Source of the DNA: Roseicyclus sp. | GTDB lineage: Bacteria; Pseudomonadota; Alphaproteobacteria; Rhodobacterales; Rhodobacteraceae | Direction of reading: 5' to 3' | DNA length: 64,000 nt | NCBI GenBank assembly: GCA_018401055.1 | Contig: JAGYLB010000073.1 | Location: 1-64,000, forward strand | In this document: piece after piece, positions 1 to 64,000 of the stretch | Layout: every line of letters starts with the position of its first letter | Position numbering within the stretch: the stretch's first letter is position 1 | The notes under the pieces: generated by a model | The model's input: the letters and a program-made list of their open reading frames with translations, nothing else | Database searches by the model: none | Told to the model about the DNA's origin: nothing | Translations under genes and position numbers: made by a program

Positions 1-1300
1 TCCCGCTTCAACAATAACAATTGCTTACGCGTTTAACTGTCGAAGTTGGGCATGATGGACCTCCGCGCGCTGATGGAGAAGAGCGCCGATGCTGACCTGC
101 TGCGCGAGATGATCGGCTTCGCGGCCGAACGCTTAATGGAGCTGGAGGTTGGCGCCAGGACAGGCGCTGACTATGGCGAGAAGAGCAGCGAGCGGCTGGC
201 GCAGCGCAACGGCTACCGTGATCGGGATTGGGAGACCCGGGCGGGAAGCGTCGAGCTGCGCATCCCGCGGCTGCGCACCGGCTCCTACTTCCCGTCCTTC
301 CTGGAGCCGCGGCGCTCGGTCGAGAGGGCCCTCACGGCCGTGATCCAGGAGGCCTATGTTCATGGCGTATCGACGCGCTCGATGGACGACCTCGTGCAGG
401 CGATGGGCGGCACCGGGATCTCGAAGAGCCAGGTCAGCCGTCTCTGCGAAGAGATCGACGAACGTGTCGATGCCTTCCTGACCCGGCCGATCGAGGGCGA
501 ATGGCCCTATCTCTGGATCGATGCCACCTACCTCAAGGTGCGCCAGGGCGGGCGGATCGTGTCTGTGGCCGTCACCCTTGCGGTCGGCGTCAACACCGAT
601 GGGCGTCGTGAGGTCCTGGGCATGGCCATCGGCGCCTCCGAAGCCGAGCCGTTCTGGACCGAGTTCCTCCGGGACCTCGTGCGGCGGGGTCTCGGCGGGG
701 TGAAGCTGGTCATCAGCGACGCACATGAAGGGATCAAGGCCGCGACGGCCCGCGTCCTGTCCACGAGTTGGCAGCGATGCCGGGTGCATTTCCAGCGCAA
801 TGCTCTCGCCCATGCCGGCAAGAACAGCCGCAGGGTGGTCTCGGCCTTCATCGCCACCGCCTTCGCACAGCCGGACCACACGGCAGCCAAGGCCCAGTGG
901 CGCCTGGTGGCCGACCAGATGCGCGGCAAGCTCCCGAAGCTGGCCACACTCATGGATACCGCCGAAGAGGACGTGCTGGCCTACATGACCTTCCCTGCGC
1001 AACATCGCACCAAGCTCCACAGCACAAACCCGATCGAGCGTCTGAACGGCGAAATCAAGCGGCGCACCGATGTCGTCGGGATATTCCCGAACGAGGCATC
1101 GATCCGCCGCCTCGTCGGCGCAATCCTGATGGAGCAGACCGAGGAATGGACGGTCCAGCGCGCCAGATACATGACACTGGAAACGCTCGCGCCGGTCTGC
1201 GATGATCTCAACGTCAGCCTGCCTGCTGCTTAGACCGACTGACCAGTTCGGCCCGCCAGTGAGCGCGAGGCCCTCGGTGAGCTACACCACTTCCCGGGAC
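1..1300 (+). mobile_element. IS256-family insertion sequence (left end outside window)
   Basis: The element is almost filled by one DDE transposase. Its left end is not in the window. The right end is probably near 1300: bases 1279-1300 (beginning GAGCTACACCACTTCCCGGG) look like the terminal repeat of this family, and the next gene, an integrase on the other strand, loses its similarity exactly there and takes its stop codon from 1302-1304. This suggests insertion into, or deletion next to, the integrase gene. No target duplication can be tested because the left end is missing. The right boundary is inferred from the gene break and terminal sequence, not from a measured inverted-repeat pair. 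Confidence 0.75.
46..1233 (+). CDS. IS256-family (mutator-type) transposase
   Basis: Cut-and-paste or copy-out transposase of 395 residues, the usual length for IS256 proteins. The catalytic triad is visible: D159 in [10 protein letters not shown]225 in VISDAHEG and E331 in [13 protein letters not shown]. The family signature CRVHFQRN sits between the second Asp and the Glu. The reading frame opens with TTG at 46, but ATG at 52 or 55 are equally good starts. The frame is intact, so the enzyme could be active. It is the only full-length mobile-element gene in the window and lies next to a truncated integrase, as expected at an island edge. Confidence 0.93.
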
Positions 1301-1301
1301 G

Positions 1302-1865
1302 TCATCGCGCCTTCTTCAGCCCCGCGACGGGGTTCTCATGCGGATAGTGCCCCGCCCCCTTCGCCCAGTCGAAGACAGCGGCAACGCGCTGCTTCACCCG
1401 CCGCGCGGTGTCGTGTTTCTTCGCCCAGATCGGGTTCAGGATGGCGAGCACATCGGCCGAAGTGATGGACTGGATCGGACGCTCGCCGATCTTGGGGAAG
1501 GCGTAGAGCTCGAGCGAGCGTAACCAGAGCTCCGCGTGACGGTCGCTCTTGAGGGTGCGGGAGAGCGAGGCGTGATGCCGTTTCGCCGCCTCCTCGAAGC
1601 TCAGCTCCTCGCGCTTCCTCAGCAGGTCTGGGTCGCGCCCCGACCGGGCCTCGGTCCGCAACTTCCGCGCCTCTTCACGGGCTTCGGCGAGGCTCATCCA
1701 GGCCAGACTGCCCAGCCCGAGATCGCGCCGACGACCATGAACGAGGGTGCGCAGGATCCAGGATTTCGCGCCGGTCGGCCCAACGCGGAGGTAGAGCCCG
1801 TCACCATCACCGTACATCCCCGGCTTGCGGGTTGCGGCGACGCGCTTGACCGACAGTCTTCCCAT
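1302..1865 (-). pseudogene. P4-type tyrosine integrase, N-terminal fragment
   Basis: Only the first 187 residues of an integrase that is normally about 400 residues remain. What is left is the N-terminal arm-binding domain (the DUF4102 type, residues 1-90, with GDGDGLYLRVGPTGAKSW) and the core-binding SAM-like domain (about 95-185, ending HPHENPVAGLKKAR). The catalytic domain with the R-H-R-Y residues is missing. The break coincides with the IS256-family right end, so the gene was cut by insertion or by IS-mediated deletion. This integrase type usually sits next to its attachment site, so it marks the border of a former genomic island. A perfect 23-bp inverted repeat lies just upstream of its ATG. 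Confidence 0.88.
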
Positions 1866-1890
1866 TTTTCCGACCCCGCAGGTCTAACTT

Positions 1891-1950
1891 CTGTCCCATC
1901 ATTTGTCCCATCAATCGGCATGAGAAATGATGGGACAAATGATGGGACAG
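1891..1950. repeat. Perfect 23-bp inverted repeat upstream of integrase
   Basis: Left arm 1891-1913 and right arm 1928-1950 are exact reverse complements, separated by 14 bases. Each arm holds two copies of the word GATGGGACA (or its complement), and a further partial copy, CTGGGACAG, follows at 1961-1969. The array lies 26-85 bp upstream of the integrase start codon. Repeated short words at this place are expected for arm-type integrase binding sites or an operator controlling integrase. The assignment is inference; the repeat itself is seen directly. Confidence 0.85.
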
Positions 1951-2039
1951 AGTGAAATCGACTGGGACAGGTGAGGCCCCAAGTGCGCTTCAAGCATATG
2001 TCATAAAATGATTTTCTGCAAGGGCGCGAGACAGTATGA

Positions 2040-2620
2040 CGAAGGGGTTATGTAGCCCTACGGGCTGCCAACAACCTCCGCCAAGTCATTGTTACGGTGA
2101 TGATCGACGCGACCTATCTGAAAGCGCACCGCACGGCGAGCAGCCTGCGGTCGAAAAGGGGGGGGCCGACGACCAACCGGGGCGCGCGATCGGCCGAACC
2201 AAAGGTGGCATGAACACCAAGCTGCATGCGGTCACCGATGCCGATGGGCGCCCGATCCGGTTCTTCATGACCGCGGGCCAGGTCAGCGACTACACCGGCG
2301 CTGCGGCCCTGCTGAGCAGCTTGCCATCAGCAGATTGGCTGCGGGCCGACCGGGGTTATGACGCCGACTGGTTCAGAGATGTGTTGAAAGACAAAGGGAT
2401 AAAGCCCTGTATCCCTGGCTGGAAGTCCCGCGCCAAGCCCGTCAAATACGACAAACGCCGCTACAAACACCGCAACAGGATCGAGATCATGTTCGGGCGC
2501 CTGAAGGACTGGCGCAGGGTTGCCACACGCTACGACCGATGCCCGAAGGTCTTCCTCTCCGCCATCGACCTCGCAGCAACCGTCATGTTCTGGCTATGAA
2601 ACGAGAACGAGTCCTGACCC
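2040..2620 (+). pseudogene. IS5-family (IS427-like) transposase remnant
   Basis: The second half of an IS5-family transposase is present. The first catalytic Asp is in MIDATYLKAHRTAS (from 2100, frame 0). After a run of eight G at 2158-2165 the protein continues one base back, with IGRTKGGMNTKLHAVTDADG, the second Asp in LRADRGYDADW and the Glu in HRNRIEIMFGRLKDWRR, ending MFWL at 2599. Everything upstream of the first Asp motif is gone. The terminal repeat is probably the GAGTCCTGACCCTA stretch near 2620. The A4G8 tract fits the -1 slippage site known from IS427-group elements, or it may be a sequencing or decay indel. Either way the missing N-terminus means an inactive remnant. Confidence 0.82.
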
Positions 2621-2814
2621 TAGGCGGGGTGTATCGTTTCATGACAGTAACGGCATTTCGTCGCTTTCTTCTTGATGGATTCCCCGCAGTGTGGGCATTC
2701 GCGCTGATTTGAGTCTTCAGCCATTTTTTGAAAGCCCTTCAGTGAGCTTCCTAGCATCCAAACCGCAAAAACAACCATTCCGGCGAGTATCAAAAAAGTC
2801 TCAAAGCCTGACAT
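2620..2814 (-). CDS. Small membrane protein with C-terminal zinc ribbon
   Basis: A 64-residue protein with one hydrophobic segment (about residues 5-24, FETFLILAGMVVFAVWML) followed by a zinc-ribbon-like motif, CPHCGESIKKKATKCRYCHE, with two Cys pairs about 14 residues apart. No specific function can be assigned. The stop codon falls at the IS5 remnant boundary, so the original C-terminus may have been altered. Codon use and base composition are more AT-rich than in the neighbouring polysaccharide genes, in keeping with acquired island DNA. It is separated from the EPS operon by the stub at 2840-2935. Confidence 0.6.
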   Translation of the reverse strand: MSGFETFLILAGMVVFAVWMLGSSLKGFQKMAEDSNQRECPHCGESIKKKATKCRYCHETIHPA

Positions 2815-2839
2815 AACAACTCCCTTTTTAGCTTTGTTC

Positions 2840-2935
2840 TCAATTTGATGCGGCGCTGGTGATGCACCAGCGGCGCTGTTCGGCCTCCAGCGAGACGGCC
2901 AGATCGATCGACACAGGCAGGACTGCGGATGTCAT
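2840..2935 (-). pseudogene. Truncated first 31 codons of a further EPS-operon gene
   Basis: ATG at 2935-2933 overlaps the flippase stop codon (2934-2932) in an ATGA arrangement, exactly like the other junctions of this operon. The frame runs 31 codons (MTSAVLPVSIDLAVSLEAEQ and so on) and stops at 2842-2840, where base composition drops into AT-rich DNA of the island. The translationally coupled start argues for the beginning of a real gene whose remainder was lost when the island inserted or deleted. The product cannot be identified from 31 residues. It is too short to be in most gene calls. Confidence 0.55.
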
Positions 2936-4518
2936 GACGGCCTCCTTCGGTTGCGGGTCTCGCGGCGTGCGCGCAACCCCCGGACGGACAGGCTCAGCGC
3001 AGAGATGCCCCAACCGGTGGGGACCGAATTGCCCGAGGCGGGACCTTGGCCTTGCACGTCGGAGGGCGGAGGCTCATCGGTGGCAGGCCCTGGCGCGGCG
3101 GGGCCGACGGGAAGGGCACGGTACAAAAGGCCGGTGACGACGACATAGGTGATGAAGGCCCCCAGCGCCTGCCCGAGGCCTTCATGCCCAACGACGACCA
3201 TCAGCGCCCCTGCGGCCGAAAGGCCGACAAAGGGCGGAAGCAAGGACCGCAGCACCGGAGCCGAGGGCACCAGCCAGGCCCGCGTCGCGACGGTGGTGAT
3301 GACTGCGGCGACCGTGGCCGACAGCAAGGCCGCAAGTGCTGCGCCAAAGGTGCCAACCAGAATGATCAGCGTGGCGGCGATCACAACCTGCATTCCGACG
3401 AGACCTACAAGCAGGAGGCCCGGTCGGTGCTGGCGGGGCAGGCTCAGCATCAAGGCGCCGTTCAGAAGGAAGACTGAAACAGGGACAAGGGCAAGGCAGA
3501 GAAGTTTGAGCACAGGGGCCGCAACGGCGTATTCGGACGGCAGCATGAGGTCGACAAGAGGAACCGCCGCGGGCACGCCCAGAACGGCCAGCGCACCGCA
3601 TAGCGACAAGATCAGCCGCAGCGACATGGCGTAGAGATCACTGAGTGCCCCGCGATCATGGGCTTCGGCATGGACAAGCCGGGGCGTGAGAACCGCGCAG
3701 AGCGTGAGGGGCACCATCAGGGCCGCCTCGTAGATGCGGCTGGCCGCGCCGAAATACCCCAGCTGGATCGGGTTGCCCAGCTTGCCCAGCACAAGGAACT
3801 CGGTCTTCAAGATGACCAGCGTCAGCACGCTGACCACGGCAAAGGGCGCGGCGCGGCGCAACAGCAGCGGCCAAACCCGCACCCGGGCCGACAACCGCAG
3901 GCGCACCCCTGTCCTGAGGAGGCCCAGCATCACGACGGCCAGAAAGACGGTGTTGCCCGCGGCCATGGCGGCTGCAATCGCCACGACGCCTCCGCCCAGC
4001 GCATGCGCCAGCGCGGCAAGACCGAGTTGTGTCAGCGCCAGCGCGATATGCGCAACGGCGGACCACGCGAAGATGCCGCGCGCGTGCAGCACCTGCTCGG
4101 TAAGCAGCGCGGCACCGATGGTGAGCATGGCCACGCTGATCACAAGGAAGATCCCGACAAGCGGCCCGTCCGCCGCGCGCAAGAATACGATCCCCAGAAG
4201 GATGGCATAGATCACCGCCCCGAGCGCCGCCTTGAGAGGAATGAGCCGTCCCAGACGCCGCGCGGCCACGGCCGGACGGCGCGAGGCATCCCGCAACAGC
4301 ACGCGGGTCATGCCGAGATCGGCAAGGATATCGGCCAGCACGGCAAGGGTGACGGCGTAGGTGAGCAGCCCGAAATGTTCGACCGACAGCCATCGCGCAA
4401 GCAGCAGGAAGAAGACGAAGTTCAGCACCTTGGCCAGAAGTTGGGCGATCAGGAACATGCCCGAGGCGCTGAGCACGGCGCCCAGCGGGCTGCGCGCAAG
4501 CCGCGAGAGGGCGCTCAT
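2932..4518 (-). CDS. Oligosaccharide flippase (Wzx-like, MATE superfamily)
   Basis: Integral membrane protein of 528 residues with 12 or more hydrophobic segments, from FLIAQLLAKVLNFVFFLLLA near residue 23 to about residue 460, and a Pro/Gly-rich cytoplasmic tail. The N-terminal pattern (AKVLNFVFFLLLARWLSVEHFGLLTYA) is typical of the polysaccharide biosynthesis/transport family that moves undecaprenyl-linked repeat units across the inner membrane. Start ATG at 4518 overlaps the stop of the glycosyltransferase gene upstream (stop at 4517-4515, ATGA), so the two are translationally coupled. Together with an O-antigen ligase/polymerase, a Wzz-like protein and an outer-membrane export protein in the same locus it points to a Wzx/Wzy-type pathway. 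Confidence 0.9.
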   Translation of the reverse strand: MSALSRLARSPLGAVLSASGMFLIAQLLAKVLNFVFFLLLARWLSVEHFGLLTYAVTLAVLADILADLGMTRVLLRDASRRPAVAARRLGRLIPLKAALGAVIYAILLGIVFLRAADGPLVGIFLVISVAMLTIGAALLTEQVLHARGIFAWSAVAHIALALTQLGLAALAHALGGGVVAIAAAMAAGNTVFLAVVMLGLLRTGVRLRLSARVRVWPLLLRRAAPFAVVSVLTLVILKTEFLVLGKLGNPIQLGYFGAASRIYEAALMVPLTLCAVLTPRLVHAEAHDRGALSDLYAMSLRLILSLCGALAVLGVPAAVPLVDLMLPSEYAVAAPVLKLLCLALVPVSVFLLNGALMLSLPRQHRPGLLLVGLVGMQVVIAATLIILVGTFGAALAALLSATVAAVITTVATRAWLVPSAPVLRSLLPPFVGLSAAGALMVVVGHEGLGQALGAFITYVVVTGLLYRALPVGPAAPGPATDEPPPSDVQGQGPASGNSVPTGWGISALSLSVRGLRARRETRNRRRPS

Positions 4519-5636
4519 GCGGCGGCCTCCGGGCTGGCGACCCTTTGCCCGGCGGCGGCGGCGCGGATCACCTCCACCAGCCTTGGTGCGACGCTCGCGC
4601 GCGAATAGGTCTCAACCGCCTCGGTGCGGGCGGCGGCAACAAGGCGGTGGCGCATCGGCGCGTCCTCGGCCAGCCACTGCAGGCAGCGCAGCCACTCCTC
4701 GGGTTCGCTGGCAAGCAGGCCGGTCTGACCGTTCCGGACGATATCGCGGTTGGCCCCGACGGGCGAGGCGATCACAGCCGCGCCGCAGGCCATGTATTCG
4801 ATGATCTTGAACCCGCATTTCCCGCGCGCTTCCTCGTCGTCGGGCAGCGGCATCAGGCCGATGTCGAAGGATTGGATATCGGCAATCTCGCGGGCGAGCG
4901 ACCAGTCGCGGAATTCGACATTGACGCCCGGCAGCGCAAAAGGCTCGGCCCCGACAAAGACCACGCGCAAATCCGGGCGCGCCCCGGCCAACGCAGTCAG
5001 CGCGGGGGCCAGTTGGTGCAGGTAGCTCGACCCGCGCGGCGTTCCGATCCAGCCCACCGTCAGGTGTCCCGGGGATCGGGCCGCGGGATCGGGCCGGAAG
5101 GTGTCGGTGTCCACAACGGTCGGAAGGATGCGGATGCGGTCGGGGTCCGCCCCTGCCCCGAGGGCGAAATCGGCCAGCAGGCGCGCACCCGGCACCACGC
5201 CATCGGCGCGGCGGCACAGGGCAGCGGGCTTGCCGAAGTCGCGCAGCCGGTCGAGCGGGTTGCGATAGGCCGCGGACGGGGTCCAGATGGCATCGTCGAA
5301 ATCGAACACCATCCGCCCGGCGCGGGCGTGCAACAGCCGCTCGATCCAGGGCGGGCCGAAGGGAAAGGCCTCGCGCAGGATGTAGACCAGATCGAACCGT
5401 CCGGCGCGGCGCACGTCGCCCAGCCGCCGCAGTGCCGCCTTGAGCGTCAGCGCGACTTTGGCCGCGGTCCGGCCCGGGCCATAAATCACCTGCGCCTCGG
5501 CCGAGGAAAACAGCGGCCGCAGCTCGGCCTCGATCCCGTGGCGGGCAAGATCGGGCAGGAACTGCGCCACGCGAAAACGGGTCGACGGCCCCTCGATCGG
5601 ATGCGGGACGACGAACATGACCCGCAGCGCCGTCAC
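4515..5636 (-). CDS. Glycosyltransferase family 4
   Basis: GT-B fold glycosyltransferase of about 373 residues. It starts MFVVPHPIEGPSTRFRVAQF, has GWIGTPRGSSYL in the middle and the C-terminal donor-binding stretch CGFKIIEYMACGAAVIASP, where the Glu and following loop bind the nucleotide sugar. GTG at 5636 is preferred as start because it overlaps the upstream gene's stop as GTGA; ATG at 5618 is the alternative. The open frame extends further upstream, but that part is out-of-frame readthrough of the family 2 glycosyltransferase. It probably adds one sugar to the lipid-linked EPS repeat unit. The sugar cannot be told from sequence. Confidence 0.88.
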   Translation of the reverse strand: MTALRVMFVVPHPIEGPSTRFRVAQFLPDLARHGIEAELRPLFSSAEAQVIYGPGRTAAKVALTLKAALRRLGDVRRAGRFDLVYILREAFPFGPPWIERLLHARAGRMVFDFDDAIWTPSAAYRNPLDRLRDFGKPAALCRRADGVVPGARLLADFALGAGADPDRIRILPTVVDTDTFRPDPAARSPGHLTVGWIGTPRGSSYLHQLAPALTALAGARPDLRVVFVGAEPFALPGVNVEFRDWSLAREIADIQSFDIGLMPLPDDEEARGKCGFKIIEYMACGAAVIASPVGANRDIVRNGQTGLLASEPEEWLRCLQWLAEDAPMRHRLVAAARTEAVETYSRASVAPRLVEVIRAAAAGQRVASPEAAA

Positions 5637-6615
5637 CGCGCCGCCTCCAATGTCCGGCTGAGGCGCATGGTACGCCGCATGCGCCCGATCATCCCGGCCG
5701 TGCCGATCTTGCGGGGGATCGCGCGACGGCTGGCCAGCATCGCAGGCAGGCCGCGCAGCCCGTCGGCCATGCCGCGCAGCAAGGACCGCCGAAACGGGGC
5801 AAGCGACCGGGGCCGCCCGGTGACCGCAACCGCAGTTTGCAGACCCAGCGACGCGACCAGCATCGGGACCATCAGGGGCAAGGGCGCGCATCGCGCCGCT
5901 GTCCAAAGCATGTTGCGCGAGGTCAGGTGCAGCGCAAAGGCTGAGGCCTTGCCGCCGGAACTGGCGGCGCCCGCATGCAGCACCCGCGCCTGCGGAACGG
6001 CGACGCAGGACCAACCCGCCAATTGCGCCCGCAGCCCGAGGTCGACATCCTCTATATAGGCAAAGTAGCGCTCGCAAAAACCGCCGACCTCCGCCAGCAT
6101 CGCGGCGCGGTAAAGGCACGCTCCGGCCGAGGGCGACAGGACCTCGAAGGGTTCGGACGGCAGGGATGCGGCGGGCATCCCGCGCGCTAGCTTGAACGGA
6201 CGCCCCGACAGTGTCCAGCCGTCGCCGACCGTGTCGACGATCCGGGGGCGGCCATGTCGAGCATCAGAGCCGCGGCAGACCCTGCGCCGGGACGATCATC
6301 CAAGGCCTGCACGAGCGCGGCCAGAAACCCGGGCTCTGCCACGGTGTCGTTGTTCAGCGCGCAGAGATATTCAGCCTCGGGCGCGGCGGCAAAACCCGCG
6401 TTCATCCCGCCCGCGAAACCCAGATTTTCCCGCAAGGCGACAACCTCGACCTCGGGATGGGCTTCGGCAAGAAAGGCGACCGATCCGTCGGACGAGCCGT
6501 TGTCGACCAGAACCGTCCGGAAATCCGCATATTCCTGCTGCCGCAACGCCGCGAGGCATGGGGCCAGCCAGTGCAGCCCGTTCCAGTTGGGGATGACTAC
6601 CGCGACGCGCGCCAT
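5633..6615 (-). CDS. Glycosyltransferase family 2 (one frameshift)
   Basis: Rhamnosyl-transferase-like GT2. The N-terminal half (from ATG 6615) has VVIPNWNGLHWLAPCLAAL, LVDNGSSDGS and ALNNDTV, the GT-A nucleotide and metal-binding motifs. The C-terminal half has SGACLYRAAMLAEVGGF-like and DVDLGLRAQLAGW motifs. The halves are in different frames. Adding one base to the G5 run at 6244-6248 restores a continuous protein of about 327 residues through RIVDTVGDGWTLSGRPFKLA. A homopolymer base-calling error is the simplest cause. The start follows the methyltransferase stop by one base (TGACATG), and the stop overlaps the next gene. Confidence 0.85.
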
Positions 6616-6616
6616 G

Positions 6617-7378
6617 TCACACGTCCCTTCGGGCGGCGATCGCCACGGCATTGGACAGCCCGAAAGCGCGCAGCGCGACGTGTGGCAGCACCCGCAGGAC
6701 ACCGCCCCGTGGCCGCAAGGGGCGGCGTTCAAGGGGCACAAGACCGCTCGATGCAAGGACAGCCGCAACAGCCCGCGGATGGTAGCGCCGATAGCCGCGC
6801 TCCCGGCCCAGCAGGCGCCACAGGCCACGCACCCGGCTGTCCATCACGTCCAGATACATCAGGCCGCCGGGCCGCAGGGACCGTGCCAACCGCGGGATCA
6901 GCGTGTTTGCATCCAGCGCCGCCTCATAGAGCAGGTCGTGGATGACGATGGCGTCGAAGCTGGCGTCATCCCAGTGCATCGCGGTCACGTCGCCTTGCTG
7001 CACCGTGACCCGCGGCAAGAGGCCCGAGGCTTGCAGCGCTTGTCCGGCGGCCACGAAGTCCGGGGTGTAATCGACGGCGGTGATGTCGCGCCCTTGAAGG
7101 CAGGCGATGAAAAGCTCGGCCGCCAAGGGGCCACAGCCGAGGTTCAAGACGCGCTCGGCCCGCCCGCCCGGCCCACTGTCGAGATGCGCGTCGAGCATCG
7201 CCGCCAGCGTTTCCAGCCGGGTCAGATCGCCAAAGAACGGCACGAAGCGCTGCAACTCTGCGGGAAGCGCGCCCTCCAATGCCGCGCGATAGCGCAAAGC
7301 CAAGTCGGGATCGCGCACAAGGCCGGTCCGGGGGCAGCGTCTCAGACGACATCCATGTCCCCCCAGCCAAAGGTCCAT
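6617..7378 (-). CDS. Class I SAM-dependent methyltransferase
   Basis: About 230-250 residues. Motif I is VLNLGCGPLAAEL, the acidic loop is AVDYTPDF, and later motifs are FDAIVIHDLLYEAALD and LRPGGLMYLDVMD. It shares these motifs with the methyltransferase at 15559-16308 in the same locus, so the two are paralogues (DYTP followed by Asp or Glu, HD, YE.ALDA). The N-terminus is uncertain: the frame reaches back to 7378, overlapping the upstream gene by 37 bases, while an ATG just before the upstream stop lies in another frame and would need a one-base shift to join. A GTG near 7317 is another option. Likely role is methylation of an EPS sugar. Confidence 0.8.
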   Translation of the reverse strand: MDLWLGGHGCRLRRCPRTGLVRDPDLALRYRAALEGALPAELQRFVPFFGDLTRLETLAAMLDAHLDSGPGGRAERVLNLGCGPLAAELFIACLQGRDITAVDYTPDFVAAGQALQASGLLPRVTVQQGDVTAMHWDDASFDAIVIHDLLYEAALDANTLIPRLARSLRPGGLMYLDVMDSRVRGLWRLLGRERGYRRYHPRAVAAVLASSGLVPLERRPLRPRGGVLRVLPHVALRAFGLSNAVAIAARRDV

Positions 7379-8416
7379 GTTCCGGGGGCAGGCAGGGGCA
7401 CGCAGATGGGCAGCATGGTCAAGGTGAACCGCTTGGGATCGAGGCGCGCGGGGACCGGCAAGAAGCCCGCGGCGCGAAACAGACCCTCTTGCCCCGGTGC
7501 GACTTGCGCCACCGCCATCGCGCCTTGCCCGCCGGAAAACGCCGCCCTGAGCGTGGTGGCTGCCACCCGCGCGCCTGCGTCAGGGTCCGCGATCACATCG
7601 GCGACCAGCGTGCAGTCCAGACCAAAGAGCTTGCGGCGCGCGGTAACGGCCAGCGCCGCCAGCCCGCCGCCCGGCACCTGCCAGCCGGTCAGGCGGTAGC
7701 GATGCAGCGGGTGCCGGTCATAGCGCCATGTCAGCGCTGCGGCATCGCGCACAAGCCCCAGACGCACGGATGGCGCGACCCGAGCCCAAAGCGCATCGAC
7801 TGCCGCCCGGTCTTGAGGCTGGGCAAGATCTATGGTGCGGGCTTGCCCTTTGCCCGCGCCGCGACTGCCGCGACCGCACGCGCCGGAAGGGCGGCCAGAC
7901 CCAAGGCGGCACCTCGGGCGGCGCTTCCGGCCCCTCGGGCTGACAGGGGGCATACCATCAACCGCGGCTGCAGATGCGGGGTCCACCCCAGCTTGTCGGC
8001 GGTCAACAGGCGAAGGGACCGCGCATTTGGAAAGCAGATCCCAAGCGGCAGACCAAGGCTGCGCGCAAGATCTTCCCAATCCAGCACGATCCGCGTGGCA
8101 TAGCGCGCGGAGGCCACCGCCGCGAGATCGGGCGCCGCCATGAAATCGAGCCCATGGGCGATCGTGTCGGGCTGTCCGTCGCGCAGGCCCGCGCGCCGCA
8201 CCAGACCCGCAAAGGCGACGACGCGACCGTTGCGGCGCAAGACGACGCCGGTGCCAGTCCCGGCCGGGTTCTCGGCCCCGAACAGCCAGCGAGAAAGAAG
8301 GCGGCGCTGGTATGGGGGTGATCTTGCCCCCAGACGGCGGCGCGCAGGGCCAGCACCTCGGCCTCATCGGCGTCGGGACGAAAGATTTCAGTGCGGGTGA
8401 CGGTCTGGCCGTTCAT
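7342..8416 (-). CDS. GNAT-like acyltransferase of the EPS operon (two frameshifts)
   Basis: Three consecutive pieces in different frames make one protein of about 357 residues. Residues from ATG 8416 read MNGQTVTRTEIFRPDADEAE to FFLAG. The middle piece has LRRNGRVVAFAGLV and LDWEDLARSLGLPLGICFPN. The last has RTIDLAQPQDRAAVDALWAR and LTWRYDRHPLHRYRL. Breaks lie near 8290 and 7850. The layout (two GNAT-fold halves, with WRYDRHP before a second acetyltransferase-like domain) resembles FemAB/GNAT-like proteins found in polysaccharide loci, where they acylate sugars or amino sugars. The substrate is unknown. The ATG overlaps the glycosyltransferase stop at 8415-8413. Confidence 0.65.
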
Positions 8417-9550
8417 GCCTGCGCCTCCCCCAGCCGGGCAAAGAGGTCGGCGGTGCGGGCGGCCATGGTGTCGCCCGAGAACTCGGCGCGGGCGCGCTCC
8501 AGCCCGGCCGATCCCATGGCTTGGCGCAAGGCTTCGTCATCGGCCAGCCGACCAAGGGCCGCGGCAAGCCGGTCGGGACGGCTGTGGGGGACGACAAGGC
8601 CGGTCTGACCGTCGGCCACCAACTCGCGAACGCCACCGACATCTGTGGCGACCACAGGCAAGCGTGATGCCATCGCCTCGAGGATAGAGATCGGCATGCC
8701 TTCGGAGACCGAGGACAAGACGAAGAGATCGGCCGCCCCCAGAAGCGCCGGCACATCGTCGCGTTCGCCGAGAAACACGACCCGTTGGGCCAGACCAAGC
8801 GCCTTGGCCTGTGCCCTCAGGGTAGGTTCAAGCTCGCCCGCGCTTAAGAATGGCCAGATGCAGGCACGAGGGCGCGCGCGCCAGCGCCGCGATCAGCGTG
8901 TCGAGCCCCTTGAACCAGACCAGCCGTGCCACGCACAGCGCCAGCACCCCGTCCGTGCCGATGCCAAGGGTGCGGCGCAACGCCTGAGACCCGTCGCCGC
9001 GGCCGGGAAAGCGCGACAGTGCGATGCCGTTCGGGATGGCGGTCACATGGCCTGGCGTCATCAGGTCGTGGGCCAGCACCTGATCGCGGATGCGCGCGGA
9101 CACCACCACGACATGATCCGAGGCGCGGCCAAGCAGCCAGCGATCATAGCGCCGGAATAGCGCGCGCTGGACCGGCTTGGCGATGGCGAGCGAGCCGAGA
9201 TTATGGGCGGTGTTCACGACGCAGGGCCGCCCCCGCAGGCCACGGGTGGCCAAGACGCCCAGCAGCGCGGCTTTGGACATGTGGGTGTGGGCGATGTCGA
9301 ACCGCCCTTCGGCGAGAATTCGGCGCAGGCGGCGCAGCGCGGCCACATCCTTGCGCGGATCAGGCAGGCGCGCGAAGGGAAGCCGTTCCACCTTGACGCC
9401 GCAATCCGCCAATTCCGTCGCATGGCGAGGATGCAGGTCGCCGGTGATGAGCGTCAGGTCATGGCGACCGGCCCAGCCGCGGAACAGCGTCATCACATGG
9501 TCGGGCACGCCACCGACATCCAGACGGGTCACGATCTCGGCGATGCGCAT
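8413..9550 (-). CDS. Glycosyltransferase family 4 (one frameshift)
   Basis: GT-B glycosyltransferase of about 378 residues. The N-terminal acceptor domain has RLDVGGVPDHVMTLFRGW, and HTHMSKAALLGVLATR lies before the interdomain region. The C-terminal donor domain has LFVLSSVSEGMPISILEAMA (the E-x7-E type site) and PVVATDVGGVRELV. The two parts are joined if one A is removed from CTTAAG at about 8845-8847, giving LAILSAGELEPTLRAQAKAL across the break. ATG at 9550 overlaps the deacetylase stop (TGATG), and the stop overlaps the next ATG. It adds a sugar to the EPS repeat unit. Confidence 0.86.
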
Positions 9551-10475
9551 CAGACATCCCCCCGCGCCAGCGCGCGGTCGGTCAGCTTGGTGACCAGCCG
9601 CCGCAGCAGCCCCTCGTCCTTGATCCGGGTCCAGTCCAGCGCGCCCCGCATCTTGAGGGCAAAGACGAAGCGGCTGTCGGTGGCCGACACTTCGGTCCGC
9701 CGCAGGCGCAAGGGATTGTCGCCGGGGCGCACGGACCCCGTCACGGTGGTAAAGGCCACAGCATAGCCGGCGCGGCGCACTGCGGCCTCGACCCGATCAT
9801 CGACACAGCCTTCGGGATAGGCAAAGGCCGAGTGGCAGGTCCCCGCAAGCGCTTCGATCCCTCCCGGGACACGGACAGCTCGGTGTCGAGATCGGGGTCC
9901 GGGCAAGCAGGCATCCGTGGATGGGTCACGGTATGCGAGGCGATGGCAAGGCCGCTGCGGGCGACATCCGCCACCTCTGCGGCCGTGAGGAACCGACCAA
10001 GCCCCGGCGGATCGCCCCAGCGCCAGCGCCTGCCGCTTTCATCCCCGACAAAGCCCGTGGCAAGGAACAACACCGCCGGAACGCCCGCACGGGAGAGAAT
10101 GGGGGCTGCCACATGCAGATTGTCGGCATAGCCGTCGTCAAAGGTCAGAAGCACGGCACGGGGGTCGGCTGACAGGCGACCTTCGATCATGGCGGTGAAG
10201 CTGGCCAGATCGACGGGGCGAAAGCCGTGCCGCCGCAGCCAGTCCAGTTGCCATTCGAAATCTTCGGGGCGCACCGAAAGCTCGGCGGAGACGGGGCCAA
10301 GCGCCATCGGGTCGTGATCGTTCACCCGGTGATACAAGAGCACCCTCGGCCCGCGCCCGGCGCCCGTCAGCCAAGCCCATGGCATGGACAGCGGCGCGAG
10401 TATCGTTTTGAGACCCGCCTTGAGACGGCGACGGCGCGCGGCCAGCTTGCGGATGTCGGACTCCGCCGTGACCAT
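9550..10475 (-). CDS. Polysaccharide deacetylase, NodB fold (one frameshift)
   Basis: Carbohydrate esterase 4 protein. RVLLYHRVNDHDP and VLLTFDDGYADNLHVAAPIL hold the catalytic Asp pair, and IASHTVTHPRM holds the two metal-binding His (H-x3-H). The C-terminal part is in another frame from about 9857 and continues LAGTCHSAFAYPEGCVDDRVE, the family's FAYPxG motif. One missing G in the GGGATCG stretch explains the break. The product of about 308 residues would remove N- or O-acetyl groups from the growing or exported polysaccharide. It is adjacent to a second deacetylase of a different subtype, with one base between that gene's stop and this ATG. Confidence 0.88.
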
Positions 10476-10476
10476 G

Positions 10477-11373
10477 TCACCGGTTTCCCTGCGGCTGCAC
10501 GGGATGCCAGCGCGGCAGCGCGATGCGCCCCGCGATCTCGTCCGAAAAAACCGCGTCCATCCGCGACCAGGACCGGATTGCCATCAGGCGCTGCAGCTTT
10601 CCCGCCATCGCAGTCAGATTGACATAGTGACGGAACCGCGCCTTGAGCGGAACCGCCAGCTTCGGCTGATCGGGGTCCACCTCCCAGGGGTGGAAATAGA
10701 ACACCGCGGGGCGGTCTGCCGGAAGCCGTGTCAAAAGGCTGCGAAAGACCGGAAAAGGCATCAACCGGAACCAGCCACCGCCCGACGCATGCAGCCGCCG
10801 CCGCCCGAGGCTGACCGTCGTGACCGGCAATTCCACGACACCGCCCGCGCCCGGATCGAACGGTCCCTGCGGCGCATCGGGCATGCCGTAATGGTCATGC
10901 GCAACCGGATTGACTGAGGACGAATAGCCGTGCCCGGTCTCGGCAAGGATGTCGTAGGCCCACCATGTGGTGCGGTCGAGCGAGAAATTCGGCGCGCGGT
11001 AGCCCCTGACCTCGACGCCCCCCGCATCCTCCAGCGCACGCTTGGCGCGGCTGACATCGGCGCGAAAGGTGGCGGGGTCTTGCTCGGTGATCCGGAAATG
11101 GGCATGGCCGTGGCTGGCCAGTTCATGCCCTGCCGCGACGATCTCGCGGATCAGCGCGGGGTGTTTCTCGGCGACCATGCCAAGGGTGAAGAACGTGGCC
11201 CGGGCCCCTGCGGCGGCAAAGATGTCGAGACAACGCCGCGTGCTGTCGACGACGCGGCTTTCCATCATGTCCCAGGCATCCCGCGGCGCCGATGGCGCAA
11301 GGGCTGCGGCATGGAAATGCTCCTCGACATCGATGGACATCGCGCCGGCGAGGGGGCGGAGCCGGGTCGTCAT
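10477..11373 (-). CDS. Polysaccharide deacetylase, exosortase-locus type (DUF3473 tail)
   Basis: A 298-residue intact protein. MSIDVEEHFHAAAL carries the catalytic Asp near the N-terminus, ASHGHAHFRIT the metal-binding His, and RGYRAPNFSLDRTTWWAYD the next motif. VFYFHPWEVDPDQPK in the C-terminal third is typical of the TIGR03006/DUF3473 deacetylases found in EPS loci linked to exosortase XrtA. No exosortase or PEP-CTERM gene is in the window. Unlike its neighbour, the pattern lacks a classical FDDG and uses D-x-E-E-H-F, as this subtype does. ATG at 11373 overlaps the methyltransferase stop. Likely periplasmic or cytoplasmic trimming of EPS acetyl groups. Confidence 0.9.
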   Translation of the reverse strand: MTTRLRPLAGAMSIDVEEHFHAAALAPSAPRDAWDMMESRVVDSTRRCLDIFAAAGARATFFTLGMVAEKHPALIREIVAAGHELASHGHAHFRITEQDPATFRADVSRAKRALEDAGGVEVRGYRAPNFSLDRTTWWAYDILAETGHGYSSSVNPVAHDHYGMPDAPQGPFDPGAGGVVELPVTTVSLGRRRLHASGGGWFRLMPFPVFRSLLTRLPADRPAVFYFHPWEVDPDQPKLAVPLKARFRHYVNLTAMAGKLQRLMAIRSWSRMDAVFSDEIAGRIALPRWHPVQPQGNR

Positions 11374-12335
11374 TCCCCACCCTCACGATAGGCGTCGTCG
11401 CGGGCCACGACCATGGTGACGCTGGTGAGATGTCGCAAGAAAAGGGTGGCCATCGCAGCCGTCAGCGGATTGGGGCGCCGGGCTTGCGTCAGGGCCTCAC
11501 GGCCGGCTCGTCGCGCCAAGGCCGACCCGATGTAGCGTGGCGACCACGCGAAGGTGGCATTCAGCCCCGCGCGCTTGGCGGCCTTGTGCAGGTCTGACAG
11601 GCTTCGATAATGCACGAGGCGTTGCAGGAAATCGGCGTGACGGCGGGCGTAGGTCCTGCGGTCGCGCGGCGCGTCGGGCGCCTGGCCGTCGGCCCATTGA
11701 CGATAGGCCGACAATCCGGTCGCGGCCCAACTCCGAAGCCATGCGCGGCGCAGGTCGATATTGTCGATCCGGTGTGCGAAGGGTGTGTGCAGATGCGGTT
11801 CGACCCAGATGTGCCGGGACGGGAAGAGGTGGACCGCGACCCCGCCCGGCCTCAGAACCCGGCGGGTCTCGGACATGAAGTGGTCGATGTCCGCGACATG
11901 CTCGAGCACCTGGTTGGACACCAGCAGATCCATCGCACCGTCCGAATGAGGCCAATGGGCGGCTTCGGGCACGAGGGCGAGACGGCTCGCCCAATCGACG
12001 GAGGGATGCGCGTCGGCCAACCGCGCGACCGCCCGGTCGAGCACATCGGCAGGCTGCGTGCCATGGCCGATGATGTCGAACCCGTGGACCGAGATGGTGC
12101 GACCGGGCAACAGGATCGGCAGGGTCGATGTGAGCCATGAGATCAGGCGCCCGTCGCCACAGCCGATGTCCAGCACGGTGAGCGGGTCCTCGGGCCGAAA
12201 GCGCCCCTCGGCAACGGCTGCCAGCGTACGCGCAAGGTGAAGATGGGTGCCGGAAAGCGCCACACCGGGTGGACAAGCCAACACGCTGCGCGCCTCCTCG
12301 GCGGTGGATAGGTCCGCGAGCGTGGCAATAGTCAT
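11370..12335 (-). CDS. Class I SAM-dependent methyltransferase
   Basis: A 321-residue methyltransferase with motif I VLDIGCGDGRLISWL at about residue 53, SVHGFDII, and MDLLVSNQVLEHVADIDHFM followed by VLRPGGVAVHLFPSRH, the pattern of UbiE/Methyltransf_11 proteins. A longer C-terminal part (RRTYARRHADFLQRLVHYRS) extends beyond the catalytic fold. It is coupled by short overlaps to the export-protein gene upstream and the deacetylase downstream, so methylation of an EPS sugar or of a lipid-linked end group (chain-length capping) is likely. It shows no close similarity to the two paralogous methyltransferases of the locus. Confidence 0.85.
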   Translation of the reverse strand: MTIATLADLSTAEEARSVLACPPGVALSGTHLHLARTLAAVAEGRFRPEDPLTVLDIGCGDGRLISWLTSTLPILLPGRTISVHGFDIIGHGTQPADVLDRAVARLADAHPSVDWASRLALVPEAAHWPHSDGAMDLLVSNQVLEHVADIDHFMSETRRVLRPGGVAVHLFPSRHIWVEPHLHTPFAHRIDNIDLRRAWLRSWAATGLSAYRQWADGQAPDAPRDRRTYARRHADFLQRLVHYRSLSDLHKAAKRAGLNATFAWSPRYIGSALARRAGREALTQARRPNPLTAAMATLFLRHLTSVTMVVARDDAYREGGE

Positions 12336-13570
12336 GGAAGCTCGCCCTGCGGGCGTGCAATCCGTCGAACCGTCACGACATCACCCGGCGCAACGACCGT
12401 CAGACCGTCAGCCGTTGTAAAGGCAGGTTCTCCAGGGCGTTCGATCAAATAGGTCAGCGCAGGCGGCGGCAGGCCCGCCGCCGCCTGACCCTCCGCGGCG
12501 GCGAGGACGGCCATTGCCGCCGCGAGGGACTGATCGAGCGCGTTGATCCGCGCCGCCATCTCCAGAATGCTCTCGGTCAGCGCAGTGCGCCGGTCGCGGG
12601 GTGCCGTGGTCTGTTCGAGTTCAAGCTGGATGAGGGCCTGACGGGCCTGGTTCAACTGTGTGGAAATCTGCAGACGATCACCTTGGTAACGGTCGGCCTC
12701 GCGCAAAAGTCCGTTGAGACGCGTTTGTTGGACCAGCCCACGCGACAGCAGATCCCGCACATCGGCGATCTCTTCTTCGATCGCCGCAGTCTGGCGCTCC
12801 GTTGCCTCCAGCCGGCCCAGAAGTGCCTCGATCTCAGCTTCCCGCGCCTCGATCAGCCGCCTGACGGCCTCGGCCCTTTCCGCGACCAGCGTAGCCGCCT
12901 CGACCAGCAAAAGCCGTTCGTCCGCGACCATCTCTGCGGCCAGCGAGGCGGGGACACGTGCAAGCCAGTCTTCGGGAATATCAATATCCGAACGTTGCGC
13001 GCGCTCGGACAAGAGGCGTTCCAGCCGCAAGGCGGCGGCGACTCTGTCGCGCAAGGCACGGTCGTATTCCTCACGGGCCCTGATGACCGTGACCGCCTCG
13101 GTCAGCCGATCGCCGACCGGCAGCCGCCGTTCGCCCCCGGCCAGAACAAGGGCGCGCGACAGGGTCAGGCCGGGTGCCGCTGGATAAGCGTCGGGGCGGT
13201 CGACGTCGCCGCCGATGTAGAACGGTCGCCCCTCCACAAGTTCCAGCGCCACGCGCGGTGCGACGATCTCGCGTTCCAGCGCGGCTTGCAGGGCATCGGT
13301 CGCAGCATCGAGGGTCATCCCGCCAAGTCGGAGCGCCCCACCTTCTACGGGAAGAGCAAGGCGCCCGCCCTCTCCCAGAAAATAGGTGCCTGATATGTCG
13401 GGCTGAGCAGGCGCGACAAGCCTGAGAACATCGCCCGCGCCGAGTGTCCAACCCTCGTCGGCACGGCCCTGTGACAGCGTCGATGCGAACGCCATGAATG
13501 TCGATATCAGTGCTACGAGCAGGCGCACGCCCAAGGCGCTGGGTCTCGCGCTGCGCGTCGTGAAGAACAT
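12332..13570 (-). CDS. Polysaccharide export protein (Wza/OPX-like) with coiled coil
   Basis: A 412-residue secreted protein. The N-terminus has a signal peptide (ALGVRLLVALISTFMAFAST) without a lipobox Cys. A polysaccharide-export domain follows (LGAGDVLRLVAPAQPDISGTY) and an SLBB-like segment (FYIGGDVDRPDAYPAAPG). Residues of about 170-340 form a long charged coiled coil, and the end has VAPGDVVTVRRI, a second SLBB-like piece. The start is set at 13570 because ATG follows the upstream stop by one base (TGACATG); the frame runs 28 codons further upstream. This is the first clear structural EPS gene of the leftward operon and would form the periplasmic and outer-membrane export conduit. The coiled-coil insertion is longer than in Wza. 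Confidence 0.88.
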   Translation of the reverse strand: MFFTTRSARPSALGVRLLVALISTFMAFASTLSQGRADEGWTLGAGDVLRLVAPAQPDISGTYFLGEGGRLALPVEGGALRLGGMTLDAATDALQAALEREIVAPRVALELVEGRPFYIGGDVDRPDAYPAAPGLTLSRALVLAGGERRLPVGDRLTEAVTVIRAREEYDRALRDRVAAALRLERLLSERAQRSDIDIPEDWLARVPASLAAEMVADERLLLVEAATLVAERAEAVRRLIEAREAEIEALLGRLEATERQTAAIEEEIADVRDLLSRGLVQQTRLNGLLREADRYQGDRLQISTQLNQARQALIQLELEQTTAPRDRRTALTESILEMAARINALDQSLAAAMAVLAAAEGQAAAGLPPPALTYLIERPGEPAFTTADGLTVVAPGDVVTVRRIARPQGELP

Positions 13571-13571
13571 G

Positions 13572-14591
13572 TCAGTGCGCACCCGACAGACGACGCGAGA
13601 CCTCGAGAAGGCCGAGCCAGCCGGGATCGTCCGCGGTCTTGGCGAAATTGGCACCGTACCAGACGATCAGCTCCGCCCCGCCAGCAAGGCTTTCAAGCGC
13701 CATCTCCTCAAGCTCGGTCACCGTGGGGGGATGGACAATCGCGATCAGTTCCGGTGGCGCCACCTGCACGAGAAGCTCGGGCGCGTATTGGTCCGCATAA
13801 CTGAAAGCCTGCAGAACGGCCATTCGCCCCTGCTCCGGCAATTCCTCGCGCAACCATGTCATGTAGCCGCGCGCAGCAGTGACATGATCGACGATCTCGA
13901 CGCCTGAACCGGGCGCACCCATACGCGCCACCATCGGGGGCACCGGATATGTCGAAAAGCCGACGATGTCGGCATGCTGGCTGTGGGCACGGACGTCATT
14001 AAGGTAGCGGCGTTGGGCCCTTGGGGTATCGTGGCGACCCGGATCGATCACGAGCGGGCCGTGGACCATCAGCACGGGCAGATCAGGCGCGATCTGATTG
14101 ATGCGCTCATAAAGAGTTGCGGTCTGATCCTGACTGACACCCGAATAGCCGGGTTCGTCGAAGGACAAGATGCCATACAGCCCGTCACGCCCCGAACAGG
14201 CCATAAGTTCCGCAAGAGGATCCGACGAGATCGGCGGCAGCGGCCCCGCCGGATCGTAGAGAAGATTGGACGGAACGATAAGCTGGATGCCATGACGACG
14301 CATGGCGGCAAATGACGGGTCGTCAGGACTGCAGGGCGCGATGAAATCCAGCTCGCGGCCCACCGATTCGGGCGCTGGCGCCTCAACATATTGGAACGTC
14401 GGGAAAAAAGCCGTGATCCCTGACGCGCGCAGTGTCGCGAAGAGCGTATCGTAGTCCGCTGCTTCGCCGATGGGCTTGGGAACGCCAGCCACAGCGAATG
14501 TCGCGGCAGAACTTTCCTCGGACACAACAGGTAGACAGACTGCCAAAGAAATAGACAGGCCAGCGATCCCGCGCAGCATGACAATATCCAT
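13572..14591 (-). CDS. Secreted protein of unknown function, possible TIM-barrel
   Basis: About 339 residues. A signal peptide is visible (LRGIAGLSISLAVCLPVVSEES). The mature part has TLFATLRASGITAFFPTFQY, GLYGILSFDEPGYSGVSQDQ, VLMVHGPLVID, ADIVGFSTYPVPP and ELIVWYGANF. Alternating beta/alpha character with acidic residues at strand ends (FDEPG) recalls glycoside-hydrolase-like TIM barrels, but no family is recognised for certain. ATG 14591 is preferred; TTG 14615 and ATG 14579 are alternatives. It is the first gene of the leftward operon, one base upstream of the export protein, so a role in EPS processing or degradation in the periplasm is a reasonable guess. Confidence 0.6.
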   Translation of the reverse strand: MDIVMLRGIAGLSISLAVCLPVVSEESSAATFAVAGVPKPIGEAADYDTLFATLRASGITAFFPTFQYVEAPAPESVGRELDFIAPCSPDDPSFAAMRRHGIQLIVPSNLLYDPAGPLPPISSDPLAELMACSGRDGLYGILSFDEPGYSGVSQDQTATLYERINQIAPDLPVLMVHGPLVIDPGRHDTPRAQRRYLNDVRAHSQHADIVGFSTYPVPPMVARMGAPGSGVEIVDHVTAARGYMTWLREELPEQGRMAVLQAFSYADQYAPELLVQVAPPELIAIVHPPTVTELEEMALESLAGGAELIVWYGANFAKTADDPGWLGLLEVSRRLSGAH

Positions 14592-14739
14592 TCTCGAAAT
14601 ACAACCGTTGCCCAAACTTTGCGTGACCCGATGTTCTTTGTAAAGCAGTCATGGCCGATTTTTTTGCCCTCACGGGTTGTGCCGAGGCACCATCCATGCT
14701 GGAATAAGTTGCTTTTGGTTCATTGATTTAGAGTCCAGA
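14592..14739. promoter_or_regulatory. Divergent promoter region between the two EPS transcription units
   Basis: This 148-bp stretch separates the leftward EPS operon (first ATG at 14591) from the rightward TylF-like methyltransferase (ATG at 14740). It is clearly more AT-rich than its surroundings, including TTTTTTTG around 14656 and TTGCTTTTGGTTCATTGATTTA near 14710-14730, and has no supportable gene. Promoters for both directions must lie here if the operons start where the genes do. No convincing operator repeat was found by eye. Confidence 0.5.
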
Positions 14740-15543
14740 ATGAAGAGGGTGATTGCCGCACTATTTCCGCCCTCGCTACGCTTGGCGCGGTCGCGACTGT
14801 TGCATCGGCTTCGCCAAGACACGTCCCATTTCGAGAGAGTGGAACGGGCGACGTTCTTCCGGCTCGCGTTCCGGTCTCTCGCGTTCAATGGCATAGTCGG
14901 CGATTATGCCGAGTTTGGCTGCTGCGGCGCGCAGACCTTCGCACTCGCCCATTCCGAGATCGGTCGCAATGCTCTCGCTTGCCACATGTGGGCTTTCGAC
15001 AGCTTCGAGGGGCTCCCCCCCCAAAGCGATGGCCGCGACGCCCATCCCATGTGGGTAGGGGGAGACATGGCCATATCGGTCGACCTGTTCCAACAGATCT
15101 GCGACGCGCACCGCATAAAGCGGGACGCCTACACGATGGTTCCGGGCTACTTTAGCCGCACCCTGGGCACTGAGGCCGATGGCGCAAGACCCGATCAAAT
15201 CGCCTTGGCCTATATCGATTGCGATCTCTATTCGTCCACGCTGGACGTTCTGACCTTCCTTGCCCCGCGGCTGCGCCATGGGATGATCCTCGCGTTCGAC
15301 GACTACTATTGCTGGTCGGATGCAAGGATCTCGGGCGAACGCCTTGCCCTGATAGAACTGGCCGAGGCACGGCCCGATCTCATCTTCACGCCCTACCTGA
15401 GTTTTGGCTGGCATGGCCAGTCCTTCGTCGTGGAAGCGGCCGATCAACTTCGGCCCGACACCGCCGCCGTCGCACGCCTTCGTGCGGCATCAACTGCAGG
15501 AGTATTGTCGAAATCGCCAACAAGCGATGCGGATTCGACCTGA
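14740..15543 (+). CDS. TylF/MycF-like O-methyltransferase
   Basis: 267 residues from ATG 14740 (the open frame begins at 14677, but that extension is AT-rich intergenic sequence). Family features: GDYAEFGCCGAQTFALAH as the SAM-binding loop, MWAFDSFEGLPP, MVPGYFSRTL, and LAYIDCDLYSSTLDVLTFL followed by GMILAFDDYYCW, whose acidic residues bind the metal in TylF/MycF enzymes. Such enzymes methylate sugar hydroxyls, so methylation of an EPS sugar is likely. The next gene, another methyltransferase, starts 15 bases downstream. Codon use matches the EPS genes. Confidence 0.85.
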   Translation: MKRVIAALFPPSLRLARSRLLHRLRQDTSHFERVERATFFRLAFRSLAFNGIVGDYAEFGCCGAQTFALAHSEIGRNALACHMWAFDSFEGLPPQSDGRDAHPMWVGGDMAISVDLFQQICDAHRIKRDAYTMVPGYFSRTLGTEADGARPDQIALAYIDCDLYSSTLDVLTFLAPRLRHGMILAFDDYYCWSDARISGERLALIELAEARPDLIFTPYLSFGWHGQSFVVEAADQLRPDTAAVARLRAASTAGVLSKSPTSDADST

Positions 15544-15558
15544 CTGAAAGGCCGACAG

Positions 15559-16308
15559 ATGAACCAGCAACCTCAGCCCGCAGGGCAGCGCCACTTGGCG
15601 AATAAGACCGGCGCGACCGATACCGTCGATCCCGAAGCCTTCCGGAAGGCCGTCGAGGACGGATTTCCAGAGTACCCCTATTCCAGCGGCATGACGAGTC
15701 GCTCACGGTTCCGGCTATTCGAACGGCTTGTCGCAGCAGTCGGCCTGCCTGCAGATGCGCGCATGCTGTCGGTGGGCTGCGGCCCCCTCGCGCCTGAGGT
15801 GCTGAGCGACGTGGCGCGTCGCTGCGTTGTCACGGCCTTCGATTACACGCCCGAATTCCAAGGCGTCTACGACACGCTGCGCGAACGGGGCTTGTTGAAG
15901 AAGGTAGATTTTTCCGTCGGCGATGCCCGCACAGCAGAATACGCCCCCGACAGCTTCGACATAATCGTGTTCCACGACATCTTCTATGAAACCGCGCTCG
16001 ATGCGCCGGAAATCGTCGCACGCTTCGTCCCCGCGGTGAAGCCCGGCGGCCTCGTCTACTTCGACCTGATGGACGAGCGTGCACACCGCATCTGGCGGAT
16101 GATCGGTGCGGAGCTTCCTGAATACCGCCGCTACAATATCGACAGCGCCTTGGCCCGCATTCGGGCAGCGGGGCTTGAGATCATAGCGCAGTCGCCGACG
16201 GACGAGAACCGCGACGGGCTCAAGCGCACAACGATTACCATGATCCGAAAAACCACCGGCATCGCGAATGCCTTCGGCGTTCTCGCCCGACGCCCGGTTC
16301 GGATGTAG
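15559..16308 (+). CDS. Class I SAM-dependent methyltransferase
   Basis: 249 residues, ATG preceded by AAAGG. Motif I is MLSVGCGPLAPEVL, followed by AFDYTPEF, FDIIVFHDIFYETALDAP and VKPGGLVYFDLMDERAHRIW. The same blocks, in the same order, occur in the methyltransferase at 6617-7378 on the other strand, so this is a diverged duplicate inside one locus. The gene is intact. It probably modifies an EPS residue together with the TylF-like enzyme upstream. Confidence 0.85.
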   Translation: MNQQPQPAGQRHLANKTGATDTVDPEAFRKAVEDGFPEYPYSSGMTSRSRFRLFERLVAAVGLPADARMLSVGCGPLAPEVLSDVARRCVVTAFDYTPEFQGVYDTLRERGLLKKVDFSVGDARTAEYAPDSFDIIVFHDIFYETALDAPEIVARFVPAVKPGGLVYFDLMDERAHRIWRMIGAELPEYRRYNIDSALARIRAAGLEIIAQSPTDENRDGLKRTTITMIRKTTGIANAFGVLARRPVRM

Positions 16309-16347
16309 ACTGCGCCTCATGAACACAGGCCGACAGGAGATGGGACG

Positions 16348-17836
16348 GTGACAGAGCAAGCCGGTCGCGCCTCCAGACAATGGTCTGTTTCAGGGCGGAA
16401 ATCGTTCACGGTCGCCGTGATCTTGCTCATGGCACCGCCACTTCTGTTCCTGATGGTGTGGAAACCGGAACTGGCCGTACTTGCGGTGCTGGTGCCGAGT
16501 ATTCTGTATGCTATCGAACGGCCTTTTGCGATTTTGCTGTTGTGGTTGTTCGCGCATCTGGCAACAGTAAACCTATGTCCGGCTTCCATTGCCCGGGCTG
16601 CCATTCCAGCCGCCGATCTCGACCGGTATCTATCTTTTGCTGATCGTCGTGGGCTTCGCGCGCTGGGGCGCCGGGGCCCGACTGCCACAGCTGACACCCG
16701 GGGCCCGGCGGGTTCTCGTCACCTTCGCCGTGTTCGGGGTTGTTGCGGCTACGTCCCTCATTGGTACGCGCACCACAATGGAGGGGATGCAGATGTGGGT
16801 GAAGGTCGTGATCTTCCCGATGATCGCAGCTGCGGCCGTGATCGCCCTGACCGATGACCTTAAGCGGACACACGCGGTTCTGGCCACGATTCTCGCAGCG
16901 GCCGTGGTGGCCTCCCTCTACGGTATCTGGGAGGGGGCTGCAGGCTACAATCCCCTGATCGACGCCTTCCCTTCCGACCTCGTATATTTCAGAAGCGAAA
17001 TCCTGGGAGATCTCGCCTACCGTTCGTTCAGTGTTTACGGCAATCCCATCGAATACGGCACTTGCGTGGGCATCGCTGCCGTCTATGCGCTGATCCGGTT
17101 CGCGGCCGCGACGGGCGCACGGGATCGGCTGTTATTCGGTGCGGCAACAATGATCTGCTACCTCGGGATCATGTCCTCGTTCTCGCGCGGCCCGATGCTG
17201 TCGCTGCTCATCGTGACCTTCGTCATCGCGCTGATCTATCGGGACTTGCGGCGATGGTTGTTGTGGGGCCTGGCCGCCAGCGCGGCCGGGCTTGCGGCCG
17301 CATGGCCGTTCATCGGTCCCGGTCTCATCGATCGGCTCCGCGACTTCGACAACGTGACGCTCAGGTTCAAGCTCTGGGAGACCGCGGCGGCGCTGTTTCA
17401 GGACCACCCGGTCCGCGGTGTCGGCATCGGCAATTTTCCGGAATACTACCTGGAATGGATCAGACTGCACCGGATCGGACCGTTCTACGAATTCGGCGAG
17501 GACAGCGTGGCAACGATCCGGGTTGCCGAACAGACCTACTTGCAACTTGCCGCTGAGACAGGCCTGATCGGCATAGCCGCCGCCATCGCTTTCACCATAG
17601 CGGTTTTCGGTCTGGGTCTGCGACTTGCGCGCCACGCGATCCATCCCGACAGACGCGACCTCGCCATTGTCGTCATGGGCGGGATTGTGGTCTGGGGTTT
17701 GAACGGAATGTTCATCACCGCCTATACCCATTTCTTTGGGTCCATGCTGGCGCTCGGTGTCTTCCCCGCGCTGCTCTGTGCGATGGACATTCAGGACAAG
17801 AGCCGCGCGACCGAACCTTCAAACCCGCCAGTCTGA
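16348..17836 (+). CDS. O-antigen ligase/polymerase (Wzy/WaaL family), one frameshift
   Basis: A polytopic membrane protein of about 495 residues. The N-terminus reads from GTG 16348 (VILLMAPPLLFLMVWKPELA, ILLLWLFAHLATVN). The rest continues from about 16577 in another frame (PGLPFQPPISTGIYLLLIVV) and runs to 17836. Removing one T near 16574-16577 joins them. Family signals are SSFSRGPMLSLLIVTF, HPVRGVGIGNFPEYYLEW in the large periplasmic loop, and TYLQLAAETGLIGI. It would polymerise or ligate the lipid-linked repeat units in the periplasm, working with the flippase and the Wzz-like protein of this locus. Confidence 0.85.
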
Positions 17837-17871
17837 CGCATCCGGGCAGCCGCTTGGCCTGCCTTGCAATC

Positions 17872-19188
17872 CTATCGCCCCCCCTGGGCGAACAGGACGA
17901 CCCTGACCGTTTCAAGAATAATCCGCAGGTCCAGAAGAAGACTCCAGTTGCGGACATAATAAAGATCGAACCTGGTCTTTTCGATCGCATCTTCGATCGA
18001 GGCTCCATACGGATAGTTGATCTGCGCCCAGCCCGTGATGCCCGGCGTCACCAGATGTCGCAGGTTGTAAAGGGCAATATGCTCGCGCAACTCCTCGACC
18101 AGCTCGGGGCGTTCCGGGCGCGGGCCAACCATGCTCATTTCTCCCCGCAGCACGTTCAGCAGCTGGGGCAGCTCATCGATTCGCGACTTGCGCAGGAAGC
18201 CCCCAATCGGAGTAACGCGCGGATCGGACATGACGGCCCACTGCGCCTTGCCGGGGGCTTCGGCATCGATCCGCATGGATCGGAACTTTATCAGTGTGAA
18301 CGGCCGCGCGCCACGGCCTGTCCGAACCTGCCGATAGAATACAGGTCCGCCATCGGCGGCCCGTATCGCGATTGCAGTAACAGCCATAATGGGTGCCGCG
18401 GCGAACAAGAGAACAAGTGCCACAATGATGTCCATCATGCGCTTGACCGCCCCTGCAAGGCGGCTGCATACCGGCGAGCCCAGGAGTACATCCCGCGCCG
18501 TGCTCGGGTCATCTTGGGCGAGGCGCCCGAATTCCGATCCGAGGAAGCTGCTTACGGACTGAATGCGAACACCCCGTGCTTTTGTCTGCGCAAGAGCCTC
18601 GGCCAGATCGCGATCAGGAACAAGGCCGTCATCAACGACAAGTTCAGTGACCTCGGGCGATGCCACGAGGTCCATGATCATCGCGCGCGCCTCCGCCCAA
18701 TCCGCGGGCCGGCAGGCTACGGTGCGGCCGACCACCATTTTCGACCCTGTCGCAATTGATTTGATGGTGCGAATTGTCTCTGCCGAGGCCACTATCGCTG
18801 GACGACGCCGCGATGTAGCGGCCCGTGACAACAGATTGAGCAAGAACCGCAACGCCACCATGCCCGCCACGGCCACCCCGATCGCAAGCCCCAACGCCTG
18901 GGTATTGCCGGACCGGGCATCGATAACGATGACGGCGGTGACCGAAACGATCAGAGCAAAGGCGCCCCGAACAAAGAAGAAGGGCTCTGACGCTGCGTCG
19001 CGGCGATAAAAGCCCATGACGAAGCACAGGACGGCCATAAGACCACCCGCAGACAGGGTCGTGATGAGCGTGTCGGTGGATCCGTCAAGGTGAACAAGCG
19101 CGGCAAAATAGATGACAGCGCAGAATATGGCTGTATCAAGTACGACCACCGATACGGAACGTGACATCAATGCAGCAAGCGAGTTCAT
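17872..19188 (-). CDS. Undecaprenyl-phosphate sugar phosphotransferase (priming enzyme)
   Basis: A 438-residue intact polyprenyl sugar transferase. Residues 1-125 contain about four membrane segments, then a Rossmann-like middle domain. The catalytic bacterial sugar transferase domain fills the C-terminal 200 residues: AVKRMMDIIVALVLL, GPVFYRQVRTGRGARPFTLI, KFRSMRIDAEAPG, RKSRIDELPQLLNVLRG and MSMVGPRPERPELVEEL. This enzyme transfers a sugar-1-phosphate to undecaprenyl phosphate and starts repeat-unit synthesis at the inner membrane. It lies alone on the minus strand between rightward genes, with a short inverted repeat just upstream of its start. Confidence 0.93.
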   Translation of the reverse strand: MNSLAALMSRSVSVVVLDTAIFCAVIYFAALVHLDGSTDTLITTLSAGGLMAVLCFVMGFYRRDAASEPFFFVRGAFALIVSVTAVIVIDARSGNTQALGLAIGVAVAGMVALRFLLNLLSRAATSRRRPAIVASAETIRTIKSIATGSKMVVGRTVACRPADWAEARAMIMDLVASPEVTELVVDDGLVPDRDLAEALAQTKARGVRIQSVSSFLGSEFGRLAQDDPSTARDVLLGSPVCSRLAGAVKRMMDIIVALVLLFAAAPIMAVTAIAIRAADGGPVFYRQVRTGRGARPFTLIKFRSMRIDAEAPGKAQWAVMSDPRVTPIGGFLRKSRIDELPQLLNVLRGEMSMVGPRPERPELVEELREHIALYNLRHLVTPGITGWAQINYPYGASIEDAIEKTRFDLYYVRNWSLLLDLRIILETVRVVLFAQGGR

Positions 19189-19198
19189 GTCAAAAGTT

Positions 19199-19223
19199 GC
19201 CTTTGAAACGCGCCATCAAAGGC
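19199..19223. repeat. 8-bp inverted repeat upstream of the priming transferase
   Basis: GCCTTTGA at 19199-19206 and TCAAAGGC at 19216-19223 are exact reverse complements separated by nine bases. They lie 11-35 bp upstream of the sugar transferase ATG at 19188, in the AT-rich divergent region that extends to the glycosyltransferase start at 19358. The position suits an operator or an mRNA 5' hairpin. No T-run follows, so it is not a terminator. Confidence 0.5.
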
Positions 19224-19357
19224 ACGGCGCGCAACAACGTGTAAGATTTCTCAAAAGATGATTTTCTATAGACACGTTAAGGCGATTCGCACTACCAAAA
19301 TTGCAATAAATCCTCCGCCTATTGTGATGGAAGGCGCCTGCCCGGCGATCCCAAGCC

Positions 19358-20332
19358 ATGAATTTGTCTTCACAGGCTTTCCTTTCCGTAGTGCTTCCGG
19401 CCTACAACCGCGCCGACGCCGTGCCTTCCACGCTTGCCGCTTACAGGGCGCAGACAGGCCTTTCGGAAGGCTTCGAACTGCTTGCAATCGACGATGCCTC
19501 GACGGATGGAACCGGTGACATCCTTGCTGCAACTGCAGCATCGGGCGATCTTCCGATGCGCGTCTTCACCCAGACGCAGAATGCCGGCCCGGGTGCCGCG
19601 CGCAACCGGGCACTAGACGCGGCCAAGGGTGACATCGTGATATTCGTCGGCGACGACATTGTGCCCGAGCCGGATTTTCTGGCGCGTCACCTTGCCTGGC
19701 ATCGTGCACATCCGGCCCCCGAGGATGCCATGGTCGGGCGCACGGTCTGGGCGGCGGGCATGGGACCCCCTGCCCTTCTCGACTGGTTGGAGACCAAGGG
19801 CACTCAGTTCGACTACGGCCGCATGAAAGATGGGGGGAGGATTGAGGCGGGACAGTTCTATACGTCGAACGCCTCGGTGAAGCGGGCGTTTCTGGATCGC
19901 TGCGGGCACCGCTTCGACCCAACCCTGCGCTTTTTCGAGGATCGGGAATTCGCCGAGCGTCTGGTCGCCTCGGGGATGCGTCTATGGCATGATGCAAACG
20001 CACGCGCGGCGCATCTGCATCCCACGACGCTCGACACATCGCTCGACCGCATGCGCAACGCCGGGGCGGCGGCCGCAATGCTGGAACGCGCCTTCCCCAA
20101 CATCTTCCAAGCGGCCTTCGGGCGCGCCGTCGATCCGTACAGCCTGGGCGCACGGATCAAGCGCGCATTGTTGTCACCGGCCCTTGGTGCCGGGCTCTGG
20201 GTGCCGTTGGCGCGGCTGGTGGCGAACCGTGACGCACCGCCCGGACAGCGTGACGCGACGCTGCTGGCCCTTGCACATGGCTGCGCCCTGCTGGGCGGCC
20301 TGCGCTCGGGCCGGATCGGGATCGACCCGTGA
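19358..20332 (+). CDS. Glycosyltransferase family 2
   Basis: A 324-residue intact GT-A enzyme: SVVLPAYNRADAVPSTLAAY, LLAIDDASTDGTGDIL, NAGPGAARNRALDAA and IVIFVGDDIVPEPDFLARH (the DxD-like metal site), then FEDREFAERLVASGMRL. The C-terminal 100 residues are helical and Ala-rich. Start ATG 19358 is supported by AT-rich DNA upstream. The stop overlaps the FkbM gene start as GTGA. It probably adds a sugar to the EPS repeat unit. Confidence 0.88.
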   Translation: MNLSSQAFLSVVLPAYNRADAVPSTLAAYRAQTGLSEGFELLAIDDASTDGTGDILAATAASGDLPMRVFTQTQNAGPGAARNRALDAAKGDIVIFVGDDIVPEPDFLARHLAWHRAHPAPEDAMVGRTVWAAGMGPPALLDWLETKGTQFDYGRMKDGGRIEAGQFYTSNASVKRAFLDRCGHRFDPTLRFFEDREFAERLVASGMRLWHDANARAAHLHPTTLDTSLDRMRNAGAAAAMLERAFPNIFQAAFGRAVDPYSLGARIKRALLSPALGAGLWVPLARLVANRDAPPGQRDATLLALAHGCALLGGLRSGRIGIDP

Positions 20333-21223
20333 TCGGACCTTCGGCCCTGCGCGAAGGACTGACAGACCTTGTGGCCCGGGGCGGTGGCGTGGGTCCCGGT
20401 TTGCTGCTGTCACGCGCCCTGCTGTGGCGGGTCGCGCGCATGGCGGGCTTTCACCCGTCGTGCGGGTCCACCACCAGAGCCGCATGCGGCTGACCCGCGC
20501 CGCGGCGATCATGGGATTTCGACCTCTATCTTCTACCTGCGCGATGGGCACGAGCCGGCTTTGCGGGCCCTGATCGATCGCACGCTCGGACCCGGCCAGA
20601 TCGCAGCCGACATCGGGGCGAACATGGGCCTGTGGACCCTGCGCATGGCCGAGTGTGTCGGTCCGGCCGGGCGGGTGATCGCCGTGGAACCCTCGCAGGC
20701 GATGCGGGACCGGCTTTCGCAGAACCTGATACTGTCGGGGTTGGATGCCCGGGTGCAGATCGCCCCCGTCGCGCTGAGCGGGACTCCGGGATACATGACA
20801 TTGCACACCCCCTCGGATCCGGGCTCCGCTTCGCTGGGCAGGCTGGACGATGCGCTTGCCACGGAAACCGTGGCCGTTCGCACCTTTGACACGGTGTGGC
20901 AAGACGCAGGCAGTCCCGATATCGCCCTTGTCAAGATCGACGTGGAAGGGGCCGAGACAATGGTGCTCGAGGGCGCCAAGCGCTTTTTCGAACGCAACCG
21001 ACCCGTCGTCGCCTGCGAGATCAACCCGCAAGCCCTCGCCCGGTTGGGCGGCACGCCGGAAGATGTGATCGAATTCTTCCTGTCACGTGGATATCATGCC
21101 TTTGCGTGGGATCATGGCACGGGGGATTTTGTCCCGCACGACTCTGATGGTCCGGACCTTCCGGAAGACCTGATCTTCTTTCCGGCCCCCGCAGCGGACC
21201 GGACACAAACCGTGGGGACCTGA
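20329..21223 (+). CDS. FkbM-family methyltransferase (two frameshifts)
   Basis: The C-terminal domain is intact: IAADIGANMGLWTLRMAECV as SAM motif I, VIAVEPSQAMRDRLSQNL, VRTFDTVWQDAG and IALVKIDVEGAETMVLEGA, followed by RPVVACEIN. This is the FkbM pattern. The N-terminal 45 residues read from GTG 20329, which overlaps the glycosyltransferase stop (MAGFHP at the end of the piece). They then change frame near 20457, where VVRVHHQSRMRLTR appears, and again near 20500 into GDHGISTSIFYLRDGHEP. Total length would be about 298 residues. Likely O-methylates an EPS sugar. Two indels within 50 bases suggest base-calling trouble. Confidence 0.8.
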
Positions 21224-22538
21224 TGCCGACCGTCTTGAAGCTCCTTCAGATTCTGCGCAGCCGTGTTTTGCTGTGTCTGTTGCTTTCGGCGGTCCTGGTG
21301 CTGGCCGCCGCCGCTGGCGTCTACCTCAAACGCTCCAGCTTCGAATCCAGCGCGAGGCTGCTGTTGAACACCGACACGATCCCGCTGTCGCTGTCGCGCG
21401 CGGAACTCCCGGCAGTGACGGGAGCCAACCCCACGGTCGAGACCATGGCGACACTGGTCGAAATCCTGACGGCCCGGGATCTGGCCGAAGCGCTGGTCGA
21501 CGACCTGGGCGTGGAGGCGTTTCGCAGCCCGCCCCCCTCCAATCCGATCATCCGTGCCGTGGTCAACACCATATCCTCTGTGTCCAAGGGGCTGTCGCGG
21601 ACATTCGCCCGGGTTGGGTTGGTGACCCTTCTGAGTGAGCGCGACGAACTGGTGGAAGCGGTGCAGGCCCGGCTGATCGTCCACCCCGTGCGCCAAAGCC
21701 AGGTGCTGGAAGTGGCGTTCCGGTGGCCAACGCCCACCGTGCCCCCGATGGTGACCGAACGTATCGTCGACCTGTTTCTCGAACGTGTGGAAGCCTTGAA
21801 CGCTCCGGCCGCCGAACAGGATGTCTTCGCCGAGCAGGCGCGCCTTGCGACCGAGGAACTGGCCGCGGCGCAAGCCCATCTGCGGACCTTGCAAGATGAA
21901 TACGGGATCGTCGACGCGTCGACCGAGATCTTGCGCCTGTCCGAACGCATCGCCCGCCTGTCGCAGCAGGTCCCCGCCCGCGACGGGGACGAAGCGCGAA
22001 GCCCCGAGCAGGGATCGCGCGCGGATGATCTTCTGCGCCGCATCGCCGCCCTCGAGATCGAACGCGCAGGCGCGCTGGTGCTGTCGACGGACAGTGCCCC
22101 GGCGGTGCGTGAGATCGACCGAAGGCTCGAGGCCGCGCGCGCAGCCTCGCACGCGAGGCACAGGCCACAGCCGGAGCGCTGGACGCCGAACGCGCCCGCC
22201 TGAACCAGCTCCTGTCCGCCGAGGCTTCCTTCATCGAAGCGGCGCAAGCGGTGCAGACAGCCTCCGACGCCGTCCGGACATACAGCCAGGCGGCGGCAGA
22301 CCGGAATGTCACCCGCCTGCAGCAAGAACGGGTCCGCATCCGGGTGATCGACACCCCGCGTCCACCCCTACGCGCCCTCGGCCCGAGTCGCCTCGTCCTG
22401 ATGGTTGTTGCGGTCATCGCCGCGGTGCTGGCGGCCGTCGCGTTGACATTGGCTATCGACCGGTTGCTGCCGCGAAAGACCGCGGCGCAGGTGGCCGGGG
22501 ACGGTTCCGGTGAACGGGACCTTCGGCGGATTTCCTGA
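21223..22538 (+). CDS. Wzz-like polysaccharide chain-length determinant (one frameshift)
   Basis: About 438 residues. TM1 is VLLCLLLSAVLVLAAAAGVY, a periplasmic segment follows with SSARLLLNTDTIPLSLSRAE, and a long coiled coil runs from about residue 195 to 360. TM2 near the end is LVLMVVAVIAAVLAAVALTL. This is the polysaccharide co-polymerase layout (Wzz/GumC). No cytoplasmic BY-kinase domain follows, so any kinase is encoded elsewhere or absent. The frame breaks near 22150; one missing base there restores EAQATAGALDAERARLNQLL. The start codon overlaps the FkbM stop as TGATG. It is the last gene of the EPS locus. Confidence 0.83.
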
Positions 22539-22742
22539 ACCTCCCTCATTGAAGAGGAACCCCGGAAAATCTGCTCTTTGCGAGGCATTCGTGACGCATG
22601 GCTCGGGTGGAACTCGCCCGAGTAAAGTTGCCTGCGGGTCGCACAGCCGGATGCAAACACCGAATTTTGGACCCGCCGTAGCAGGTGAAATGATCAGGCC
22701 GGAGGGCGAGGTGACGCCGTTTGAGGGACGGAAGGCGGCGCC

Positions 22743-23543
22743 TCAGTCGCCGTTGAACCGCCCCTCGCGCCGCTCGAGCAGGGCCGCGACGGCCTCGGCG
22801 TGATCTGCCGTCTGGTGGACGGCGCCTTGATAGGCGGCGGAGAGCTCCAGCACCTGATCCAGCGTCGCAACCGTGCCCTCGCGCAACAAGCGCTTGGTCA
22901 GCCGCAACTGCCGCGGCGGGTTGCGCGCGATGCGGCGGGCCAGCGCCATGGCCTCGTCCATCAGCGCATCAGACGGCACGACCCGCGACACCAGACCCCA
23001 GGCGAGTGCCGTCTGCGCATCGACCGGATCGGCGGTGAAGGCCATTTCGCTGGCCCGCGACAACCCCACCTGACGCGGCAAAATCCACGCGCCGCCATCG
23101 CCCGAGATGATGCCCACGTTCACGAAATTCTCGGCGAAGGTCGCGGTCTCGGAGGCGATGCGGATATCGCAAAACAGCGTCAAATCGCAGCCCGCCCCAT
23201 AGGCTGGCCCGTTGACTGCAGCGATCATCGGCACCTCGACCGACCAGACAGCTTTGGCCACGCGCTGGATGCCGGCGCGATAGGCGTTGCGCACGGCAAT
23301 CGCGTCGCCTGCAAAGATCCCCTCCTTGTCGCGCATGTGGTTGAGGTTCCCGCCCGACGAAAACGCCTTGCCCGCGCCGGTCAGGATCGCGCAGCGGATG
23401 GACTGGTCGGTGTTGAGCCACTCCATCGCGGCGCAGATCTCGGCCACCATGTCGGCATCCGTGATGGGGTTGCGCAACTCGGGCATGTTCAGCGTCAGGG
23501 TGGCGATCCCGTCATCCTGCGCGATCAGAAGCTTGTCGGCCAT
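22743..23543 (-). CDS. Enoyl-CoA hydratase/isomerase family protein
   Basis: A 266-residue crotonase. Oxyanion-hole motifs are AFSSGGNLNHM and NGPAYGAGCDLTLFCDIRIA. The stretch NVGIISGDGGAWILPRQVG, where classical hydratases have the second catalytic Glu, carries Gly-Asp-Gly-Gly here, as in many isomerases and uncharacterised crotonases. It would act on a CoA thioester, in hydration, isomerisation or ring cleavage. It is the last gene of the leftward catabolic operon running from 32349. The intergenic region behind it (22539-22742) holds no gene. Confidence 0.85.
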   Translation of the reverse strand: MADKLLIAQDDGIATLTLNMPELRNPITDADMVAEICAAMEWLNTDQSIRCAILTGAGKAFSSGGNLNHMRDKEGIFAGDAIAVRNAYRAGIQRVAKAVWSVEVPMIAAVNGPAYGAGCDLTLFCDIRIASETATFAENFVNVGIISGDGGAWILPRQVGLSRASEMAFTADPVDAQTALAWGLVSRVVPSDALMDEAMALARRIARNPPRQLRLTKRLLREGTVATLDQVLELSAAYQGAVHQTADHAEAVAALLERREGRFNGD

Positions 23544-23570
23544 GGGGCGTCTCCGGTCAGGGGGCTGGGC

Positions 23571-23900
23571 CTAGCGGAGCGCGGAAAACGCCGTGGGCGC
23601 AAGAAAACTCGATGCGATATTTGCCAAGACCTCGCCATGCGCCTGTTGATGCGCCGCGCGGGCGGCCAGCCATTCGGGGTCAGTTGCAAAGACAGTCCAG
23701 AGCCGTTCGCGCTCCGCCATCGACTCCCACGCCAGAAGATAGGTCAGGTCATTGCTGGCAGGACCCACCAGCGTGGTGAAGAACCCCACCTGCCTGATGC
23801 CTATCCGGTCCCAGATGCCAAGGGTCGTGGTTTCGAACCGCTTGAGCAGCGGAGGCATTCCGCCCGGAACGCAGGAATAGACGCGCATTTCGTAGATCAT
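23571..23900 (-). CDS. NIPSNAP family protein
   Basis: 109 residues from ATG 23900, starting MIYEMRVYSCVPGGMPPLLK and containing FFTTLVGPASNDLTYLLAWES, the ferredoxin-like NIPSNAP pattern. A longer frame upstream is an out-of-frame reading of the aldehyde dehydrogenase end. Bacterial NIPSNAP proteins are small dimeric alpha/beta-barrel proteins commonly found in catabolic operons; their biochemical role is mostly unknown. It lies between the aldehyde dehydrogenase (17 bases) and the crotonase. Confidence 0.8.
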   Translation of the reverse strand: MIYEMRVYSCVPGGMPPLLKRFETTTLGIWDRIGIRQVGFFTTLVGPASNDLTYLLAWESMAERERLWTVFATDPEWLAARAAHQQAHGEVLANIASSFLAPTAFSALR

Positions 23901-23916
23901 CGGGTGTCCTCGGGGT

Positions 23917-25353
23917 TCAGGGAAGCGTGTAGGCGGTCTTGACCGTGGTAAAAAACTCGGCGGCATAGCGGCCCTGTTCGCGCGGCCCGAGGCTTGATGC
24001 CTTGCGCCCACCGAAGGGCACGTGGAAATCGACGCCCGCCGTGGGCAGGTTGACCATGACCATCCCGGCCTCGGCGTTGCGCTTGAAATGGGTGGCGTGT
24101 TTGAGGCTGGTGGTGGCGATCCCGGCGGAGAGGCCAAAGTCGGTGTCATTGGCCACCGCCAGCGCCTCGTCGTAATCACGCACGGCGATCACGGTGGCGA
24201 CGGGGCCAAAGATCTCTTCGCGCGCGATCCGCATCTGGTTGCTGCACTCGGCAAAAAGGGCGGGCATCTGGAAATAGCCATCTGTTTCACGCGCCAAACG
24301 CTCGCCACCCGCGACCAGCCGCGCGCCCTCTGATTTGCCGATCTCGATATACCGCTCGTTCTGCGCCAGCTGGCTTTCATCGACCACAGGGCCGATCTGC
24401 GTGTCGGGGGCCAGCGCATGGCCCACGCGGAGCGCCGCCATCCGCGCGGTCAGCCGGTCGAGAAAGGCGCGTTCCACCGCCTGTTCCACGATGATCCGCG
24501 ACGATGCCGTGCAGCGCTGCCCGGTCGAGAAAAAGGCGCCGTTGAGCACGCACTCCACCGCCACATCCAGATCGGCATCGGCCAGCACAACAAAGGGGTT
24601 CTTGCCCCCCATTTCCAGCTGAACCTTGCGCATCAGCTCAGCCGACCGAACAGCCAGCGCCGCCCCCGTGGGCGCGGAACCGGTGAAGCTGAGCGCCGCG
24701 ACATCGGGGCTGTCCACGATGGCTTGCCCCACGACCGACCCCCGCCCCATGACAAGGTTCAAAACACCGGGCGGAAGCCCCGAGCGATGCAAGATATCGA
24801 CCAGCGCCCAGGCACAGCCCGGCACCAGATCGGCGGGTTTGAACACCACCGTGTTGCCATGGCAGAGCGCCGGCGCGATCTTCCATGCGGGGATGGCGAT
24901 GGGGAAATTCCACGGCGTGATGATGCCCACGACGCCCACCGCCTCGCGCGTGATCTCGACCCCCACGCCGGGCCGGACGGAAGGCACGGTTTCGCCCGTC
25001 AGGCGCAGCGCCTCACCGGCGAAGAAGTCGAAGATTTGGGCGGCGCGGACGGTCTCGCCGATGCCCTCGGCCAGCGTCTTGCCCTCCTCGCGCGACAACA
25101 GCTGCCCAAGTTCGTCCTTGCGGGCAAGGATCTCGTCGCTGGCCGCGCGCAGGACCTTGTGCCGCTCCAAGGGGCCGGACCGCGACCAGCCCGCAAAAGC
25201 CGCTTTGGCTGCCGCGATGGCATCTTGCGCTTGCGCCGCGCTGGCGCGGGCATAGTGGCCCACGACATCGCTGGTGTCGGACGGGTTGATGTTCGGCACA
25301 TGGTCGCCCGCGACCCAGTGGCCGCCGATCAGGTTCGGTTTCGGCTCCGTCAT
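23917..25353 (-). CDS. NAD(P)-dependent aldehyde dehydrogenase (semialdehyde dehydrogenase type)
   Basis: A 478-residue intact ALDH. GIITPWNFPIAIPAWKIAPA holds the catalytic Asn, QLEMGGKNPFVV the general-base Glu, and GAFFSTGQRCTASSRIIVEQ the nucleophilic Cys. EEIFGPVATVI and VPFGGRKASSLGPREQG close the fold. The sequence most resembles alpha-ketoglutaric semialdehyde or related semialdehyde dehydrogenases. In this operon it probably oxidises an aldehyde product of ring or chain cleavage to the acid. The substrate cannot be read from the sequence. Confidence 0.9.
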   Translation of the reverse strand: MTEPKPNLIGGHWVAGDHVPNINPSDTSDVVGHYARASAAQAQDAIAAAKAAFAGWSRSGPLERHKVLRAASDEILARKDELGQLLSREEGKTLAEGIGETVRAAQIFDFFAGEALRLTGETVPSVRPGVGVEITREAVGVVGIITPWNFPIAIPAWKIAPALCHGNTVVFKPADLVPGCAWALVDILHRSGLPPGVLNLVMGRGSVVGQAIVDSPDVAALSFTGSAPTGAALAVRSAELMRKVQLEMGGKNPFVVLADADLDVAVECVLNGAFFSTGQRCTASSRIIVEQAVERAFLDRLTARMAALRVGHALAPDTQIGPVVDESQLAQNERYIEIGKSEGARLVAGGERLARETDGYFQMPALFAECSNQMRIAREEIFGPVATVIAVRDYDEALAVANDTDFGLSAGIATTSLKHATHFKRNAEAGMVMVNLPTAGVDFHVPFGGRKASSLGPREQGRYAAEFFTTVKTAYTLP

Positions 25354-25381
25354 GAAGGCCTCCGGTCAGTCAGGGATGGGA

Positions 25382-25753
25382 TCAGCCGATGACTGCGGTC
25401 TGATCGGAATAGCGCACGGTCAGGGTCACGGCACCCTCGTTCAGCATCCAGCGGTGCAGCGTATACTGGCGCAGCCCTTGGGCGTGGAACGGATCGGCGT
25501 CGGCCATGGCGCGGGCAGCGTCCTCATTCTCGGCGCGCAAGATGATCATGCCGCCAGTTGGCACGGAGCCACCCTCCTCGAAGATCGGACCGGCGCCGAA
25601 CAAATGGCCCTCGCGTTCCAGCGCGATCTGATAGTCCAGATGCGCGGGCAAGAGGTCTTGCATGCCTGGGCCGCGCGCAGGTCGGGTGGTGACCACCCAG
25701 AGCGACCGGCGCAGCATGGTGGCATAAAGCTCTTCCGGGGACTTGGCGGACAT
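25382..25753 (-). CDS. YciI-like protein
   Basis: 123 residues with a YCII-type ferredoxin-like fold: MLRRSLWVVTTRPARGPGMQ, HLDYQIALEREGHLFGAGPI, GGSVPTGGMIILRAENEDAA and FHAQGLRQYTLHRWML. The family has a conserved His-Asp pair (here HLDY) and includes muconolactone-isomerase-like enzymes, dehydrochlorinases and many proteins of unknown role. It sits between the transport genes and the aldehyde dehydrogenase of the catabolic operon. A catalytic role in the pathway is plausible but unproven. Confidence 0.8.
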   Translation of the reverse strand: MSAKSPEELYATMLRRSLWVVTTRPARGPGMQDLLPAHLDYQIALEREGHLFGAGPIFEEGGSVPTGGMIILRAENEDAARAMADADPFHAQGLRQYTLHRWMLNEGAVTLTVRYSDQTAVIG

Positions 25754-25820
25754 CAGGGCCTCATAGGGGTCGGCATTGAGGAAACCGGCGCGCGACGGGG
25801 TCGCCGCGCGCCGAATGGGG

Positions 25821-26780
25821 TCAGCGACGCTCGACGCCGACGGCCGTGATGACCTCGGTCCAGACGGCGATCTGACGCTCGATCAGGGCCTGAAGCTCCG
25901 CGCCGGTCGAACCGGTGGGGTTTGCGCCAAGCGCCGCGATGGCCTCCTGCACGGCAGGTTGGGCCAGCGCATCGGCGATGGACTGGCTCAGGATGCCAGC
26001 GACATCCTCAGGCAGACCTGCGGGGGCGCCCAACGCGGTCCATGAAATGACATCGAAGCCCGGCGCGACCGTTTCGGCCAGCGTGGGGACATCCGGCGCA
26101 TCGGGCCAGCGCGTCCCAGAGGTGACGGCCAGCACGTCAAAGACACCCGCATCTGCCTGCCCCCGGATCACGGTGCCGGCGTCGATGATCAGATCGACCT
26201 CGCCGCCCATCAGGGCCGTGCTGGCGGCGGCACCGCCCTGATATGGCACATGGATGAATTCCGCCCCGGTCTGAAGGCCCAGAAGCTCGCCGGTCAGGTG
26301 TTGGGTCGACCCAACCCCCGAATGGCCTATGACGATGCCACTGGGGTCGGCCAGAGCCGCCTCGATCACGGCGTTGATCGTAGCGTATTCCCCGGCGCGG
26401 GCGGCCACGAAGAAGGGGAATTGCCCGACCGTCGACAGGAAGGTGAAATCATTCACCGAGTCGTAGGGCAGCTGGTTGTAGAGCCCGGCGGCTACCGCAT
26501 GGCCACCGACGAGAAGCTGCAGCGTATAACCATCGGGCGCTTCGCTTGCGACATAGCCCGAGGCCAAGGTGCCGCCCGCACCGGGCCGGGATTCAACGAC
26601 GACGGGTTCGCCCAGATCGGCCGACATCGCCTCGGCCATGATGCGGGACACGACATCGGCGTTTCCGCCCGGGCCAAAGCCATGGACGATCCGCAAGGCG
26701 CGGTCGGGAAAGTCTTGTGCGAAGGACGGCGCAGCCAACGCCAGTGCGAGCGGCAGTGTGGCGAACAGGGTCTTGATCAT
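25821..26780 (-). CDS. tctC: Tripartite tricarboxylate transporter substrate-binding protein (TctC/Bug)
   Basis: 319 residues from ATG 26780, preceded by GGGAGGAAGACC, a strong ribosome site. A Sec signal peptide is followed by QDFPDRALRIVHGFGPGGNA. Bug-family motifs are GYTLQLLVGG, GHSGVGSTQHLTGELLG, HVPYQGGAAASTALMGGEVD and APAGLPEDVAGILSQ. It captures a carboxylate in the periplasm and delivers it to TctA/TctB, encoded directly upstream in the operon. The ligand is unknown but is presumably the operon's substrate. Confidence 0.92.
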   Translation of the reverse strand: MIKTLFATLPLALALAAPSFAQDFPDRALRIVHGFGPGGNADVVSRIMAEAMSADLGEPVVVESRPGAGGTLASGYVASEAPDGYTLQLLVGGHAVAAGLYNQLPYDSVNDFTFLSTVGQFPFFVAARAGEYATINAVIEAALADPSGIVIGHSGVGSTQHLTGELLGLQTGAEFIHVPYQGGAAASTALMGGEVDLIIDAGTVIRGQADAGVFDVLAVTSGTRWPDAPDVPTLAETVAPGFDVISWTALGAPAGLPEDVAGILSQSIADALAQPAVQEAIAALGANPTGSTGAELQALIERQIAVWTEVITAVGVERR

Positions 26781-26877
26781 GGTCTTCCTCCCAAGGGTTT
26801 TCAGGTCTTCCAGTGGTGTCAGGCCTTGGACCTCCCCTTGGCCTGACAGGCGCCCGTTCGGGCGCGGCTCAGTCCGG

Positions 26878-28373
26878 TCAGGGTGATGCCCGGACGGTCT
26901 TGCGCCGGGCAGCGATGCCCGACCAGATGGCATAGGTGATCAGCGCCACCGAACAGGCGAGCAAGATCGCGCTGATGGGCCGGGTGGCGAAGATGGTGAA
27001 ATCGCCGCGATGGATCAGCATGGCGCGGCGGAAATTGTCCTCCAGCAGCGGGCCGAGGACAAAGCCCAGAAGCACCGGCGCGGGTTCGAACCGGTAGTTC
27101 TTCATCAGGTAGCCCAGAACCCCGAAGGCCAGCGTCAGGACGACATCGGTCACGCTGGTGCGGTGCGAATAGACGCCAACGCAGATCATCACGATGATGA
27201 CAGGGTAAAGCTTCTGATAGGGGATGCGCAGCAACAGCACCCACAGCCGGATCAGCGGGATGTTGATCATGAGCAAGATGATGTTGCCGACGAAGAAGCT
27301 GGCAATAACCCCCAGAACAGCTCGGGCTGATCGGCCATCAGGCGCGGGACCGGGATGATGCCGTTCAGGATCAGCGCGCCGATGATCAACGCCATCACCG
27401 CATCGCCCGGAATGCCCAAGGTCAGCGTCGGGATGAACCCGGTCTGGGCTGCGGCGTTGTTGGCCGCCTCCGGCGCGGCAAGGCCGGGCAGATGCCCTTT
27501 GCCGAATTTCTCCGGGGTGCGCGACACGCGCCGTTCCAGCGCATAGGCCATGAAGGACGCGATAGCCGCACCGGTGCCCGGCAACGCGCCGAAGAAGCTG
27601 CCCACCGTGGTGCCGCGAAAGATCGGCATGGCAAGGCTGCGCGCCTGGGCCCGCGTCGGCAGCACATCGCGCATGCGCAGCGCCAGCGCGGGGCCGGGCG
27701 TGGCGCGCACCGTGGCGTTGCGGATGATCTCGCTCACGCCAAAGAGACCCATCGCCAGGGATACGAGGCTGATGCCATCCGCAAGTTCCGGCATCGCGAC
27801 GAAACGGTAATAGCCGGTTGTCTGATCTGCACCCACCAGCCCCAGCGCGATGCCCAGAAGCACCATCGCAAAGGACCGAAGCTGCGAGCCGGTCCCGATC
27901 AGCGACGCCGCCAGCAGGCCAAGGATCACCAGCATCGCATATTCGGGTGCCCCGAAACTGATGGCCACCGCCGCCATCGGGATCGCTGCCAGCACAAGGA
28001 TGGCGACCCCGGCCATGCCCCCGATGAACGACGAGAAGGCCGCCACGAACAACGCCAGCCCCGCACGGTTGGACTGCGACAGCGGGTAGCCTTCGAGGCA
28101 GGTGACGACCGACGAGGGCGTGCCGGGCAGGTTCAGCAAGATCGAAGCGATGGAACCGCCATATTGCGAGCCATAATAGATGCCCGCCAGCAAGATCATC
28201 GACGTGGTCGCATCAAGGTAGAAGGTCACCGGCAACAACAGCGAGATCGCCGTGATCGCCCCGATCCCCGGAAGCACGCCGATCAACTGCCCGATGAACA
28301 CGCCAATAAAGGCATAGACCAGCACATGCGGTTGCAGCACGACGCCCAGACCAAGGAGGAGCTGGTCGATCAT
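26878..28373 (-). CDS. tctA: Tripartite tricarboxylate transporter large permease TctA (one frameshift)
   Basis: About 498 residues with 11-12 membrane segments. GVFIGQLIGVLPGIGAITAI is the family signature near the N-terminus, and GSFFGALPGTGAAIASFMAY is its second copy. The first 360 residues run to about 27310; the rest (NIILLMINIPLIRLWVLLLR to 26878) is in another frame. One C missing from the C5 run at 27309-27313 explains it, giving FWGVIASFFVGNIILLM across the join. The start is at 28373, two bases after the TctB stop. Confidence 0.9.
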
Positions 28374-28375
28374 CG

Positions 28376-28840
28376 CTACCTCCAGAACGCCGGGATCGGC
28401 AATTCGAGCGCCACGAGAAACAACAGCCACCCGCCAAACGTCGCCAGCGAGGCATAGATCAGCACGCCGAGCGGCCGCGCCTCGCTATCCGCGAACATCG
28501 AGACGGCGACAGCAAGGAACATGGAGGGTACAAGGCCCACGACATCCACCAGACCCGCGAAGATCAAGATCGCGGAGGAGATGAAGGCAAGCCCGCGCCA
28601 GTCCATAGGTTCGGCCTTGGGCAAGCGTGGGGCCATCACGTCTGCGATGATGATGGCCACGGCCAAGGCGCAGATCAAAAGGCCGATCACACGCGGGATG
28701 AAGCCCGGCCCCATCTGGGTCAGGCGCCCCACAGGGTACCCCCAGGCCAAGGCAAGCATGATCAGCCCGACGCCCAGCAGCACGCCACCGCTGAGCGCAC
28801 GTTGGGCGATGCTTGTCCGGTTCTGGTCGGTCTCGTGCAT
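28376..28840 (-). CDS. tctB: Tripartite tricarboxylate transporter small permease TctB
   Basis: 154 residues with four predicted membrane segments (ALSGGVLLGVGLIMLALAWG, FIPRVIGLLICALAVAIIIA, AFISSAILIFAGLVDVVGLV and the C-terminal VLIYASLATFGGWLLFLVAL). MGPGFIPRVIG matches the TctB family pattern. The order in the operon is tctB, tctA, tctC in the direction of transcription, with two bases between tctB and tctA. It follows the Ldh-type dehydrogenase by about 30 bases. Confidence 0.9.
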   Translation of the reverse strand: MHETDQNRTSIAQRALSGGVLLGVGLIMLALAWGYPVGRLTQMGPGFIPRVIGLLICALAVAIIIADVMAPRLPKAEPMDWRGLAFISSAILIFAGLVDVVGLVPSMFLAVAVSMFADSEARPLGVLIYASLATFGGWLLFLVALELPIPAFWR

Positions 28841-28869
28841 GATCGCCCCTCCCTCAAGGCGCAGATGTG

Positions 28870-29940
28870 TCAGGGGCCTCGCTCCCCGTGCCGCCCTGCC
28901 CCGTCAAGGCGGTGCCAAGGCCATGGGTGCTTAAGCACGCCGAGCCGTTCGGCCATGGCGGCCAGACGGTCGAGCGTGCCCTGCGCAACGGGAATGCCAG
29001 TGGTCTGGCGCTCTGCGGCAAGTCGAAAGCCCCGTTCGCCCGGCATCAGGATTTCGTCGGTGCCCGGCGCCTTGGGCAGTGCCTTGAGCCCGGTCGCAAG
29101 TTCCGCGATCTGCGCCGCGAAGGTGTCGGGATCGGCAAAGGCATCGATGCGGATCGCCAGCGCTGCCCCGTTCATCGTGCCCTTGCCGCCCGCCAGCACG
29201 CCCGAGATCGCGGGGTTCGACACGAGCACACTGGCCAGAACCTCGATCATCAGCGACAGTCCAGACCCTTTCGCGCCGCCAAGCGGTGTAAGCGTCGCGA
29301 CCTTTGTCGGATCGGTCGCGGGCTGGCCCGCCGCGTCGATGGCCCATCCCTCGGGGATGGTCATGCCGGTATCGCGCGCCTGCATGATCTTGCCCAGCGC
29401 CACGGTCGAGGTGGACATGTCCAGAAGCAGAGGCAGCCCCCGCCCTGGAACGGCGATCGAGATCGGGTTGGTAGAAAGCCCCGCGACGCGTGCGCCGTGA
29501 TAGGCCATGAGCGGGCCGGAGGCGGTCATCACGATGCCCAGATAGCCCCGTTCGGCCGCGCGCAATGCGAAGTACCCGACCGCCCCCGCATGGGTGATGT
29601 TGCGCGCCGAACACCAGCCAATGCCAAGGTCCCCGGCGATCTCCAGCGCTGTGTCCACGGCGGTCACCATGGCGGACGGCCCCGGGGCGCGGGCTGCCTC
29701 GATGATGGCGACCGCGCCTTGACGGGACATGACTTGCGGGTTGGCCAAGGGGTTGATCAGCCCCTGCTCGACCATCTCGGCATAGCGCGGAATCCGCAAG
29801 ACACCGTGGGATTCTGCGCCGCGTTCGTTCGCCCAGACCAGAATATCGGCCGTGCGGGCCGCATGTTCGGGCGCATAGCCCGCCGACCGCAGCAAGGACG
29901 CGGCATAGTCCTTCAGATCCTGCGGACGAAACCGGATCAT
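28870..29940 (-). CDS. Ldh family oxidoreductase (malate/L-lactate/sulfolactate dehydrogenase type)
   Basis: 356 residues from ATG 29940, which overlaps the hydrolase stop as ATGA. Family motifs are ANERGAESHGVLRIPRYAEM with the catalytic His, NITHAGAVGYFALRAAERG, GLSTNPISIAVPGRG, LDMSTSTVALGKI and LTPLGGAKGSGLSLMIEVLA. This NAD(P)-dependent family reduces or oxidises 2-hydroxy acids or cyclic imino acids. In this operon it would oxidise a hydroxy-acid intermediate. The upstream open frame is not part of the gene. Confidence 0.88.
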   Translation of the reverse strand: MIRFRPQDLKDYAASLLRSAGYAPEHAARTADILVWANERGAESHGVLRIPRYAEMVEQGLINPLANPQVMSRQGAVAIIEAARAPGPSAMVTAVDTALEIAGDLGIGWCSARNITHAGAVGYFALRAAERGYLGIVMTASGPLMAYHGARVAGLSTNPISIAVPGRGLPLLLDMSTSTVALGKIMQARDTGMTIPEGWAIDAAGQPATDPTKVATLTPLGGAKGSGLSLMIEVLASVLVSNPAISGVLAGGKGTMNGAALAIRIDAFADPDTFAAQIAELATGLKALPKAPGTDEILMPGERGFRLAAERQTTGIPVAQGTLDRLAAMAERLGVLKHPWPWHRLDGAGRHGERGP

Positions 29941-30824
29941 GCGCTCTTGCCCAGGGGGGTGGGAAAGAATTTTTTGAGCCATGCCGAGATCAGCGCGCGG
30001 GTGTGCGGCTCGTCCTCCTCGGACAAGGGGAAATGCGACATGCCCGTGGGGATCATGAGCTCCGCGTTGGCACCGGCTTTCTGAAACAGGCTGATGGATT
30101 GCTCCATCGGCGTGATCACATCGCCCGCCGTGTGGAACAGCAAAAGCGGGCGCGGCGCGATGTCGGCCACCACATCCTCGGCGCGGAAATGGTACATGCT
30201 GATTGCGGTTTCCACGGGAACCTCGAACTGCGCATGCGGCGAAAGGTTCTTGCGCAACTCCTCGGGGATCGGGACCACGTCGAAGCGCGAGACCCATAGG
30301 CTTTCGCCGGTCTCGGCGCGGTGGCGACGCCCCTCTTCAAGAATGCCGGTGAACTTGGCCCATGCCTCGGGCGTGGGGTGCTGGCCGCGGAACTTGCGCT
30401 CGCCGTCGCCCCAGCCGCACAGCGACAGGACGCAGGCGACCCGCAGATCGACGCCGCCGGTGAAGATCGCCACCGCCGCGCCGAAACTGTGCCCGGTCAC
30501 GCCGATGCGGGCGGGATCGACCTCCTCTCGCTCGGCGATGAAGGTCAGGGCGTTGCGCGTATCGGCCACCTGATCGAAACACCGCACCTCGCCGCGCGCG
30601 CCCTCGGATTGGCCGCAGCCGCGAAAATCGATGCGGAAGACGCAATAGCCGAATTCCTCCAGCATCCGCGACACCAACTCGACATGGGATTTGTCCTTGG
30701 TGCCCACGAAGCCGTGCAAGACGATGAAGGTCGGCAGACGCTGGCCGGGCTGTCGCCCCTCGGGCACATGTAAGACGCCGGACAGCTTGAGCCCGTCGGA
30801 CATGAAGGTCAGCGGATGTTCCAT
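29937..30824 (-). CDS. Alpha/beta hydrolase
   Basis: 295 residues: IVLHGFVGTKDKSHVE as the oxyanion-hole HG region, FRIDFRGCGQSEG, GVTGHSFGAAVAIFTG with the nucleophilic Ser, LLLFHTAGDVITPME with the acidic residue and TGMSHFPLSEEDEPH with the His. The order of the triad is standard. Enzymes of this kind in catabolic operons cleave esters or the C-C bond of meta-cleavage products. Presence of a VOC dioxygenase-like protein in the same operon fits the second option, but this is inference. The stop overlaps the next start. Confidence 0.85.
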   Translation of the reverse strand: MEHPLTFMSDGLKLSGVLHVPEGRQPGQRLPTFIVLHGFVGTKDKSHVELVSRMLEEFGYCVFRIDFRGCGQSEGARGEVRCFDQVADTRNALTFIAEREEVDPARIGVTGHSFGAAVAIFTGGVDLRVACVLSLCGWGDGERKFRGQHPTPEAWAKFTGILEEGRRHRAETGESLWVSRFDVVPIPEELRKNLSPHAQFEVPVETAISMYHFRAEDVVADIAPRPLLLFHTAGDVITPMEQSISLFQKAGANAELMIPTGMSHFPLSEEDEPHTRALISAWLKKFFPTPLGKSA

Positions 30825-30863
30825 GGTCGGTCGCCTCGTGTTCGGGTCGGGCCAAGACCGCGC

Positions 30864-31448
30864 CTAGGCGCGTCCCCAGCGGCTACAGAAGTCGGAGAAT
30901 GCGGACAGATGGGTGCGCAAGAAGGCCTCGGTCTCGGGGTGGGTAATCCTGCCCGCCTCGACATCCACCTTGCCCTTGGCGCCGGAAATCTGGATTTCGG
31001 GTTTGGCCATGATGAGCATGTCTTGGCTATGCAGGGTCTGGCGCAGACTCTCGTGCACGCGCGCGCCACCCAGAAGGCCGGGCGAGACGCTCCAGATCGC
31101 GACGGGCTTGTGGGCGAGCGGATTGGGGGTCACCCGCGACAGCCAGTCGATGGCGTTCTTCAGCCCGCCCGGGATCGACCAGTTGTATTCCGGCGTCACG
31201 ATCAGCAACGCATCCATCGTCACGACCGACTGGGTAAGGGCGGCGACGCTCTCGGGCATGCCGTCGTCCAGCACATCTTGGTTGAACAGCGGCAGATTGC
31301 CCGGGCTTGGAAGAATCACGGCCTCCATGCCTTCGGGGACAAGCTCCGCCACCGCACGTCCGACCGCGCGCGACAGGGATGCGCGACGCAAGGACCCTTC
31401 CAAAATGCCAAGCCGTGTCACGGCAATGCCCCTCCTTGACGCGCTCAT
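30864..31448 (-). CDS. NAD(P)H-dependent FMN reductase
   Basis: 194 residues from ATG 31448, which overlaps the VOC gene stop as ATGA. The flavodoxin-like fold shows GILEGSLRRASLSRAVGRAV for the phosphate loop, LPSPGNLPLFNQDVLD, and LLIVTPEYNWSIPGGLKNAI (the PEYN-x-S-x-PG-x-LKN signature). It supplies reduced FMN or reduces a quinone-like intermediate. No flavin monooxygenase partner is encoded in the window, so a direct reductase role is possible. Confidence 0.88.
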   Translation of the reverse strand: MSASRRGIAVTRLGILEGSLRRASLSRAVGRAVAELVPEGMEAVILPSPGNLPLFNQDVLDDGMPESVAALTQSVVTMDALLIVTPEYNWSIPGGLKNAIDWLSRVTPNPLAHKPVAIWSVSPGLLGGARVHESLRQTLHSQDMLIMAKPEIQISGAKGKVDVEAGRITHPETEAFLRTHLSAFSDFCSRWGRA

Positions 31449-32349
31449 GCTGCGGGTGCCGCCCAGGGGAACCGATGCTCGCGCCATGGCAATGGTGCGG
31501 GTTCGCCCCAGACATTCATCACGCGCACATTTTCGGGCCGCTTCAGCGCGGTGATCACATTGGGCACATAGCGGTCATCGTCGTTGATCAGCGCCATGTT
31601 GCCCGCGCATTCCACCATCGCGCCGCAGGCGTCGATGTAATAGGCGAAGGTGTTGTCGCCGGGGCGGTGACGGCCCGGACCCCAGATGAAGTTCTTCTCC
31701 ACCGTATCGAGCAGGTCGCCAAGGCGGCAGTAATCTGAAAACTCGGCCACTTCCCAAGAATAATGGTGCAGCCCGGTATCGCCGCGCACGATACCCAGAA
31801 TGTGGTGAAGACGGTTCGCGCCCCGCATCCAGCTGAGCCCGTCATCGACCATACGCTCTGACAGGCGCATGCCCATGATCGCTTCCAGCTGGGTGCGGGT
31901 CTCGGCAGGCTCGGGCGAGGTGATGTTGACGTGATCGATGCGCAAGGGGGCCATGCCGGTGGATGCATAGCGGTTCCCGTAGATTTCGGTGGCAACCGGC
32001 CCATGCAGTTCGAAGGTATGGCCCTGCGGCGTGACGAAGCTCATGCCGGTCACGCAGCAATCGAGGCTTGGCTCGGTCGACACGAGATGGCAGCCAGCAT
32101 CGGCCACGCGGGCCGCCGCTTCGGCCACCGCGCCTCGGACACGGCTTCGAACCCGAGCGAACGGATCGCGTTCTCGCCCGCCTCATGCAGCACCAGTTCC
32201 GCCATCCGTCCGTTGGACGACAGCCAGACGCAGCCCGCATCTTCCCGCGTCACACGCAGGCCTAGGATGTCACGGGATTCGCGGACAAGGGCGTCGACAT
32301 CCACAACGTTCAGCTGAACATGCCCCATGGCGTTCACAAGATAGCTCAT
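31445..32349 (-). CDS. VOC family dioxygenase-like protein (one frameshift)
   Basis: Two vicinal-oxygen-chelate modules, about 301 residues in total. Module 1 starts MGHVQLNVVDVDALVRESRD (first metal His). Module 2 has PLRIDHVNITSPEPAETRTQ (second His) and ends TFAYYIDACGAMVECAGNMA with the metal Glu, and HHYSWEVAEFSDY lies between. This is the extradiol ring-cleavage dioxygenase layout (2,3-dihydroxybiphenyl dioxygenase type). A frame change near 32126-32136 splits it; one missing base restores EAVSEARVAEAAARVADAG. First gene of the leftward catabolic operon, with a palindromic motif upstream at 32410. Confidence 0.82.
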
Positions 32350-32409
32350 GACCGGAACCCCTTCTCCGACTGCGCCTGAGGGTTGCTAGCACGTAGTTTC
32401 CACGATCTC

Positions 32410-32435
32410 AAATATTTTCGAAAATTTATCATTCG
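32410..32435 (-). promoter_or_regulatory. Putative operator of the catabolic operon
   Basis: Contains the 12-bp perfect palindrome ATTTTCGAAAAT at 32414-32425 within TATTTTCGAAAATTTATCAT. It lies about 60-85 bp upstream of the VOC gene start. The same words (TATTTTCGAAA then TATCATT) recur at 33341-33367 upstream of the FAH hydrolase and the divergent GntR gene, and a partial copy (ATATTCGAAAAT) lies at 33424. The local DNA is AT-rich, unlike the genes. The likely ligand is the GntR regulator at 33485. Confidence 0.6.
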
Positions 32436-32480
32436 TGGAAAAAACATCCTTTCATCGGTCACCGCTAACAGCGCCGCCGC

Positions 32481-33326
32481 TCACGCCTCTGCCTCGACCC
32501 CGTTCGACAGCACGCCGATGCCCTCGATCTCTACCTCCACGACATCCCCCGGCGTCAGGAATTCGGGCGGTTGCCGCGTAGTGCCGAAACCCGTGCAGGT
32601 GCCCGTGACGATCACATCCCCTGGCACCAGCGGCGCAAAGGTCGAGATGTAGGAAATCAGGTAGGGGATGCCGAAGATCATGCGTGCGGTATCGGTGCGC
32701 TGCTTTTCCACCCCGTTCACCCGCGTCACCAATGACACGCCGGAGTGCGGGATCGGCAGGTCGCCTACCCCGACCATCCAGGGCCCGAAGGCGCCGGTGC
32801 CGGTGAAGTTCTTGCCGGGCGTGAACTGGTGGCTGTGCTTCTGCCAATCCCGCACGCTGCCGTCGTTGTAGATTGAATAGCCCGCCACGTGGGCCATCGC
32901 CCGTTCCGCGGAAATGTGCCGCCCACCCGTGCCGATGATGACCGCCAATTCTCCCTCGAAATCCAGCTTTTGCGACGATCGCGGCTGGATCAGCGGTGCG
33001 CCATGCCCGATCTGCGACGAGGGCAGGCGCAAGAACAGCACGGGATAGGGCGGCATCTTTTCCGGGTCGGTCGTCTCGTCGTGGTAATTGACGGCGGCCA
33101 TCACGATCTTGTCGGGATTCGGGATCACCGGGGCGAGGACCACATCAGCCAAGCCGAACTCGGGCCCGGACGCGCCGTCCAGCAGGTCTTGCGGCATGCC
33201 CGCGGCAATGAAGGATCGCAGGTCGGGGAACATCCCGGCCGATCGCGCGCCAAGATCGACAAGGCCACGGTCCAGGACCGCACCCCAAGACGGGCGTCCT
33301 TCTCGCTGAAATGACAGCAACTTCAT
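32481..33326 (-). CDS. Fumarylacetoacetate hydrolase family protein
   Basis: 281 residues, intact. The active-site pattern of the FAH fold is present: VIPNPDKIVMAAVNYHDETT, LDFEGELAVIIGTGGRHISA with the metal-binding Glu pair, AGYSIYNDGSVRDWQ, KNFTGTGAFGPWMVGVGDLP and VIVTGTCTGFGTTRQPPEFL. Members hydrolyse 3-oxo acids, decarboxylate or hydrate 2-oxo dienoates. It sits between two copies of the palindromic motif, transcribed towards the VOC operon and divergently from the GntR regulator, so it probably belongs to the same pathway, likely the last ring-fragment step. Confidence 0.88.
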   Translation of the reverse strand: MKLLSFQREGRPSWGAVLDRGLVDLGARSAGMFPDLRSFIAAGMPQDLLDGASGPEFGLADVVLAPVIPNPDKIVMAAVNYHDETTDPEKMPPYPVLFLRLPSSQIGHGAPLIQPRSSQKLDFEGELAVIIGTGGRHISAERAMAHVAGYSIYNDGSVRDWQKHSHQFTPGKNFTGTGAFGPWMVGVGDLPIPHSGVSLVTRVNGVEKQRTDTARMIFGIPYLISYISTFAPLVPGDVIVTGTCTGFGTTRQPPEFLTPGDVVEVEIEGIGVLSNGVEAEA

Positions 33327-33340
33327 TCGTAACTCCCGTT

Positions 33341-33367
33341 ATTTTCGAAAGTTTTTCTATCATTGAA
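33341..33367. promoter_or_regulatory. Putative operator between FAH hydrolase and GntR regulator
   Basis: TATTTTCGAAAGTTTTTC followed by TATCATT, matching the site at 32410 in order and nearly in spacing. It overlaps TCATTGAAAATGA, a short inverted repeat at 33361-33373. It is 15 bp upstream of the FAH start on the minus strand and about 120 bp upstream of the GntR start. A third partial match, ATATTCGAAAAT, is at 33424-33435. Autoregulation and co-regulation by GntR are inferred. Confidence 0.6.
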
Positions 33368-33484
33368 AATGATGGACGGGTACCCGGTTTCTCGGTAGAG
33401 ATGTCCAACCGCGATTGGATGAGATATTCGAAAATCCACGTCATGGCGCGGATGCGCTGGACATCGACAAGGCAAAGGCGGGCA

Positions 33485-34198
33485 ATGAAGGATCAACGGG
33501 TGACTTCAGCCACGACGACCCCGGCGGGCGGGCCCGCACCGAAATCGGACATGTCCGGGTCGCGCGATGTGCTGACCCGCCTGCGGACAGATATTGTAAG
33601 CAGCGTGTTCGAGCCAGAGACCCGCCTGAAGTTCGCGGACATGACCAAGCGCTACGATGTCGGCATCGGCACCCTGCGCGAGGCACTTTCGCAACTGTCC
33701 TCCGAAGGGTTCGTGACGGTCGAGGCGGGCAAGGGTTTCAAGGTTTCGCCGGTTTCGGCCACGGAACTGATCGAGATCACCGATCATTTCATCACCTTTG
33801 AAAAGCGCGCCGTGCGCGAGGCCATCGCTCATGGCGACGAGGATTGGGAGACCAATATCGTTGCCGTCCACCACCGTCTCAGCCTGATCGAGGGACTGCC
33901 CTGGGCACGCCGCATGGAGCGGCATTCCGAATGGGTGGAACGCCACCGCGAATTTCATGAAGCCATCGTCGCCGCCTGCCCCGGGCGCTGGCTGTTCCGG
34001 CTCCGCTCGATCATGTTCGATCAGCTGGACCGCTACCGTTTCGTGACCAAGCGCGCACCGGAGGGTCTAGGCGGTCGGAAGTTCGAAGAGCATCGCGAAA
34101 TCATGAACGCAACGCTGGCCCGTGACGCGGACCTCGCGTCTGCCTTGATCGAACAGCACATCCGCGACACCTCCGAGCGGGCGATCAAGTTGCTCTGA
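33485..34198 (+). CDS. GntR-family transcriptional regulator (FadR/FCD type)
   Basis: About 237 residues from ATG 33485, one of several possible starts; MSGSRDVLTRLRTDIVSS at about residue 24 may be the real domain start. Winged helix: LKFADMTKRYDVGIGTLREALSQLSSEGFV then VEAGKGFKVSPVS. The C-terminal helical FCD domain has metal/effector residues in VERHREFHEAIVAACPGRWL and FEEHREIMNATLARDADLAS. It is transcribed away from the FAH gene across the palindromic site and is the obvious controller of the catabolic genes. The inducer is unknown. Confidence 0.88.
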   Translation: MKDQRVTSATTTPAGGPAPKSDMSGSRDVLTRLRTDIVSSVFEPETRLKFADMTKRYDVGIGTLREALSQLSSEGFVTVEAGKGFKVSPVSATELIEITDHFITFEKRAVREAIAHGDEDWETNIVAVHHRLSLIEGLPWARRMERHSEWVERHREFHEAIVAACPGRWLFRLRSIMFDQLDRYRFVTKRAPEGLGGRKFEEHREIMNATLARDADLASALIEQHIRDTSERAIKLL

Positions 34199-34287
34199 CC
34201 CCTGGGGGGGGAGATGTGTGCATCTGTACGCAAGATGCTCGAGCGTCACACCTCAGATAACAGCGCAACACTGCGATGCTCTCGGCT

Positions 34288-36159
34288 CTAACGGGACGTT
34301 CCGAGCGAGTTGGTGCGCTTCATGTCATCGACCGCCCGTTCCGCGATGATGGGCGTCGGCGGCTCACCGATCCAGATCGTCTTGGTTCCGGTGCGACCGC
34401 GCAATGCCTGATCGACCAGCGGCCTAAGGCCGGCCATATCGGCCCAAGCGCGCAACGATCCTTCGCACGCGATCAGGTCGTCGGACAGGGCCAGCGCCGT
34501 GCCATGGGTCCGTGCAAGCTCCTGCAGCCTGCTGGCGGTGTTGACGACATCACCGCTGATCGACACGATCCGGTGTCGCAACCCTCCCAGCAGGCTGAAC
34601 TGCACGGGGCCGGCATGGCCGCCCGCCCGCAGGTGCATCCCGTCCGCTGCAGCCTGACAAAACAGGCCTTCGATAAACCGCAGCGCGCGCGTCGCATCCC
34701 CCTTGGCAGGTTCAGGCAGGCCGAAAACGACGAGAACTCCGTCTCCCGCAAAATCCATGATCGTGCCGCCCAGCGGGTCGGCGACGGTCTCCACCATCTC
34801 GTGGAAAGCGCGCAGAAAAAGGGCGGTTTCGGCGGGGCGCATGCTTTCGGCCAGAGCGGTGAACCCGGCGATATCGACGAACAGGACCACCGCATCTTGT
34901 GGAACGCGGCCGCCCAGCGGATTGGTCTGCGACGCGATGGCCTCGACGAGGCGCGGCGACTGGTAACGCGCGAGGTTGGCCGCGCGGCGTCGTGTATCCA
35001 AAAAAGCGAAGCACGCCGCCGGTGGCCAGTCCTGCAACAAGTGCGGCCAGAACAGTTGTGGCATCCAGCCACCATCCGGCCGTGAACGCCGCCTGCAGCG
35101 CAATCAGCGTCGCTGCCGTCGTGCCGATGCTGGCCACGAACGCAAGCCATGGACGCCCAAGCCCCCGGCCCAGAAACCGGCCACAGCAACCGCAACGGCC
35201 AGTGGCCTGCACCAAAGCCCCATGCCGCCATGTCGCGGCGCAGAACCCGCCCGTCAAGCAGGTTGGCGGCCAGCGTCGCATGGGCCTCGACACCGGGCAG
35301 GGTCGCGTCAAAGCTGGTGGCATGACGGTCGCCGAAGCCCGTCGCCGTGGCGCCGAGAAACACGATCCTGTCGCTGAGGTCGGCCTCTGACAGGGCTGCA
35401 GCGGAGTAGGTCGGGATGGTTCCCTCGGGGCCATGGAAATTCAACGGCAGCCTGCCCTGAAGGTCCAGCCGCACCATGGGCCATGCCCCTTCCAGCCGCC
35501 CGACGGATACGGCACTCGGAAGGATCAGGTCGGGTCGCGCCCCCTGCGCGGAAACGGCGGCGATTGCCAAGCCCGGCAGCGTTAAGATGCCCTCCCGCGT
35601 CTGCAGCGTCAGGGCGGGGCGCAAGCGTCGCAGCATGCCGTCGCCGTCGTGCTGTACCGTGACATGGCCCAGCGCCGCGAAACCTTGTAGACCCGGTGGT
35701 GGTCCCATCGCCGGCAAGGGCGCAACCGACTGCGGTCCGATAACAAGACCGAAGCCACCGGGATCCGACAGGGTCGGCGGTTCGGTCGCGGCAGGGGCTT
35801 CAGCGACGCCAAGAACCGTCGCGCCGAACCCCAGCGCCTCGGCAAGGACGGGATCGTCGGCGCGCGCGTCGATCAATAGCAGGTCGAGCGCCACAACCTC
35901 CGCCCCGGCGGCGAAAAATCCGGTCTAGGGTGGCGGCAATGTCGGCGCGGCTTGGCGGAAAGGCCTGCAGCGTGGTTACGGCAAGATCGTCGAAGACCAC
36001 GATGGCCACGTCTTGAGGCGGAGGCCGCGGTCCACGCATCTCGAAGCGCAAATCGAGCAGGCGCCCCTCGACGGCTGCGCCAAATCCTATCCGTTCCCCC
36101 GGATGCCAGAGTACCAGCGCCACCGCGCCCAGAGCGACCGCCAGACAGCCGCGCGCCAA
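34288..36159 (-). CDS. CHASE2-domain class III nucleotide cyclase (three frameshifts)
   Basis: About 624 residues in four pieces. N-terminal TM (LAVALGAVALVLWHPGERIG), then CHASE2 sensor (RFEMRGPRPPPQDVAIVVFD; LPLNFHGPEGTIPTYSAAAL; DRIVFLGATATGFGDRHATS), then two or three TMs (WLAFVASIGTTAATLIALQA) and the cyclase domain (AVVLFVDIAGFTALAESMRP; MDFAGDGVLVVFG; SISGDVVNTASRLQELA). Breaks lie at the A5 run 35914-35918, near 35165 and at the A6 run near 35000. The metal-binding Asp and the Asn-x3-Arg pair are present. The residue that is normally the adenine-selecting Lys (K-x-I/F-G-D) is Asp here. Partner of the FecR-domain gene upstream. Start codon TTG 36159 is uncertain. Confidence 0.82.
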
Positions 36160-36186
36160 AGGGCCGATGGCCGGCGGAGAGGCCTG

Positions 36187-36801
36187 TCACCAATCCGGCC
36201 CCAGAAGCGCCGCGAACAGATCGATCCGCGGCTGACCCCATCGCACGACCGGGCCGATCGCGCCCTCGGGCGAGACATCGACGCCGTCACCCGGGCGCAG
36301 TTCGACCGTTCCCGTCTCCCCGAAGACGAAAACCGCGCCCTCCCGCGCGAACACCGCGCTGGCACCATCGCTGACCTGCATGGCCCATTCGGTGGAGCGG
36401 ACTGCGGCCACGGCGGAGGGTGTCCGGACCTGAACGCCCGCCCCATCAGCGCCGCCATCGAAGAAGAACCCGGCGATGCCCCGCATCAACCGCAAGCCCA
36501 AGGTCTGCGGTGCCTCCTCCAGCAGGCGCAGGACCACGAAGTCCGAGGCTGGGCCGACGACGACGCGCAGGTCGTTGTCACAGTCCAGCGTCACACGCGC
36601 ATCGGGCCCGGTGCGCAGCGTCGCGTTGCGCCCCATCCCGAGGCCCACCTCCGCCGCGCGCCCCCTGGCCCCCGGCGCCGAGACCATCCCGGCGCCGTCG
36701 ATGGACACGATGACGCAAACCCCCTGTCCCGGAGCCTGCGCCGCCGCGTGAGAGCCCGGGGCGACGCCCACAAGCACAGCAAGGAACAATGTGCGGAACA
36801 T
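36187..36801 (-). CDS. FecR-domain secreted protein
   Basis: 204 residues from ATG 36801. A signal peptide (MFRTLFLAVLVGVAPGSHAA) is followed by a FecR-type beta domain: VGLGMGRNATLRTGPDARVT, FFFDGGADGAGVQVRTPSAV, AVRSTEWAMQVSDGASAVFA and GTVELRPGDGVDVSPEGAIG. Periplasmic FecR proteins without the anti-sigma N-terminus are often encoded just upstream of CHASE2 cyclases, as here (27 bases apart), suggesting a periplasmic sensing partner. No ligand can be suggested. Confidence 0.82.
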   Translation of the reverse strand: MFRTLFLAVLVGVAPGSHAAAQAPGQGVCVIVSIDGAGMVSAPGARGRAAEVGLGMGRNATLRTGPDARVTLDCDNDLRVVVGPASDFVVLRLLEEAPQTLGLRLMRGIAGFFFDGGADGAGVQVRTPSAVAAVRSTEWAMQVSDGASAVFAREGAVFVFGETGTVELRPGDGVDVSPEGAIGPVVRWGQPRIDLFAALLGPDW

Positions 36802-37213
36802 GAAATGCGTGATCCCTTCGTGGAGACACTTCGGCACGGTGGCCGAAACAGGGCCATGTGTCAAAAGAATGGGTTGCGTTACGACACCAAGATGATGACC
36901 GGCCAAGCGGTTGTTGGAAGACAGGGTTCTGCTAACACAAGAGGCGGAAGGATACTTCGACCATAGTTGCAACCGCCCCAAAACAGGGGAATAGTTGCAC
37001 GATCTGCCGTTGCCACAAAACGCCATCACCAAAGACCGGTGCCTGGCTAAGTATCAAATATTTTCAGATATTTGAGAGGTTTTCTTAACTTGATTTCGTC
37101 CCCTGCCGTCAGCGCCCTGTTGTCCTGAAATCGATGTTTCCGTCGAACAGAAATTGTTGGAGGACGCAACGGTGCCGCATTGTGTGCGTCCAGTGGGATG
37201 ATCGAAAGGACGC
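36802..37213. other. Gene-free region between FecR and GFA genes
   Basis: No supportable gene in 412 bp. It contains two direct copies of ATAGTTGCA, at 36963-36971 and 36991-36999. It also has an inverted repeat CAAATAT/ATATTTG at 37055-37061 and 37068-37074, in an AT-rich patch, and an inverted repeat GGACGCA/TGCGTCC at 37162-37168 and 37185-37191 close to the GFA start. The divergent genes on both sides must be driven from here. The role of each repeat is unknown. Confidence 0.6.
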
Positions 37214-37705
37214 GTGCACATGACGCCTGATCCGGGCTCGGGCGGCACAGCCTTGCCTATGTTGCCGATCAGCGGCGGGTGCCAATGTGGCGCGGTGCGT
37301 TACCGGGTCACGGGGGCGCTGCGCAACCCGCATGTCTGCCATTGCCGGATGTGTCAGAAGGCCAGCGGCGCGCCGTTTCTGGCCTTGGCCGAGGTGGAAA
37401 TAGCAAATTTCGTCTGGACACGCGGCGCGCCGACCTGGTTCCGCTCGTCGGAGGCGGTGGAGCGCGGCTTCTGCGCGTCCTGCGGCACCTCGCTGCACTT
37501 TCGCTATGTCGGCGCCGCGCCTCGACGTCACGCTCGCCAGCCTCGATACCCCGGATGCGGTTGCCCCGAGCGCGAATATGGCTGTGAGGACGGCTGGCGC
37601 TGGCTCGACCGGCTGCGGCAGCTGCCTCGCTCGACCACTGAAGGCTCCACACCGCCCGAGGCGCTCAGGCGCTATGCCAGCCGACAGCACCCCGATCACG
37701 ATTGA
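37214..37705 (+). CDS. GFA (glutathione-dependent formaldehyde-activating) family protein, two frameshifts
   Basis: A zinc-binding GFA/CENP-V-type protein of about 163 residues. GGCQCGAVRYRVTG is the first zinc motif, HVCHCRMCQKASGAPF the second, and ERGFCASCGTSLHFRY the third, giving the full set of Cys residues. After LHFRYVGA the frame shifts near 37505 to RLDVTLASLDTPDAVAPSAN and returns near 37577 to EDGWRWLDRLRQLPRSTTEG. The two indels compensate. Such proteins are thiol-conjugate or methylglutathione-lyase-like enzymes; the true substrate is seldom known. Converges with the RND gene (18 bp between stops). GTG 37214 or ATG 37220 start. Confidence 0.8.
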   Translation: MHMTPDPGSGGTALPMLPISGGCQCGAVRYRVTGALRNPHVCHCRMCQKASGAPFLALAEVEIANFVWTRGAPTWFRSSEAVERGFCASCGTSLHFRYVGAAPRRHARQPRYPGCGCPEREYGCEDGWRWLDRLRQLPRSTTEGSTPPEALRRYASRQHPDHD

Positions 37706-37723
37706 GCCGCGAGGTCTCAGCCC

Positions 37724-40700
37724 CTATTCCGCTGGGCTTTGCGGTGCAACACCACCGGTCGCCGCGTCAAGCTCGCGCATCAGCCGCGCCTCTTCCTCGG
37801 CCTTGGGCTTGGACAGCCCCGCCAGCAGCAGATAGGCCACCGGCGTGAGATAGAGCGTGGACGAGCGTCGCCAGCCCGAGGCCGCCCACGATCACCCAGC
37901 CCAGGGCTTCGCGCGCCTCGGCGCCCGGCCCCGAAGGACAAGATCAAGCGGAACGCCGCCCAGCACGGTCGAGATCATGGTCATCATCACCGGGCGCAGG
38001 CGGATCGTGCTGGCATCGAAGATCGCATCGCGCACGCGCTGGCCCCGCGTCGCGCAACTGGTTGGCAAACTCGACGATCAAGATGCCGTTCTTGGCCATG
38101 ATGCCCGATCAGCATCACCAACCCGATCTGGCTGTAGATGTTCAGGCTGTGGCCGGTCAGAACCAGTGCGAAGATGGCGCAGGCGATGCCCACAGCGGCA
38201 CGGTCGCCATCACCACCACGGCCGAGACGAAGCTTTCGAACTGCGCCGCGAGCACCAGGAACACGACGAGGATCGCAAAGCCGAAGGTCAGCAACAGCCC
38301 GGCCGAGGTTTCATCGAGCGTCGCCGCCTCGGCCAGCGGCACGATGCGGTTTTCCGGCGCCAGGATATCGTCGGCCAGCGCCTGCGCCTGTGCCAGCGCG
38401 GTCCCGAGCGGCAGATCGGGGTCAGGCCCGCCGAAATCTCGACCGACCGGTTTTGACCCTCGCGTTCCAGTTCCGGGGCGACCGCGCGTTCCTCGAGCCG
38501 CACGAAGGAGGACATGCGGCACCATCTGCCCGTCGCCCGCCTGCACGAAGACGTTTTCCAGATCGCCGGGATCGTTCACCGGATCTGACGGTCGACAGCA
38601 TCTGGATGTCATAGCTGGTGTCTTGCGCAAAGACCGTGCCGACGCTGCGCCCGTCCAGCACGGCACGCAGCGCATCGCCCAGCCCCGCGATCTCGATGCC
38701 AAGATCCGAGGCGCGGGTGCGGTCGATCTCGATGAACAGCTGCGGCTGCGTCGTCTCGTAGTCCAGCCGCACCTGCCCGAAGGCCGGGTTTTCCTGCATC
38801 CGCGCCACAAGCCGTTCGGCCACCTCTTCCAGCTGGCCGTAATCATTGCCGGTGACCGCAAAGGTCAGGCCGCGGCCCGCGCCGCGGATGCCCAGCGAAT
38901 TGGGCTGGATCGCAAAGGCGCGCACGCCCACGACATCGCGCAGCGCGCCGTTGATCTGGCCCACGATCTCTTGCTGGCTGCGCGCGCGCGTCGTCCCATG
39001 GGGCCAGCGTCATCACCATGAAGCCGCGCGCATTGGACCCGGTGCCGGTGATCGAGAACAGGTTGGTGATCTCGCCGCTGTCGCGCAGGGGCTGCATCAG
39101 CGCCTCGATCTCGCGCATCTTGGCGGCGGTATGGTCCAGCGACACGCCCTGGGGCGCCGAAACGCTGAGCAAGGCTATGGCGCGGTCTTCGGGCGGGGTC
39201 AGTTCCTGCCGGATGCCCCCGCCATCACATCGCGGCCGCTGGCCGCGAAAAGCGCCGCCACCAGCACCACGACCAAGGGATAATCCAGCGCCACGCGCAG
39301 GCTACGGGCATAAAGCTGCGCCAGGCCGTCGCCCGAGCCATCCGGAGCAGGCCGCCACCGCCCCCCGCACCGTCGCGCAACATGCGGCTGGCCAGAACCG
39401 GGCAGAGCGTCAAGGCCACGACCGAGGACAGGCCCACGGCGATGGCGAGCGTAAAGCCGAATTCGCGAAACAGCCCGCCCGCCTGCCCCGGCAGAAAGGA
39501 CAAGGGCACAAAGACCGCAGCCAGCGTGGCCGTCGTCGTGACCACGGCGAAGAACACCTGTTGCGTGCCCAGAACGGCGGCGGCGCGTGGCCCCATGCCC
39601 TCGGCGCGGCGGCGCACGATGTTTTCCAGCACCACGATGGCATCATCCACCACCATGCCGGTCGCCAGCACCAGCGCCAGAAGCGTCAGGATATTGACCG
39701 AGAACCCCACGAGGTAGATCGCGGCCAACGTCCCGATCAAGCGCCACCGGCATGGTCAGCGCCGGGATCATCGTGGCGCGCAGATCGCTGCAGGAACAGG
39801 AAGATCACGACCACGACGATCAGCGACCGCCAGCAGCAGGGTCTTGCAGCACCTCTGTCGATCGAGCCGCTGATGAACACGGCGTCATCCGAGGTGACGA
39901 AGATGTTCACATCCTCGGGCAGCGATGCCTGCAGATCTTCGACCGCGGCCTGCACCCCGGCGGAAATCGACAGCGTGTTGCTGGTGGCCTGTCGCACGAC
40001 GCCAAGGCCAAGGCCGGTTTCGCCATTGGCGCGCAGGATGGTTTCATTGGGCGCAGGCCCCAGCGACACGCGCGCCACATCGCCCAGCCGGATGTTCTCG
40101 CGGATCACCAGGTCTTCGAAGGCCTCGGGCGACAACACGGCGGCGGTGGTGCGCACGCTGATCGATTGGCGATCACCGGTCAGATCACCCGCTGGCGCGT
40201 CATAGGCCACATCGGCCAGCGCGTCGGCGCAGATCGGCCAGCGTCAGGCCACGGCTGGCCAGTTGCAACAGGTCGATGTCGACGCGAAAGATCGGTGCGC
40301 GGTCGCCGTAGATCTGCAGATCGGCCACGCCCTCGATTGACACCAGCCGGTCGGCGATTTCGTCTTCCACGAGACGCGTCAGATCCTGCGCGCTGCGCGT
40401 GGCCGAGGTGACGGCGATGCGCACGACCGGCTGGGCATCGGCATCGGCCTTGACGATGCGCGGCGTCTCCGCCCCATCGGGCAGATTGCCTGGCGATCCG
40501 CGCCACGGCGTCGCGGACATCGGTGGCGGCCACGTCGATATCGGCGCCCTCAGAGAATTCCAGCGTCACCCGGCTGCGCCCGAAGCGCGAGTTGGACGAG
40601 ATCGACCGCACCCCGGCGACTCGGCCCACGGCGCCCTCGATCCGGCTGGTGACTTCCTGATCGACGGTTTCGGGCGAGCGCCCGGAAAATCTGTCGTGAC

Positions 40701-40868
40701 CGAGATCACCGGGCGGTCGACATCGGGCAGTTCGCGCACCTCGACGCCGAACAGGCTTGCCAGTCCCGCGATCACGATCAGCGCGCTGAGCACGAAGGCA
40801 AGGATCGGGCGGCGCACGAAGAGCGCGGTGCCCGAGCGGCCAGCCAGTTCTGCGGTCGTCTGTTTCAC
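37724..40868 (-). CDS. RND efflux permease, HAE1/AcrB family (about ten frameshifts)
   Basis: The 3145-bp span equals about 1048 codons, normal for an RND pump, but the frame changes about ten times. Pieces in order: GTG 40868, FVRRPILAFVLSALIVIAG and VRELPDVDRPVISVTTDFPG; VGRVAGVRSISSNSRFGRSR; VEDEIADRLVSIEGVADLQI; VLATGMVVDDAIVVLENIVR (the TM4 Asp pair of the proton relay) with LSFLPGQAGGLFREFGFTLA; LFSITGTGSNARGFMVMTLA; IRGAGRGLTFAVTGNDYGQL; FGFAILVVFLVLAAQFESFV; SLNIYSQIGLVMLIG; and TLYLTPVAYLLLAGLSKPKA before TAG at 37726-37724. All pieces keep family motifs, so base-calling errors are suspected. Pumps drugs or lipophilic compounds with the membrane fusion protein next to it. Confidence 0.85.
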
Positions 40869-40890
40869 GGCGCGCCCTCCGGTGGCGGGG

Positions 40891-42067
40891 TCAGATGTCG
40901 CCCTGCGGCGCGGCGGCGGGGCTTGTGTCGGTATCGCCTGACGCATCGGGCAGGATGTCAAGCTCTGATGCCGGGGCGCAGGGTCTGCACGCCCTCGATG
41001 ATCACCTGATCCCCTGCGCTCAGATCGCCTTCGACCAGCACGCTGTCGCTGTTGCGTTGACGGATGGCGCACCGGCAACCCGCACCGCCGCGCCGTCGCG
41101 CGCGACCCAGACGAACGACCCGTCGCTGGACCACTGGATCGCCAGGGGATCGACAGAGGGCAGCGTGTCACCCGGAAAGCACAGCGCGACCGAAAACGCC
41201 TGGCCGGCGCGCAATTGGTCATCTGCATTCTCGACCTGCCCCTGCACCCGCAGCGTGCGGCTGGCGCGGTCGACCACATTGTCGAGCGCGACGATCTCGC
41301 CTTCGAGAACCTGATCGGGGCGCGCCAGCGGCGTCACCTCGATGATCATCCCGACGGACAGCTGCTCGACGAAGCGTTCGGGCACGCGGAAGTCGATCTG
41401 GATGCTGGAGCGGTCGGACAGAACGGCGATGGCGTCTTGCGGGCCGATCCGGTCGCCCTGCGACACCTCCAACAGGCCTGCCCAGCCTGCAATGGGCGCG
41501 GTGATGCGGCGCTGGCCCAGATCGAACTCGGCCTGTTCGACGGCAAGCTCGGCGGTGCGCAACGCCAGCTCCGCCTCGCGGATTGCAGATCGCGGACACG
41601 GCACCGATCCTGAGCTGCCGACAGCCGTTCGACGGTCCCGTGGCATCGGCCACCAGCAGCCGTGCTCGCGTCCAGCGCAATGCGCTCGGCGTCATCGTCC
41701 AGTTGTGCCACCAGCGCGCCCGCCTCGACATAGGTGCCGGGGGTGATGGCGAGATCGCGGATCATCCCGGTCGCCTCGGCCCGCACGGTCGACCGAGCGC
41801 AGCGCCTGGCCCGTCGCCAATGGCTGTGACGCGCGCGCATTGGCCTGTCCGGTCCTCGGCGGCCGCCACCACGACCTCGCGCCGTAGCCTCCGCCAAAAC
41901 CGCGCCCGGCAGATGCTTCTTCCGGTGCGGGTGGCTCCAGACCCAGCAGGTCATCAGACGCCCGCGCGCTCCAGATAGGGCGCGGCCGACGGCACATAGA
42001 CCACCCAGATGGCAAGCGCCGCAGTAAGCGCGACCAATGTCAGCAGGCCTTGTCTGAGCAATTTCAT
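40891..42067 (-). CDS. RND membrane fusion protein (HlyD/AcrA type), frameshifted
   Basis: About 392 residues in several frames. The N-terminal anchor is GLLTLVALTAALAIWVVYVP after ATG 42067 (ATG 42082 is possible). Next come a lipoyl/coiled-coil stretch (ELALRTAELAVEQAEFDLGQ), RRITAPIAGWAGLLEVSQGD, the beta-barrel piece FRVPERFVEQLSVGMIIEVT, and the end piece DILPDASGDTDTSPAAAPQG with TGA at 40893-40891. Frames change near 40960, 41050, 41600, 41660 and further upstream. The GTG of the RND gene follows after 22 bp, so the two form one operon. No outer-membrane channel gene is adjacent. Confidence 0.8.
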
Positions 42068-42232
42068 CGCATCTTCCGCCATCTTGCCTCGCGGCCGGCA
42101 CGACCGCCTTGCCCAATACATAGCCTTGACGATGGCAGTCACGGCGAAAAAGCGTGACCGGGCCACAGCCTGCCCGGCCGCCGCATCGGTCGCCGCGCTT
42201 GATCGGACCCGACGCGGCGTTATCTGCAGGGT

Positions 42233-43021
42233 ATGGCGATCGGCGGGTCGGGGCCGCAAAAGGATCAGACAGGCGTGACCACGACCGCAGCAACGTTTTC
42301 CTGTGTCAGCTGGAACATCCACCGCGGGCGCGGCAATGACGGCGTGATCGATCCGGACCGCACCGCCCGGGTTCTGTGCGACGAGGTGGCAACCGGGACG
42401 CCCGGCGCACTGATCTTGCAAGAGGCCGACGAGGAGTGTCCGCCGCATCGCGGTTTTCTCGACCTGCCGTGGATCACACGCAATACCGGCCTGGTCCCTG
42501 TCCATACCGATGGCGCGCACAGATGGGGCGCGCAAAGCCACGGGTTTTTGGGCACGATCATTTTCCTGCAGCCCGATGCGCGGGTCGAGGATGTCACCTT
42601 GATCGACCTGCCCGGCCATTGCCACCGAGGCGCGGTCATCGTCGATTTCACCACGGAGGGCCGCGCGCTGCGGTTGGTCGGGTTGCACCTGTCGCTGTCA
42701 CAAGCGCTGCGGATGGCGCAGATGCGGACGCTGGGCCAGCATCTGTTTCGGCGCGAGGCACGGCTTTTTGCATCGTGGCGGGCGATCTGAACGAGTGGCG
42801 GCCTTGGGGCGGGCTGGCCTTGTCGCGGCGGGTGTCGGGCCTGCCGCTGTCCGGTCCGCGCGCGCGCCACCTTTCCGGCGCGCCGCCCCATCTTGCCGCT
42901 CGACCGGGTGCTCGTCACGCCGCCCGCCCGTGTCACCGCCTGCGAGGTGCTGGACGGGCCGGGCATCCGCATGGCCTCGGACCACCGACCCTTGCGGGCG
43001 ATGATCGCCCTGCCCCGCTAG
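42233..43021 (+). CDS. Endonuclease/exonuclease/phosphatase family protein (two frameshifts)
   Basis: About 262 residues. Motifs of the metal-dependent EEP fold: SCVSWNIHRGRG, ALILQEADEE with the metal Glu, LRLVGLHLSLSQALR, VAGDLNEWRPWGG and the C-terminal MASDHRPLRAMI with the catalytic Asp-His. The frame changes near 42775, where LFASWRAI should read into VAGDLNEW, and near 42870-42890 before LPLDRVLVTPPARV. The start could be ATG 42233 or GTG 42275. EEP proteins cleave phosphodiesters in nucleic acids or phospholipids. Adjacent to the glucan locus, a phosphodiesterase acting on phospholipid head groups is possible but unproven. Its stop overlaps the opgG stop, convergently. Confidence 0.78.
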
Positions 43022-44535
43022 ATCCCGCCGTCGCGCGCGCGCGTCCAGCGGTAGATCCAGACCGGGCTCACCGCCACACCGCCCGCGTCGCGCAGGACCA
43101 GCCGCAGATCGGACAGGTCAACACCTTCTGGCGTCAGCAAGAAGGTCACGCGCGTGCCGCGCCCCTCGGGCAGTGCAAACAGGCTGGCCCCAGACACCAC
43201 GCCCGCGCTGGCCGACAGATCGACGGTCAGCCCCTCGCCTACGCCCGCGAAATCCACCACGAAACGCCGCGTGCCCGGGCGGTCATGCTCGCGCCCGCTG
43301 CGGCTTTGGCGGATCGTCAGGGCGTGACCGGAGCGGCGCGGCCCGCGTCCATGTCAGGCGATAGGCAAAGCGATGCTCGCTGCTTAGGCCGCCAGCGGTG
43401 CCTCGGGTCGCCAGAAGGCGACGATATTGTCCATGAACTCGTCGCCGGTCGGAATTTCGACCAGCACGACGCCACCCCGGCCCCAATCGGTCAGCGCCTC
43501 GACAAAGGCCGACGGGCGGTCGTGATAGCGCGCCTCACTGTCCTCGAAATCCTCGAAATCGCGCGGCGTCTGCCACAGGCCAAAGGCCGCCGGGCCGTCA
43601 TCCACAAAGACCGACGTCTCGACCCGGGCCGGGTTGGCGATGGGCCGCCAGAGCGTCTCGCCCGCGCCATTGGTGATCATCAGCAGATCGCTGTCATGCA
43701 CGCGGGGGCGGAAATCATCCGACACGGCGGCGCGCATCGGCCCCTTGAGATACATCGACGTCAAGGGCGCCACACCGATATCGGCGATCTCGCGGCGCGG
43801 CAGAATCGTCACCGCCACCTCCATCACCGTGTCGGCCCCGGGGCGCAGTACCATGTCCAGATGGCCGGCCAGCGACGGGCTGTCGATCACCGCCTCCAGC
43901 CGCACGGCGTCACCCTCGGCGGGATGCAGGCGCAGATGGGTGAAGCGGGGAAATTCCTCGGGTGCTGCGCCACCTGTGCCCAGCGCCACGGCGCGCGCCG
44001 ATAGCCCATAGACCATGGCCTGCCCGATGGCGCGGAAATAGCTCGCACCCTGCACCACCAGAACCTCGTCCAGCAGGTCGGGGGCGTTCAGAGGATGGCG
44101 CAGGCGCAAGCCGGAAAACCCGGCCCCGGGCGCACTTTCGGGGATGGTATCGAAATAACGCGCGTCGAAATCGAACAGGTCGGGCGAGAGCGGCACCGGG
44201 GCAAAGCCGTCCTCGGCAGGTAGGTCGACGGTGACCGGATCGGGAAAGAACAGGCCGGGCGGCAGAAGATCGACGGCAAAGCGCGGGCCTTGCGGCAAGA
44301 TCGCCGCCCGTCCGGGGATCGGGCGGATGCCGCGATAGGCGTCATAGCTCAATCCCGCAAAGGGCGGCGGCAGCACGCCCGTGCCGTGGGTATAGGGCGT
44401 TGCCGCCAACGCGCGCGCAGCGTCCAGCAAACTGGGCGGGGTTGCCTCGTGCAAGCTGTCGGCCCGCAGGCGCAGGCCGGGCGCCAGCATCACCGCGGCC
44501 AGCGCGCCCGAGATCACCAATCGACGCCCGATCAT
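43018..44535 (-). CDS. opgG: Glucan biosynthesis periplasmic protein OpgG/MdoG (two frameshifts)
   Basis: About 505 residues, normal for OpgG. Signal peptide from ATG 44535 (RRLVISGALAAVMLAPGLRL), then YTHGTGVLPPPFAGLSYDAY and YRGIRP, GFSGLRLRHPLNAPDLLDEV, GASYFRAIGQAMVYGLSARA, TSMYLKGPMRAAVSDDFRPR, VHDSDLLMITNGAGETLWRP and DNIVAFWRPEAP. The last 120 residues are shifted: EHRFAYRLTWTRAAP from about 43385 and VVDFAGVGEGLTVDLSASAG from about 43330. It is required for synthesis or branching of osmoregulated periplasmic glucans. The ATG overlaps the opgH stop. Confidence 0.9.
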
Positions 44536-46107
44536 GCAGCGCCGTCCAGCACGGGCACTAGCACGGGCGCGGCGACCAGCGGCAGGGCGACCGGCGCAAG
44601 CCACCAGACCGCCGCCGCCGGTCCTGCCGCAACCGCCAGCGCCAACAGCGCCAGACCGGCCAGCGCCTCGGGCAGGCCCTTGGGCAAGGCGCGGCGCGGG
44701 GCTTTGCCCGATTTCCAACCACAATCGCGCCCGATCAGGACCGAGGCGACCGCTCCGCTCTGGCGCAGCATGATAAGGGGTGCGACCAAGGTGGACACCA
44801 CAAGTTCGATCAGCCCGGCCCGCAAGAAAACCAGCCGCCGCGCGACGCCGCGCGCCCGCATCATCCAGACTGCCAGCGCGCAAAGCTTTGGCAGCAACAA
44901 GACGGACACGATCAGGGCAAAGGGCAGCGCCCCCCTCACCGCGACCGCCCCCGACGCAAACAGCGCCAGAAGCGCCAGCCAGATCGGCGCAGCCAGATAG
45001 CCCATGATGCCCGAGGCGAAATGCACCCGGCTGAGCGGATGGAGGCCGGGCGCGGCCAGTAGGCGGAGATGCTGAAGATTGCCCTGGCACCAGCGCCGGT
45101 CGCGGCGGTGAAACTCGGCCAAGGTTTGCAGGCCCGTCCTCGGCGCTGCCCCGCCGTGGCGGGGTCAAGCTCCACCGCCCAGCCCGCGCGCACCATCCAC
45201 GCCGCTTCGACGAAATCATGGCTCAGCGGCACGCCCCCGAAAGGTGCTGGACCGGACAGGACCGGCAGATCGGCGGCACTGCGAAAGGCCGCCACGCGCA
45301 TGATCGCGTTATGGCCCCAGTGACTGCCCGCCTCACCCGACCATGCCGCCATGCCGCGCCCGAAATTGGGCGAGAGCAGCCGTGCCGACAGGCGCTGGTG
45401 GCGGCCGAACCGGCTTTGCGCGGGCACCAGCGTCATGCCGGACTGCAACAGGCCCGTGCGCGGCCGCGTCTCGAGGCTGTGGATCATGGCGCGGATGCGG
45501 TCAGCGCTCATCCGGCTGTCGGCATCGAGCACCATCATATAGGCAAAGCGGTCGCCGTGGCTGCCCAGCCATTCCGCGATGTTGCCGGGTTTGCGACCGA
45601 TGTTGACGGCGCGACGGCGGTAGATCACGCGGCCTGCGGACAAGAGCGGCGCCAGCGCCGCCTCCTCGGCTGCGATCTTTTCGGCCTGCGAAGTGTCGGA
45701 CAGCACAAAGATCTGCGCCTTGTCCTGCAACCTCAGGACGGTCCAGCCCCGCCGCAGATCGGTGAGCGCTGCGGATAGCGCGCCGGCATCCTCACCGCAG
45801 AGTGTAACCAGCACGGCGGTGCTGCCTTGCGGCAACCAGCCCGCGGGCAGCGCCCGCGGCACGCGCGCAGGCGCCGCAAGGCCAGGGACCGCCGTCGCAG
45901 CACCACCCGAGATCCAGATCGCGCTGAGCGTCACGAGCACGAGCGCCAAGCCGGAGGCAAGCGTCCAGTCGGTGACCGACAGCGCCACCGCCGTCACCAG
46001 CCCCCTGCCAAGCTCGCCGTCAGCGCCGCATAGGCCCAGACATGCCAGTGTCGCCCGGCGGGGCGCGGTCCGACGAACGGTCCGATATGGCTTTCGGCGA
46101 GAGACAT
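44532..46107 (-). CDS. opgH: Glucan glucosyltransferase OpgH/MdoH (two frameshifts)
   Basis: About 525 residues. From ATG 46107 the N-terminal 37 residues (MSLAESHIGPFVGPRP) change frame in the G5 run near 46008. The GT2 core follows: VYRRRAVNIGRKPGN-like NIGRKPGNIAEWLGSHGDRF, MVLDADSRMSADRI (DxD), LSARLLSPNFGRGMAAW, SGPAPFGGVPLSHDFVEAAW (catalytic Asp) and, after a second shift near 45130, RDRRWCQGNLQHLRLL (the QRxRW-type motif). Several C-terminal TM segments follow (IWLALLALFASGAVAVRGAL). It polymerises glucose from UDP-glucose across the inner membrane. It is shorter than the 850-residue E. coli enzyme, lacking much of the N-terminal part. Confidence 0.88.
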
Positions 46108-46207
46108 GATGGAAGGTGGCCTTTCTGGGAAAAACTGTGCGACTCAGCGCCCTTATCGACGCTGCACTGCAGCATCTATCCCAAGCATTGGCGGATGCAA
46201 GGTCGGG

Positions 46208-46759
46208 CTAGAGGCCTTTACCACCGACCGGAGGCCAGATGCGCGAAAACACGCCATCGCGCTTCACGATGCCGTGAAACAAGGCGGCACCGATGTGGGC
46301 GGCCAGCACGGCGACGATGGCAAGGCCCGCCCCGTAATGGATGGTCTTGGCAACCTCGGCCAAGGCGTCGGATCGTGGCACCAGCGACGGCACCCCAAGC
46401 GCATCAAGCATCTCGATCGGAAAGCCGCCGGCCTTGACCCGCACGTAGCCCGCCACCGGCAGGGTGATCATCAGCGCGTAAAGCGCCAGATGGCTCAGCC
46501 CGGCGATACGCGCCTGCCAGCCCGGAACCGTTGCAGGCAAGGGCGGAGCAGGGTGGGCAAGACGCCAGCCAAGGCGCAAGATCACCAGCAGCAAGAGCGC
46601 CACGCCCACGTTCTTGTGGAAGATGAACAGCGTGTTCTGCAGACCGCGATCCAGCCCGGGCTGAACCATCACGAGGCCCGCCGGTATGGTGAGCAAGATA
46701 AGCACCGCCATCCCCCAGTGGATCAGGCGTGCCGGCGTGGAATATCGCAGATCGCTCAT
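46208..46759 (-). CDS. Cytochrome b561 (CybB family)
   Basis: 183 residues from ATG 46759. Four membrane segments with haem-ligand His residues in STPARLIHWGMAVLILLTIP, LFIFHKNVGVALLLLVILRL, GLSHLALYALMITLPVAGYV and LAAHIGAALFHGIVKRDGVF. RYSTPARLIHW is the CybB opening signature and the C-terminal H-x2-AALFH-x12 matches as well. It may pass electrons between quinol and a periplasmic acceptor such as superoxide. It sits between opgH and the rightward phospholipid genes without clear coupling to either. Confidence 0.88.
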   Translation of the reverse strand: MSDLRYSTPARLIHWGMAVLILLTIPAGLVMVQPGLDRGLQNTLFIFHKNVGVALLLLVILRLGWRLAHPAPPLPATVPGWQARIAGLSHLALYALMITLPVAGYVRVKAGGFPIEMLDALGVPSLVPRSDALAEVAKTIHYGAGLAIVAVLAAHIGAALFHGIVKRDGVFSRIWPPVGGKGL

Positions 46760-46862
46760 GCCATGCTCATCCTTTGCTCTACGGCAGTTAGGGCCCCCGG
46801 CCGGGGCTTCAAGGATTGTGACAGGACCTTGACAGTTGACCCACCAAGCTAGAGTCGAATGC

Positions 46863-47610
46863 ATGGATCAGATCAATCCAAACCTGCCCCGCGTAACGCG
46901 CCGGTCTCTCGCAGTCATCTTGCGTACGCCGGGTGGTCAACTTGTGCTGTCCGGCGCCGTCGGGGCGGCGATCGTCGGGCCTGCGGTGCTGGCGCTGGTG
47001 GGTGCGGATGCACGCGCCATAATCTTGTCTTTCGCGGGCTACGCGGCCGGCCTCGCCCTTGCCCTTGTCCTTTTGCGGCGCGGCTATCCGCATGACACCA
47101 TCGGGCTGTGCAACAAGGTGACACTGGCCCGCTCTGGCGCTCGCCTCGGCGCTTCTTGCCCCGCTTGCGGGGAGCGCGGCGCCTTGGGTGGTTTTTGTCG
47201 TCGCGGCTGTGGCGCTGGGGCTTGACGGGATCGACGGGTGGCTTGCGCGGCGTGACGGGCTGTCTTCCGATTTCGGCGCAAGGTTCGACATGGAGGTGGA
47301 CAGCGCGCTGGCCCTGATCCTTGCGCTCAACGCTTGGGCGGCGGGCACGGCGGGCGCCATCGTGCTGCTGATCGGGCTACCGCGCTATGTCTTTGCACTG
47401 GCCGCCCGTGTCCTGCCATGGCTCGACCGCCCTGCACCCGAGCGCTTCAGCCGCAAGCTGGTTTGCGTGGTGCAGATCGCCACGCTGATCGCGCTGCAAC
47501 CGCCGCCCGTTGCCGCGAGCGTCGCCAATCCGGTGGTCGCGCTGGTGGCGGCGGCTCTCATCTGGTCCTTCGGCAAGGATGTTCTTTGGCTCTGGCGGAC
47601 GAGATCTTGA
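46863..47610 (+). CDS. CDP-alcohol phosphatidyltransferase (one frameshift)
   Basis: About 249 residues, mostly membrane-embedded. The CDP-OH-P catalytic motif D-G-x2-A-R-x8-G-x3-D-x3-D is complete in LGLDGIDGWLARRDGLSSDF and GARFDMEVDSAL. The N-terminal part (ATG 46863; LSGAVGAAIVGPAVLALVGA; GLCNKVTLAR) changes frame near 47133 into LALASALLAPLAGSAAPWVV. It would transfer an alcohol such as glycerol-phosphate or inositol to CDP-diacylglycerol. Its stop overlaps the start of the phosphoglycerol-transferase-like gene (TTGA), which suggests it supplies the phosphatidylglycerol donor used by that protein. Confidence 0.82.
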
Positions 47611-49248
47611 GCACCTTGCCGATCCGCCCTGCCCTGCGCCTGATCCTCGCCACGCTGGTCCTCCACATCCTGTTGATCCAGCCCAACCACCCCGCCGCGA
47701 TAACATGGGGCGCGCTGGGGCTGTTCCCGCTGGAATTGCCGGTGATCGTGCTGGGGCTGGTCGCTCTGGGTCCGGGGCGCGCAGGCAAGATGGTCCGGGG
47801 CGCGCTGGTGGCCGTGGTGATGGTGATCGCGGTGCTCAAGGCGGCCGACTTCGCCATGTTCACGGCGCTGGCGCGCGGCTTCAACCCGGTTGCGGACCTT
47901 GCGCTGGTCGAAGCTGGTTTGCGGCTGCTCATCGGAGCCATCGGGCCGGTGCTGGCAGTTCTCGCGGGGCTTGCCGCCGTGCTGGCCGTGGCGGGCGTTG
48001 CGGGCGCCCTTTGGTGGGCGACGGGGGTCTGGGCAGGCGTTCAGGTTGCGCGGCCGGTTGTGCGCGGCGCTCTGGCCGTGGCCGCCATCTTGTCGGCGGG
48101 TGCGTCGCCACCGCCGAGATCGGCGGTACGATGGGGCGCTGGACCCTACCTGCCGAGCCGCCCGGCGCGGCCTTCACCGCAAGAGTCGGAATCGAGCGCT
48201 GGCAAATGGCGCGCGCCACGCTGGCCGACCTGCGCGCCTTCGAGCCGCCGCCGCCGCCGATCCTTGGGCGGGTGCCGGGGGCCTGCTCGACCGGATCGAC
48301 CGCGACGTGATCGTGGTCTTTGTGGAAAGCTACGGACGCACCAGCATGGACACGGCCCTTTACGCCGACCTGCATCGGGCGACGTTGCGGGCGGGCGAGG
48401 CCGATCTGACGGCGCGCGGGCTGGCCATGGCCTCGGGGTTTCTTGCCTCGCCCACGCGGGGCGGGCAAAGCTGGCTCGCGCATGCGACGCTGGCCAATGG
48501 TCTGTGGGTCGACGGGCAGACGCGCTACGGCGCGGCGCTGGCCTCGGGGCGGCAAACGCTGTTCGATCTGGCGCAAGACGCAGGCTTCCATACCGCCGCG
48601 GTGATGCCGCAGATCACGCTCGACTGGCCCGAAAGCCTGCTCATGGGCTTTGACACCGTGCTGGCGGCCGCCGACCTTGGCTATGGCGGGCTGAATTTCA
48701 ACTGGGTGACCATGCCCGACCAGTTCACCTTCGCCGCGATGGACCGGTTGTTGCGCGACAGGCCGCAAAATGGGCACCTGTTCATCCAGCTCGCCACCGG
48801 ATCGTCGCACGCGCCTTGGGTGCCGGTGCCGCAGATGGTGGCATGGGACGCGATCGGCGATGGCCGCATCTTTGACGCCATGGCGCAGGCGGGCGATCCG
48901 CCCGATGTGGTCTGGCGCGACCGCGACAGGGTACGCGCGCAATACCGGCTGGCGGTGGATTACGCGCTGCAAAACGTGCTGTCCTACGCCGCCCGCCATG
49001 CCGAGGACCCGCCTTTGCTGATCGTGATAGGCGACCATCAGGCGGCAGGGTTTATCGCGCTCGATGACCGGCGCGATGTGCCGATCCATGTGATCGGCCC
49101 CGCGTATCTGGTGGATCTGACGCAAGATTGGGGCCTGTCGCCCGGCTTGATCCCACGCTCCGACGCGCCGGTGACAGGCATGGACCGGCTGCGCGACCTG
49201 ATCCTTGAGGCCTTCTCCACCACCCTCCCGCCAGAAGCGGAGAGCTGA
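47607..49248 (+). CDS. Sulfatase-fold phosphoglycerol transferase-like membrane protein (two frameshifts)
   Basis: About 547 residues. TTG 47607 overlaps the upstream stop. Four to five N-terminal TM segments (LILATLVLHILLIQ, LELPVIVLGLVALG, ALVAVVMVIAVLKAADFAMF) precede an alkaline-phosphatase/sulfatase domain: VIVVFVESYGRTSMDTALYA with the metal Glu and nucleophile region, RGGQSWLAHATLANGLWVDG, MPQITLDWPESLLMGFDTVL, FIQLATGSSHAPWVPVPQM and LLIVIGDHQAAGFI with the metal Asp-His. Breaks are near 48110 and 48280. This is the LtaS/OpgB layout. Near opgGH it would move phosphoglycerol from phosphatidylglycerol to periplasmic glucans. Confidence 0.82.
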
Positions 49249-49251
49249 GCC

Positions 49252-50202
49252 ATGCGCGCGCTCCGTTCCATCCCCCCTGCCGTGATCCGCGGTGCCCAGA
49301 TCGCCGTGGCGCTGGCGATGCTGGTGTGGCTCTGGCACGCGGCCGACGGGACCGAGGCCGCGCGCAGGCTGGCGGGCGCCGATCCGACGTGGCTGATCGC
49401 GGCGCTGGCGAGCTTGAGCCTGCAGACCGTGCTCTCGGCGCTGCGCTGGCGGCTGACGGCGGCGCAACTGGGCATCGTGATCGACCGGGGCACTGCGGTG
49501 CGCGAATATTACCTGTCGCAGATCGTCAACCAGACCCTGCCCGGCGGCGTTCTGGGTGATGCGGGCCGCGCCCTCAGGGCGCGGGCGCAGGCGGGGCTGC
49601 TCGCCTCGGGGCAGGCGGTGGTCTTTGAGCGGCTGGCAGGCCAGATCGCCATGTTCGCCGTGATGGCGCTGGCTTTTGGGAGCACACTGGCCGCACCGGG
49701 CGGGCTGATCTGGCCGGGCTGGCTGGCCGCGCTGGCCGCCAGTCTTGTCCTTGCTGGGCTGGCGCTGCCGGTCGTCCTGTGGCTTGCGGCGCGATTGCTG
49801 CCCGGGCGCATCGGGCGCGGCCTTGCCGATCTGGGGCGCGGCTTTGCGAAGGCCGTGACGCACCGGTCGGTGCTGGGGCGGCAACTGGCGCTCAGCCTTG
49901 CCATCGCGCTGGCAAATATCGCGGGTTTCGCCTTTTGCGTCCGCGCCATCGGGGCCGACCTGCCGGTCACGGCGGCGCTGGCGCTGGTGCCGCTGATCTT
50001 GTTCACCATGCTGATCCCGATCACCGTCAGCGGCTGGGGCCTGCGCGAAGGTGCTGCGGCGGCGATCTTGCCGGTCGCGGGCATCGCCGCCGCCGAAGGT
50101 CTGGCCGCCAGTGTCGCCTTCGGCCTCGTCTTTCTGACCTCCAGTCCGCCCGGCGCCGTGGCCCTTGTGCTGGCGCCCACCGCCAAAGCGATGAAATCAT
50201 GA
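49252..50202 (+). CDS. Lysylphosphatidylglycerol synthase TM/UPF0104 (flippase-like) protein
   Basis: 316 residues with seven or eight membrane segments. QIVNQTLPGGVLGDAGRALR is the YbhN/AglD/LPG-synthase-TM signature, and LFTMLIPITVSGWGLREGAA is the second conserved block. The soluble transferase half of MprF is absent. Proteins of this type move lipids or lipid-linked molecules between leaflets or bind glycolipids. The ATG follows the phosphoglycerol-transferase stop by three bases, so it is in the same operon and may handle the lipid donor or by-product. Intact. Confidence 0.83.
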   Translation: MRALRSIPPAVIRGAQIAVALAMLVWLWHAADGTEAARRLAGADPTWLIAALASLSLQTVLSALRWRLTAAQLGIVIDRGTAVREYYLSQIVNQTLPGGVLGDAGRALRARAQAGLLASGQAVVFERLAGQIAMFAVMALAFGSTLAAPGGLIWPGWLAALAASLVLAGLALPVVLWLAARLLPGRIGRGLADLGRGFAKAVTHRSVLGRQLALSLAIALANIAGFAFCVRAIGADLPVTAALALVPLILFTMLIPITVSGWGLREGAAAAILPVAGIAAAEGLAASVAFGLVFLTSSPPGAVALVLAPTAKAMKS

Positions 50203-50294
50203 GCGAAAAGGGCAAACCACCGCGACGAAACGGCCCGCCGCCCTTGCCAAGCCCCCCAGACACCTTAGCCTTGCCGCACGAACAGGAGAACGAC

Positions 50295-51296
50295 ATGACC
50301 CGATATCCGACCCTTACCCGCCGTGGCCTGATGGCCAGTGGCGCTGCAGGCCTTGGCGTTGCCGCCCTTGGCCTGTCCCCGCGGCCCGCACACGCGCAGA
50401 CATCCGTGGCGCTGCAGCTGTCGTGGCTTCATTCCTCGCAATTCGGCGGCAGCTACATCGCGCAAACGCGCGGCTTCTGGGCCGAGGAAGGGCTGGACGT
50501 CGCCCTGTTCCCCGGTGGCCCGAACGCGCCGGTTGAGCCGCCCGTGGTGGCGGGCACGGCGCTGGTGGGCATTTCGGCGGCCGATTACACCGCCGCCGCC
50601 GTGGAACAAGGCGCGCCCTTCAAGATCCTGGGCGTCGCGATGCAGAAGAACCCCTTCGTGATCGCCTCACTGCCAGCCAACCCGGTCAACACGCCCGCCG
50701 ATCTGGTCGGCAAGCGGATCGGCATGGCGCTGGCCAACACGCCGGTGCTGCAGGCGCTGTGCACGCTCAACAATGTCGACATCAACGGCATCGAGATCAT
50801 CCCGACCCAATATTCCGCCCAGCCCATGCTGGCCGGCGAGGTCGATTGCCTCTTGTGCTGGGAAACCGACCTGCCCGTCGCCATGGCCACCCAAGGCATC
50901 GATAGCGTCACCATGCTGATGGCCGATTTCGGCTATGCGCTGCATTCCCAGACCTACATCGCCACCGAGGATAGCCTTGCCAACCGCCGCGCGGAACTGG
51001 TCGGCCTGATGCGGGGCGAGGTGCGCGGCTGGAACGCCTACCGCGAGGATACCGATGCCGCCGCCGCCCTGACGCTCGAGATGTTCCCCGACGCGGGCCT
51101 CGACCTGCCGACGCAAGCCCTGCAGGCCGCGCGTCAGGTACCGCTGATGTTCTCGGATCTGACGGATGCCAACGGCTTTGGCTGGTGGACCGACGAGACC
51201 GTGGCCGCCAATATCGAAACCCTTGCGCTTCTGGGGCGGACGGTGACGCCCGACCTGTGGGACCGCTCCATCCTCGAAGAGGTTCATGGCGCCTGA
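50295..51296 (+). CDS. ABC transporter substrate-binding protein (NMT1/SsuA-like, Tat signal)
   Basis: 333 residues from ATG 50295 behind AACAGGAGAACGAC. A twin-arginine signal (TRRGLMASGAAGLGVAALGL) is followed by VALQLSWLHSSQFGGSYIAQ, RGFWAEEGLDVALFPGG, LVGISAADYTAAAVEQG and DCLLCWETDLPVAM, the NMT1/ThiY pattern. Members bind thiamine precursors, sulfonates, nitrate or riboflavin-like compounds; the ligand here is not clear. The stop overlaps the ATPase start by 11 bases. Export through Tat suggests a folded, possibly cofactor-containing or fast-folding protein. Confidence 0.87.
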   Translation: MTRYPTLTRRGLMASGAAGLGVAALGLSPRPAHAQTSVALQLSWLHSSQFGGSYIAQTRGFWAEEGLDVALFPGGPNAPVEPPVVAGTALVGISAADYTAAAVEQGAPFKILGVAMQKNPFVIASLPANPVNTPADLVGKRIGMALANTPVLQALCTLNNVDINGIEIIPTQYSAQPMLAGEVDCLLCWETDLPVAMATQGIDSVTMLMADFGYALHSQTYIATEDSLANRRAELVGLMRGEVRGWNAYREDTDAAAALTLEMFPDAGLDLPTQALQAARQVPLMFSDLTDANGFGWWTDETVAANIETLALLGRTVTPDLWDRSILEEVHGA

Positions 51297-52085
51297 CACA
51301 AGCGCCCCCCCCGGCGTGATCTGCGCCGGGCTGGGCAAGACATGGCCGGGCGGCGTGGAGGCCGTCCGGCCGACGGACATCCAGTTCGCGGCGGGTCAGA
51401 CCACCGCACTTGTCGGGGCCTCGGGTTGCGGCAAATCCACATTGCTGCGCATGATCGCAGGGCTAGAGACGCCCAGCGCGGGCAGTATCGAGATCGGTGG
51501 CGAGCCGCCCGCCCAGACCTTGCGAAAGGCGGGCCTGTCGGTCGCCTTTCAGGACCCCTCGCTGCTGCCGTGGCGCAGCGTGCGCGGCAATATCGAGCTG
51601 GCGCTCTCGCTGGCCCGCCGCCCCGTGGACCGCGCCGCCATCGACCAGCTGATCGCGCTGGTGGGGCTGGAGGGATTTGCCGACACGCGCCCCGCGCAAC
51701 TGTCGGGCGGCATGCGCCAGCGCGCGGCCATCGCGCGGGCGCTGGCGACGGAGCCCCGGCTTTTGCTGCTCGATGAACCCTTTGGCGCGGTGGATGAGTT
51801 GACGCGCCAGCAATTGGCCCAAGACCTGCCCCGTCTGTGGGAAGCGCGGGGGACGACCACGATCCTTGTCACTCATTCCGTGACCGAGGCGGTGATGTTG
51901 TCGGACCGGGTCATCGTGCTGTCGCCCCGCCCGGCCGAGATGGTGGCCGACATCACCATCGACCTGCCCCGCCCCCGCGCGCCCGAGGATGCCCGCAAAC
52001 CGGGCTTCACCGCGCATGTCGATGCGGTCTTCGCCGCGTTCTCAGGCCGGCAGCGCTGCGCGACCGGCCGCTGGCCGCCCAGTGA
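51286..52085 (+). CDS. ABC transporter ATP-binding protein (one frameshift at the end)
   Basis: About 266 residues. Walker A GASGCGKSTLLRMIAGL (residues 44-60), Q-loop AFQDPSLLPWRS, signature LSGGMRQRAAIARALATEPR, Walker B LLLLDEPFGAVDELTRQ, H-loop ILVTHSVTEAVMLSD. The nitrate/sulfonate/taurine subfamily pattern fits the binding protein. Near 52047 a frame change is needed to end at TGA 52083-52085 (ALRDRPLAAQ), which then overlaps the permease GTG as GTGA. Without it the frame runs on through the permease gene and makes no sense. Confidence 0.88.
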
Positions 52086-53665
52086 GCGCGGTCGCAGGCT
52101 ACGCCGCCCCGGCCACGAGCGGCACGGGGCGCGGCACGGCCATAGGGCTGGTGCTGGTGCTCTTTGGCTGGGAACTGGCGGCGCGCGCCTTGGTGGGGCC
52201 TTCTGTTCTGGCCGCCCCCTCGCAGGTTCTGTCGTGGCTGATCGAGAACCGCGGCCTGATGGTGGCGCGCGCTGGCCGAGACGCTGGGCAATGCGGCGGC
52301 AGGATTCGTGCTGGGCAATCTGGCGGCGCTGGTTCTGGCGGGCATCGCTTTGGCCTTTCCGGGCCAGCCAGCGCATCGTGACGGGCGTGGCGCTGGTGGT
52401 GTTTTGCTTGCCGCTGGTGGCGACCGGCCGATCCTGCGCGTCATCTTTGGCCCCGGCGACGGGCCGCAGATCGTGCTGGCAGCCCTTGCCGTCTATTACA
52501 CCACGCTGATCCCGCTGCTCGTTGGGATGCGCGCGGCCCCGCCACATGGTTCGACCTGATCGCCAGCTACGGGCGGGGCCGGGTCGCGGCACTGATCCAT
52601 GTGCGGTTGATGGCGTCGCTGCCCTATCTGTTCGCGGGCTTGCAGATAGCGGCCCCTGCCGCTTTTCTGGGTGCAATGGTGGGGGAGTTCACCGGAGCCG
52701 AACGCGGCATGGGCGTGCTGACCATCCGCGCCATGCGGGCGCTGGATGTCGACATGACATGGGCGCTGGCGAGCGTGGCCACGGCGGTGGCGGTGGCGGC
52801 CTATCTGGCCGTGGGCGCCATGGCGCGCCGCGTGCTGAAAGACGCGCCTCCGATCATCCTTGCGCCGCCCCGCGCCGAGGGGGCCGAGGCCGGGATCGGC
52901 CAGTTGCCGCTTTCGCTGGTGGCCGTCGCGGCGGCGATCCTTGGGCTGTGGTGGGGCCATCGCGGTCTTCGATCTGAACCCGTTCTTTGCCAAGGGACCG
53001 CAAGATGTGGCCCGTGCGCTCATCTGGGCCCCGAATGCCGAAGCCACCCGCGCCAGCCTTGGCGCGGCGCTGGCCGAGACGACGGTGTTCCTGCTGCCCG
53101 ATACCTTGCGGGCCTTGCGGCGGGCGCCGGTCTTGCGATCCTCTTTGTGCTGGCCCCGGCGGTCGCAGGCACGGCCATGCCGCTGGCCATCGCGCTGCGC
53201 TCGGTGCCCATCGTGACCACCGCACCGCTGATCGTGCTCATGCTGGGGCGGGGCGCTACGGGCACCATCGTGCTGGTGGCCGTCATGGTGTTCTTTCCCA
53301 CGCTGGTCGCCTGCATTCACGGGCTGAAACAGGCGCCCGGGCAGGTGATCGATGTCTTCGACAGCTATGCCGCGGGGCGTTTGCAGCGTCTGATCCGGGT
53401 GCGCATCCCCGCAATGCTGCCTGCCTTTTTCGCCGCTGCGCGCATGGGGGTTCCGGCTTCGGTTCTGGCGGTTACCGTGGTGGAATGGCTGGCGACCGGC
53501 GCGGGGCTGGGCAGTTTGATGGCGATCTCGGCCTCGGTTTCGGATTACAACATGCTCTGGAGCGCCGTGGCCCTGACCGCCGGACTGTCTGCGCTGGGCT
53601 ATGCCGGCGTCGGACTGATCGAGGCGCGCATCTTGCGGATCTATGCCCCGGAGCAACTGACATGA
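52082..53665 (+). CDS. Fused tandem ABC permease (several frameshifts)
   Basis: About 527 residues containing two BPD-type permease domains in one chain. GTG 52082; half 1 has GLVLVLFGWELAARALVGPS, VFCLPLVATG, FDLIASYGRGRVAALIHVRL (EAA loop) and AAFLGAMVGEFTGAERGMGV. Half 2 has ALAIALRSVPIVTTAPLIVL-like LRSVPIVTTAPLIVLMLGRG, IDVFDSYAAGRLQRLIRVRI (second EAA loop) and VPASVLAVTVVEWLATGAGL. Frames change near 52270, 52355, 52420, 52540, 52960 and 53090-53120. Single-domain permeases are the norm for NMT1-type importers, so the fusion is unusual. Stop overlaps the next ATG (ATGA). Confidence 0.8.
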
Positions 53666-54714
53666 CCCTGCGCGCCACGGCCTTTGCCATTCCCGGCGAT
53701 ATCGAGACGCTGACGGGGGGCTACATCTACGAGCGTCGCCTGCTGGAAGGATTGCGCGCTCAAAGGCGCGACGTGGATCACATCCCGCTCGGCTCCTCCT
53801 TCCCGGTTCCGACAGCGGGTGACATGGCCGATGCGGCCGCCCGCCTGCGCGCCATCGAGCCCACGCGCGCGCTGATCCTCGACGGGCTGGTCTTCGGCTC
53901 CATCGACACCGCCCTGCTGGCCGCCCTGCCGATGCCCGTGGTGGCGATGCTGCACCATCCGCTGGCCCATGAAAGCGGGCTGGAGCCCGCCCTGCGCGAC
54001 CACCTCTACAAAACCGAACGCGACAACCTGCGCCACGCCGCCCATGTTCTGGTGCCAAGCCCGCACACGAAGGCGCTGCTGGTGTCGGATTATGGCGTGG
54101 CCCCCACCCGCATCACCATCGCGCGCCCCGGCACCGACAAGCCACTGGGCTAGATGCCGCCCGCCGATCCGCCGCTGATCCTGTCCGTGGGCATCCAGCA
54201 TCCGCGCAAAGGGCATGACATCTTGCTGCGCGCGCTGGCGCTTCTGCCGCCCGGCGGCTGGCAGGCGATGATCGTGGGCACGCGCTATGACGCGGGCCAT
54301 GCCGCGATGCTGGACCGGTTGCATGCCGATCTGGATCTTGGCGACCGGGTGCGGCTGGCGGGCCGCCTGCCCGGCGACGATCTGGGCCGCGCCTATGCGC
54401 AGGCCAGCGTCTTTGCTCTCGCCACCCGCTACGAGGGCTATGGCATCGTCTTCGACGAGGCGATGGCCCATGGCCTGCCGATCGTGACCTGCGCCACGGG
54501 TGCGGTGCCCGACACCGTGGCCAAGGGCGCTGGGGCTGCTGGTGGCGCCTGACGACGCGCCCGCCTTTGCCGAAGCCTTGGCCCGCGTGCTGTCGGACGT
54601 TGCATTGCGCAAAAGCATGGCCGCAGCCTCGGCGCAGGCCGTAGCGCGGCGTTGCCCGGATGGGCGGATACCGCGCGGATCGCGGGCGCGGTGTTGGATG
54701 CACTGCCCGGCTGA
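53662..54714 (+). CDS. Glycosyltransferase family 4 (one in-frame stop, one frameshift)
   Basis: About 350 residues. The N-terminal domain from ATG 53662 has FAIPGDIETLTGGYIYERRL, MPVVAMLHHPLAHESGL and VPSPHTKALLVSDYG. An in-frame TAG at 54151-54153 follows GTDKPLG, and the same frame continues directly with PPLILSVGIQHPRKGHDILL, LFALATRYEGYGIVFDEAMA-like VFALATRYEGYGIVFDEAMA and GLPIVTCATGAVPDTV. Near 54530 it shifts to GLLVAPDDAPAFAEALARVL, then shifts again to WADTARIAGAVLDALPG with TGA at 54712-54714. Coupled to the ABC permease by ATGA, an odd partnership. Whether it is a real pseudogene or poor sequence is open. Confidence 0.75.
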
Positions 54715-55213
54715 CAGAATCGCGAGGACAACCTGCGATTGTCCCGAAACCGCCTGCGCCGTGATCCTTGCCGTGGTAAAGAGCGCCTGAAAATAGGGCA
54801 CCCGCGAAATCTTGAGGCGTGACAGCCGGTTGCCCCTTCCCTCGCGCCGCACTGCCGCGCAACCTGAATTCAGTCAGACGGCATCGCGTTTCTCCTCCCT
54901 TCCTTCCCGCGCTGTCCGGATGATGAGAAAACCCTGCTGGCGGCCCGCCTCCTCGTCTCTCTTCCACATGGTCGGGTCGCCAGCTTTTTTCACCGGAACA
55001 TAGCTGGTGGCGGGACGCAGCGCGGGTGATCGGGTCGCATCCGAACACCCGTCCGTGTTGCGGCCGATCCACCATCGTCCGATGGCAAACCCCACCCCCC
55101 AAGATGTCACCCGCTGGCCGCCCGCCACAGTCCCGCCACATTTCCGGTCCGTATCGGCCACATTTCACCGGCAGGCTTTCGCGATCACAGGCAAAAGACA
55201 GGGGAACCCCGCC
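54715..55213. other. Region without a convincing gene
   Basis: 499 bp between the glycosyltransferase stop and the first short peptide gene. A 95-codon minus-strand frame (54874-55161, starting MADTDRKCGGTVAGG) exists, but it has no recognisable domain and no good ribosome site, and is listed here only as a possibility. The last part carries the ribosome site AGGGGA (about 55199-55204) of the peptide gene at 55214. No terminator or repeat was seen. Confidence 0.5.
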
Positions 55214-55328
55214 ATGCCGAAGCAGTCCGAACGCTGCACCCGCCTCTGCCCCTGCCCCGGCCAAAGGGGCGAAGCCAGAACCGATGCCGCCCGCACCGAT
55301 CCGCTTCAAGGATTGGGCCAGCATCTGA
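55214..55328 (+). CDS. Short peptide gene 1 ending in RFKDWASI (one frameshift)
   Basis: ATG 55214 has a good ribosome site (ACAGGGGAA, about seven bases away). MPKQS is followed by a one-base frame problem near 55229-55233, after which the chain is Ala/Pro/Lys-rich (AAPASAPAPAKGAKPEPMPP) and ends APIRFKDWASI with TGA at 55326-55328. The repaired peptide has about 37 residues. The last eight residues match those of peptide 2 (57230-57418), which ends RFTDWASI, with synonymous differences in the codons, so the ending is conserved at the protein level. No signal peptide is visible. TfoX-C gene starts 12 bases downstream. Function unknown. Confidence 0.6.
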
Positions 55329-55340
55329 TAGCTTGCGGTC

Positions 55341-55700
55341 ATGACCGACCCGCAAACGCCAACCGACGACAGCGACCCCGTGACCGCAATCCGCCACATC
55401 GGCCCGGCTCAGGCCGAGGCGATGGCGCGCGCGGGCATCCCCACAGCGACGGCCCTGCGCCAGATAGGTGCGGATGCCGCCTATCGCGCCATGGTGAAGG
55501 CCGGGACCCAGCCCCATTTCATCGGCTATTACGCGCTGCACATGGCGTTGCAGGGCCGCCCGTGGAACGACTGCAAGGGCGATGAAAAGACCGCGCTACG
55601 GGCCCGGTTCGACGCCCTGAAGGCCGATCTTGCCGACACAGGCGGCGATGGCGCGCTTGAACGGTTTCTGGACCAGATCGGCACCGGAAGACGGCGCTGA
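55341..55700 (+). CDS. TfoX/Sxy C-terminal-domain protein
   Basis: 119 residues. AIRHIGPAQAEAMARAGIPT, ALRQIGADAAYRAMVKAGTQ and YALHMALQGRPWNDCKGDEK form the helix-hairpin-helix-like TfoX C-terminal domain, found alone here without the N-terminal TfoX half. In gamma-proteobacteria TfoX/Sxy controls competence; stand-alone C-terminal domains have no settled role. It directly follows peptide gene 1 (12 bp) and precedes the di-haem peroxidase (181 bp). Intact. Confidence 0.8.
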   Translation: MTDPQTPTDDSDPVTAIRHIGPAQAEAMARAGIPTATALRQIGADAAYRAMVKAGTQPHFIGYYALHMALQGRPWNDCKGDEKTALRARFDALKADLADTGGDGALERFLDQIGTGRRR

Positions 55701-55881
55701 AACAGCAGTCGAGGGGGGCAAGCCGACGTGGCGCCAAAGGGCGACAGGCTGCCGCACCGTGCCGGATCGAAACCGCCTGAAATCTTGATCCACGTCAATT
55801 ATTTCGCGCCGGAAATCGGCCATGTCTGGAACTGTTCCAATTCCGGACGAAAGACGACGTGTTAGTATCGGAGACCTGATC

Positions 55882-56922
55882 ATGAGACATCTCACCCTGA
55901 CAGCCACAGTCGCCCTGGCGACCGCGATCGCGGGACCGGCGCTGGCAAATGATGAGCTTCGGTCCTATGCCAACGACCTGTTCGACCCGATCCCGCTGAC
56001 CACGCCCGATCTGCCCAACAACATCATCACCCGCCCGCGCGTCGATCTGGGCGCGATGCTGTTCTTCGATCCGCGCATGTCGCGGTCGGGGCTGTTCTCG
56101 TGCCAAACCTGCCACAACGTGGGCCTTGGCGGTGTCGACGGGCTCCAGACCTCGATCGGCCATGGCTGGCAACAGGGTCCGCGAAATTCGCCCACCATGT
56201 ACAACGCGGTCTTCAACATCGCGCAATTCTGGGATGGCCGGGCCGCCAACCTTGCCGAACAGGCGATGGGCCCGGTGCAGGCGGGTGTCGAGATGAACAA
56301 CACGCCCGAACGTCTGATCGAGACGCTGAATTCGATGCAGGGCTATGTCGATGCCTTCGCCGAAGCCTTCCCCGGTGAGGCTGACCCGATCACCTTCGAG
56401 AATTTCGCGCTGGCCGTCGAGGCTTTCCAAGCCACGCTGACCACGCCCAACTCGCGCTTCGACCAGTTCCTGAACGGCGCCGACACGCTGACCGAACAAG
56501 AAATCCGCGGCCTGAACGCCTTCATCGACCAAGGCTGCGCCGCGTGTCATGCGGGCGTCAACATGGGCGGGCAAGATTACTATCCGTTCGGTCTTGTGGA
56601 ACGCCCCGGCGGCGCCGTGCTGCCCGAAGGCGACCGCGGTCGCTTTACCGTCACGGAAACGGCTGCGGATGATTACGTCTTCCGCGCTGCGCCTTTGCGC
56701 AACATCGAACTGACCGCCCCCTATTTCCACTCGGGCGTGGTCTGGTCGCTGGAAGAAGCGGTCGCCGTGATGGGCGTGTCGCAGCTGGGGGCCGATCTGA
56801 GCGAGCAAGAGGTCGAGGATATCGCGGCCTTCTTGCGGACGCTGACGGGCGAGATCCCGCAGGTCGTGCACCCGACGCTGCCGCCCAGCACCAACACGAC
56901 GCCGCGCCCCGAACCCATGTAG
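55882..56922 (+). CDS. Di-haem cytochrome c peroxidase (CCP/MauG superfamily)
   Basis: 346 residues from ATG 55882 (ribosome site GGAGACC). Sec signal (LTLTATVALATAIAGPALAN), then haem-binding CQTCH (74-78) and CAACH (219-223). GHGWQQGPRNSPTMYNAVFN, WDGRAANLAEQAMGPVQAGV and APLRNIELTAPYFHSGVVW are the classical bacterial peroxidase motifs, and LSEQEVEDIAAFLRTLTGEI ends the fold. Periplasmic reduction of H2O2 is the default role, but the same superfamily includes MauG and MbnH, which oxidise Trp in partner proteins. It lies between two short genes whose peptides end in a conserved Trp-containing tail. Terminator-like hairpin follows at 57043. Confidence 0.9.
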   Translation: MRHLTLTATVALATAIAGPALANDELRSYANDLFDPIPLTTPDLPNNIITRPRVDLGAMLFFDPRMSRSGLFSCQTCHNVGLGGVDGLQTSIGHGWQQGPRNSPTMYNAVFNIAQFWDGRAANLAEQAMGPVQAGVEMNNTPERLIETLNSMQGYVDAFAEAFPGEADPITFENFALAVEAFQATLTTPNSRFDQFLNGADTLTEQEIRGLNAFIDQGCAACHAGVNMGGQDYYPFGLVERPGGAVLPEGDRGRFTVTETAADDYVFRAAPLRNIELTAPYFHSGVVWSLEEAVAVMGVSQLGADLSEQEVEDIAAFLRTLTGEIPQVVHPTLPPSTNTTPRPEPM

Positions 56923-57042
56923 GGCCGGCCACAGGGTTTCGGCGCCCCGCCCCTCCGACCCCATCCTCCCGGTGGGTCATGGGCAGGCGCCGGACAGGGG
57001 ACGCGGGCTTACCTCCCTTTGACCGCGACCCCGCCAGATGCG

Positions 57043-57070
57043 AAGGGCCGCCCCCTTGGGCGGCCCTTTT
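57043..57070 (+). terminator. Rho-independent terminator after the peroxidase gene
   Basis: AAGGGCCGCCC (57043-57053) pairs with GGGCGGCCCTT (57058-57068) around a four-base loop, followed by TTTT. The stem is GC-rich and 11 bp long. It lies 121 bp beyond the peroxidase stop and 160 bp before peptide gene 2, so peptide 2 is probably transcribed separately. Confidence 0.8.
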
Positions 57071-57229
57071 CGCGTCTTGCAGGCGACAGTTTGCCGATGC
57101 CGCACCGGCATTGGGCAAGGGCCGCAGTTTGGTGCTTGACGGATGGATCGGCTTGGCGCACTGCCCCGCCTGCCCGCGCAACGTCGCAGGGCTTGAGCAG
57201 ACCCGCAGCACACCAGATCAGGCACAGAC

Positions 57230-57418
57230 ATGAACACCCCACGACCCGGCGCGCAAATCGGCGCGACCCAATCCTCTCAGGCGCAGGTTCAGAGTGGCAC
57301 CGGTGCCACCCCGACCCAACGGGGCAGCCAGCAGGCGGGTGCAGGCCAGATCCAGCAGACAGGCGCGAACGGCGCACAGACGCCCAAGACGCGCTTCACC
57401 GACTGGGCCAGCATCTGA
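57230..57418 (+). CDS. Short peptide gene 2 ending in RFTDWASI
   Basis: 62 residues, intact: MNTPRPGAQIGATQSSQAQV, then Gln/Gly/Thr/Ala-rich low-complexity sequence, then AQTPKTRFTDWASI and TGA at 57416-57418. Only the C-terminal eight residues are shared with peptide 1, and they are encoded with partly different codons. There is no signal peptide, no hydrophobic segment and no Cys. Converges with the response regulator gene (27 bp). The design, a variable disordered body with a fixed tail, suggests a recognition or docking tail, a degron or a modification site. I do not recognise the family. Confidence 0.65.
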   Translation: MNTPRPGAQIGATQSSQAQVQSGTGATPTQRGSQQAGAGQIQQTGANGAQTPKTRFTDWASI

Positions 57419-57445
57419 CAGCGGCGGCGCCGCGTCACGGGCGCG

Positions 57446-58084
57446 TCAGATCAGGGCGCGCTCGCGGCTGATCATCACAGCATGGGCACGGTTGCGCGCC
57501 TCCAGCTTGCGGCAGATGGCGCGCATGTGCATTTTCACCGAGACCTCGCTGATCGCCATGTCGCGCGCGATTTCCTTGTTGGTCAGCCCCTCGGCGGCGC
57601 GGCTCAGGACGAAATGCTCCTTTTCCGACAGGGGCGTATCGCCTCCGCCCGCCGCCGCCTTGCTGTCGACACCCTGCATCGGCACGAAGATCTGGCCCGA
57701 GGCGATCAACTGGATCACGCTGAGCAGCGATTGCAGCGGCATCGTCTTGGGGATCAGGCCGCGCACCCCGAACTCCAACGCACTGTTGAGGAAATGCCGG
57801 TCCACCTGACCGGTGAACAACACGACCCGCGCAGCTCCCGCCTTGTCGACCACGTTCTTCACGCTCGACAACCCGTTCATACCCGGCATCTTCAGATCCA
57901 GCAGCACCACATCATAGCCGCCACCCTGAAGGGCGGACATCGTGGTCTCGTAGGTTTCCGCGATGCTGACGGTATATCCCGCCGAGGTACGGAGAAGGTT
58001 TCCGACCGCCTCGCCCAGCAGGCGATGGTCATCGCCGATCAGGACGGTCAGGCTTTCTGCGGTATCGGACGACTGTGTCAACAT
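57446..58084 (-). CDS. LuxR/NarL-type response regulator
   Basis: 212 residues. Receiver domain: LTVLIGDDHRLLGEAVGNLL with the acidic pair D18/D19, phospho-acceptor D63 in YDVVLLDLKMPGMNG, Thr/Lys switch in VVLFTGQ and GLIPKTMPL (K113). C-terminal LuxR HTH, residues about 152-205: LSEKEHFVLSRAAEGLTNKE and ISEVSVKMHMRAICRKLEAR. Intact. The upstream region (58085-58367) separates it from the molybdopterin-domain and hybrid kinase genes. It is probably the output partner of that kinase, although the kinase's Hpt domain could feed others. Confidence 0.9.
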   Translation of the reverse strand: MLTQSSDTAESLTVLIGDDHRLLGEAVGNLLRTSAGYTVSIAETYETTMSALQGGGYDVVLLDLKMPGMNGLSSVKNVVDKAGAARVVLFTGQVDRHFLNSALEFGVRGLIPKTMPLQSLLSVIQLIASGQIFVPMQGVDSKAAAGGGDTPLSEKEHFVLSRAAEGLTNKEIARDMAISEVSVKMHMRAICRKLEARNRAHAVMISRERALI

Positions 58085-58287
58085 GGTTCTCGCTTACTCC
58101 AAAGGTCCTGCGCAGACGCCCAAATGATGTTTCCGGAAGTCTGAACGACTATCGGGCATACGTGAGATCGGTCGACCACACCAAAGGCATCTTGACGATA
58201 GTTGCAGCAAAACACTTTAACCTGACAAGCAATCCTTTGCTGCACCGTCTGCGCATGCGGGGTTTGATCCTATCCAAATATACACTT

Positions 58288-58305
58288 TGCTATCTTTCGA
58301 TAGCA
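58288..58305. promoter_or_regulatory. 18-bp dyad upstream of the molybdopterin-domain gene
   Basis: TGCTATC (58288-58294) and GATAGCA (58299-58305) are exact reverse complements around TTTC, followed by AGAAAAAAAA. It is 63 bp upstream of ATG 58368 and about 200 bp upstream of the divergent response regulator. The A-run lies on the wrong side for a minus-strand terminator. An operator for the LuxR-type regulator is a reasonable guess. A further ATAGTTGCA word, also found twice at 36963-36999, is at 58198-58206. Confidence 0.5.
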
Positions 58306-58367
58306 GAAAAAAAACCGTCGGGATGTTTAGGTAGCGGGCGCAGTTCCGCAGCCAAGCGAGGTTTTTC

Positions 58368-58851
58368 ATGATTCGACGGAATTTCATCAAGATCGCAGGC
58401 GCGGCCGGCGCCGCCGCCCTGCTGGGCGTGCCCGCACGGGCTGACGAGGTGTTGCTGACCATCACGGGCAACGTGACCGATGGGACGCGCGCCCTGACCG
58501 ACGCCGACCTGCTGGCACTGCCGCAAATCAGCTTCGAGACATCGACGATCTGGACCGATGGCGTGCTGCGCTTTTCCGGCCCTTCGGTCGCCTCGGTGCT
58601 GGAGGCTGCCGGCGCGGGCGAGGGCGACATCACCTTCGCGGCGGTCAACGACTATGTCGTGTCCATGCCGCGCGACGTGGTCGAGGCCGGGGCGCCGATC
58701 ATCGCCAACCGCATCGGCGGCGAACCCTTCAGCCGTCGCGACAAGGGCCCGCTTTGGATCGTGTTCCCCTATGACAGCGACGCGCGGTTCCGCTCCGAAA
58801 GCCTCTTATGCATATAGCGTGTGGCAGCTGGTCGGTCTGACCGTCGGCTGA
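58368..58851 (+). CDS. Secreted molybdopterin-binding-domain protein (one frameshift near the end)
   Basis: About 160 residues. Tat-like signal (RRNFIKIAGAAGAAALLGVP), then VLLTITGNVTDGTRALTDAD, LLALPQISFETSTIWTDGVL, VASVLEAAGAGEGDITFAAV, NDYVVSMPRDVVEAGAPIIA and PLWIVFPYDSDARFRSE: the oxidoreductase molybdopterin-binding fold without further domains. The conserved Cys that ligates Mo in sulfite oxidases is not seen. Removing one T at about 58806-58808 gives the normal ending YAYSVWQLVGLTVG. The next gene, a hybrid kinase, starts 3 bases later. As a periplasmic small domain it may sense a ligand for the kinase rather than catalyse. Confidence 0.8.
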
Positions 58852-58854
58852 GGC

Positions 58855-61525
58855 ATGACCGCGCCCGGCACCAGAGCTTCGCTTCGCCCGCGCCCGCTTG
58901 GGGGGCCCACCACCAGGGTCGACCGCGCGCGGCTGGGCGGCGCGATCTTGCTGGCGTTGCTGGTCCTGTCTTGCGGGGCCCTGATCTTCAGCGCGGCCTC
59001 CTTCGACCGTCGCCTGAACGCAGTCAGGGACGCCGATACCGACAATCAGGGTTGGATCGTGTCGCAACTCGAGGTCGATCACATGTCGGTCATCCTTGCG
59101 GCGTCCGACGCCTTGGCCAGCGCCGCCGCCGACGGCACGGTCGAAGCTCAGGCATGGCGCGCGCTGCAGGCCGACTTCGACATCTTCTACAGTCGCATCA
59201 ATGTGTTCACCGCCGCGATGCGAAATGTCGACCTCTCCCCCGAGTTCGAGGCCAGCCTTGCCGCGCTCCAAGACGCAAAGCGCGACCTGACAGCCCGGAT
59301 CGACCTGATCGAGCCCGACGATATCGAGGGGCTGCGCGTCTTCGCAGCCGAGTTGCGCCAGCGTGAACCTCTTGTGCGCAGCCTCGTGACGCAGGGCTTG
59401 CAAGTCTTTGTGACCGAAGCCGAAATGGCACGCGAACGCGAGCGCGAGATCTGGCTGTTCTTCCTGATCGAGACGCTGGTGCTGCTGTCGCTGGTGCTGG
59501 TGGCCAGCGTTTTCGCCCTGCGGCTCAGCCGCGCGCTTCAACAGCGCACCAAGGAGGCCGAACGCGCGGCCTCGACTATCACCAAGGCCTACGAGGCCTC
59601 GCTCAGTGCCGTTGTCGTGACCGATTTCGACGGCCGGGTGCTATTATGCAACAACGCGGCGGAAACCATGTTCCGCCTGCCCATGGCCGAGATCATTGGG
59701 ATCGACGTTCTCCGCCTTGCGCCCGCACGCCTTCAGCGCGCGTTGGATGCGACCTATGACGAGATGCGCCGTTGCGCGACGCGAGATACTCCCTGCCGGG
59801 TGTCGCGCCGCACGCTGGCCGTTCGCTCGAACGGCGATGTGTTTCCGGTTGAACTGGCCCTTACCACCGACACCGACGGCGAGGGCGTGCCCATCGCCAT
59901 TGCCTTTGTCCGCGACATCTCGGCCGAGGTGCAGGCCGAGAACGATTTGCGCGGCGCTGTCGACGAGGCGCGCCGGGCAGCCGCGGCCAAAAGCATGTTC
60001 CTTGCCACCATGAGCCACGAGATGCGCACGCCGCTTCACGGTCTGATCGCGGCCCTCGACCTGATCGAACGCGACGGGATGGGGGCCGACAATCTTGCCC
60101 TGTTCGACACCGCGCGCGACTGCAGCCAGCGCGCGCTGGCGCAGGTCAACGACGTGCTGCAATTCACCCGCGCCAGCGCCACGCGCGAACCTGCGGCCCC
60201 GTTCCGACCGGCGCGCGTGGTCGATGACGTGATCGGGGAATTGCGCCCCTTCGCCCGCGAGAACGGCAACACGATCACCCTGACCCTGACGGGACCCGGC
60301 AGCGGCGTCCGGGTCATCGGCCATCCGGCCGCCTTTTCGCGCGCGATCTACAACCTTGTCGGCAACGCGGTGAAATTCAGCTCAGGCGGCAAGATCACCG
60401 TCACCTTGGCCTTTTCCGCGACCGACGACGTAGGTCCACTGACACTGCGCGTCTCGGTGGCCGACGAAGGGCCGGGCATCGCCAAGAGCGATCAGGAGCG
60501 GATCTTCCAACTCTTCGAGACCTCGGCCGAGGCTGAGCAGCGCGATCATGGCAGGAACCAGCCAGTCCGGCACAGGGCTGGGCCTGCCGATCACCAAGCT
60601 GGCAGTGGAACGCATGGGCGGCCAGATCCATCTCGACAGCACGCCGGGACAGGGCAGCTGCTTCTGGTTCGAGATCGTCTTGCCGCGCGCCACAGGCCAC
60701 GAGGACAAGCCCGCCGCGCCCCTCCCGCTCGCGGCCCCGCCTTCAGGCGCACCCCAGATGCCCGAGGGTCTGGTCTGGGACGTTCTGGTCGTCGACGACA
60801 ACGAGGTGAACCTGACGCTGATGCTGGAAATGGTGCGCAGGCTGGGCCATCGCACCGCCGCTGCCCGCAACGGGCAAGAGGCCGTCACGCAGGCCCGCGC
60901 GCGCGCCTTCGACGTGATCTTGATGGATGTCAGCATGCCGGTGATGGACGGGCGCGACGCCACCCGCGCCATCCGCGCCGAGGGCGCGTCGCAAGGCGCG
61001 GCGATTCTTGGCGTGACCGCCCTGATCGAGGCGGAAGACCCTGACAGTTTCCGCGATTGCGGGATGGACCGCGCCTTGGTCAAGCCGGTGCGCCGTGATA
61101 CCTTGGCCGCTGCACTGGCGGAGGTAGCGCATACGCGCCATGAACCGACGCAAAAGACGGAGACCCCCGGGATGGACGCCAACGATATCAGCTTCGACTT
61201 CGCGGGCCTCAGCGATCTTGTGGGCGCCGATACCGCCGTGCGTCTGGTCCACGGAACCCTTTCCGATGCGGAAGAGGCCCTCGACCGGGCACGCGATGGT
61301 CTGGCGGGGCTGGCCGATATCGGCCATGCAGCGCACCGCGCCTTCGGCTCGGCCTCCATGGTCGGCTGGCAAGACCTGGCCGCCGTGCTGCGCGAGATCG
61401 AACAGGCCGCCATCGCGGGCGAGGCGCATGCCATCCCCGAGCTTGCCGAGGATCTGGCCGCCATGATCGACGTGGCGCGGGGCGATGCCGCCATTCTGGA
61501 CTTGCCGCGCGCGGCCGCGTCCTGA
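58855..61525 (+). CDS. Hybrid sensor histidine kinase with PAS, receiver and Hpt domains (one frameshift)
   Basis: About 890 residues. TM1 (ILLALLVLSCGALIFSAASF, near residue 30-53), a helical periplasmic sensor of about 150 residues, TM2 (FFLIETLVLLSLVLVASVFA, near 205). PAS follows (SLSAVVVTDFDGRVLLCNNA), then HisKA with the phospho-His in FLATMSHEMRTPLHGLIAAL (near 387). HATPase has NLVGNAVKFSSGG and SGTGLGLPITKLAVERMGG. Receiver has VLVVDDNEVNLTLMLEMVRR and the Asp in VILMDVSMPVMDG (near 690). Hpt His is in IGHAAHRAFGSASMVGW (near 825). A break near 60535-60550 separates the N- and G-boxes. Probably pairs with the LuxR-type regulator at 57446 and senses through the secreted protein encoded just upstream. 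Confidence 0.9.
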
Positions 61526-61573
61526 GAAAGACAGACCGAGGGAAGGCGCGGCGGTCATCGCGCGCGCCTCACC

Positions 61574-62287
61574 TCATGCCATCGCATCCGAGAGCATGTC
61601 GCGCAGACGCAAGATCGCGGCCTTCTTGATCTGCGATACCCGCCCCGTGGTCACGTCGAGGATCGCGGCGATTTCGTAGACGTTGAGTTCCTCGACATAA
61701 TACAGCTGCAGCACCTGCGCCTCGCGCTCGGGGATCTTGCCCAATGCCTGCGCCAACAGGCCCTTCATCTGGGTCATCTGCATTGCATCCTCGGCACTGT
61801 GCGCGCGGTCGGCAAACAGCAATGAGAAATCGCTGTAGACCTCGTCGAGCGATTGCAGCTGGTTGACCTGAAACTTGGCCTCCCAGTCCTGCAGCTCGAT
61901 CAGCGTGATGCCGAGCATATTGGCGACCTCGGCCGCCTCGGGGGTGCGTTCGAGCTTGGCTTCCAGCGCCCGGCGCGCCTTTTCGATCGATGTGCGCATG
62001 GTGATCGAGCTGCGGCACAGGTTCGAATTTCGGCGTAGCTGGTCAATGATCGCGCCCCGGATACGGATCGCGGCATAGGCGGCGAAGCTCACCCCCTCGC
62101 GCTGGCTGTAGCGCTGGCTGGCATCGACAAGGCCGAGGTAGCCCGCCTGCAGCAGATCCTCGACCTCGGCAAAGCGACCGACGCGGCCCCGGTAGTGCCA
62201 GGCCAGGCGTTCGACGAGCTTGAGGTTGTCCTCGACCAGTTTCTCGGGGCGGGGCAGTTGTTCGGCATAGGATTTCGGCGCGATCAT
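61574..62287 (-). CDS. fliA: RNA polymerase sigma-28 factor FliA
   Basis: 237 residues, intact. Region 2 has YLGLVDASQRYSQREGVSFA and AAYAAIRIRGAIIDQLRRNS, the FliA signature. Region 3 has ALEAKLERTPEAAEVANMLG. Region 4 has LGKIPEREAQVLQLYYVEEL and VYEIAAILDVTTGRVSQIKK, the -35-binding HTH. It directs late flagellar gene transcription. The gene lies between the FlhF-like gene and the hybrid kinase (convergent with the kinase). No anti-sigma factor FlgM is seen nearby. Confidence 0.92.
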   Translation of the reverse strand: MIAPKSYAEQLPRPEKLVEDNLKLVERLAWHYRGRVGRFAEVEDLLQAGYLGLVDASQRYSQREGVSFAAYAAIRIRGAIIDQLRRNSNLCRSSITMRTSIEKARRALEAKLERTPEAAEVANMLGITLIELQDWEAKFQVNQLQSLDEVYSDFSLLFADRAHSAEDAMQMTQMKGLLAQALGKIPEREAQVLQLYYVEELNVYEIAAILDVTTGRVSQIKKAAILRLRDMLSDAMA

Positions 62288-62292
62288 GAAGG

Positions 62293-63378
62293 TTATCCCG
62301 CTGCTGGATTGGTCAAGGTATCAGGGTGAAACGGGCGCAGGCCCTTGGGGCGCGCGGTCGGATGCTTGACGCGCTTGGTGTCGGCCTTCTTCTTGCCGCG
62401 ACGGCTGGACCAAACGTGCTCGGCCGGGGCTGCCTCCGCAAGACTTGCGCCCTCCGGGGTCAGGACCCCGGCCGGGGCGGCAAGCCCGCCGATCAACTTT
62501 CCCCTTCGGCTGGTCCAGACGTGGGTCAGGTCGGCCTTCGCAAGGGCGTCGCCATCCTCGGCGGTGACCGTTTCGGAGGGTGCAAGCGTCAGCACCGCCC
62601 CCAAGGCAAGACCGCTCCAGCGCGTCCCATGATCTCGCGATGCGGGCCGCCGTCAGACCGACGGGCAGCACCAGAAGGCAAACCGCACCGTCCAGCGCCA
62701 TAAGCGCCCGCGCGGCGGCGACCGGATCGGGATGCAAGTCAGAGACGACGACAATCTGCGGCGCATCGGGGGTTGCAACCAACAGCGTCTCTGCCGCGGC
62801 AAAGCCCATCTCGGCCCCCAGCAACCACGCCTTTGAGACAGGTAGGCCCCGTCGCACTGGGAACCTGTTCCGCAAAAAGACGAAGCCGGGCGCGGCGCTG
62901 TCGCCATCGGGTTGCGCGGCCAGCCGCGCCTCGGCGATCTGCAGGGCAAGGGCGGATTTTCCCGCGCCCAGCGGTCCCACCAGAACGACGCGGGGGGCGG
63001 CCAGAACCGCGGCAGCGAGATGTGTGATGCCCAAGGGCGGCACAGGCACCACCGGCGCCGCGGTCGCGGCGGGTTCGGCAGACACTTCTGGTTCGGGGGC
63101 GTGCCGATGGCATGGGCCAGATGGGCGGCAAAGCCCGCCGCCCATCCCGGCACGGTGAAGGCCTCGGGCTCAGGCTCGGCGGGCTGATCAGGCACCTCGA
63201 CAGGCGTCTCGGGTCGGCGCGTGCGGGCGGGCACCGGGATGACCTCGTCGGTTGCCACGATCTCGACCTGCCCGTCACGGGCGCGGGTCGACAAGATCAT
63301 CGCATCGGGACCAAGGCGGCGGATGATCTCATCCATCGCCGTTGCGCTGTCGGCGGCGCGCACCGTCACAACGGGCAT
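62293..63378 (-). CDS. flhF: FlhF-like flagellar protein, divergent (two or more frameshifts)
   Basis: About 361 residues. The N-terminus VTVRAADSATAMDEIIRRLG followed by PDAMILSTRARDGQVEIVAT is FlhF-like. A P-loop is visible in the middle (VVLVGPLGAGKSALALQIAE), followed by ETLLVATPDAPQIVVVSDLH and MALDGAVCLLVLPVGLTAAR. The DTAG and TKLD motifs of SRP-type GTPases are not evident. The C-terminal 85 residues contain HVWTSRRGK (62497-62523) and HVWSSRRGK (62392-62418), an internal repeat, then a basic tail. Breaks are near 63100 and 62615. The ATG overlaps the flhA stop. Likely helps place the flagellum, but it may be a degenerate or new variant. Confidence 0.7.
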
Positions 63379-64000
63379 CAGATTTGTCCTCCAGTGGCAG
63401 CAAGATCACGGGCCGGGATGCTCGCCTGCGCACCGCCAAGGGTGCCCACGATCTCGATCCGGCGGGTTTCGGGCAGTTCGCTGACCGCCAGCACGATCGC
63501 GTCGACCGCATGGCTTTTCAGGAAGCCGGCAAAGAGGCGGCGCAGACTGGACGACACGACCACGACGGGTTGCCGCCCCTGGCCTGCCAGATCGTCGGAA
63601 ATCTCGGCCAAACGTTTCAGGATGCGCTCGGCCAACGATTGATCGAGCACAAGACCCGCGCCCTTGGCCTGGCTGCGCACCAGAAGCTCCTCCAGATCGG
63701 GGGCAAGCGTGACCAGCGGCAGCGCCTCCTTGATCGGCGCGATCTGCTGGAGCAGTTGTCCCGCCAGCGCCGGGCGCAGCGCCTCGGCCATGTCGGCGGC
63801 TTCCAGTTGGCGGCCAGAGAGTTCCGCCAGCCCTTCAAGGATGCGCGGCAGGTCGCCCACCGGGATACGCTCGGCCAGAAGGTGGCGCATGACGGCGGTC
63901 AGCACATGCAGCGGCACCAGTTTCGGCACCACCGATTGCACCAGCGTCGGCGCGCTGCGGTCCAGCACATCGACCAGCCCCTGTACGTCATCGGGCCCGA
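63378..64000 (-). CDS. flhA: Flagellar export protein FlhA, C-terminal part (runs off the window)
   Basis: About 207 residues of the cytoplasmic domain are present; the N-terminal membrane part is beyond the right edge. SVVPKLVPLHVLTAVMRHLL, ERIPVGDLPRILEGLAELSG and QQIAPIKEALPLVTLAPDLE match FlhA subdomains, and the end VVVSSSLRRLFAGFLKSHAV, DAIVLAVSELPETRRIEIVG is the conserved close. It is the core export-gate subunit of the flagellar type III secretion apparatus. Stop overlaps the FlhF-like start (TGATG), so flhA, flhF and fliA form one leftward operon. Confidence 0.9.
   Translation of the reverse strand, partial: GPDDVQGLVDVLDRSAPTLVQSVVPKLVPLHVLTAVMRHLLAERIPVGDLPRILEGLAELSGRQLEAADMAEALRPALAGQLLQQIAPIKEALPLVTLAPDLEELLVRSQAKGAGLVLDQSLAERILKRLAEISDDLAGQGRQPVVVVSSSLRRLFAGFLKSHAVDAIVLAVSELPETRRIEIVGTLGGAQASIPARDLAATGGQI

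Follow-up and report, generated by a model that had tools for sequence, protein, structure and literature searches.

A family of short, disordered-looking peptides, apparently undescribed so far, occurs in Rhodobacteraceae, and its members share almost only their last eight residues (consensus R-F-T-D-W-A-S-I-COOH, general form [FY]xDWA[S/A/M]I). Two members are encoded in the analysed window, a stretch of 64,000 nucleotides from Roseicyclus sp. As the bodies have almost nothing else in common, the tail suggests a tag that is read by another component of the cell. The explanation favoured here, at roughly even odds, is that the tail peptides are cytosolic disordered microproteins of about 23 to 74 amino acids whose free C-terminal octapeptide docks on a shared, putative partner. 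A docking tail or a degron is a better reading than the one in which an adjoining peroxidase acts on the tail tryptophan, which had been put forward in an earlier note on this DNA with tail docking or a degron as its other option.

That both peptides of the window terminate in RFxDWASI followed by a stop codon can be seen directly in the DNA (Table 1). Across the whole 64 kb, read in six frames, tail patterns matched only one unrelated internal DWAS besides these two tails. Relative to Roseicyclus mahoneyensis, one inserted base near the start of the peptide 1 gene puts its ATG out of frame with the tail; the R. mahoneyensis locus (L049), which is 87% identical over a length of 8 kb, has an intact 35-codon ORF at this place. 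Peptide 2 has no Pfam match. The genes for a TfoX_C-domain protein and a di-haem peroxidase lie between the two peptides, as had been claimed, and the peroxidase gene is separated from peptide 2 by a terminator-like hairpin, which is absent from the terminator candidates of a separate consensus scan. A search of plasmids for distant matches to the region returned 23 records, of which the best 20 match only the peroxidase and response-regulator parts.

Table 1. Features of the window around the two tail peptides
Feature	Position	Strand	Remarks
Peptide 1 gene	55214..55328 (ATG 55214; stop 55326-55328)	+	end RFKDWASI; frame broken
Tail 1, RFKDWASI codons	55302..55325 (stop to 55328)	+	CGC TTC AAG GAT TGG GCC AGC ATC TGA
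TfoX_C-domain gene (PF04994, 62.5 bits)	55341..55700	+	12 nt past peptide 1 stop, same frame
Di-haem cytochrome c peroxidase gene	55882..56922	+	classical; signal-like N-terminus
Hairpin, terminator-like	57036..57077	+	between peroxidase and peptide 2; GC-rich, -34.8 kcal/mol, z -7.5, short T run
Peptide 2 gene	57230..57418	+	clean ORF, 62 codons; Gln/Gly-rich body; end RFTDWASI
Tail 2, RFTDWASI codons	57392..57415 (stop to 57418)	+	CGC TTC ACC GAC TGG GCC AGC ATC TGA
LuxR-type response regulator gene	57446..58084	-	convergent with peptide 2

A strict DNA pattern of the tail returned 60 loci from a one-genome-per-species collection, 57 of which are of the Rhodobacterales type and three of which (L005, L006, and L059) are chance matches in open frames of 14-16 codons. 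The species hit include the culturable Jannaschia helgolandensis and R. mahoneyensis. The looser tail [FY]xDWAxI-stop gave 130 matches, which are spread over 108 of the 394 Rhodobacteraceae genomes searched, and the reversed pattern gave one match in these genomes; thus, the tail occurs beyond chance. Two to three matches per genome were found in 17 of the 108 carriers. With a pattern free of the stop codon, 24 matches were obtained in 120 genomes; in 18 of them a stop follows immediately, all 18 with family-like residues before the tail, and the other six are not family-like. A profile search returned 319 proteins, and in all of the best 120 of these the tail is exactly C-terminal, as in C-terminal short linear motifs that are placed at a free C-terminus. 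None of these 120 proteins has a precomputed Pfam domain, and their names, where given, are 'hypothetical' or 'uncharacterized'. Tails are found at the syntenic sites ndk, cspA/ettA/dodecin, and fnrL-hemN, and some loci have tandem copies of the tail gene. ABC-F genes lie near two tail sites, which may be plain synteny. Phage origin was considered and rejected; the 17 matches of a related pattern in viral contigs lie in open frames of 2-18 codons.

The tails terminate genes with translation signals. ORFs of 25-74 codons are closed by 119 of the 130 matches and 109 have a Shine-Dalgarno-like site, the starts having been picked partly by such a site and within about 84 codons. For the other 11 matches there is no ATG ORF; some of these lie near contig ends or cspA, and one (L109) has a GTG start. 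In an independent test on the first set of 118 ORFs, which leaves out L005, L006, L059, L097 (stop inside the match), L111, and identical stretches, the nearest in-frame ATG has a Shine-Dalgarno-like site in 88 of 116 cases, compared to 93 of 740 nearby out-of-frame ATGs. Choosing an ATG with a ribosome-binding site gives short ORFs, and some frames are open further upstream. Words enriched upstream are Shine-Dalgarno-like, with a weak enrichment of GCCACATTT in addition (10 of 80 members versus 3.1 in shuffles, one mismatch allowed). No 15-mer with a hydrophobicity above 1.5 was found in 117 peptides, which thus have no export-like stretch. The 80-member and hydrophobicity counts do not include peptide 1 of the window, which the ORF script had read across its indel as a frame of 74 codons.

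Conservation is concentrated in the tail. Among 80 non-redundant members, the information per column is 2.0-4.2 bits in the tail and 0.6-1.3 bits in the body, with the invariance of D, W, A, and I partly built in by most search patterns, which demand these residues. In 11 related pairs, pN/pS is 0.02 for the tail and 0.24 for the body, so that the codons of the body are also under protein-level selection. The view that the tail is the conserved unit and that the bodies are unrelated and disordered-looking was therefore borne out, and the motif stands far above its surroundings. Selection on the peptide had also been deduced from the codons of the two tails in the window. Within the window this argument is thin because the tails differ synonymously at one codon only (GAT/GAC), but the deduction holds across species, where the tail pN/pS is accompanied by a Ser at position -2 that is encoded 30 times by AGY and 28 times by TCN in the 80 members.

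In the docking explanation, the tail would be a short linear motif that binds one conserved cytosolic partner through its aromatic residue, Asp-Trp-Ala, and the terminal Ile or carboxylate. The body would mainly serve as a soluble spacer or as a variable second module, and the docked peptide would occupy a site of the partner, recruit to it, or compete for it. A more tentative extension, which falls somewhat short of an even chance, is that [FY]xDWAxI-COOH is a lineage-specific address tag on radiating disordered microproteins, which are encoded at several loci and all report to one putative hub. These would then be interchangeable adaptors or competitive inhibitors with almost freely evolving bodies. 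The same C-terminal placement, the hydrophobic last residue, and the attachment of one tail to unrelated disordered-looking bodies would also fit a degron, with FxDWAxI-COOH being read by a protease of the ClpXP, Lon, HslUV, or FtsH type or by its adaptor and the disordered body serving to start unfolding of short-lived microproteins. This is considered unlikely. If the tail were a general degron, folded regulators should carry it as well, but all 119 ORFs are of 74 amino acids or less (with the start choice limited as above) and no folded protein was recognized among the 130 tail matches. In addition, degrons are not generally known to be as specific as an invariant Asp-Trp-Ala.

Oxidation of the tail tryptophan by an adjoining enzyme similar to MauG or MbnH is far less credible, and we regard it as very nearly excluded. 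It was suggested by the peroxidase gene in the window. Not counting the window, such a gene also occurs at eight of the 60 loci found first, each covering up to 8 kb, namely in R. mahoneyensis and at seven more, mostly of the Roseicyclus/Roseibacterium type. The tryptophan is invariant, although this is built into the search. However, Trp-modifying enzymes of this kind should be linked to their substrate genes in many genomes, and a peroxidase gene is located within about 1.5 kb of only six of the 130 tails. The tail is thus widespread without this neighbour, which is the observation that the earlier note had named as fatal to the peroxidase connection. In addition, the enzyme scores 171 bits with the curated NCBIfam model for MbnH (cut-off 362.85) and 167.1 bits with that for MauG (cut-off 443.85). 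Its nearest solved structures are cytochrome c peroxidases (1zzh, 512.5 bits over residues 25-346), as expected for a classical bacterial di-haem cytochrome c peroxidase with its closest relatives matched at full length; lower scores were obtained for 6e1c, a 'Di-heme enzyme' (122.3 bits), and for MauG entries (at most 77.9 bits). The weakness that had already been raised also persists, as the peroxidase has a signal-like N-terminus and the peptides are devoid of a hydrophobic segment for export. A strong hairpin also lies between the peroxidase gene and peptide 2. A partnership is rejected on the grounds of linkage, curated cut-offs, and closest structural relatives, and the peroxidase next to the peptides seems to be a bystander outside the system.

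The TfoX_C gene is a recurrent neighbour for one branch of the tail family. The linkage suspected before is real in that a TfoX_C gene follows 71 of the 130 tails at a distance of less than 700 nt, with mostly 12-114 nt between the tail stop and the TfoX_C start in the first set. Location of the tail directly upstream of TfoX_C recurs in many genera, with 36 of 49 cases in genomes whose TfoX_C place is among the 150 listed, out of 285 genomes with a match. TfoX_C may therefore share a transcript with an adjoining tail gene. This repeated linkage could mean that peptide 1 is dedicated to TfoX_C, with its tail binding and controlling the TfoX_C domain and the other copies acting on this domain likewise, but such a pair is rather improbable. 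If it were obligatory, TfoX_C would be present in every tail genome, but a PF04994 match is lacking in 21 of the 108, two of which (G036 and G355) rest on tail matches without a credible ORF and any of which may be incomplete assemblies. At four loci (L010, L018, L060, and L043), the peptide is retained without TfoX_C, and at L004 and L045 it stands beside a decayed TfoX_C remnant at most, whereas 198 genomes have TfoX_C without a tail. Thus, TfoX_C is present in 87 of 108 tail genomes versus 198 of 286 tail-less ones, a weak association (p 0.03) that ignores kinship. No clear difference in residues was found between 60 TfoX_C copies with an upstream tail gene and 25 copies without; the latter were drawn from the 30 best-scoring ones, lack only a directly upstream tail gene, and do not include the decayed L045. 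In an AlphaFold2 model of peptide and TfoX_C joined by read-through of the stop codon, the peptide and linker have pLDDT values of 52-61 and the TfoX_C domain has 91-98; because of the low values for peptide and linker, the model gives no support for TfoX_C as partner. One sequence set consisted of 11 read-through fusions and 37 of 56 complete TfoX_C sequences. TfoX_C is therefore probably not the universal partner of the tail, given the missing residue signature, the lack of support for docking in the model, and the genomes without PF04994.

The short distance to TfoX_C, together with the fact that the tail adjoins the stop codon and that ABC-F or ettA genes are found close to some of the loci, could also be explained by a tail that stalls termination inside the ribosome in the manner of an arrest peptide and thereby regulates the downstream TfoX_C gene. 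A leader peptide is followed immediately, on its own strand, by the gene that it regulates, an arrangement found for the TfoX_C-linked copies but not overall. Without TfoX_C, the next gene is convergent in 27 of 52 tail ORFs, 24 times within 400 nt; this count covers those of the 56 first-set ORFs without TfoX_C (window excluded) that have a downstream gene called by our own gene caller, near-relatives included. Peptide 2 of the window likewise faces a convergent LuxR-type regulator gene, which argues against its being a leader peptide. Ribosome stalling is further weakened by the tandem copies, by the selection on body codons, and by the retention of the peptide where TfoX_C is missing or decayed, and it is quite unlikely.

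Literature searches with spellings of the tail returned no papers, and the matches listed for 'DWASI' were off topic by title. Among the papers listed on small proteins of Rhodobacter, on TfoX, and on microproteins and disordered small proteins, the tail family is absent from titles and the beginnings of abstracts. The short length of bacterial microproteins makes them difficult to sort into families, and here an eight-residue C-terminal signature defines a family over unrelated bodies that is missed by domain-based methods. Should the tail be read by one hub, this hub could be retrieved with a single synthetic peptide, which is directly testable in culturable bacteria. The case of the peroxidase illustrates that guesses from neighbouring genes may go astray if what the loci share is a tail that occurs at several unrelated sites.

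Several known systems resemble parts of this picture. A TfoX_C protein of Listeria (PDB 3bqt/3mab), annotated as of unknown function, has the same fold as the product of the downstream gene (TM-score of about 0.8 by target length) and is outside the peptide family. MbnH-MbnP and MauG-methylamine dehydrogenase are similar in that the window, too, encodes an enzyme of their di-haem Pfam family close to a protein that contains Trp, but the window enzyme is under the curated cut-offs and the peroxidase is unlinked in most genomes. XIP (GLDWWSL), the C-terminal heptapeptide of streptococcal ComS, is a Gram-positive pheromone with the receptor ComR. With ComS, the tail peptides have in common a tiny leaderless precursor and an Asp-Trp in the C-terminal peptide, and the TfoX_C neighbours are named after a competence regulator. 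It is nevertheless very unlikely that the tail is cleaved off as a secreted and re-imported signal, the likeness to XIP being superficial. Pheromones are usually variable, whereas the tail is nearly invariant family-wide and shows no diversification, the bodies are conserved as protein as well, no ComR-like receptor was recognized next door, and the hosts are Gram-negative.

The DUF1127 small proteins of Alphaproteobacteria are described in one report (PMC12501420) as often being smaller than 50 amino acids, occurring several times per genome, and acting through partners. The tail family is alike in its small size, in its multiple members per genome, and, putatively, in its partner-mediated action. 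DUF1127, however, is a Pfam domain, whereas peptide 2 has no Pfam match and the best 120 of the 319 relatives have no precomputed one. For the docking explanation, the closest parallels are short linear motifs at the C-terminus, among them the SSB tip, the C-terminal peptide of FtsZ, PDZ ligands, and the cargo-loading peptides of encapsulins. Like the tail, these are short conserved free C-termini on a disordered stretch that are read by a shared partner, which is putative for the tail. In contrast to these known tails, which end larger proteins, the carriers of [FY]xDWAxI-COOH seen here are microproteins that are disordered as a whole and have unrelated bodies.

The window carries, as the earlier note had read it, two short genes whose products end in a common tail, RFKDWASI in peptide 1 and RFTDWASI in peptide 2, and between them are the genes for a TfoX_C protein (PF04994, 62.5 bits) and for a di-haem peroxidase. 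The synonymous difference between the two tails is present but concerns one codon only. Peptide 2 is an uninterrupted 62-codon ORF with a convergent downstream neighbour. In peptide 1, one extra base follows codon 2 relative to locus L049 of Roseicyclus mahoneyensis, which is 87% identical to the window over 8 kb and encodes peptide 1 as an unbroken 35-codon ORF. The glycosyltransferase gene upstream is in pieces in the window and a longer single ORF in L049. As its breaks are 1- and 2-base indels relative to L049, sequencing error is a possible cause of the peptide 1 insertion; together, these indels suggest error-prone sequence or decay in the window assembly. The hairpin preceding peptide 2 is missing from the output of a simple consensus scan. 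Past peptide 2, possibly as a separate sensing locus, lie a response regulator and a Tat-signal protein (sub-threshold molybdopterin-domain match), both with counterparts in L049, and a PAS histidine kinase.

Features of the window around the two tail-ending genes
Feature	Position	Strand	Remarks
Glycosyltransferase gene, in pieces	53662-54720		
Tail 1, codons for RFKDWASI and stop	55302-55328	+	from sequence
Stop codons and few codons between peptide 1 and TfoX_C, which are in frame	55326-55343		
Hairpin between peroxidase gene and peptide 2	57036-57077		-34.8 kcal/mol, z -7.5
Tail 2, codons for RFTDWASI and stop	57392-57418	+	from sequence
Response regulator, Tat-signal protein, PAS histidine kinase	57446-61044		

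The RFxDWASI tail is the signature of a family. In a collection with one genome per species, a strict degenerate DNA pattern for RFxDWASI plus stop matched 60 loci, 57 of them in Rhodobacterales-type records and three in unrelated organisms, where the open frames have just 14-16 codons. One of the 57 records is named Maritalea mobilis, presumably a Hyphomicrobiales name; its peptide and neighbours agree with the Roseicyclus type. With one mismatch allowed, the strict pattern matched in 49 of 394 Rhodobacteraceae genomes (the family set), and the looser pattern [FY]xDWAxI-stop gave 130 matches in 108 of them; the reversed control matched once. Of 299 Pseudomonadota genomes drawn, ten had a match: eight of the 14 already in the family set, including one (G300) without a credible ORF, and two of the 285 others. 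The latter are a chance match in a 14-codon frame and tandem peptides adjoining a dodecin gene 91% identical to the dodecin of the family loci. A related pattern applied to viral contigs gave 17 matches, all chance.

The position of the tail is the C-terminus. A stop-free pattern matched 24 times in 120 genomes, with a stop codon immediately after the tail in 18; all 18 were preceded by family-like residues, and the remaining six were unlike members. Of 5.8 billion proteins searched with a profile, 319 matched with E up to 10. Among the 120 matches listed, the tail is always the exact C-terminus (112 end in [FY]xDW[AS]x[ILVM], eight in RFTDWAAF) and none has a precomputed Pfam domain; the candidates were proteins of about 23-73 aa only, and longer tail carriers are possible. 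A degron, which agrees with most of the facts, would also be expected on folded proteins and is considered unlikely. The tail position fits a nascent-chain effect at the stop codon, but the next called gene is convergent for 27 of the 52 non-TfoX_C tail genes, leaving this explanation improbable.

The tail-ending ORFs are genes. All 130 looser-pattern loci were examined, and in 119 the tail closes an ORF 25-74 codons long (median 42). A Shine-Dalgarno-like site accompanies 109 of these matches, a count that is not independent because the start-choosing script favours starts with such a site. In an independent test on the first set (n=118), a site of this kind preceded 88 of 116 nearest in-frame ATGs, compared with 93 of 740 nearby out-of-frame ATGs. 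In 11 related pairs, pN/pS was 0.24 for the body and 0.02 for the tail; thus, both look translated, and the tail is constrained far more tightly.

Among 80 non-redundant members, the body is rich in Pro (19%), Gln (15%), Ala (11%), and Thr (10%) with a median net charge of +2, and Ser at -2 (counted from the C-terminus) is encoded by AGY 30 times and by TCN 28 times. Asp, Trp, Ala, and Ile appear invariant in part because the search patterns require them, and little weight should be put on this constancy. Real variation consists of S/A/M at -2 and F/Y at -7, the latter also a requirement of the looser pattern, and is freer at -6 and -8. A hydrophobic stretch able to export the peptide was found in none of 117 peptides. 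A pheromone role of the tail is very improbable.

The earlier note had raised, as one hypothesis, a modified-peptide system in which the peroxidase, of the superfamily of MauG and MbnH, would target the tail Trp. The window peroxidase scores below both the MbnH and the MauG cut-offs; it matches solved cytochrome c peroxidases best (1zzh, 512.5 bits), compared with 122.3 bits for 6e1c and 77.9 bits or less for MauG entries. Its gene occurs near six of the 130 tails, two of these in one genome, and in eight of the 60 strict-pattern loci besides the window, and is therefore a local feature of a Roseicyclus-like branch. The peroxidase is a bystander, and Trp oxidation by it has hardly any probability left.

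The proposed linkage to TfoX_C is a repeated one, but it is not obligatory. Within 700 nt upstream of a TfoX_C gene on the same strand lie 71 of 130 tails. PF04994 is present in 285 of the 394 genomes: in 87 of the 108 tail genomes and in 198 without this tail (p 0.03, not kinship-corrected, with assemblies possibly incomplete); two of the 21 tail genomes lacking it depend on doubtful tails. The peptide at the ndk site is retained in L010, L018, and L060, loci that lack TfoX_C, and in L045 it outlives its usual neighbour, a decayed TfoX_C remnant (about 3178-3400) lying directly 3' of the intact peptide. Peptide and TfoX_C share a frame in 23 of 61 linked loci, about one third being expected by chance. 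Comparison of 60 TfoX_C sequences with an upstream tail gene and 25 without revealed no diagnostic residue, the largest shift being Gly/Ala at one site. An AlphaFold2 model of the natural peptide-TfoX_C read-through (48 aligned sequences) gave pLDDT 91-98 for the domain (nearest PDB 3mab/3bqt, Foldseek E 0.003-0.014), 76-79 for the domain end, and 52-61 for peptide and linker. This model is weak negative evidence against docking of the peptide on TfoX_C, since read-through removes the free carboxylate. A dedicated peptide-TfoX_C pair, although suggested by the linkage, is improbable.

Further neighbours are ndk for 59 of the 130 tail genes (47 TfoX_C-linked, 12 unlinked), cspA for 15, ettA and yciA for eight each, dodecin for five, and fnrL with hemN for two; FnrL, HemN, and EttA were identified with partial query sequences, and the YciA match scored slightly below its cut-off. 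Tail peptides also occur in tandem (three in L025 and two in L002, among others), and two or three matches per genome are seen in 17 of the 108. Thus, one tail serves several syntenic sites. Among L009, L102, L217, L251, L266, L273, and L292, second-site peptides lie near ettA, often with cspA, and ndk-site peptides near a different ABC-F-like gene; this may point to translation or be mere synteny. The two peptides with an FnrL-type regulator and HemN-like gene as neighbours (L118, L203), both with bodies beginning MFCTAH, belong to a sub-branch, with L205, L224, and L248, that starts with M(T)FCTAH and ends in [QH][IV]FTDWASI, its N-terminus being conserved besides the tail; the other three have no FnrL match within 1.5 kb. 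In an unrelated setting, some peptides adjoin proteins that appear RTX-repeat-like by eye (L014, L046, L074, L109).

The facts gathered call for a reader of a free C-terminal octapeptide on loosely constrained cytosolic microproteins. The favoured reading, raised in the earlier note and preferred here over a degron, is that the tail docks on a shared partner, for which the chances seem about even. The tail would be the active unit of the microprotein, and the body would serve as a spacer or second module.

The tail, in the spellings tried, was not found in the open literature covered, nor was the family among listed papers on small proteins of Rhodobacter, TfoX, disordered small proteins, or microproteins. 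As far as these searches reach, a microprotein family defined by little beyond its tail is undescribed; the C-terminal linear motif as such is of a known kind.
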